Shown here: one piece after another, positions 1 through 37,674 of the stretch
Numbering within the stretch: the stretch's first letter is position 1
Layout: each line of letters opens with the position of its first letter
The notes under the pieces: model-generated
Told to the model about the DNA's origin: nothing
Seen by the model: the letters and a program-made list of their open reading frames with translations, nothing else
The model's database searches: none
Assembly (NCBI RefSeq): GCF_031181185.1
Contig: NZ_JAPSKZ010000012.1
Coordinates: 1 to 37,674 of the forward strand
Length of the DNA: 37,674 nt
Reading direction: 5' to 3'
From: Phenylobacterium sp.
GTDB lineage: Bacteria > Pseudomonadota > Alphaproteobacteria > Caulobacterales > Caulobacteraceae
Translations under genes and position numbers: made by a program

Positions 1-42
1 CCGACTTCATGAGCGCCTCGGCCGAGGCGCTCATGAAGTCGG
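1..42. repeat. Perfect 42-bp palindrome (21-bp arms, no spacer) at the window edge
   Basis: ccgacttcatgagcgcctcgg followed directly by its exact reverse complement ccgaggcgctcatgaagtcgg. Confidence 0.97.
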
Positions 43-247
43 GATAGCCGAACCGCTCCATGACCAGCAGCATGCGCGCATAGCCGGTGACGCCCTCGCG
101 CGTCAGCCACTCGCGCAGGACGGCTTCGTCGCGAGGCGCGACCTCGGCGACGTGGGCGTTCCAATGCGCCAGGTCGTGACCGGTTTGGCGTTCGAGCAGC
201 CCTTCCATCCGGCTGCGGAAGTCGCCCCAGTCGCGCGCCTCGGCCAT
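1..247 (-). CDS. DUF4287-like small protein, 3'-truncated by window edge
   Basis: Manual translation from ATG (complement of 245-247): MAEARDWGDFRSRMEGLLERQTGHDLAHWNAHVAEVAPRDEAVLREWLTREGVTGYARMLLVMERFGYPDFMSASAEAL...; no stop before window edge. Confidence 0.6.
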   Translation of the reverse strand, partial: MAEARDWGDFRSRMEGLLERQTGHDLAHWNAHVAEVAPRDEAVLREWLTREGVTGYARMLLVMERFGYPDFMSASAEALMKS

Positions 248-251
248 CGTG

Positions 252-1031
252 CTAGCGCCCCTTGAAGTCGGGCTTCCGCTTCTCGACGAAGGCGGCCATG
301 CCCTCCTTCTGGTCCTCGAAGGCGAACAGCGAGTGGAACAGCCGCCGCTCGACCGCAACGCCGGTGGACAGCGTCGTCTCGTAGGCGGTGTTGACCAGTT
401 CCTTGTTCATCATCACGGCCAGAGGCGACTGCGACGCGATCTTGGCGGCGGCGGCGAGCGCCTCGTCCAGCAGCTTGTCGGCCGGCACGACGCGGCTGAC
501 GAGGCCCGCGCGCTCGGCTTCGGCGGCGTCCATCATTCGGGCCGTCAGCATCATGTCCATGGCCTTGGACTTGCCGACGAAGCGGGTCAGCCGCTGGGTG
601 CCGCCGATGCCCGGCATGACGCCCAGGTTGATCTCCGGCTGGCCGAACTTGGCTGTCTCGGCCGCGATGATGAAGTCGCACAGCATGGCCAGTTCGCAGC
701 CGCCGCCCAGGGCGTAACCCGAGACCGCCGCGATGATCGGCTTGCGGAACTGCTCGATCCGGCGGGAGGCCGCCGTGAAGAAGTCCAGGCTGAACATCTG
801 GGCGTAGGTCTTGTCCGACATCTCCTTGATGTCGGCGCCGGCGGCGAACGCGCGGTCCGAGCCGGTGATCACCAGGCAGCGCACGGCCTCGTCGGCCTCG
901 GCGGCGTCCAGCGCCTGGGCCAGTTCACCCAGGAGGGTGCTGTTCAGCGCGTTCAGGGCGTCTGGCCGGTTCAGCCGGATCAGGGTGACGCCCGCGCTGG
1001 GGCTCTCGACGATCAGGGTCTCAAAGCTCAT
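252..1031 (-). CDS. Enoyl-CoA hydratase/isomerase (crotonase family)
   Basis: 259 aa; crotonase motifs [11 protein letters not shown] and [42 protein letters not shown]. Confidence 0.95.
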
Positions 1032-1061
1032 GGCCCGCTCCGTTCACGCTGGAGCCCGGAC

Positions 1062-1928
1062 TTACGGCCCCGTGACGGAATAGCCAAGCGCCCGCAGCCG
1101 GGCCGGCACCCCGCCCGGGCCGATCAGGTGCCCCATACCGACGACGACGACGGTGCGGCCGCGGCCCTTCAGGCGCTGGTCGAGCCGGGCGGTCCAGCGG
1201 GCGTTTCGCTCGTCCACCAGCCGGCGGAACAGCAGCGGCGAGGCGCGGCGCAGCGGCTGCAGCGCCTCGCGGTCGATCATGTCCAGGTCGCCCGCGGCCC
1301 ACGCCGCGACCAGCTTGTCGAACGCCTGCGGGTCCTCGTCCATCTCGCGCACGGTCTCGCGAAGCGACGCCAGCTGATCGGCCTCGGGCGCCTCGTCGAA
1401 AATGGCGAGTTGCTCAGCCGGGGTCTCCAGCGCCTGGCGGACGGCGCCCGCCGGGGCGGCGGCCTCGATCGCCTTCTCGACGCCATCCTGCAGGCCGGCG
1501 CCCGACCGGCGGAAGGCCGCGCCGGCCAGGGCCAGCTCGGCCAGCCAGGGCTCGAACCGGTCGAGCGCGGCCTTGTCCACCTTGTAGGCCTCGGCCACGC
1601 GTATCAGCCGGGCGGCGTCCTGCGGCGGCAGGCGGGCGAACAGCGACTGGCCGGGCGGCAGGACGCCCCGCTCGCCCGCCAGCCGCGCGCTCTCGCGCTC
1701 GACATCGGCGCCGGTCGGCAGCTCGAACCACAGGTCGTCGGCCGCCTTCAGAGCCGCCGTCAGCGCCGGCGGTCGCCAGGCGAGACCGGGCGGCAGGACG
1801 TGGACCGAGCCGAACAGCACCATTTCTGAATCGGCGTCCTTCACCACCCACACCGGCGGCTGGGCGGCGGCGGGCGCGGCGCAGGCGATCGCGGTCAGGT
1901 ACGCGGCGAGCGGCAGGAGGCGTCTCAT
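1062..1928 (-). CDS. TraB/GumN family protein with signal peptide
   Basis: MRRLLPLAAYLTAIACAAPAAAQPPVWVVKDADSEMVLFGSVHVLPPG...; GSVH motif near N-terminus and C-terminal VVVGMGHLIGPGGVPARLRALGYSV typical of the family. Confidence 0.85.
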   Translation of the reverse strand: MRRLLPLAAYLTAIACAAPAAAQPPVWVVKDADSEMVLFGSVHVLPPGLAWRPPALTAALKAADDLWFELPTGADVERESARLAGERGVLPPGQSLFARLPPQDAARLIRVAEAYKVDKAALDRFEPWLAELALAGAAFRRSGAGLQDGVEKAIEAAAPAGAVRQALETPAEQLAIFDEAPEADQLASLRETVREMDEDPQAFDKLVAAWAAGDLDMIDREALQPLRRASPLLFRRLVDERNARWTARLDQRLKGRGRTVVVVGMGHLIGPGGVPARLRALGYSVTGP

Positions 1929-1935
1929 GCCTGCG

Positions 1936-2799
1936 TCATCGCTGGCAAACGGGGCAATAGAAGGTCGATCGCCCCGCCTGGACCTCCCGCGCGACCACGC
2001 CTTTGCAGCCCTCGTTCGGACACGGCCGGCCCTCGCCGTCGTAGACCCGGAAGCTGTGCTGGAAATAGCCGAGCGCGCCGTCGGCCTGGGCGTAGTCGCG
2101 CAGCGTGGAGCCGCCGGCCCGGATGGCCTCGCCCAGCACGTCGCGGATCGCCTGAACCAGCGGCGGGAGCTTGGCGGCGGCGATCTTCCCCGCGGGCTTG
2201 AACGGCGAGATGCGGGCGCGGTGCAGGGCCTCGCAGACATAGATGTTGCCCAGGCCCGCAACGATCCGCTGGTCCAGCAGCAGGGTCTTCGGGCCCTGCT
2301 TGCGGCCGGCGAAGGCCGCCTTCAGGCGGGCGGCGTCGAAGGCGTCCGACAGGGGTTCGGGCCCCAGCTCGGCGAACCACGGATGCAGGTGCATGGTGGC
2401 CGTGTTGACCAGCGCCATGTAGCCGAAGCGCCGCGGGTCGTAGTAGGTCACGCGGACGCCTTCCTCCGTCTCGAACAGCACATGAGCGTGCTTGGGGTCG
2501 GGATCCGGCGCGTAGTGGAACTGGCCGGGCCGTTCCTGTCCCTCCGGGCGGCTGATCTCGAACCGCCCGCTCATGCCCAGGTGCATCACCAGGGTGTCCT
2601 CCCGGTCGAGCCTGGCCAGCAGGTACTTCGCCTGCCGTTCCATCTTCACGACCGTGGCGCCGGTCAGGACCTGGACGAAGTTGTCGGGGAACGGGAAGCG
2701 CAGGTCCGGCCGGCGGGCTTCCACCCTCGCCAATCGGCGGCCCTCCAGCACCGGCGCCAGGCCGCCGCGGACCGTCTCCACTTCGGGCAATTCGGGCAT
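1936..2799 (-). CDS. mutM: Formamidopyrimidine-DNA glycosylase
   Basis: MPELPEVETVRGGL N-terminus, GLGNIYVCEAL helix, C-terminal zinc finger CPNEGCKG...FYCPVCQR; start trimmed from the 581-aa track ORF. Confidence 0.97.
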   Translation of the reverse strand: MPELPEVETVRGGLAPVLEGRRLARVEARRPDLRFPFPDNFVQVLTGATVVKMERQAKYLLARLDREDTLVMHLGMSGRFEISRPEGQERPGQFHYAPDPDPKHAHVLFETEEGVRVTYYDPRRFGYMALVNTATMHLHPWFAELGPEPLSDAFDAARLKAAFAGRKQGPKTLLLDQRIVAGLGNIYVCEALHRARISPFKPAGKIAAAKLPPLVQAIRDVLGEAIRAGGSTLRDYAQADGALGYFQHSFRVYDGEGRPCPNEGCKGVVAREVQAGRSTFYCPVCQR

Positions 2800-2859
2800 G
2801 GGTCTTGGTTGGCACGCCATCGCTGGCGCGTCGATACCTGAACGGCTAAGACCCCGGCC

Positions 2860-3618
2860 ATGACCGGACCCACCGCCACCTTCGGCTTTCGCGACGTCGA
2901 CGCCCGCGAGAAGGCGGGCCTGGTGCGCGGCGTGTTCGACCGGGTCGCGCGCCGCTACGACCTGATGAACGACCTCATGAGCGGGGGCGTGCACCGGCTG
3001 TGGAAGGACGCCGTCGCCGCGCGTCTGAACCCGCAGCCGGGCGAGCTCATCCTGGACGTGGCGGGCGGCACCGGCGACATGGCCCGCCGCTTCGCGCGCA
3101 TGGCCCGTCGCGCGCAGGAGCGGCGGGGCGGCGCCGACGCCCGGGTGTTCGTGGTCGACTACAACGCCGAGATGATCGCCGCCGGGCGCGAACGCGGCTT
3201 CGAGCCCGAGATCGCCTGGGCGGTCGGCGACGCCCAGAAGCTGCCGCTGCCCGACGCCTGCGCCGACGCCTATGTGATCAGCTTCGGCATCCGCAACGTC
3301 ACCGACATCCCGGCCGCGCTGCGCGAGGCCCGCCGCGTGCTGAAGCCGGGCGGTCGGTTCCTGTGCCTGGAGTTCTCGCGTCCGACGACCGAGGCGCTGC
3401 GCAAAGCCTACGACGCCTACTCGTTCAAGGTGATCCCCGAGATCGGCGCGCGCGTAGCGGGCGACCGCGACAGCTACCAATACCTCGTCGAGAGCATTCG
3501 ACGTTTTCCGGACCAGAAGCGTTTCGCGGCCATGATCTGCGAAGCGGGATTCAGCCAGGTGAGCTTCACGAACTTCACGGCCGGCGTGGCCGCGCTGCAT
3601 ACCGGGCGGGCGATCTGA
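2860..3618 (+). CDS. ubiE: Ubiquinone/menaquinone biosynthesis C-methyltransferase UbiE
   Basis: [56 protein letters not shown]. Confidence 0.97.
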
Positions 3619-3622
3619 GCCC

Positions 3623-5131
3623 ATGGCCGGACCCGGAGCCTTCATCCGGCTGATCGGGGCCGGCTGGACCCTGGTCCGCAACGACGCCCTGCTGCCGCGC
3701 GAGCTGGATCCGCTCTACTCCTCGGGCGCACGGGCGCTGTCGCGGTTCCTGCGGGTGTTCGCCGGCCGCCAGGCGCGGAACGGCCGGCCGGGCGAGCGGC
3801 TGGCGCGCGCGCTCGAGCCGCTCGAGCCGGTGGCGATCAAGGTGGGCCAGCTGCTCTCCACCCGCGCCGACATCTTCGGGCGCCAGTTCGCCGAGGATCT
3901 TTCAAGATTGAAGGATCGCCTGCCGCCGTTCCCCACCGCGGTCGCGCGGGCGGAGGTGGAATATGCGCTGGGGCGGCCGATCGAGACCCTCTTCGCGACC
4001 TTCGGCGAGCCGGTGGCGGCTGCGTCGCTGGCCCAGGCGCACGAGGCGGTGCTGCTGGACGGCCGACGGGTGGCGGTGAAGGTGCTGCGCCCGGCCATCG
4101 CGCGCCGGGTGGCCGACGACGGCGAGGTGCTGTCGCTGGCCGCGCGCCTGGTCAACCGCTGGGTCCCGGCGGCGCGGCGGCTTGAGCCCCGGGCCTTCGC
4201 CGCCACCGTCATGCGGGCCACCGAGCTGGAGCTGGACCTCCGCCTCGAGGCCGCCGGCGCCGACGAACTCGGCGAGGTGATGGCCGAGGACGGGTACATG
4301 GCGGCCCCCGTCGTCGTCTGGGAAGGCGTCGGCAAGCGGGTGCTGACCATGGAGTGGGCCAAGGGCCGTCCGCTGTCGGACGAAGAGGCCCTGGCCGATC
4401 CGGCGCTCGACCGCAAGGCGCTCGCCGACAACCTGATCCGCGCGTTCCTGGCTCAGGCGCTGGACCACGGCGTCTTTCACGCCGACCTGCACGAAGGAAA
4501 CCTGTTCGTGGCGCCGCCGGCGCAAATCACGGCGGTGGACTTCGGAATCATCGGCCGGCTGGGCGCCCCCGAGCGGCGCTACCTGGCCCAGATCCTGTGG
4601 GGCTTCCTGAACCGGGACTACGAGGAGATCGCCCGCATCCACTTCGAGGCGGGCTATGTGCCGGCCACCCACAGCGTGTCGGCCTTCGCCCAGGCGCTGC
4701 GGGCGGTGGGCGAGCCGATCTTCGGCCGCGCGGCCGCCGAGGTGCCGATGAGCCGGGTGCTGACCCAGCTGTTCGAGATCACCGCCCTTTTCGACATGCG
4801 CCTGCGGCCGGAACTGGTCCTCTTGCAGAAGACCATGATGACGGTCGAGGGCGTCGCCCGCCGCATCGACCCCGAGCACGACATCTGGGCCGCGTCGGAC
4901 CCGGTGGTCCGCCGGTGGATCGCCCGCGAGCTGTCGCCCGCCACGCGGCTGAAGCGGCTGGCCGGCGAGGCCGAGATCGCGGTGCGCAACCTCGCCCGCC
5001 TGACCCAGGACCCGCCGACGCCCACCGCCGTGGCGGTGGTGGAGGAGCGCCGCGAAGGCTCGCCCCTCCTGTGGTTCGCCCTGGGGGCCCTGGTCTCAGG
5101 CGCCGCCTTCCTCGCCGGGATGGCGATCTAG
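3623..5131 (+). CDS. ubiB: UbiB family atypical kinase, ubiquinone biosynthesis
   Basis: KVGQLLSTRADIFG, AVKVLRP, HGVFHADLHEGNLFV, AVDFGIIGRL; C-terminal hydrophobic helix. Confidence 0.95.
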   Translation: MAGPGAFIRLIGAGWTLVRNDALLPRELDPLYSSGARALSRFLRVFAGRQARNGRPGERLARALEPLEPVAIKVGQLLSTRADIFGRQFAEDLSRLKDRLPPFPTAVARAEVEYALGRPIETLFATFGEPVAAASLAQAHEAVLLDGRRVAVKVLRPAIARRVADDGEVLSLAARLVNRWVPAARRLEPRAFAATVMRATELELDLRLEAAGADELGEVMAEDGYMAAPVVVWEGVGKRVLTMEWAKGRPLSDEEALADPALDRKALADNLIRAFLAQALDHGVFHADLHEGNLFVAPPAQITAVDFGIIGRLGAPERRYLAQILWGFLNRDYEEIARIHFEAGYVPATHSVSAFAQALRAVGEPIFGRAAAEVPMSRVLTQLFEITALFDMRLRPELVLLQKTMMTVEGVARRIDPEHDIWAASDPVVRRWIARELSPATRLKRLAGEAEIAVRNLARLTQDPPTPTAVAVVEERREGSPLLWFALGALVSGAAFLAGMAI

Positions 5132-5682
5132 GCGTCGTCGTCCTGCCGCTCGCGCCGGGCCGTCTGGCGCCCCGCCTGGCGCCTGGCTTCGCGGGCCTTC
5201 ACCTCTTCCCAGTAGGCCATGCCCTCGTCAGGCTTGAACATCGTGCGCGGCGCGCCGTCCTTCGTCGCGATGGCGAAGACGTTGCCCTTGGGGTCGTAGA
5301 ACAGTGTGTCGCCGTTCGCCCGGGTCAGCGTCAGCGTCCCCCGCGGCGGGTCTTCCACGAAGGCGTGCGCCTTTTTCACGAACTGATCCACCGTCGCGGC
5401 GCCGAAGGCCTCTCCGTTCCTCTGAAAGGCGCGCTCGGCGTTCGCTTCCGCCGAGTAGCGGCGGCTGGCCGACCACATGGGCTTGCCGTCGATCTGCTTC
5501 ACCGGGTCGTTCCGGTGGTCGACCCGCGCCTCTTCCCGCGCCGTCGCCTCGCCATCGGTCTGCGGGACCGCCATCTGGGTTCCCGCCGCCTGGTGCTGGG
5601 TCACCGCCGAAGGGCCGTTGTCGCACGCCGTCAGCGCCACGGCGGCCACGCTGGCCGCCAGCGCCATCCTCACCCGAACCAT
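5128..5682 (-). CDS. Putative lipoprotein of unknown function
   Basis: MVRVRMALAASVAAVALTACDNG: signal with LTAC lipobox; 184 aa; track ORF over-extended upstream into coaBC. Confidence 0.8.
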   Translation of the reverse strand: MVRVRMALAASVAAVALTACDNGPSAVTQHQAAGTQMAVPQTDGEATAREEARVDHRNDPVKQIDGKPMWSASRRYSAEANAERAFQRNGEAFGAATVDQFVKKAHAFVEDPPRGTLTLTRANGDTLFYDPKGNVFAIATKDGAPRTMFKPDEGMAYWEEVKAREARRQAGRQTARRERQDDDA

Positions 5683-5685
5683 CTC

Positions 5686-5725
5686 GTTCTCTCCGTCCAA
5701 AGCCGAGCTGGAACGAAGAGAGAAC
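5686..5725 (-). promoter_or_regulatory. Inverted repeat GTTCTCTC-N24-GAGAGAAC just upstream of the lipoprotein start, covering its SD region
   Basis: Perfect 8-bp arms at 5686-5693 and 5718-5725; minus strand reads ...GGAGAGAACGAGATG. Confidence 0.45.
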
Positions 5726-5793
5726 ACAGCTGCGCCTGTTTGTCGAGTCCTCCGGCTTGGCCTACATGAAGACCCTCTTTCGCGAGGGGGCGT

Positions 5794-6993
5794 ATGGCCT
5801 TGGACGAGAAGCGGGTGCTCCTGATCGTGGGGGGCGGGATCGCCGCCTACAAGGCGCTCGAGCTCACGCGGCTCCTGCGCAAGGCGGGCGTCGGCGTGCG
5901 GCCGATCCTGACGACGGCTGGCGCGGAGTTCGTCACGCCCCTGTCCCTCTCGGCGCTCGCCGAGGACAAGGTCTATTCCGAGCTCTTCTCGCTGACCGAC
6001 GAGGCCGAGATGGGGCACATCGAGCTGTCGCGCTCGGCCGACCTCGTCGTCGTCGCGCCGGCCACCGCCGACCTGATGGCCAAGGCGGCGAATGGGATCG
6101 CGAACGACCTGGCGTCCACGACCCTGCTCGCCACCGACAAGCGGGTGCTGATGGCGCCGGCGATGAACGTCCGGATGTGGGAGCATCCCGCTACGCGCCG
6201 CAACCTGGAGACGCTCAAGGCCGACGGCGTGCTGTTCGTCGGTCCCGACGAGGGGGCCATGGCCTGCGGCGAGTACGGCCCCGGCCGCATGGCCGAGCCG
6301 CCGGCGATCTTCCAGGCGATCATGGATGCGCTGGCGGGCGCGGCCGCCCGACCGCTGGCCCGCCGCCGCGCCGTCGTGACGGCAGGACCGACCGCCGAGC
6401 CGATCGACCCGGTGCGGGTGCTGACCAACCGCAGCTCGGGCAAGCAGGGCTACGCCATCGCCCGCGCGCTGGCCGAGCTCGGGGCCGAGGTCACGCTGGT
6501 CAGCGGCCCCACGGCGCTCCCGGCCCCGGCGGGCGTGACGCGGGTCGGCGTCGAGACCGCCCGCGAGATGCTGGCGGCGTGCGAAGCCGCCCTTCCGGCC
6601 GACATCGCCGTCTGTGTGGCCGCGGTCGCCGACTGGCGGCCCGAGCGCGTCGGCGCGAGCAAGATCAAGAAGGGCTCAGACGGTCCGCCGCCAATCACCT
6701 TGACCGAGAACCCCGACATCCTGGCGACACTCAGCCAATCCCGGTCGCGGCCGACACTGGTGGTGGGCTTCGCCGCCGAGACCGACGACGTCGAGGCCCA
6801 CGCCATGGCCAAGCTCGAGCGCAAGGGCTGCGACTGGATCGTCGCCAACGACGTCAGCGTCGAAGGCGTCATGGGCGGCGACCTGAACGCGGTGGCCATA
6901 GTCTCGAAGGGCGGAATCGAGCGATGGGAGCAGGCGCCGAAGGCCGAGGTGGCCCGACGGCTCGCCGCCCGCATCGCCGCCCATTTCTCTTAG
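5794..6993 (+). CDS. coaBC: Bifunctional phosphopantothenoylcysteine decarboxylase / phosphopantothenate-cysteine ligase
   Basis: LLIVGGGIAAYKALEL, APAMNVRMWEHPA, VVTAGPTAEPIDPVRVLTNRSSGKQGYAIA. Confidence 0.97.
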   Translation: MALDEKRVLLIVGGGIAAYKALELTRLLRKAGVGVRPILTTAGAEFVTPLSLSALAEDKVYSELFSLTDEAEMGHIELSRSADLVVVAPATADLMAKAANGIANDLASTTLLATDKRVLMAPAMNVRMWEHPATRRNLETLKADGVLFVGPDEGAMACGEYGPGRMAEPPAIFQAIMDALAGAAARPLARRRAVVTAGPTAEPIDPVRVLTNRSSGKQGYAIARALAELGAEVTLVSGPTALPAPAGVTRVGVETAREMLAACEAALPADIAVCVAAVADWRPERVGASKIKKGSDGPPPITLTENPDILATLSQSRSRPTLVVGFAAETDDVEAHAMAKLERKGCDWIVANDVSVEGVMGGDLNAVAIVSKGGIERWEQAPKAEVARRLAARIAAHFS

Positions 6994-7005
6994 GGAAGCC
7001 TGCAA

Positions 7006-7461
7006 GTGACCCCGACCGTCCCGATCCTGCGCCTGCCCCACGCCGAAGGCTTGCCGCTGCCGGCCTACGAGACCGCCCAGGCCGCCGGGATGGACCTGCG
7101 CGCCGCCGTCGCCGATGGGGAGACCCTGACGATCAAGCCGGGCGCACGCTTCGCCGTGCCGACGGGCTTCGCCTTCGCCCTGCCGGCCGGCTACGAGGCC
7201 CAGGTGCGGCCGCGCTCGGGCCTGGCTCTGAAGTCGGGCGTCACCTGCCTGAACTCGCCGGGCACCGTCGACGCCGACTACCGCGGCGAGGTGAAGGTGA
7301 TCCTGGCCAACCTGGGCGCCGAGGACTTCCACATCCGCCGCGGCGACCGCATCGCCCAGCTGGTCATCGCGCCGGTGGTCCAGGCGGCGTGGCGCGAGGT
7401 GGACGCCTTGGACGAGACCGCCCGCGGCGCCGGCGGGTTCGGGTCCACCGGCGCGAAGTAG
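7006..7461 (+). CDS. dut: Deoxyuridine 5'-triphosphate nucleotidohydrolase (dUTPase)
   Basis: [69 protein letters not shown] start. Confidence 0.97.
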
Positions 7462-7464
7462 CCG

Positions 7465-8904
7465 CTACAGCGGCGGCGGCTGAAAGCCGCGGACGTTCTC
7501 GTCGATCGCCTGGGCGAGCGCGAGCAGCCGCCCGTCGCTTCCCGACGGCCCGATCAGCTGGGCGCCGACCGGCAGGCCACCGCCGGTGAACCCCGCCGGG
7601 ACGCTGGTGGCCGGCAGGCGCAGCGCCGTCGCCAGCGCGATCCACTGCAGCATGCTGTTGTACGGCCGGGGCTTGCCGTCCGACCCCATAAGGCTGCGGC
7701 GCTGGAACGGCCGCAGGTCGTGCGGGAACGCCGGCACGGGCGCGATCGGGGCCAGGATCGCGTCGAAGCGCTCGAAGGCGCCGGCGATCTCATGGCGCAG
7801 GCGGGCGCGGACGGCGTCGGCCGCCAACCACTCGGTGTGCCGCGCGGTGTAGGCCAGGGTCATGGCCGCCACCGACAGGGGCCCTGCGCCGCGGCGCACC
7901 GCGAGCTTGGCCAGCGGCCGGGTCATCTCCATCGAGCGCAGCATGCGCGGCGGCAGGTCCTCGGCCAGCACGCCGCCCAGCAGGGTCTGGTACGCGCCCA
8001 TCAGCTGGTTCACGTCCACGGGGCAGGGGATCGGCTCCACCTCGCAGCCGGCGGCGCGCAGCTCGGCGGCGAACTGCAGGACCACGTCGCGCACCTCGGG
8101 ATCGAGGAAGAACGCCGGTTCCTCGACCCAGAGGCCGATCCGGACGGTCGCCAGGTCCGCCGGCGGGGCCTTCGGCGCCAGCGGCCCGTCCTCGAGCACG
8201 GACAGCAGCAGGCGCAGGTCCCGAGCCGACCGCGCCATGGGTCCCACGACGTTCAGGTCGCGCTCGGCGTACGAACCCGGCGTCGGCGGCACGTGCCCGC
8301 GCTGCGAGACCATCCCCCACGTCGGCTTGTGCGAGAAGACGCCGCAGAAGCTGGCCGGCACGCGCAAGCTGCCGCCGATGTCCGAGCCGATCTCGATGGG
8401 CGTGACGCGCGCGGCAAGCGCCGCCGCCGCCCCGCCGGAGGAGCCGCCCGGCGTGCGGGACGGGTCCCAGGGGTTGGCGGTGACGCCGTAGAGCCCGTTG
8501 GCGCTCTGCCAGTCCGCCGCCATCACCGGCACGTTGGTCTTGCCCCAGATGACCGCACCCGCCCGGCGGGCGAGGCTCACCACCGTCGCGTCCTCCGCCT
8601 GGCGCCGGCGCAGCTCGGCCAGGCCTGACGAGGCGGGCAGGCCGGCCACGTCGAAGGTGTCCTTCACGGTCATCGGCACGCCGGCCAAAGGGCCCAGCTG
8701 CAGCAGGTTCTTCGCCCGCTGGTCGTCCACCGCCCGGGCGCGGTCCAGCGACCGCTCGACATCGGCGGCCACCACGGCGTTCAGCTTGTCGTGCGTCTGT
8801 TCGTGGCGGGCCAGCGCCGCCTTCAGGAGCTCGACGGCCGAGACCCGCTTGGCGATCAGCGCCTGGGCCATGGCGGTCGCGTCGAGATCGAGGAGGTCGG
8901 TCAC
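7465..8904 (-). CDS. Amidase (amidase signature family)
   Basis: PMTVKDTFDVAGLPASSGL, PWDPSRTPGGSSGGAAAALAARVTPIEIGSDIGGSLRVPASFCGVFSHKPT; GTG start at complement of 8902-8904. Confidence 0.93.
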   Translation of the reverse strand: MTDLLDLDATAMAQALIAKRVSAVELLKAALARHEQTHDKLNAVVAADVERSLDRARAVDDQRAKNLLQLGPLAGVPMTVKDTFDVAGLPASSGLAELRRRQAEDATVVSLARRAGAVIWGKTNVPVMAADWQSANGLYGVTANPWDPSRTPGGSSGGAAAALAARVTPIEIGSDIGGSLRVPASFCGVFSHKPTWGMVSQRGHVPPTPGSYAERDLNVVGPMARSARDLRLLLSVLEDGPLAPKAPPADLATVRIGLWVEEPAFFLDPEVRDVVLQFAAELRAAGCEVEPIPCPVDVNQLMGAYQTLLGGVLAEDLPPRMLRSMEMTRPLAKLAVRRGAGPLSVAAMTLAYTARHTEWLAADAVRARLRHEIAGAFERFDAILAPIAPVPAFPHDLRPFQRRSLMGSDGKPRPYNSMLQWIALATALRLPATSVPAGFTGGGLPVGAQLIGPSGSDGRLLALAQAIDENVRGFQPPPL

Positions 8905-8906
8905 GC

Positions 8907-9680
8907 CTAGGCCTCCTTCAGGCCCAGCACGTCCTGCATGTCGTACTCGCCGGGCGGGCGGCCCGCGACCCAACGGGCGGCGGCCAACGCCCCGCGGGCG
9001 AAGAGCGTCCGATCGCGGGCCGAGTGGGACAGGGTCAAGATCTCGTCCTCGGCGGCGAACACCACGCTGTGCTCGCCCACCACGCCGCCGCCGCGGATGG
9101 CGGCGAAGCCGATCTCGCCCACCGGCCGCTCGCCGGTGATGCCTTCGCGGCTCTTGCGGGCGACCTGGGCCAGGCTGACGCCCCGGCCGTCCGCCGCCGC
9201 CGCGCCCAGCATCAGCGCCGCGCCCGAAGGGGCGTCCACCTTGCGGCGGTGGTGGGCCTCGACGATCTCTATGTCCCAGGCGTCGGGCGGCAGGGCGCGG
9301 GCGGCGCGCGTCACCAGCCCCATCAGCATGTTGAGGCCCAGGGAGAAGTTGCCGGCGCGCACGATGGGGATCGCCTTCGCGGCCTCGCCGATGGCCGAGA
9401 GCTGGGCGCCGTCGAAGCCGGTCGAGCCGATGACCAGGGCCTTGCCGGCCGCGGCGACCTTGGGCGCGAGCTCGGCCGAGGCGGCGGCGATGGTGAAGTC
9501 GATGATCACGTCGCAGGCCGCGATGGCTTCGTCGGCGGAGACGAGGCCCTCGCCGGACGCGCCGGGCCGGTCGAAGCGGCCCGCCAGCTGGAAGGCGGGA
9601 TCGTCGGCCAGGGCGGCGGTCACCACCTTGCCCATGCGGCCCAGCGCGCCGGCGATGGCGATCCTGATGACGTCGGCCAC
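8907..9680 (-). CDS. dapB: 4-hydroxy-tetrahydrodipicolinate reductase
   Basis: [48 protein letters not shown]; start taken as GTG at complement of 9678-9680 (track ORF extends to 9713). Confidence 0.95.
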
Positions 9681-9746
9681 GACCCCTCCCGCGAAACGTG
9701 GCCGGAGACTCACGCGAGCCGGGGCGCGGGGTCAAGCGCAGGGAGC

Positions 9747-9810
9747 GGGAGCGCCGCGACTATATCCCCCGCGGCGCTCCCTCCGGGCCGCCGCCGGGGA
9801 CGGCGGCGGC
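9747..9810 (-). terminator. Tandem GC-rich hairpins downstream of the GST gene
   Basis: GGGAGCGCCGCG (9747-9758)/CGCGGCGCTCCC (9770-9781), 12-bp perfect stem; GCCGCCGCC (9787-9795)/GGCGGCGGC (9802-9810), 9-bp perfect stem; no T-tract. Confidence 0.45.
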
Positions 9811-9818
9811 GTCGGACC

Positions 9819-10433
9819 TCACGCGGCCATGCGGTACTCGGCGAACTCCTCGCCCAGCGCCCGGGCGACCGCCGGTCGCGCACGCAGGCGGTCCCGGTAC
9901 GCGACTACGGCCGGATAGGCGTCCAGGTCGAACTTCACGAACTGGGCCCAGTTCAGCACCGCGGCCAGGTAGGCGTCGGCCACGCTGAACTCGTCCAGCA
10001 ACCACTCCCGGCCGGTCAGGTGCTCGTCCAGGTGAGCGAAGCGTTCGGCCCCCGCTTCCCGCGCCAGCGCCTTCGCCGCTTCGTCCGCCTTAGGGGTGAG
10101 CAGCGGGTCGAAGACCTTCTTGTGCAGCTCGGCCCCGATGAAGCTCAGCCACTGCTGCAGGCGGTATCGCTGGAAGCCCTGCGGCGCCAGCTTGGCGGCG
10201 GGATGCGCGTCGGCGATGTACTGCAGCACTGCGGCGTTCTCGGTCAGCACCTCGCCCTCGGGCGTGCGGATCGCGGGCACCAGGCCTTTGGGGTTGACGG
10301 CGCGGTAGTCGCCGCCATCGGCGGTGCGGCCGCTTTTGGTGTCCACGCGGTGGAAGCGGGCGTCGGCGCCGGCCTCGTAGAGGGCGATGCGACTGGCCAG
10401 CGAGCAGGCCAGCGGGGAATAGTAGACGTCCAT
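9819..10433 (-). CDS. Glutathione S-transferase family protein
   Basis: MDVYYSPLACSLASRIALYEAGADARFHRVD...NPKGLVPAIRTPEGEVLTENAAVLQYIAD; C-terminal SVADAYLAAVLNWAQ. Confidence 0.93.
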   Translation of the reverse strand: MDVYYSPLACSLASRIALYEAGADARFHRVDTKSGRTADGGDYRAVNPKGLVPAIRTPEGEVLTENAAVLQYIADAHPAAKLAPQGFQRYRLQQWLSFIGAELHKKVFDPLLTPKADEAAKALAREAGAERFAHLDEHLTGREWLLDEFSVADAYLAAVLNWAQFVKFDLDAYPAVVAYRDRLRARPAVARALGEEFAEYRMAA

Positions 10434-10471
10434 TGGGGAGGCTCCGTCCTTCTCGAGGGTGGAATTTCCAT

Positions 10472-10515
10472 ACCGTTTCGCACAAAATAGCGACGGTCAA
10501 GGATTGTTTGCGAAA
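10472..10515. promoter_or_regulatory. Candidate operator dyads in the GST/TetR divergent promoter
   Basis: ACCGT (10472-10476)...ACGGT (10493-10497) and TTTCGCA (10476-10482)...TGCGAAA (10509-10515). Confidence 0.3.
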
Positions 10516-11123
10516 TGGTACAGAAAGAGGCGCGCCCCCGCGGCAGGCCCCGCAGCTTCGATCCGAACGTGGTGCTCGACAAAGCCCGCGCCGTGTTCTG
10601 GAACCAGGGCTATGCGGCGACCTCGCTGGACGACCTGGCCGCCGCCACCGGTCTGAACCGGCCCAGCCTCTATGCCGCCTTCGGAGACAAGCGGGCGCTG
10701 TACCTGGCGGCTCTGGGCCGCTCGCGCGACGAGGCGCTGACCGCGATGGGCAGGGCGCTGGCGACGGATGCGCCGCTGGGGTCGCTGATGGGCCGGATCC
10801 TGGAGCGGACGGTGGAGGTCTACCGATCGGGCGAGGTGGCCCAGCGCGGCTGCTTCCTGATCGGCACGGCCGTCACCCAGGCCGTCGAGGACGCCGAGAT
10901 CCGCGAGCTGGTCGCCGACTTCATCGCCCGGACCGAGAAGGTGTTCCGCGACCGCTTCGAGGCGGCGGCGGACGAGCTGGCGCCGGGGGTGCAGCCGGGC
11001 GCGGCTGCGACGATGATCACCGCCACCATGCACACCCTGGCGATCCGCGCCCGCACCGGCGCCGACGGCGCCGAGCTGAAGCGGGTCGCCGACGCGGCGC
11101 TGGGGATGATCCTGCGCGCCTAG
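10515..11123 (+). CDS. TetR/AcrR family transcriptional regulator
   Basis: RGRPRSFDPNVVLDKARAVFWNQGYAATSLDDLAAATGLNRPSLYAAFGDKRALY: TetR HTH. Confidence 0.95.
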   Translation: MVQKEARPRGRPRSFDPNVVLDKARAVFWNQGYAATSLDDLAAATGLNRPSLYAAFGDKRALYLAALGRSRDEALTAMGRALATDAPLGSLMGRILERTVEVYRSGEVAQRGCFLIGTAVTQAVEDAEIRELVADFIARTEKVFRDRFEAAADELAPGVQPGAAATMITATMHTLAIRARTGADGAELKRVADAALGMILRA

Positions 11124-11126
11124 AGA

Positions 11127-11156
11127 AAAGGCGGTCGCGTCGCCGCGACCGCCTTT
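11127..11156. terminator. Bidirectional terminator between convergent tetR and PRC-like gene
   Basis: AAAGGCGGTCGCG-TCGC-CGCGACCGCCTTT: 13-bp perfect stem, 4-nt loop, A and T flanks. Confidence 0.85.
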
Positions 11157-11181
11157 CCCACCATCGTCCCTCGAGGGGGTA

Positions 11182-11616
11182 CTATTTCTTCAACATCGAC
11201 TGGATCTCGGCCTGGGTGGCGTTGATCGTGGCGGCGCCGTCCGCGACGCCCAGGTTCGAGGCGTCCACGGCGAAGGTCTCGGCGCCCATCTTGATGGTGG
11301 CCATGGTCTTGCCGCCCTCGCTTTTGACGTCGCTGACCTGGCCGATGCTGGCCCCGGTCTTGTCCTTGACCGTCATGCCCGCCGTGACGCTGGCGTTGGC
11401 GCCTGCCGAGGCCGCGCTAGGCGCGGCGGCGTCCGTCGAGGCGCCGGCGCTCGTTCCGGCCGCAGCGCCCGTCGTGGCGCCGGTGGTCGCACCCGCCCGG
11501 GCGTCGGTCGAGGCGCCGGCCGGCGGAGCGGTGGAGCCGGAAGTCGTCTGCGCAAAGGCGGGGGCGGCAAGGCCCAGCGCCGCGATGGCCGCGGCGGCGG
11601 AAAGGAGTTGTCTCAT
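11182..11616 (-). CDS. Secreted Ala/Thr/Gly-rich protein with PRC-barrel-like C-terminal segment
   Basis: Signal peptide MRQLLSAAAAIAALGLAAPAFAQ; low-complexity GASTDARAGATTGATTGAAAGTSAGAS; VTAGMTVKDKTGASIGQVSDVKSEGGKTMATIKMGAETFAVDASNL. Confidence 0.75.
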   Translation of the reverse strand: MRQLLSAAAAIAALGLAAPAFAQTTSGSTAPPAGASTDARAGATTGATTGAAAGTSAGASTDAAAPSAASAGANASVTAGMTVKDKTGASIGQVSDVKSEGGKTMATIKMGAETFAVDASNLGVADGAATINATQAEIQSMLKK

Positions 11617-11803
11617 AGGCATGCTCCATGGGCGCCCCCACACCCCTGCGAGGGCGAAAACTTGCCGGGCGCTGGAAGGTTCCCGCTGCACGCGTTTTTG
11701 TTCGAGGCAAATGTTTCCCTTGGGGAAGGTTGTTTGTGGCGCAGCCGCTCTATAGGTTGCGCGCCTTCCTGTATCCGCGCCCAACCGGGGGTCCGCCGCG
11801 CGC

Positions 11804-14095
<2,292 letters not shown>

Positions 14096-14140
14096 TGCGC
14101 CGTCGCGTCCGCGAGTTCGTCTAGGGATCGTGCGCCGCAA

Positions 14141-14171
14141 CGGGGAGCGGGCGATCCGTCGCCCGTCCCCG
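14141..14171 (+). promoter_or_regulatory. Stable hairpin between maeB and the Hsp70-like gene (weak terminator or 5'-UTR element)
   Basis: CGGGGA-g-CGGGCGA / TCCG loop / TCGCCCG-TCCCCG, 13 bp with one bulge, ends 2 nt before the AAAAGGAG ribosome-binding site. Confidence 0.45.
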
Positions 14172-14188
14172 CAAAAGGAGCATGATCC

Positions 14189-15505
14189 GTGACCTGGCCC
14201 AGTAGCCCACCTTCTTCTCTGGGAATCGACTTCGGGACCACCAACACCGTCCTTGCGTTGGCAGGCCACGACGGTCCTGCCGAGCTCGTCCGGTTTCCCG
14301 CACCGGAAGGAGACCTGTTCGCCTTCCGCAGCTGCCTGTCGTTCTACGCCCCGCCCGACCTGCCGCAGGAGCGGACCATCGCGGCCGGGCCGTGGGCCAT
14401 CGAAGCCTATGTGGAGGACCCGGCCGAGACCCGGTTCATCCAGAGCTTCAAGAGCTTCGCCGCCCAGGCCAGCTTCACCGAGACCCAGATCCTGGAGCGG
14501 CGGTACCGCTTCGAGGACCTGCTCTCGACGTTCCTGCTGAAGGTCCGCGACTACGCCGGCGAGACGCTGGGGGAAATCCCCGAGCGGGTGATCGTCGGCC
14601 GCCCCGTGAGCTTCGTGGGCGCCGACCCGGACGAACAGCTGGCGCTCTCGCGCTACGAGACCGCGTTCAAGCGCATGGGCGTGCGCGAAGTGCTCTACGC
14701 CTACGAGCCGGTCGGCGCGGCCTTCTTCTTCGCCCGCGAGCTGGACCATGACGCCACCGTGCTGGTCGGCGACTTCGGCGGCGGCACCTCCGACTTCTCG
14801 ATCATCCGCTTCGAACGCCAGGCCGGCGTTCTGCGGGCGACGCCGCTCGGCCGCGCGGGCGTCGGCGTGGCCGGCGACGCCTTCGACTACCGGATCATCG
14901 ACCGGCTGGTCTCGCCGAGGCTGGGCAAGGGCTCGTCCTACCGTTCGTTCGGCAAGGTGCTGCCGGTGCCCAATCGCTGGTACTCGGCCTTCGCCCGCTG
15001 GGACCAGCTCGCCCTGATGCGCGCCAGCCGCGACATGCGCGAGATCCGCAAGCTGGCCCGCGACGCGGTCGAACCCGAAAAGATCGAGCGACTGATCGAG
15101 GTGCTGGACGAGAACTACGGCTACCGGCTCTACCGCGCGGTCTCGAAGCTGAAGGAGACGCTGTCCTTCGAGGCCGACGCCGAGTTCCGGTTCGAGGCGG
15201 GCTCCATCGACATCGCGGCCCCCGTGGCGCGCCGCGAGTTCGAGGGCTGGATCGCCCCCGAACTCGGGCTGATCGAGCAGGCCGTCGACCGCGCCCTGGC
15301 CAACGCCCATCTGCCGGCCGAGGGAGTCGATCGGGTGTTCCTCACCGGCGGCTCGTCGCTGGTGCCGGCGGTCCGGGCGATCTTCCACCGCCGCTTCCCC
15401 GCCGACCGGATCGAGAGCGGCGCCGAACTGGAGTCGATCGCCTCGGGCCTGGCGCTGATGGGGCGCGAGCCCGACCTCAGCGCGTGGACGATGCGGGCTT
15501 CCTGA
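14189..15505 (+). CDS. Hsp70 family protein, YegD-like
   Basis: LGIDFGTTNTVLALAG, VLVGDFGGGTSDFSIIRF, VFLTGGSSLVPAVRAIF; 438 aa, no peptide-binding lid; GTG start with AAAGGAG. Confidence 0.9.
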   Translation: MTWPSSPPSSLGIDFGTTNTVLALAGHDGPAELVRFPAPEGDLFAFRSCLSFYAPPDLPQERTIAAGPWAIEAYVEDPAETRFIQSFKSFAAQASFTETQILERRYRFEDLLSTFLLKVRDYAGETLGEIPERVIVGRPVSFVGADPDEQLALSRYETAFKRMGVREVLYAYEPVGAAFFFARELDHDATVLVGDFGGGTSDFSIIRFERQAGVLRATPLGRAGVGVAGDAFDYRIIDRLVSPRLGKGSSYRSFGKVLPVPNRWYSAFARWDQLALMRASRDMREIRKLARDAVEPEKIERLIEVLDENYGYRLYRAVSKLKETLSFEADAEFRFEAGSIDIAAPVARREFEGWIAPELGLIEQAVDRALANAHLPAEGVDRVFLTGGSSLVPAVRAIFHRRFPADRIESGAELESIASGLALMGREPDLSAWTMRAS

Positions 15506-18329
15506 GGGTCGGGCTTTCCAGGTCGAGCTCGGCGGCCGGCACGACCTCCAGGTTCGGCAGCCGCTGCTTCAGGCCGGCCGAGAAGGCCTTGGCGTCGCCG
15601 GCGACGATGACGCTGGACTGGGCCGGGTCGAACACCCGTCGCGCGAAGTCCTGCACCTGGCTGGCCTGCACCGCCTCCACCTTCCGGGTGTAGAGCGCCA
15701 CCTCGTCCAGCGGCACGCCGTAGAGGGCGAAGCCGCCCAGGATGTCGGCCAGTCCGCCCGAGGTGGCCAGCTCCCGGCCGAAGCTGCCGACCAGCACCGA
15801 CTTGCGCGCCTTCAGCTCGTCGGCCGAAGCGGGCTCGGCGGCGAGCTTGGTCATCTCGGCCTTGATCAGGTCCAGCACCTCGGGCGCGGACTCGTTCTTG
15901 GTCTGGGCCGAGGCCCGGAACGAGCCGGTTGTGCGCGCCGTCGAGAGGCTGGCGCGGGCGCCGTACGAGAGGCCGCGCTTGATGCGGATCTCCTGGTTCA
16001 GGCGGGCGGAATAGCCGCCGCCCAGAACGGTGGAGGCCACGATGCCGGGATAGTAGGCCGGGTCCGTGCGCGGGATCGCGGGCTTCACGACGTTGACCGA
16101 CGCCTGTCCCGTGCCGGGCAGGTCGATGGCCACGGCGCGCGGCTTCACGCTGGGCTGGATCGTCGGAGCGGCGGCAAGCGGCGCGGCGGGCTTGGCCCAG
16201 TCGCCGAACGCCCGCTCTGCGAGGGCGAAGCCCTGCTCGGGCGTGACGTCCCCGGTCAGCACCAGGACGGCGTTGTCCGGCCGGTACCAGGCGCGGTGGA
16301 TGGCCGACAGGTGCTCCGGTTTCAGCTTCGTCAGCGAGTCCGGCGAGCCCTGCGGCGGGTGGCCAAACGGCGTGCCGCCGTAGACCACCGGCGCCGTGGC
16401 GAACCCGGCGAGGCTGCCCGGTTGCTGGAAGGCGACCTGCAGTCCGTCCAGGGCCTGTTGCCGCTGGCGCTCCAGCTCCTCGGCGGCGAAGGCGGGGTTC
16501 TTCGCCACGTCGGCCATGATCTCCAGCGCGGGGACCAACTTGTCGGGCATGACGTTCAGCGTGACCGACGAGGCCTCGAGGCTGGCGCCGGCGCTCAGCG
16601 TGGCGCCAAGCGCTTCGGTCTGGCTGGCGATCTGCTGGGCCGAGCGCGTCTTCGTCCCTTCGGTGAGCATGCCGGCGGTCATGGCCGCGGCCCCGGACAG
16701 GCCCTGCGGATCGGCCCAGGCGCCGGTCTTCACCGTCAGGTCGGCGGTGACCAGCGGCAGGTCCGACGAGCGGGCGACGATCACCCGCAGGCCGTTGGCG
16801 AGCGTCCGCTCGGCGGGTTTCGGCAGCGTCGGCTGCAGCGGCTCGCCCAGAGCCGGCGGCTTCACGCGCTGCGCTTCGGGCGCCAGCGTGAAGACGGGAC
16901 CTTCGTACTTGGCCACGGTCTTGGGCGGGGCGGACTTCGGCGGCTCGGTCTGGCCCGCCGGACGCTCGGACTCCGCGCGGTAGCGGATGGTCATCCGCTT
17001 GTCGTCAGCCAGGTACTTCTGCGCCACGCGCTGGACATCCGCCGCGGTGACAGCCTGCAGCTCGGCCAACACGGTGTTCGCCTTGGCCGCGTCGCCGGTC
17101 AGCATCAGCATCTGGCCCAGCGCAAAGGCGCGGCCGTCGATGGTCTCGCGCTCGCGCAGCTGGCCGGCGATCAGTTCGTTCTTGGCCTCGGCGAGTTCGG
17201 CGGCGCTGGGCGGCGCGTCGCGCAGCCGCTTCACCTCGGCCAGCAAGGCCGCCTCGCCCTCCTGGATGGTGTGGCCGCTGGCCATCACCGCGCCCACCAT
17301 GAACAGGCCCGGGTCCTGCGGCAGGTCGGCGTTGGACATCGCCTCGGCGGCGATCTGCTTCTCATAGACCAGGCTGTTGTAGAGCCTCGACGACTTGCCC
17401 GCCGACAGGATGGCGTCCAGCACCATCAGCGCCGGCGCGTCCGGATGGGCGGCGTCCGTCGCCTGCCAGGTGATCGCCACCGCCGGCAGCGGCACGTTGG
17501 GGCCGTAGCCTTCGAAGACGCCCGCTTTGGTGCGCGGCGGCTCCTTGGCGGTGACGCGCGGCATCGGCTGGGCGGGGCGCTTCAGCGGCCCGAAGTACTT
17601 GTCGACCCAGGCGTTGAGCTGGGCCTCGTCGAAGTTGCCGACGACGATCAGGGCCGCATTGTCGGGGCGGTACCAGGTCTGATGGAAGGCCCGCACGTCG
17701 TCGATGGTGGCGGCGTCCAGCTCCTCGATGTTGCCGATGCCCGGGCGCTTGTACGGGTGAACCGAGTAGCTGGCCTGCGGCACATAGAGGCCGAACAGCC
17801 GGCCGTACGGCTGGCTGAGGTAATTCTGCCGGAACTCCTCCTTCACGACGTCGCGCTCGGACTTGAAGGTGGCCTCGTCGACGACCAGCGACGACAGCCG
17901 CTCGGCCTCGACCCACAGCAGGCGCTCCAGGTGGTTGGCCGGCACCACCTCGTAGTAGTTCGTGAAGTCGTCCCAGGTGGAGGCGTTGTTGAAGCCGCCC
18001 ACGTCCTCGGTCATCCGGTCGATGGTCTCGGCCGGCATGTTGCGCGTGGCCTTGAACATCATGTGCTCGAACAGGTGCGCGAAGCCCGAACGGCCCTGCG
18101 GGTCGTCCTTCGAGCCCACGCCGTACCAGACCTGGACGGTGACGTTCGGCGTCGCCTTGTCCAGCGAGGTGAAGACCTTCAGCCCGTTCGGGAGCGTGCG
18201 CTGCTTGAAGGCGATCGGCGGAACCTCGGCCGCGGCCGCCGTGGGCCGCGTCTGGGCGAGCGCGGCGGGCGCAAGGGCGGTGGTCGCGAGAAGCAGGCCG
18301 AGGGCGGCGGCGCGGGCGGTGCGGAGCAT
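15477..18329 (-). CDS. M16 family zinc peptidase, two fused M16 units, secreted
   Basis: 950 aa; signal peptide; HLFEHMMFKATRNMPAE (HxxEH) and second unit with degenerate site; 3' end overlaps the convergent Hsp70 gene by 29 bp. Confidence 0.93.
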   Translation of the reverse strand: MLRTARAAALGLLLATTALAPAALAQTRPTAAAAEVPPIAFKQRTLPNGLKVFTSLDKATPNVTVQVWYGVGSKDDPQGRSGFAHLFEHMMFKATRNMPAETIDRMTEDVGGFNNASTWDDFTNYYEVVPANHLERLLWVEAERLSSLVVDEATFKSERDVVKEEFRQNYLSQPYGRLFGLYVPQASYSVHPYKRPGIGNIEELDAATIDDVRAFHQTWYRPDNAALIVVGNFDEAQLNAWVDKYFGPLKRPAQPMPRVTAKEPPRTKAGVFEGYGPNVPLPAVAITWQATDAAHPDAPALMVLDAILSAGKSSRLYNSLVYEKQIAAEAMSNADLPQDPGLFMVGAVMASGHTIQEGEAALLAEVKRLRDAPPSAAELAEAKNELIAGQLRERETIDGRAFALGQMLMLTGDAAKANTVLAELQAVTAADVQRVAQKYLADDKRMTIRYRAESERPAGQTEPPKSAPPKTVAKYEGPVFTLAPEAQRVKPPALGEPLQPTLPKPAERTLANGLRVIVARSSDLPLVTADLTVKTGAWADPQGLSGAAAMTAGMLTEGTKTRSAQQIASQTEALGATLSAGASLEASSVTLNVMPDKLVPALEIMADVAKNPAFAAEELERQRQQALDGLQVAFQQPGSLAGFATAPVVYGGTPFGHPPQGSPDSLTKLKPEHLSAIHRAWYRPDNAVLVLTGDVTPEQGFALAERAFGDWAKPAAPLAAAPTIQPSVKPRAVAIDLPGTGQASVNVVKPAIPRTDPAYYPGIVASTVLGGGYSARLNQEIRIKRGLSYGARASLSTARTTGSFRASAQTKNESAPEVLDLIKAEMTKLAAEPASADELKARKSVLVGSFGRELATSGGLADILGGFALYGVPLDEVALYTRKVEAVQASQVQDFARRVFDPAQSSVIVAGDAKAFSAGLKQRLPNLEVVPAAELDLESPTLRKPASSTR

Positions 18330-18413
18330 GGACGGTCCGGATCAGAGATGACGAGCCCGAACACCTAGCATCCCGCGCCGCCCGCGGAAGCTTACGAGAT
18401 TGTCACGCGCCGG

Positions 18414-19079
18414 TTACGCCGCCGCCTGCTGGCCGCGCAGGTACGCGACTAGGCCGAAGAACCGCTCGAACACCGGAGCGAAGTGCGGCCGCGCCTGCAT
18501 CCGGGCAAGCCACGCCTGGATGTTCGGATAGGGCGCAAAGTCGTAGGCGGCGAGCTCGCCCAGCAGGACGTACGAGACGCCCAGGTAGTCGGCGAGCGTG
18601 ATTTCGGAACCGCAGAGATAGTCCCGGCCGGCCAGCATGTGCTGGTCCAGCACCTTCAGCCAGCGCGGCGCGTGGTCGGCGCCGTAGGCCATCAGCGCCT
18701 GGGTCAGCTCAGGCGGCGCGCCGTGCGGCACGCCAATGTTCGGGTAGCAGACCATCAGGCAGAAGTACGCGTGGAACTGGGTCGAGAACCACGAGATGGC
18801 CTCGTCCACCCGGGCGCGACCCTGCAGATCGGTCGGATACGCGCCGGAGCCGGCCTTGCGGGCCAGATACTTCAGGATCGCCGCGCTCTCGCCCAGCTTG
18901 AAGTCGCCATCGACCAGGAAGGGCACAATGCCGTTCGGGTTCAGCGCCAGGTAGTCCGGTTCCAGGTGGCCGCCGGCCATCAGGTCCACGTGCACGATCT
19001 CAACCGGCAGCTCGTGTTCGGCGATGAACAGCAGCACAGGCCTGGAGGTGGTGGAGATCGGGTCGCAGTAGAGCTTCAT
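18414..19079 (-). CDS. Glutathione S-transferase family protein
   Basis: MKLYCDPISTTSRPVLLFIAEHELPVEIVHVDLMAGGHLEPDYLALNPNGIVPFLVDGDFKLGESAAILKYLARK. Confidence 0.93.
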   Translation of the reverse strand: MKLYCDPISTTSRPVLLFIAEHELPVEIVHVDLMAGGHLEPDYLALNPNGIVPFLVDGDFKLGESAAILKYLARKAGSGAYPTDLQGRARVDEAISWFSTQFHAYFCLMVCYPNIGVPHGAPPELTQALMAYGADHAPRWLKVLDQHMLAGRDYLCGSEITLADYLGVSYVLLGELAAYDFAPYPNIQAWLARMQARPHFAPVFERFFGLVAYLRGQQAAA

Positions 19080-19191
19080 GGCGCCTTCACGGGAATTTGG
19101 CCGCCGAGGTTCGACGATCGTGGTTCTGTAGGAAGCGCCGGGGAGTACCTATGTCACGGCCAAGGTGCAATCTGCGTCCTTGCAGCGAGGT

Positions 19192-19207
19192 TCTGCACAA
19201 CTGCAGA
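19192..19207. promoter_or_regulatory. Dyad TCTGCA-CAAC-TGCAGA immediately upstream of lysR-type gene
   Basis: Perfect 6-bp arms, 4-nt spacer, 8 nt before the ATG at 19216. Confidence 0.4.
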
Positions 19208-19215
19208 GTAGGCTC

Positions 19216-20181
19216 ATGTACGACTGGAACGACCTGAAGGCCTTCCTGGCGGTCGCCCGCGGCGGCTCGACCCTGGCGGCGGCCAAGGCGATGGGCGTCA
19301 ACCAGACCACGGTGGCGCGCCGGATCGAGAGTCTGGAAGCCGCGCTTGGCCTGAAGCTGTTCGAGCGCGGCCAGAGCGGCAGCCGCCTGACCTACGCCGG
19401 CCAGGACCTGGTGGGCGAGGCCGAACGCGTGGAGCAGGCCGCCGACCGGTTCGCCAACCGCGCGGCGGGCCACCAGCGCGGCATGGCCGGAACCATTCGG
19501 GTCACCGCCACCGAACTCCTGGCCAACCTGCTGCTGATGCCGGGCTTGGCCGAATTCCGCCGCAAGCATCCCGAGGTGCAGGTGGACCTGATCGTCACCG
19601 ACCGGCCGCTGGACCTGCAGGCCGGCGAGGCCGACGTGGCGATCCGTTCGAGCGTGACCCTGGCGACCTCGGACCTGATCTCGCGCAAGCTGATGGACCA
19701 CGACTTCGCGCTCTACTGCAGCCGCGACTACGCCGCCCGTCGCGGCCTGCCGACGCCCGAGACCCTGAAGGATCACGACCTGATCGGCGGCGAGATGGAG
19801 ATGGCCGAGGGTCCTGGCATGGGGTGGATGTTCCGCGCCGCTGGCGGCAAGGCGCCCGTCACCCGGTCGAACACGCTGAACAACCTGCTGCACGCCATCA
19901 AGGCCGGCCTGGGGGTGGCGCCGATGGCTTGCCAGGCGGCCGACGCCGACCGCGACCTGGTGCGGTGCTCGGGCGAGATCGAGGAGGCGCGGGGCTCATC
20001 GTGGCTGCTGACCCGCCGCGAGCTGAAGGACACGCCGCGCGTCCGGGCCTTCATCGACTTCATCGTTCCCTACCTGCAGCAGCAGAGCAGGCTGCAGCTC
20101 GAGCACGGCCGCCGCATGCAGGCGCAGGCCGCCGCCAACGACCTGCACGCCGTCGGCCGCGCCGGCGAGGCGGCCAGCTAG
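19216..20181 (+). CDS. LysR family transcriptional regulator
   Basis: MYDWNDLKAFLAVARGGSTLAAAKAMGVNQTTVARRIESLEAALGLKLFERGQSGSRLTYAGQ. Confidence 0.95.
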   Translation: MYDWNDLKAFLAVARGGSTLAAAKAMGVNQTTVARRIESLEAALGLKLFERGQSGSRLTYAGQDLVGEAERVEQAADRFANRAAGHQRGMAGTIRVTATELLANLLLMPGLAEFRRKHPEVQVDLIVTDRPLDLQAGEADVAIRSSVTLATSDLISRKLMDHDFALYCSRDYAARRGLPTPETLKDHDLIGGEMEMAEGPGMGWMFRAAGGKAPVTRSNTLNNLLHAIKAGLGVAPMACQAADADRDLVRCSGEIEEARGSSWLLTRRELKDTPRVRAFIDFIVPYLQQQSRLQLEHGRRMQAQAAANDLHAVGRAGEAAS

Positions 20182-21155
20182 TCCTCGAACACGTCGCCCC
20201 AGCCCAGCCGGCGGGCCTTGGCGTAGGCGGCCTTCTCGCGGCGGCCGACGAAGCGGGTCTGCGCGCCTTCGGGGCCGCACAGGCGCAGCTCGATGCCCGG
20301 CTTGCCGGCGCGCGGCGGCGTCAGCACCCGCGCCCGGCGCGTCTCGGCCGCCACCGTGGGACGGGCCGCCAGCAGATAGGCGAACTTCTCGTCCTCGAAC
20401 GGCAGCTCGGCGCCCTTGGCTAGGCGGTGGTCGCGTGAGCGGGGCAGGCGCACGCTGAAGTGACACCAGTCGGGGCCCGTCAGCGGGCAGGCGGCGTGGT
20501 GCGGGCAGGGCGCCAGGATCGCCGCCCCTTCGTCGATCAGCGCGTCCCGCGCCTTGAGCAGCCGGGCGAAGCCGGCCGGCGTGCCGGGCTCGACAAGCGC
20601 CAGCACGCCCTCGCAGGCGGTCCAGAGCCGGCGGACCAGCGGTCCCTGTGCGGGGTCCGGTATCTCCGCCAGCGCATAGCTCGCCATGACCAGGTCGGCG
20701 GCCGGCAGCTCGGCGGCGGCGGTCAGGTCCGCGCGGCGCGCGTCGGCCTGGCGCAGCGCCTCGGGCCCGGCCTGCGCCAGCCGGTCGGCCAGCGCCAAGA
20801 AGGGCGCGCTGGCGTCCAGCCAGGTCACCGTGCCGATGTCCGGAAAGGCCTCCAGCGCCGCCCAGCTCCCGCCGCCGGGTCCTGCGCCCGCGTCCAACAG
20901 ACGGGCCGGCGCGAAGTCGGGCGCCATCCGGCGCGCCTCGGCGAAGACCGCGGCGCAGGCGGCGTAGGTGGCCGGCAGGCGGGCCAGCGCATAGGCGAGC
21001 GCGTCCTCGGGCCCTCGGATCGCACGCGCCGAGGTGCCGCCGGAGCGGTAGGCGGCGGTGGTCGCGGCCGTCCGCTCGGCGAGTCCCTTGCGGGACACGC
21101 CTTCCAGCTCGCGCGCGATGGCGGCCTTCAGCGGCGGCGGCAGGTCAGGCGACAG
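20178..21155 (-). CDS. Rsm22/METTL17-family small-subunit-associated methyltransferase-like protein
   Basis: Class I SAM motif [37 protein letters not shown]-terminal [14 protein letters not shown]-type tail. Homologous-looking N-terminus [28 protein letters not shown] extends upstream of GTG 21098 to a CTG at 21155. Confidence 0.85.
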
Positions 21156-23472
21156 CTTCGGTCTGGGTCTTGAGGATCTCGTCGATCACCGCGGGGTCTT
21201 CCAGGCCCGCGACATCGCCTGCCGGCTGGCCCTCGGCGATGCGCTGCAGGATTGGCCGCACGATCTCGCCCGCCGCCGTGCGCGGCAGGCGGCCGAAGTG
21301 GATGAACCCCGGGACTGCGCCCTCGCCCAGCTCCCGCCGCAGCATGGCGCGGATGTCGGCCCGCATGATGTCGGTCGGCTGGAAGCCGCGCTCCAGGGTC
21401 AGGAACAGGGCCAGGCCCCTGGCGCCGGCGTCCAGCACCACGGCTTCGGCCACCGGCGCATTCTTGATCAGCAGCTGCTCGACGTCGGCGGCGGGGAACA
21501 CCTTGCCGCCCACGTAGATCACGTCCGTCTGGGTCCGCGCGGCGCGGTTCTTCACCAGGTCGTCGACGACCGCGGGGTCGGCCAGCGTCGAGGTGTCGCC
21601 CAGGTTCGACAGGTCGTCCTCGGCGATCTTGCGCAGGATGCGGCGCATGATCTTGCCCGACCGCGTCTTGGGCAGGCCGGGCGCGAACTGGATGACGTCG
21701 GGCGCGGCGAACGGCCCGATCTCCCGCCGCACATGGCCGCGCAGGTCCACCTGCAGGATCTCCGAGGCCTCGACGCCCACCTTCAAGGTCACGAAGCAGT
21801 AGATGCCCTGGCCCTTGATCTCGTGCGGATAGCCCACGACCGCGGCCTCGGCGACGGCGTCATGGCCGACGAGGGCGCTCTCGATCTCGGCGGTGCCCAG
21901 GCGATGGCCCGAGACGTTGATCACGTCGTCCACCCGGCCGGTGATCCAGTAGTAGCCGTCCTCGTCCCGGCGCGCGCCGTCCCCGGTGAAGTACTTGCCG
22001 GGATAGGTCGTGAAATAGGTGTCGATGAAGCGCTGGTGGTCGCCATAGACGGTGCGCATCTGGCCAGGCCAGCTGTCGGTCAGGCACAGGTTGCCCGAGG
22101 TCGCGCCGTCCAGCGGCTTGCCGTCGGCGTCGACCAGCTGCGGCTTGATCCCCGGCAACGGCTGGGCGCAGGAGCCGGGCTTCAGCGCATGCGCGCCTGG
22201 CAGCGGGCTCATCAGACAGGCGCCCGTCTCGGTCTGCCACCAGGTGTCGACAATCGGGCAGCGGCCCTCGCCCACCACCCGGTGGTACCAGCGCCAGGCT
22301 TCCGGATTGATCGGTTCGCCCACGGTGCCCAGCAGTCGGATGGTGTGGCGGCTGGCCTTCCTCACCGGCTCCTCGCCCTCGCGCATCAGGGCGCGGATGG
22401 CCGTGGGCGCGGTGTAGAAGATCTCGACCTTGTGCTTGTCGCAGACCTCCCAGAAGCGCGACGAGGTCGGGAAGTTCGGCACGCCTTCGAAGATCAGGGT
22501 CGTGGCGCCGTTCGCGAGGGGGCCATAGACGACGTAGCTGTGGCCGGTCACCCAGCCCACGTCGGCGGTGCACCAGAAGATCTCGCCCGGCCGGTAGTCG
22601 AACACGACCTCATGGGTCCAGCTGGCCCAGGCCAGGTAGCCGCCGGTGGTGTGCAGCACGCCCTTCGGCTTCCCCGTCGAGCCCGACGTGTAGAGGATGA
22701 ACAGCGGGTCCTCGGCGTTCATAGGCTCCGGGTCGCAGGTGTCCGGGACGGTGTTCTTCAGGTCGCCGAAATAGACGTCACGGCCCTCCACCATCGGAAC
22801 CTCTGTGGGCGTGCGCCGCACGACGATCACGTCGGTGACGCCCGGGCAGGACTTCAGCGCCTCGTCCACATTGGCCTTCAGCGGCACGACCTTGCCGCCC
22901 CGCAGACCCTCGTTGGCGGTGATGACGATCTTGGAGTCGCAGTCCTGGATGCGGCCGGCGAGGCTGTCGGGCGAGAAGCCGCCGAACACGACCGAATGCA
23001 CTGCCCCGATCCGCGCACAGGCCAGCATGGCGGCGGCCGCGGCCGGGATCATCGGCAGGTAGATGGTGACCCGGTCGCCCTTCTTGACGCCCTTCATCTT
23101 CAGGACGTTCGCCCAGCGGCACACCAGGGCCAGCAGCTGCTTGTACGTCAGGGCGTCATACGACTGGCCGTCGTCGCTCTCCCAGATGACCGCGATCTGA
23201 TCGCCGCGCTCCGGGATGTGGCGGTCCAGGCAGTTCACCGAGACGTTCAGCACGCCGTCGGCGAACCAGCGGATGCGGAAGTCATCCTTGTCGAACGAGA
23301 CGTCCTTCACCTGGGTGAAGGGCGTGATCCAGTCCAGCCGTCGGCCGATGTCGCCCCAGAAGCCGTCGGGATCCTCGTCCGCCCGCTTGCATGCGGCGGC
23401 GTAGCCCGCGGCGTCCAGATGGGCGCGCTTGGCCCATTCCGCGGGAACCGGGAAAACCTCGCCGTCCGACAT
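21145..23472 (-). CDS. acs: Acetyl-CoA synthetase with an additional C-terminal domain copy
   Basis: [107 protein letters not shown], then about 132 extra aa. Confidence 0.96.
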
Positions 23473-23600
23473 GCTGACGCTCCTCACACGCGACCGATGC
23501 AGGACGAGTATGCGGAGTGACCCCCCTCACGCAACACGCCGCAGGGGATAACGCCTCGGCCAAGCTTGCCGTGACTCAGCGCCGCCGGCATTTTCCGCCG

Positions 23601-24071
23601 ATGCTTCGATCGGGTGCGGTGGTGGCGCTGGGGGCGCTGGCTTTGGCTTTGGGCGGCTGCGAGGGCCGCGCCAAGGCCGATGCCGCCGCGAGCGCCGAGC
23701 GCCTGCTGGCGGCTGCGCAGGCTGGCGACCGCGTCGCGTTCGAGGCCGAGATCGACCGCGACGCCGTGCGCGAGGACGTCCGGCGTCAGCTGGTCGAGCT
23801 GGCCCGCGGCCAGGGGCTTGAGGTCGATGGCGGGCCGTCCGAGTTCGCCCTGGACCGGATGATCAGCCCCGACGCCTTCCACGTCGTGCGCTCCCAAGAC
23901 GAAGAGCCCCTCAAGGCGCGGATGAAGGTCGCGGACGGCAAGGTCTGCCTGCCGGCGGACGACGCCGCCGACCGATGCCTGCTCACCTTCGGCAAGAGCG
24001 ACAAACGCTGGCGTCTCGTGGGGATGCAGGCCATGGGTCTGACCATCCAGGTCGCCGAGGCGGGCGACTAG
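23601..24071 (+). CDS. Putative lipoprotein, DUF2939-like
   Basis: MLRSGAVVALGALALALGGCEGRAKADAAASAERLLAAAQAGDRVAFEAEIDRDAVREDVRRQL; lipobox LGGC; start chosen inside the longer track ORF. Confidence 0.7.
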   Translation: MLRSGAVVALGALALALGGCEGRAKADAAASAERLLAAAQAGDRVAFEAEIDRDAVREDVRRQLVELARGQGLEVDGGPSEFALDRMISPDAFHVVRSQDEEPLKARMKVADGKVCLPADDAADRCLLTFGKSDKRWRLVGMQAMGLTIQVAEAGD

Positions 24072-24085
24072 ACGACGAGGCCGTC

Positions 24086-24835
24086 ATGCTGCTGCACCTT
24101 TCCACCTGGGCCGAGATCGAGGCCTTCCTTGCGCGTTCGAAGACGGTGGTCGTCCCGATTGGCTCGAACGAGCAGCATGGCCCCACCGGGCTGCTTGGCA
24201 CCGACTGGCTCTGCCCGGAGATCATCGCGCACGAGGCGCAGAAGGCGGGTGACATCCTGGTGGCGCCGACCTTCAACATCGGCATGGCCCAGCACCACCT
24301 GGACTTCCCCGGCACCATTGCGCTCAGGCCCTCGACCTTCATGCTGGCGATCGGCGACTGGTGCCGCAGCCTGGCGCACGCGGGGTTCGAGAAGCTGTAT
24401 TTCCTGAATGGCCACGGCGGCAACGTGGCCACCATCGAGGCGGCGTTCTCGGAACTTTACGCCGAGGCCAGCTACGCCGGCCGGCCGCGGGGCTTCGCCT
24501 GTAAACTGAAGAACTGGTGGGACCTGAAGGGCGTCACCGCGCTCGCCAACCGCCAGTTCCCCACCGGCCACGGCAGCCACGCGACCCCGTCCGAGATCGC
24601 GGTGACCCAGTGGGCCTACCCCGAGAGCATCAAGTCCGCGAACTACGCGCCGCAGATCGCCCCGACCGGTCCGATCCGTGAGGCGACCGACTTCCGCGCC
24701 CGCTATGCGGATGGGCGCATGGGCTCCGATCCCGGCCAGGCCACCCCGGAAAAGGGCGGCGAGCTGGTCAAGGCCGCCGCCGCCGCGCTCCTGGAAGACG
24801 TCGCCGAGTTCGGCGCCGAGCCGTCGCCGCGCTAG
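24086..24835 (+). CDS. Creatininase family protein (amidohydrolase)
   Basis: VVVPIGSNEQHGPTGLLGTDW, FLNGHGGNVATIEAAFSEL, GSHATPSEIAVT. Confidence 0.93.
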   Translation: MLLHLSTWAEIEAFLARSKTVVVPIGSNEQHGPTGLLGTDWLCPEIIAHEAQKAGDILVAPTFNIGMAQHHLDFPGTIALRPSTFMLAIGDWCRSLAHAGFEKLYFLNGHGGNVATIEAAFSELYAEASYAGRPRGFACKLKNWWDLKGVTALANRQFPTGHGSHATPSEIAVTQWAYPESIKSANYAPQIAPTGPIREATDFRARYADGRMGSDPGQATPEKGGELVKAAAAALLEDVAEFGAEPSPR

Positions 24836-24836
24836 C

Positions 24837-25904
24837 TCAGTACGAGAGCCCGCCGCCCATCTGGCCGGGACCGCCGGGGGCGGCGATGCGCGCCGGGCCT
24901 TTTGGCTTCGGACGACCGGCCCAGTCGAGCTCTTCCGGCTTGGCGAGTTCGCCGGCGTCCTTGGCCACCACCTCGGCGGCGACGACCAGCTGCTCGGTGA
25001 CGACCCGCGCGATCTCGGCCGTCTTGGCCGCCTCCACCGCCGGCGCCTGAGCCGGCTGGGCGCTTTCCACCGCCATGGACGCGAGCCGCAGGCTGGCGGC
25101 GTCCTTCGGCAGGCCGTCCAGCTTGGCCATCTGCAGGGTCGCCTCGCCGCCCTGGTAGCGGCCGCCGAACGCCGGCGGCAGGCCCCAGCCGCCCGTCCAG
25201 CGGTAGAAGATGTGTGCGCCGACCTGGGCCACCTTCAGCAGGTTCGGGCTCCAGTACGGGGCGACGTAGTTGGCGTGATAGTGAGTGGCGTTGCCCACCT
25301 TCTTCATCACGTAGCCGTTCAGCGCCGCGGTCGCGACCTGCCGGGCGCGGGACCAGGCGGCGGGGTTCGGCGCCCGCGCCAGCGAGCCGTCGCAGGTGAA
25401 GGTGAACTGGCAGCCGGTCCGGCGCTCCGAGCCCTGGAAGACCACGCCGCAGACGGTCTTGGGATAGGCCGGGTGGCGCATGCGGTTCAGCACCACCTGG
25501 GCCACGGCGCGCTGGCCGTCCGTGCTTTCCCAGGCCGCCTCGTAGTAGACGGCCGCGGTCATGCAATCGAGGGCGCGGGCCTCGTCCAGCACGCTCTCCG
25601 CTTTCAGGCGGAACGGCTTGGCCGGCGGGTTCGGCAGGGTCGAGATGGGGTTCGATGCGTTCCAGAGCTGCGCCTGCTCGGGCGTCATGTCCTGCAGGCG
25701 GACGACGTCGGCCTGGGGCTCGGCGCTGGCGGCCGCGGGCGTGGCCGTCGCGGCGACCGGCGCCACTGCGACTTGCGGCGTTGTCGCCTGGGGCGCGCCG
25801 GCCAGGGCCACGCCGGCGGTCAGGCAGGCGGCCAGGGCCAGCTGCGCGCCCGCGAGGTGCGCGGCGTGGTCGCGAAGCCAGATCCTGCGCAGACGGAGAA
25901 GCAC
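24837..25904 (-). CDS. SleB-like cell wall hydrolase
   Basis: ALDCMTAAVYYEAAWESTDGQRAVAQVVLNRMRHPAYPKTVCGVVFQGSERRTGCQFTFTCDG ... ATHYHANYVAPYW. Confidence 0.93.
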   Translation of the reverse strand: MLLRLRRIWLRDHAAHLAGAQLALAACLTAGVALAGAPQATTPQVAVAPVAATATPAAASAEPQADVVRLQDMTPEQAQLWNASNPISTLPNPPAKPFRLKAESVLDEARALDCMTAAVYYEAAWESTDGQRAVAQVVLNRMRHPAYPKTVCGVVFQGSERRTGCQFTFTCDGSLARAPNPAAWSRARQVATAALNGYVMKKVGNATHYHANYVAPYWSPNLLKVAQVGAHIFYRWTGGWGLPPAFGGRYQGGEATLQMAKLDGLPKDAASLRLASMAVESAQPAQAPAVEAAKTAEIARVVTEQLVVAAEVVAKDAGELAKPEELDWAGRPKPKGPARIAAPGGPGQMGGGLSY

Positions 25905-25980
25905 GCCCCCGAGCCCTTCGAAACGCTAGTCGGAAGCGCGACCGTGTAGGGTGAAGCTGTTCGTAAAGCTAGTCTTAATT

Positions 25981-25996
25981 TTAATAGAAGGTTAAC
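25981..25996 (+). promoter_or_regulatory. CtrA-type binding motif TTAA-N7-TTAAC
   Basis: TTAATAGAAGGTTAAC, exact match to full consensus, in an AT-rich patch about 77 bp upstream of the sleB-like start. Confidence 0.6.
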
Positions 25997-26091
25997 CGAT
26001 CAGGCGTGCGGCGTGGTCGGTTCCAGCTGGAGATTCAATAGGTCGGCAGACGATCTTCAGTATTCGCAGGGGCATGTTCTGGCGCCCTGCT

Positions 26092-26457
26092 TCAGGCCGT
26101 GAAGACCTCGCCATCGCGGATCTCGACGGGCCAATTGGTCAGCCGGTCGCCCACGCACGGACCCGCCACGCATTCGCCGCTCAGCCGGAACAGGGCTCCG
26201 TGGCCGGCGCACAGGATGTGCCGGTCGTCCCGCGTCAGGTAGCGGTCGGGCAGGCCCGACAGCGGCCAGCCGGCGTGTGGGCAGGAGTCCACGAAGCCGC
26301 GGACGGTCTCGCCCTGCCGTACGACGAAGCCCGCGAACAGGCGTTGGCCCTCTCGGAAGCGGAACCCCTTGGTCCCGGGATCGGCGAGGTCGGCGACGGC
26401 GCAGAGTCGGACGCCAGGCGGCGGCCGGGCGGGATTGTCGGGCTCAGACCTGGCCAA
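26092..26457 (-). CDS. Rieske [2Fe-2S] domain protein
   Basis: CPHAGWPLSG ... CAGHGALFRLSGECVAGPC (CxH...CxxH); probable TTG start at complement of 26455-26457 overlapping the upstream yciI-like stop. Confidence 0.88.
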   Translation of the reverse strand: MARSEPDNPARPPPGVRLCAVADLADPGTKGFRFREGQRLFAGFVVRQGETVRGFVDSCPHAGWPLSGLPDRYLTRDDRHILCAGHGALFRLSGECVAGPCVGDRLTNWPVEIRDGEVFTA

Positions 26458-26725
26458 TGGACGCCTTGAACGCCCGGATCTCGACCGAGCCCCAGAGGCC
26501 CGCCAGCGTGTAAGGGTCGGCGGCGTTGAACGCCTCGGCCGCGGCGCGGTCGGCGACATCCAGGATCAGCAGCGAACCGGCCATCCCACCCTCGTCGTCC
26601 AGCAGCGGCCCCGCCAGCTTCACCTGGTCCAGCCGTTCGCGGACATAGGCCAGGTGCGCCTCGCGGGCGCCCATGCGCACGTCCAGGGCGTTCGGCTTGT
26701 CGAGGCACATCAGGGCGAAGAGCAT
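26444..26725 (-). CDS. YciI family protein
   Basis: MLFALMCLDKPNALDVRMGAREAHLAYVRERLDQVKLAGPLLDDEGGMAGSLLILDVADRAAAEAFNAADPYTLAGLW. Confidence 0.9.
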   Translation of the reverse strand: MLFALMCLDKPNALDVRMGAREAHLAYVRERLDQVKLAGPLLDDEGGMAGSLLILDVADRAAAEAFNAADPYTLAGLWGSVEIRAFKASIGQV

Positions 26726-26729
26726 TCGG

Positions 26730-27722
26730 TCAGTCCTGTTCGTCTTTCAGCGGCCGGGAGAGCAGGCCTCGGATGGCGGTGTCGACGTCGGCCTCCCCGG
26801 CCAGGATGGCGGCCACGGCTTCGCAGATCGGCGTCTCGACGGCCAGCTTGCGGGCCAGCTGACGCACCGCGGGCGCCGAGGCGACGCCTTCGGCCACCGT
26901 CAGCTTGCCGGCCAGCGCCTCCTGCAGGCTCTGGCCGCCGCCCAGCGCCAGGCCCACGCTCATGTTGCGCGACTGCGGGCTGGAACAGGTCAGCACGAGG
27001 TCGCCCAGCCCGCAGAGCCCGGCCACCGTCTCGGCCTTGGCGCCCAAGGCCACGGCAAGCCGCGTCAGCTCGGCGAAGCCGCGGGTGATCAGCGCCGCGT
27101 GCGCCGAGCGGCCCAGGCCGCGGCCCTCGACGATGCCGCAGGCGATGGCCAGCACGTTCTTCACCGCCCCGCCGGCCTCGGCGCCGACCATGTCGCTGGC
27201 GAAGTAGGGTCGGAAGGTCGGCGTGGCGATCGCCTCCGCCAGGCTTTCGGCGCAGCCCTGTTCCGGGCAGGCCAGGGTCACCGCCGTGGGCAGGCCGCGC
27301 GCCACCTCGCCGGCGAAGCTCGGCCCCGACAGCACTGCGGCCCGCGCCTGCGGAATCGTTTCGGCCAGCACCTCGGTCATCAGCTTCAGCGAGCCCTGCT
27401 CGATGCCCTTGGAGCAGAGCAGGACGGGCAGGCCGTCGCGGGCGTGCGGCGCAAACGCGGTGAGGGTGGAGCGCATGTGCTGAGCCGGCGGCACGGCCAG
27501 GACGAAGTCCACGTCGGCAAGCTCGGCGTAGTCGCCCGTCGCCCGCACGGCGGGATCTAGGGTGACGCCCGCCAGGAAGGTCGCGTTCTCGCGGCGGGCG
27601 TTGACGCTCTCCACGACGTCGGGCTCGCGGGCCCACAGCACGACCTCGCGCCCCGCCCTGGCGCAGACCTGCGCCAGGGCCGTGCCCCACGCGCCGCCGC
27701 CGATCACACCGGCCTTGTTCAT
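26730..27722 (-). CDS. gpsA: Glycerol-3-phosphate dehydrogenase (NAD(P)+)
   Basis: [66 protein letters not shown] overlap with tsaD. Confidence 0.97.
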
Positions 27723-28807
27723 GCCTTGGCTCCCTTGCGTCCGGCCAGGTGGGTGGGGCTGGCCGCGGCGGCGGCCTCGTCCAGCGGCCAGCGCGGCCGG
27801 GCCACCGCGTCCAGCGGGTCCGACAGGCCCAGCGCCAGCCGCTCGGCGCCGGCCAGCGCGATCATGGCGGCGTTGTCGGTGCAATAAGCCAGGGGCGGGG
27901 CATAGAAGGCGAAGCCCCGCGCCTGCGTCGTCTCGGTCAGACGCGCGCGCACGGCCTTGTTGGCGGCCACCCCGCCCGCCACCACGAACCTCAGGCCGCG
28001 GCCTTCGTGGCGCTGGGCGTAGGCCTTCATGGCCCGGTCGGTGCGTTCGGCCAGCTGGTCGGCGATGGCGGTCTGCACGGCGGCCGCCAGGTCCCGGCGG
28101 TCGGCGTCCGAGCTCAGCCCTTCGGCGATCCGCGCCGCGGCGGTCTTCAGGCCCGAGAAGGAGAAGTCGCAGTCCTTCCGGCCCAGCAGCATGCGCGGAA
28201 GCGTGAAGCGGCTGGGGTCGCCGCCCTCCGCCAGCCGTTCCAGGGCTGGGCCGCCCGGATATGGCAGGCCCAGGGTCTTGGCGATCTTGTCGAAAGCCTC
28301 GCCGGCCGCGTCGTCGATGGTCGACCCCAGGCGCGTGCAGGCGCCGACCCCGGCGACCTCCAGCAGCTGGCAGTGCCCGCCCGAGACCAGCAGCAGCAGG
28401 AAGGGGTAGGCGATCTCGGCCCCCAGCCGTGCGGACACCGCGTGCCCTTCCAGGTGGTTGACCGCTACGAGCGGCAGCCCGCGGGCCAGCGCCACCGCCT
28501 TGCCGAACGACAGTCCCACCATCACGCCGCCGACCAGGCCGGGCCCGGCGGTGGCCGCGACACCGGTCAGGTCGCCATAGCCCGCGCCCGCCTCCGCGAG
28601 AGCGCGCGCGGCAATGCTGTCGATGCTCTCCACATGCGCCCGGGCCGCGATCTCGGGCACAACCCCGCCGAACGGGGCATGCGCGGCGATCTGGCTGCCC
28701 ACGACCGACGACAGCACCTCGACGCGGCCGCCGGTCAGGCGCACCACAGCCGCCGCGGTCTCGTCGCAGCTGGTTTCGAGGCCGAGAACAGTGAAGGTGT
28801 CGGTCAT
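27719..28807 (-). CDS. tsaD: tRNA N6-adenosine threonylcarbamoyltransferase
   Basis: [80 protein letters not shown]. Confidence 0.98.
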
Positions 28808-28878
28808 CCGGTTGCCGGGGGCGGCCTGCTCCTGTAGCGAGGCGCTCTTCTGAAGGCTCCCGAGGTAGACTGCCGGCC

Positions 28879-29856
28879 GTGCCCACGCAACCGCCCGCCC
28901 ATCCCAGCCAGGTGCGCATCGGGGCCCGCGGCTCCAAGCTCAGCCTGGCGCAGACCGGGACGGTTCAGCGCCGCATCGCCGCGGCCCTGGGCGTCGATCC
29001 GAGCGACCAGGCCGAGGTCGAGCGTGTGGCCCCCATCGTCGTCATCACCACGACCGGCGACCGCATCCAGGACCGCCGCCTGCTCGAAATCGGCGGCAAG
29101 GGCCTCTTCACCAAGGAGATCGAGGAGGCGCTGATGGACGGCCGCATCGACTGCGCCGTCCATTCCATGAAGGACGTGCCGGCGGCCCTGCCGGAGGGCC
29201 TGTGCATCGCCGCGATCCCCGAACGCGAGGATCCGCGCGACGCCTTCCTGAGCCGCGGCCCGGAACGCCTGGAGGACCTGACCCAGGGCGCCATCCTCGG
29301 CACCGCCAGCCTGCGCCGTCAGGCGCAGTGCCTGCACCGCCGGCCCGACCTGCAGGTCCAGCTCCTGCGCGGCAACGTCGATACGCGCCTGGCCAAGCTG
29401 GCCGCTGGGGAGGCCGACGCCATCCTGCTGGCCTATGCCGGCCTGCGCCGCCTGGGCCTCGGCCACCTGGCGACCAGCCTGATCGACCCGAAGGCGGCTC
29501 CGCCGGCGCCGGGCCAGGGCGCGCTCGCGATCGAGACCCGCGAGGCGGACCGCGACCTGCCGTGGGTCCAGGCCCTGCGTTGCGAGCCCACCACGCTCGC
29601 CGTCGCCGCGGAGCGCGGCGCTCTGACGGCGCTCGAGGCCTCGTGCAAGACGCCGATCGGCGCGCACGCCTGGCTCGAGGGCGGGACCTGCAAGCTCATC
29701 GTCGAGGCGCTCTCGCCCGACGGCCGCCTGCGCTTCCGTCACGCGGGCGAGGCCGAGCTCTCGCAGCTCGCCGACCCCCAGGAATCGGCCCGTGCGCTTG
29801 GGATTTCGCTGGGCGAGGCGATCAAGGCCGAGGCTGGCGACGCCATCGTCCTCTAG
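28879..29856 (+). CDS. hemC: Hydroxymethylbilane synthase (porphobilinogen deaminase)
   Basis: [92 protein letters not shown] start. Confidence 0.98.
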
Positions 29857-29996
29857 GACCGCCGCCGCCACACGAACGGCAGGCCAAAGATCAGCGGCAG
29901 GAACAGGAAGCCCAACCGGCCGCCGCTCAGCATCCAAACGCCGACGCTGAGCGCCAGGCCGGCCGCCAGGATCGCGAGCGTCAGGGGCCAGCGCAC
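29853..29996 (-). CDS. 47-aa putative membrane miniprotein (absent from supplied ORF track)
   Basis: GTG start: [47 protein letters not shown]; two hydrophobic segments; starts 3 bp after upstream hydrolase stop (TGAgccGTG). Confidence 0.7.
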   Translation of the reverse strand: MRWPLTLAILAAGLALSVGVWMLSGGRLGFLFLPLIFGLPFVWRRRS

Positions 29997-29999
29997 GGC

Positions 30000-31229
30000 T
30001 CAGGGCCTCCGCTCGCCGCGTGGCCGCGTTACGGGACCGGCTGGGCCGTCATAGGTCCGCCCGGCGTGCTCCGGCGTCGGCCGGTCGGCCCAGGCGGCGC
30101 CATCGGTGAAGACCCGGTCGGCGAACCGCGCGATCGCCTCGTTGTAGTCCTGCGCCAGCTCCACGGGACCGAGGTGGCCGGCCCGCGGCTGGACACTGGG
30201 CTCGGCCCGCGGCGCCCGCTCGACGATCGCCTCGCCGGCCGCCGGGATGGTGACGAGATCGCGGCCGCCGATGAAGACCAGGGTCGGGACCGACAGCGCG
30301 CCGGCCGAGGCCAGGCCCTGCCAGTTCATCATGGCGAGGTTCCCCCTCGCCTGGACGCCGGGGTGGTTCCGCGTCGCGGCCCGCGCGGCGTGCTCGAGCT
30401 GGGCGCGTGTCGGGCGCGTACCGAAGCCGCCGAACCGCATCGCCACGTGCGTGCCGCCGGACAGGTAGCTCTGCCAGTTCATCGCCCACACCAGCGGCCA
30501 AAGCATGATGTCGAGCCGCATCAGTGGGCCCAGGACCGGCTTCATGGCGTATAGCGCCTTGCCGAGGATCGTCGTGCGGGTCGGATCCACTGGCGTGGTG
30601 TTCTCGAGCACGACGCCAAGGACCTGCTGGCCCAACACCCCGGCGTGTCGCGCGACGAAGGTCTGCACGGTCATGCCGCCGATGGAATGGCCGATCAGGA
30701 TCACGCGCCGCGGCCACAGCTCGCGCACGACCGCCAGCAGATCGTCCGCGAAGCCGTCGAGGCTATAGAGTCCATCGGCCGGCCCGCGGGACTGGCCGAG
30801 ACCCGCGAGGTCGTAGGAGACCACCTGATAGCGGCCCGCCAGCATCAGCCGGGCGTCGCGCCACATCCGTGCGTCCAGGCCCCAGCCGTGGACGAAAACG
30901 AGCGCCGGGGCTTCCGGCGGCCCCTCCGCCTCGACGTGGAGCCGCGCGCCGTTGGGGGTTTCAACCACGTGTCCCTCGCGCCGGCGCAGGCGGTCGGCGT
31001 CGTCGCCCGGCCGGGCCAGCAGCCACAGGACTGGCGTGCGCCCAAGCAGGGAGACCGTGAGGAGCGCCAGCCCCGTCCACAGGCGCCAACCAATGTCGTC
31101 TTCATAGATGACGCCGGTGGCCTCCAGCGTCTGCCGCAGATCCCACCAGGACCAGACGAGGTAGAGCCCGCCGGCCAGCAAGGCCAGCGAGACAAGCGCC
31201 ATAAGACGCTGGAAAAGTTGCAGAAGCAT
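30000..31229 (-). CDS. Membrane-anchored alpha/beta hydrolase
   Basis: N-terminal TM helices; ALVFVHGWGLDARMWRDARLML, VILIGHSIGGMTVQTFV (GHSIGG nucleophile elbow), VPTLVFIGGRD, AGHLGPVE. Confidence 0.92.
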   Translation of the reverse strand: MLLQLFQRLMALVSLALLAGGLYLVWSWWDLRQTLEATGVIYEDDIGWRLWTGLALLTVSLLGRTPVLWLLARPGDDADRLRRREGHVVETPNGARLHVEAEGPPEAPALVFVHGWGLDARMWRDARLMLAGRYQVVSYDLAGLGQSRGPADGLYSLDGFADDLLAVVRELWPRRVILIGHSIGGMTVQTFVARHAGVLGQQVLGVVLENTTPVDPTRTTILGKALYAMKPVLGPLMRLDIMLWPLVWAMNWQSYLSGGTHVAMRFGGFGTRPTRAQLEHAARAATRNHPGVQARGNLAMMNWQGLASAGALSVPTLVFIGGRDLVTIPAAGEAIVERAPRAEPSVQPRAGHLGPVELAQDYNEAIARFADRVFTDGAAWADRPTPEHAGRTYDGPAGPVTRPRGERRP

Positions 31230-31308
31230 CCGTCACCCGTTCCCGAGTCCAAGGCTGCGTAAGCCGCGGCGGCGGGGTGCGGTTCCGGCGACCAAGCGTC
31301 GCTTTAAG

Positions 31309-31334
31309 GTCACGCTTGCGTGCACAACTGTGAC
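31309..31334. promoter_or_regulatory. Nested dyads in hydrolase/hemD divergent intergenic region
   Basis: GTCAC (31309-31313)...GTGAC (31330-31334), containing CACGC-TT-GCGTG. Confidence 0.3.
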
Positions 31335-31420
31335 GGGTGGGCGCACCGGGATTGAACGCGGGGCCGACCGGCCTCAGGGTCGTTTCCAAAAGCTAAAGGG
31401 GTTCGGGGCGAGAAGGCAGC

Positions 31421-32125
31421 ATGGCCGCCCGCCGTCAGAAGATCTGGATCACCCGCGCCCAGCCCGGCGCGGACCTCACCGCCGAGCGCGTGCGGGCGCT
31501 GGGGCATGAGGCGGTGGTGGCGCCGCTGCTCGCCGTCCGCATCCTGCCGAACGTCGCGGTCGATCTGTCCGGCGTCGCCGCGCTTGCCTTCACCTCGGCC
31601 AACGGGGTGCGCGCCTTCGCCGACGCCTGCGGGGAGCGGTCCCTGCGCGTCTTTGCGGTCGGCGCGGCCACCGCACAGGCCGCCCGCGCCGCCGGTTTCC
31701 GCTCGGTGCTTTCGGCCGACGGCGACGTCGAGGCGCTGGCGGAAGGCATCGGCATCCGCCGCAGCGAGCTGAAGGGCGCGGTCCTGCATCCGGGCGCCGC
31801 CGAGCCGGCCGGCGACCTGGCCGGCGCGCTCGAGAAGCACGGCGTGGAGGCTCGCCGCCTGATCCTCTACGAGACCGCTCCGGTCAGCCTCTCGCCCGAA
31901 CAGGTGGAAGCGCTGGTCAGCTCCGACGCCGCCCTCCTGCACTCGCCGCGCGCCGCCCAGGTGCTGGCCAAGGTGCTGAAGGCCCGCCCCGCGCCCGGGT
32001 TGCGGGCTCTGGGCCTCTCCAAGGCGGTCATCAAGCCGCTGCAGCGCACGCCCCTCGCCGCCAAGGCCTATCCTCCGTTCCCGCTGGAAGCGGCGCTCCT
32101 CAACCTGATCGACCGCCGCCCATGA
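31421..32125 (+). CDS. hemD: Uroporphyrinogen-III synthase
   Basis: WITRAQPGADLTAERVRALGHEAVVAPLLAVRIL, LAFTSANGVRAF, FAVGAATAQAARAAGF, LILYETAP, ALLHSPRAAQVL; followed by hemY-type genes. Confidence 0.92.
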   Translation: MAARRQKIWITRAQPGADLTAERVRALGHEAVVAPLLAVRILPNVAVDLSGVAALAFTSANGVRAFADACGERSLRVFAVGAATAQAARAAGFRSVLSADGDVEALAEGIGIRRSELKGAVLHPGAAEPAGDLAGALEKHGVEARRLILYETAPVSLSPEQVEALVSSDAALLHSPRAAQVLAKVLKARPAPGLRALGLSKAVIKPLQRTPLAAKAYPPFPLEAALLNLIDRRP

Positions 32126-32964
32126 ACCTGCGCGCCGACCCCGCCCTCCCGAAGGATCCCGCCGAGTACCGGCGCCGGCCCCTGGGCCTGGGCCTGTGGT
32201 CGCTGCTAGCCCTCTGCGCCCTGTGCCTGCTCGTGGGCGTGGGCGCCGGCGTGCTGGCTCCGCGGATCCTCGCCGAGCCGCCGGCGCCCGCCGGCATGCC
32301 CGCCTCCACGGAGGTCCCGACCTCCGTCGCGGCCGCTCCGCCCGAACTCGAGCGCGCCGAACCCGCTGAGATCCAGCGGCTGAACGCCCGCATCGCCGCC
32401 CTGGAGAGCGAAGGCGCCCGCACCAGCGAAGCCGCTGCCGCCGCCCTCGCGGCCGCCGCGCTGGTCGAGGCCAGCCAGGGCTCGGAGCCCTTCGCCGTCG
32501 AACTTGCCGCCCTGCGCGCCGCCTCGCCGGACCTGCCGGAACTCGCCGCCCTGGCGCGCGTGGCCCAGCAGGGCGCCCCCAGCCGCGCCCAGCTCGCCGC
32601 CGAGTTCCCGCGCTACGCCGCCCGCGCGGCCAGCGCCGCCCGCACGCCGGGGCCCGACGCCAAGCTTGGCGACCGCATCGTCTACGTCCTGTCGCGCGTC
32701 GTCAGCGTCCGGCAGGTGAGCGACACGCAGGGCCCTGGCGCGGACGCCGTGCTCGCCCGCGCCGAACAGGCCCTGCAGCAGGGCGACGTGGTTGGCGCGC
32801 TGAAGGCCCTCGACGCCCTGCCGCCCAACGCCCGCGACAGCATGGCCCCTTGGCGCGCCGAGGCTGAGCGCCGCGCCCATATCGACCGCCAGGCGGTGCG
32901 CCTGCGCACGCGGGCGGTGCGCGACCTGCAGGCGGCCGGCATCGCTTCGGAGGGCGCGGCATGA
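32122..32964 (+). CDS. Mitofilin/COG4223-like membrane protein of heme operon
   Basis: Single N-terminal TM (LGLWSLLALCALCLLVGVGAGVLA), coiled-coil Ala-rich, conserved C-terminal segment; ATGA coupling to both neighbours. Confidence 0.75.
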   Translation: MNLRADPALPKDPAEYRRRPLGLGLWSLLALCALCLLVGVGAGVLAPRILAEPPAPAGMPASTEVPTSVAAAPPELERAEPAEIQRLNARIAALESEGARTSEAAAAALAAAALVEASQGSEPFAVELAALRAASPDLPELAALARVAQQGAPSRAQLAAEFPRYAARAASAARTPGPDAKLGDRIVYVLSRVVSVRQVSDTQGPGADAVLARAEQALQQGDVVGALKALDALPPNARDSMAPWRAEAERRAHIDRQAVRLRTRAVRDLQAAGIASEGAA

Positions 32965-34475
32965 TCCGGGCGGCGATCGTCTTCTTCCTGGTGGCCGCCG
33001 TCGCTGTCGCCGTCCTCGCGCTGACCGGCGACCCTGGCCAGGCCAGCGTCGTCTGGCTGGGCTGGCGCGCTGACATGACCGCCGCCGCGGCCCTGCTGAT
33101 TGCGTTGCTGGCCAGCCTCGCCGCAGCCGTGATCTGGCGCACCGTGCTGTGGATCCTGGACGCTCCGCGGCGGACCGAGCAGGCCCGCGCCGAGGCCCGG
33201 CGACGGCAGGCGAACGACGTCCTGGCGCGCGGCTTCCTGGCCGCCGCAGGCGGCGACGGCGCCGAAGCCCGCCGGCTCGCCCGAAAGGCGGCCGATCTCG
33301 CCTCCGACACCCCAGCGCTCGTCCGCGTCCTCGCCGCCCAGGCCGCCGAAGCCGCGGGCGACGTGGAGGAGGCCCGCGCCGCCTACACCGCCATGCTGGG
33401 CTTCCCCGAGATGCGCCTGGCCGGCCACAAGGGACTGATGCAGCTGGCGCTCGCCCAGGGCGCCCGCGAGACCGCCCTGCGCCACGCCCAGGAAGCCTAC
33501 GGCGAGGCCCGTTCGGCCCGCTGGGCCTGGCGCGCCCTGCTGGAAGCCCAGCTGGAAGGCGGCGATTGGGCCGGCGCGCTGTCGCTGGTGAAGGGCGCGC
33601 TGGACCGCAAGATCGTCCCGCCGGTGGTGGCTGAACGCGCCCGCGCCGCCCTGCTGGCCGCCTCCGCCGCTCAACTCGAGCATGCGCCCGAGCCCAAGGC
33701 GCGCGGCCTGGCCCTCGACCACGCCGTCGAGGCCGCCAAGCTGCAGCCGGGCTTCGCGCCCGGCGTCGTCATGGCCGCGCGCCTGCTGACCCAGGAAGGC
33801 AAGATCGGCCGCGCCGCCGCGACCGTGGAGAACGCCTGGCGGGCCGCGCCGCACCCGGCCCTGTGGCTGGCCTACCGTGACCTGCGCACCGACGAGACGC
33901 CGCGCGAACGCGCCCAGCGGCTGTCCGAACTCGCCGCTGTGAACCCGACGCATCGCGAGAGCCTGATCCTGCATGTCGAGCGGGCGCTGATCGCCGGCGA
34001 CGCCGCCGCCGCCCGCGAGGCCGCCGCCGCGCTGGAAGCCGAGCCGCCCACGGCCCGGATCTGTGGCCTGATGGCCCGCATGGCCTTCGCCGCCGGCAGC
34101 CCCGACGAAGCCCGCGTGTGGCTGGCCCGCGGCATCAGCGCCCCGCACGAGCCCGACTGGTCCGACCTCGACCCCGAGGGCCGCGCCTTCGCCTACAACG
34201 CCCAGGACTGGGCGCGCCTCGTGATCACCTACGCCGAGACGGGCGAGCTGATCCATCCGCGGCACGAGCGGGCCGAGCGCTCCCTGCGCGAACTCCCCGA
34301 ACTGCCGCTGGCCTACGACTCCGAGCCGATGCTCACCGAGCCGGTGCTCTATCCGGTGGACGCCGAGGACTACGGCGCCGAGCCGCCCGCGGGCCTCGAA
34401 GGCCCGCCTGCGGAAACGTCGCGGCGCGGCGCTGCGAGGCGGCGCTTGGCGAACGGCCCTCGAGCCGCTAAATAG
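32961..34475 (+). CDS. hemY: Heme biosynthesis protein HemY (TPR-containing)
   Basis: MIRAAIVFFLVAAVAVAVLALTGDPGQASVVWLGWRADMTAAAALLIALLASLAAAVIWRTVLWIL...; TPR-like repeats; position after hemD. Confidence 0.9.
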   Translation: MIRAAIVFFLVAAVAVAVLALTGDPGQASVVWLGWRADMTAAAALLIALLASLAAAVIWRTVLWILDAPRRTEQARAEARRRQANDVLARGFLAAAGGDGAEARRLARKAADLASDTPALVRVLAAQAAEAAGDVEEARAAYTAMLGFPEMRLAGHKGLMQLALAQGARETALRHAQEAYGEARSARWAWRALLEAQLEGGDWAGALSLVKGALDRKIVPPVVAERARAALLAASAAQLEHAPEPKARGLALDHAVEAAKLQPGFAPGVVMAARLLTQEGKIGRAAATVENAWRAAPHPALWLAYRDLRTDETPRERAQRLSELAAVNPTHRESLILHVERALIAGDAAAAREAAAALEAEPPTARICGLMARMAFAAGSPDEARVWLARGISAPHEPDWSDLDPEGRAFAYNAQDWARLVITYAETGELIHPRHERAERSLRELPELPLAYDSEPMLTEPVLYPVDAEDYGAEPPAGLEGPPAETSRRGAARRRLANGPRAAK

Positions 34476-34482
34476 GCGCCTC

Positions 34483-34515
34483 CCCGCGGGCCGGACCTCG
34501 GTCCGAACCGCGCGG
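34483..34515 (+). terminator. GC-rich hairpin between hemY and tRNA-Thr
   Basis: CCCGCG...CGGAC-CTCG-GTCCG...CGCGGG nested stems; no T-tract. Confidence 0.4.
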
Positions 34516-34527
34516 GACGCCCTGTGG

Positions 34528-34603
34528 GCCGCCTTAGCTCAGCCGGTAGAGCGGCGCATTCGTAATGCGTAGGTCAGGTGTTCGAGTCACCTAGGCGGCA
34601 CCA
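34528..34603 (+). tRNA. tRNA-Thr(CGT), CCA encoded
   Basis: GCCGCCT...AGGCGGC acceptor, TTAGCTCAGCCGGTAGAGC D-arm, GCGCA-TTCGTAA-TGCGT anticodon arm (CGT), AGGTG-TTCGAGT-CACCT T-arm, A+CCA. Confidence 0.97.
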
Positions 34604-34711
34604 CTTCTCCCTCTTCTCCCACATGAAATCCGCTCCGGCTGCGGCCCGCTGTCACGCGGGGGATGGCGTGGCGTGCGGCCGGCCTTACTCTCCTCGTGTT
34701 CGGGGGCAGGG

Positions 34712-35608
34712 ATGACGATCGGCAGGGCGCAGTGGGCGACAGAGGTCTCGGCGGGGTTCATCCTCGACCAGATCAAGTTCGGCCGCGGCCTGTTCGACTT
34801 CCTGGACGCCCTGATCGTCGTGGCGGTCACCCAGGCCAACGTCGAGCTGGTCCTGCGCGACCCGGCCCTGCAGCGCGCCTACGCCGCCTATGACGCCCCG
34901 CCGCCCGACGAACTGCGCCGGCCGATCAGCGTCAACGCGCTGGCCCAGTCCCTGCGCCTGCCGTTCGAGACCGTGCGGCGGCGGGTGTCGCGCCTGGTGC
35001 TGTTCGGGATACTGAAGGTTTCGGCCGACGGCGTCTGGACGCCTGGGGCGAAGGTCCGCTCGCCGCTGCACCGCAAGGTCGCCGAGGCGGGGTACGCCCG
35101 AATGCTCGCGCTTCGGGCGCGGCTCGCGGTCCTGCCTGAGCTTCAGGACCTGCCCCGGGCCGAGCCCTGGGCGAGAACGTCCCCGCCGCTGCGCGCCGCC
35201 GCCCGCGTTTCCGCGGAGTACCTGCTGCGCTTCGTCGACCTGCTCACGGCCGAGATCGGCGACGTCGTCGATGCGGCGGTCTGGCTGGAGATCCTGCGCT
35301 CCAACACCGCCGAGAGCGATCGCGGCCCCGATCAGCGCGCAGACCGTCGAGCCGTCCGCCCCGCCCTGGTCGCCAGGCGGTTGGCCCTGCCCGCGGAAAC
35401 GGTCCGCCGCCGCGCCGCCCAGCTGGTCTCGACCGGCGCCTGCGATCAGGTCGCCGCCGGCCTCGTCATCAGCGAAGAAATCCTCGCCCGGCCACAGTAC
35501 GCGGCGCTCGCCGAACGCAACCTGGCGGACCTTCGCCGGATGCTGGCGCAGCTCGCACAGCTGGGCGCCTTCCGCTTGGACGAGGCGCAGACGCGGGCGG
35601 CAGCCTAG
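34712..35608 (+). CDS. Protein with two internally repeated winged-HTH-like modules
   Basis: RRPISVNALAQSLRLPFETVRRRVSRLVLFGIL vs RRAVRPALVARRLALPAETVRRRAAQLVSTGAC. Confidence 0.75.
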   Translation: MTIGRAQWATEVSAGFILDQIKFGRGLFDFLDALIVVAVTQANVELVLRDPALQRAYAAYDAPPPDELRRPISVNALAQSLRLPFETVRRRVSRLVLFGILKVSADGVWTPGAKVRSPLHRKVAEAGYARMLALRARLAVLPELQDLPRAEPWARTSPPLRAAARVSAEYLLRFVDLLTAEIGDVVDAAVWLEILRSNTAESDRGPDQRADRRAVRPALVARRLALPAETVRRRAAQLVSTGACDQVAAGLVISEEILARPQYAALAERNLADLRRMLAQLAQLGAFRLDEAQTRAAA

Positions 35609-35814
35609 AGCCCTTCGGTCCGGGCTTCCTCTTCCTGCTCGCCCATCAGCGCCAGGTCGGGATGCTTGGCGATCAGCTCGGCGCGGTCACGGGCCAGCTG
35701 TTCCCAGTGGTCGGCCATCTCCAGGAGCTGGCCGCGCTGTTCCGGCGAGGCCATCTTGGCCGCCAGGTCGCGGCACTCCTTGGCGTGGAGCCGATACTCG
35801 GAGGCCTTCTTCAT
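35605..35814 (-). CDS. Small helical protein of unknown function (69 aa)
   Basis: MKKASEYRLHAKECRDLAAKMASPEQRGQLLEMADHWEQLARDRAELIAKHPDLALMGEQEEEARTEGL; pattern YRxHAxECRxLA...LLxMAxxWExLA. Confidence 0.75.
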   Translation of the reverse strand: MKKASEYRLHAKECRDLAAKMASPEQRGQLLEMADHWEQLARDRAELIAKHPDLALMGEQEEEARTEGL

Positions 35815-35910
35815 GGCCGGCACCCTGTCAGAGACGCCGCCGATCGGGAAGTGGTTGTCTTCCGTAGGGCGGCGCTGCCATGACGGGGCGAGGGAACGCA
35901 GGGAGCGCAC

Positions 35911-37536
35911 ATGGGCGATGTGCTGAGCCGGGCCGAGGCGGCGGTGCGGGCGCTGCGCGACTTCGCGGCCGAGGCGCAGGCCGCGGTCGACGCCGCCGTG
36001 ACGCGCGAGCGGCTGGACGCCGAACAGCGCCGCGTCCACGCCTTCGCCTGGGCCGCCACCACGGTCGAAGCCTTGGCTCAGCTGCACGGCTGGGCGGCGC
36101 GGTCGCAGGCCCGCGGCGCGTTCGGCGAGGGCGAGGCCCTCGTCCTGCAGATCGCGTTCGGGGAGTACCTGGCCCAGCTCCTCGGCGGCCTGCCGATGAG
36201 CCAGAACGAGCTGGCCAGGCCCGCCGACTTCGGCGGAACGGCCGCCGCGGCGCAGCTGGCGGCCGACCCCTCCGCGGCCTGGTTCCTCGAGCACGGCAAT
36301 ACGGCGCAGGCCCGCGCGGCGCTGACGGCGCTGCTGATCGACGGCTGGCGTCCCGACGAGACCCTGGAGGACGACACGCTGGACGCGGTCCGCGGCCAGT
36401 TCCGCCGCTTCGCCAGTGAGCGCGTGGCGCCGTTCGCCCACGACTGGCACCTGAAGGACGTGCTCATCCCCGACGAGGTGGTGCGCGAGATGGGCGAGCT
36501 CGGCGTCTTCGGCGTCTGCATCGACCCGGAGTACGGCGGCCTGGGCCTCGGCAAGCTCGCCATGTGCGTCGTCTCGGAAGAGCTCAGCCGCGCGTGGATC
36601 GCCGCGGGTTCGCTCGGCACCCGCTCCGAGATCGCCGGCGAGCTGATCGCGGGCGCGGGCACGCCGCACCAGAAGGCCCGCTGGCTGCCGAAGATCGCCT
36701 CGGGAGAGGTGCTGCCGACGGCGGTGTTCACCGAGCCGGATGTGGGTTCGGACCTCGCCTCGCTCCGCACGCGCGCGGTCAAGGCGGCCGACGGCTCGTG
36801 GCGGATCACCGGGGCCAAGACCTGGATCACGCATGCCTCGCGCAGCGACCTGATGACGGTGCTGGTCCGCACCGATCCCGACAAGCCGGGCCACGGCGGC
36901 CTGTCGATCCTGCTGGCCGAAAAGACCCGCGGGACGCCCGATCATCCGTTCCCGGACGATGGTCTCTCGGGCGGGGAGATCGAGGTGCTGGGCTACCGCG
37001 GCATGAAGGAATACGTCCTGGCCTTCGAGGACTTCGCCGTGGCGCCCGAGGGGCTGCTGGGCCAGGCCGAGGGCCAGGGCTTCAAGCAGTTGATGCGCAC
37101 CTTCGAGGCCGCGCGCATTCAGACGGCCGCCCGCGCCGTCGGCGTGGCCTGGAAGGCCCTGGACCTGGCCCTGGGCTATGGGATGGAGCGGCGCCAGTTC
37201 GGCCGTCCGATTGTCGAATTCCCCCGCGTGGCCGACAAGCTGGCGCTGGCGCTCGTCGAGACGGTGGCGGCCCGCGAGCTCAGCTACTTCGCCGCCCGCA
37301 CCAAGGACGAGGGCCGCCGCTGCGATATCGAAGCCGGCATGGCCAAGCTGCTGGCCGCGCGCGTGGCCTGGTCCAACGCCGACGTAGGCGTCCAGGTGCA
37401 CGGCGGCAACGGCTATGCCCTGGAGTTCGAGATCAGCCGCATCCTCTGCGACGCCCGCATCCTCAACATCTTCGAAGGCGCCGCCGAGATCCAGGCGCAG
37501 GTGATCGGCCGCGGCCTGCTGGCCGGTCGCCGCTAG
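35911..37536 (+). CDS. Acyl-CoA dehydrogenase with N-terminal extension; (2S)-methylsuccinyl-CoA dehydrogenase-like
   Basis: 541 aa; about 150-aa helical N-terminal extension, then ACAD domain: [87 protein letters not shown]. Confidence 0.85.
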
Positions 37537-37674
37537 GCGAAGCCCAGGCGACGCGCCTTTTCCACAAGGACCTGAGCCTGACGGATGGAGGCGGCGTCCA
37601 CCATCCGGCCGTCGATGGCCACCGCCCCGCGGTTCGCCCGCTCGCCCTCGGCCAGAGCCTCCAGGATCCGCCGG
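37533..37674 (-). CDS. CoA-ester lyase of the HpcH/HpaI-CitE superfamily, C-terminal end only (runs off window)
   Basis: Manual translation [46 protein letters not shown]; CitE/malyl-CoA lyase-type C-terminus. Confidence 0.75.

Follow-up and report, generated by a model that had tools for sequence, protein, structure and literature searches.

Two features make acetyl-CoA synthetase (Acs) a textbook enzyme: its domain alternation and its control through lysine acetylation. In the ANL superfamily, the A8 hairpin and the A10 lysine enter the active site of the N-domain in the two catalytic states, and a single C-terminal domain with an end near 650 aa is typical of Acs, if not strictly defining. 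The acs gene in the stretch of Phenylobacterium sp. DNA analysed here (37,674 nucleotides of contig NZ_JAPSKZ010000012.1; hereafter, the window) does not conform to this layout, as its product comprises 775 aa and contains two domains of the AMP-binding_C family (PF13193), designated C1 and C2. What does the second C-terminal domain do? Residues are numbered according to S. enterica Acs, in which K609 is the catalytic and acetylatable lysine.

The frame of acs has no stop codon at the usual Acs end and runs on, as a sequence-only reading of the locus had stated. The open reading frame occupies the complement of 21145-23487 and encodes 780 aa when counted from a GTG; with the ATG at 23472 as the start, the product has 775 aa (Table 1). 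The full protein scores 1045.9 bits against TIGR02188 (cut-off 724.95) and 1115 bits against PRK00174 (cut-off 657) in NCBIfam and is, by these profiles, an equivalog-level AMP-forming acetyl-CoA synthetase across the N-domain and C-domain. In Pfam, C1 matches PF13193 with 99 bits and retains the catalytic A10 lysine. C2 matches the same family with 34.9 bits in the search of the genome, or 34.3 bits (E 4.5e-8) when searched as a lone domain, the curated gathering cut-off being 24.5 bits.

Table 1. Features of the tandem acs gene (positions in the window).
Feature	Position	Strand	Basis
acs, acetyl-CoA synthetase with tandem C-terminal domains, 775 aa	21145..23472	-	Pfam, NCBIfam, orthologous tandem ORFs in 37 other Phenylobacterium species genomes
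ACAS_N domain (PF16177)	23230..23403	-	Pfam, 68.8 bits
AMP-binding N-domain (PF00501)	22078..23226	-	Pfam, 285 bits; an 11-residue motif and DTWWQTETG intact
C1, catalytic C-terminal domain	21544..21933	-	PF13193 at 21652-21888; catalytic Lys codon 21652-21654 (PKTRSGK)
C2, second C-terminal domain, non-catalytic	21148..21540	-	PF13193 at 21268-21483; AF2, Foldseek
Glu codon of C2 at the catalytic/acetylatable Lys position (K609 of S. enterica Acs)	21265..21267	-	Alignment
C2 helix of 17 residues (S. enterica positions 572-588), most constrained C2 segment	21325..21375	-	Alignment, entropy

Both Pfam and NCBIfam support the earlier proposal that the extra segment is a tandem copy of the C-domain of Acs itself; the length of about 132 aa given for it needs a small correction, C2 proper comprising about 131 aa. 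The best NCBIfam family for C2 alone is acetate--CoA ligase (65.8 bits, E 2.5e-18), followed by propionate--CoA ligase (37.7 bits), and its top match in the PDB is the C-domain of S. enterica Acs (E 3.2e-16). The fusion of a C-domain from a foreign acyl-CoA synthetase was rejected, C2 being nearest to Acs and located in the genus's own acs locus. An AF2 model of C2, computed with seven related domains, reached a pLDDT of 88.5 and a pTM of 0.84, and superimposes to S. enterica Acs C-domains with TM values of 0.70-0.78 (Foldseek). The Acs C-domain fold is therefore predicted with confidence for C2, as the sequence-only reading had anticipated. The full-length model, built from four sequences, is poor (pLDDT 52.7), so no claim is made on the domain arrangement. 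By profile score and predicted fold C2 belongs to AMP-binding_C, yet it does not qualify as a catalytically competent ANL C-domain, as the A10 lysine is gone and the A8 hairpin unconserved.

The tandem gene is real and lineage-specific. A genus-wide search, after which the loci were read, showed that 38 of the 101 Phenylobacterium species genomes carry tandem acs, at one syntenic locus. The tandem ORF recurs in an independent species, Phenylobacterium sp. J426, whose C2 is 76% identical to that of the window, and 36 more species genomes share the arrangement; the single-domain Acs of the genus end at about 650 aa. An assembly or frameshift artefact, which the earlier reading had kept in view, was rejected on the agreement of the 38 genomes, including the 4.1 Mb single contig of J426. 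Outside the genus, no adjacent pair of AMP-binding_C domains was found in the order, class and phylum samples, which are samples and not censuses, nor among the family matches listed. A scan of 84,980 genomes returned J426 as the sole match; because it detects no more than close relatives, and passed over the remaining Phenylobacterium tandems, other tandem Acs may exist elsewhere.

The neighbourhood of acs is common to loci with and without C2. An Rsm22-like methyltransferase and an M16 peptidase lie downstream in most loci, and upstream, nearly every tandem locus that is long enough to show it has a small lipoprotein-like gene. This gene is divergent from acs in the window (23517-24071, + strand); it is also upstream of acs in the single-domain species G218, and was not detected beside acs in two other single-domain species (L093 and L094). 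Two contigs of metagenome-assembled genomes from the tandem clade have interrupted frames: one carries an in-frame stop in C2 and then resumes in another frame (L089, genome G186), and the other has an in-frame stop within C1 near the contig start (L073, genome G185). These stops may reflect assembly errors or young pseudogenes.

The history of the duplication was reconstructed from trees. On the tree of the Acs N-domain, the tandem label requires 3 changes, compared with 21.6 for shuffled labels, and a tree that forces all tandem sequences and G118, a single-domain species, into one clade is not significantly worse (delta lnL 0.96, p-AU 0.47). All C2 copies form one group separate from all C1 copies (SH-aLRT 97). 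These trees are most simply explained by one in-place, in-frame duplication in the ancestor of a large Phenylobacterium clade, with one clear later loss; repeated independent gains are not needed, as a single gain is not rejected by the tree test. The loss is that of G118 (locus L028), in which the coding sequence of acs ends with DLVRNRAE-TSASA-stop. In its clade-mates C2 starts with forms like NRAEDG and ends with forms like TPTSA or SPASA, and the G118 end joins the opening residues of the C1-C2 linker (NRAE) to a C2-like terminus, the junction to be expected from an in-frame C2 deletion. No remnants of C2 were found downstream of the single-domain acs genes of G093, G118 and G218. G093 and G218, which are without C2 and have ancestral helix residues in C1, probably split off before the duplication.

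The alignment confirms the Lys-to-Glu change reported earlier for C2 of the window, and the loss extends through the clade. Lys occupies the position of K609 in 35 of 35 aligned tandem C1 copies, whereas all 37 readable C2 copies, partial loci included, have another residue: Glu in 25, Ala in 5, Arg and His in 2 each, and Gly, Ser and Asp in 1 each. The adenylation lysine was lost early from C2, and the A8 hairpin of this domain has drifted. Non-synonymous change is several times faster in C2 than in the rest of the protein. In six sister or near-sister pairs, however, the differences in C2 are distributed over the three codon positions as 84/76/275, with 63% at third positions. In close pairs with low dS, the dN/dS of C2 is 0.23-0.37, compared with 0.08-0.24 for the N-domain; distant pairs give higher values, for which the Nei-Gojobori method is unreliable at the high GC content of this genus. 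For the sister pairs that were examined, C2 evolves fast yet is under purifying selection, and is not decaying. The description of C2 as degenerate has to be qualified accordingly.

What has been maintained in C2 is concentrated in one helix. Residues 572-588 constitute the most conserved segment of C2 (mean entropy 0.85, versus 1.06-1.88 elsewhere), with the motif (S/T)D(V/I)LxA(D/E)(L/I)KGxxRRExG, and the region of the A8 hairpin is the least conserved (1.88, versus 0.08 in C1). In tandem C1, by contrast, no segment varies more than this helix (0.81, versus 0.08-0.48 for the others). Positions 573, 577, 585, 593 and 603 are invariant in C2, and among these D573, A577 and R585 are variable in C1. 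At several positions that separate tandem C1 from the single-domain congeners, C2 displays the state of the congeners, most clearly at 574, 580 and 596. The congeners have K580 and I/V574 in 16 of 16 sequences; C2 keeps K580 in 31 of 34 copies and V/I574 in all 34, whereas tandem C1 has R580 in 33 of 34 and mostly A or S at 574. Position 596 is Val in the congeners, mostly kept in C2, and mostly Ile in tandem C1. For the helix alone, C2 and C1 are similarly close to the single-domain consensus (0.66 and 0.65, respectively), whereas outside the helix the values are 0.72-0.97 for C1 and 0.35-0.53 for C2. Single-domain Acs of other Caulobacteraceae genera likewise vary most in this helix, so the motif of the genus may be young, and its conservation in the single-domain Acs of Phenylobacterium may partly reflect shared ancestry. 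The reversal of constraint between the two copies suggests a division of labour, with catalysis in C1 and a binding role borne by the helix of C2.

Considered together, these observations are best explained by an in-place duplication after which C1 remained catalytic and C2 was selected as a pseudo-C-domain, that is, a helix-borne binding module, an account that we consider to have an even chance of being correct. The job of C2 is probably new and non-catalytic, either binding or regulatory. According to this account, C1 would stay the rotating domain with the catalytic loops, and C2, as a non-catalytic module, would retain an interaction of the helix that in single-domain relatives is carried by the sole C-domain. 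The partner could be a regulator that normally reads the C-domain of Acs, for instance a lysine acetyltransferase of the Pat/AcuA type. With the recognition surface and without the target lysine, C2 might serve as a docking site or a decoy, tuning the frequency of acetylation at the C1 lysine or the freedom of movement of C1.

Work on acetyltransferases bears on this possibility. Chimeras showed that Streptomyces lividans PatA depends, for its recognition of S. enterica Acs, on two stretches, one 8-52 residues ahead of the lysine and one 5-17 residues past it; the isolated C-domain suffices for acetylation, and for R. palustris Pat the recognised loop lies more than 20 residues ahead of the target lysine (PMC4053389). 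The helix is positioned 21-37 residues before K609. As the helix falls in the stretch read by the acetyltransferase in S. enterica Acs, the most specific hypothesis available, although a guess, is that C2 is a decoy or docking module for a reader of the C-domain. In its full form, C2 would be a built-in pseudo-substrate whose helix captures an acetyltransferase or another C-domain reader and thereby protects or gates the C1 lysine, which we regard as conceivable but doubtful. A profile search for the ATP-grasp_5 type (PF13549) found no Pat-type protein in the genome of the window, in which a sirtuin is present. Across the genus, 29 of 101 genomes have an ATP-grasp_5 match, 14 of 38 with the tandem and 15 of 63 others (p 0.18), so that a Pat acetyltransferase gene of this type shows no significant association with the tandem. 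Some Phenylobacterium species have an 893-aa Pat-like protein with CoA_binding_2, Succ_CoA_lig, ATP-grasp_5 and GNAT domains (for example, L097:922-3600, - strand).

The main rival to a decoy or docking role is oligomerisation, in which C2 would pair through the conserved helix with C2 or C1 of another chain to form dimers or filaments. D573, A577, G/A581 and R585 of C2 are spaced i, i+4, i+8 and i+12, and form a stripe with small residues on one helix face, an arrangement that would suit helix packing, and Acs is known to form oligomers and filaments (PMC11910552; PDB 8rwj). The stripe includes charged residues, however, and the face of K580 and R584 is about equally conserved, a pattern that fits the binding of a ligand or partner as well. 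We consider oligomerisation unlikely on balance, though a serious candidate; the decoy and oligomerisation roles had both been put forward from the sequence, and the conserved helix appears compatible with either.

Somewhat less probable is an autoinhibitory docking, in which C2 would compete with C1 for the N-domain and brake catalysis, like the C-terminus of AcuA on AcsA. Steric control of the C-domain is real in B. subtilis (PMC11910552), and C2 keeps the fold, the equivalent of the CoA-side Arg584 in 34 of 35 copies and Arg at 585 in 35 of 35. Against this, C2 lacks both elements that enter the N-domain, as the A8 region has an entropy of 1.88 and the A10 lysine is always absent. The loss of the A8 hairpin and the A10 lysine makes a docking of C2 in the N-domain active site less likely, and weakens the earlier suggestion that C2 limits the rotation of the C-domain by such docking; a partner that reads the C-domain surface would fit better.

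The CoA-binding face of the C-domain could have given rise to a site that senses CoA or acetyl-CoA, as C2 keeps the equivalents of K580 (32 of 35), R584 (34 of 35) and R585 (35 of 35), and Arg584 of S. enterica Acs is a mutated target in the listed structural series. With the A8 hairpin, which lines the pantetheine tunnel, degenerate in C2, and the CoA site of Acs being shared with the N-domain, such a site is very unlikely. About as improbable is the reading that C2 is a neutral passenger, duplicated by chance, tolerated and drifting: its rapid non-synonymous change and its deletion in one species would be expected of one, but the frame is open in nearly all copies across the clade, the third-position excess is strong, five residues are invariant, and the helix is more constrained, relative to the rest of its domain, than that of C1.

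A comparison of the preferred pseudo-C-domain reading with known systems shows where the Phenylobacterium enzyme departs from them. Like typical Acs (TIGR02188/PRK00174; S. enterica 1PG3/1PG4), it has an N-domain, a hinge and a complete C1 with the catalytic motifs; unlike them, it adds a lysine-less C2 of 131 aa past the point, at about 650 aa, where typical enzymes stop. C2 scores above the gathering threshold of AMP-binding_C and shares its predicted fold, but differs from the family in the missing A10 lysine, the degenerate A8 hairpin and a constraint centred on helix 572-588. In B. subtilis, AcuA regulates AcsA by holding its C-domain, and the C-terminus of AcuA occupies the CoA site (PMC11910552). 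By analogy, the proposed models would likewise control Acs by holding or reading the C-domain, although AcuA is a separate acetyltransferase and C2 a pseudo-copy of the C-domain, fused to the enzyme. In the case of S. lividans PatA, the substrate is the C-domain of S. enterica Acs (PMC4053389; complex 4U5Y), which has recognition stretches that include the helix region, but contains the target lysine that C2 lacks. The open-access literature searched gave no account of an Acs that has two C-terminal domains, in agreement with the sequence-only reading; the enzyme belongs to the Acs family and carries an added pseudo-domain, an architecture new relative to that literature.

In G118 the role of C2 is evidently dispensable, since C2 was lost there while the helix of C1 has drifted. 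Species with and without C2, together with this natural deletion, provide material for comparison. A duplicated alternating domain that has lost its lysine, and in which constraint has moved to a helix, is a system for asking what that helix does. The tandem lineage thereby offers a handle on who reads the C-domain of Acs, and on whether the regulation of a central metabolic enzyme can come from a pseudo-domain built into it.
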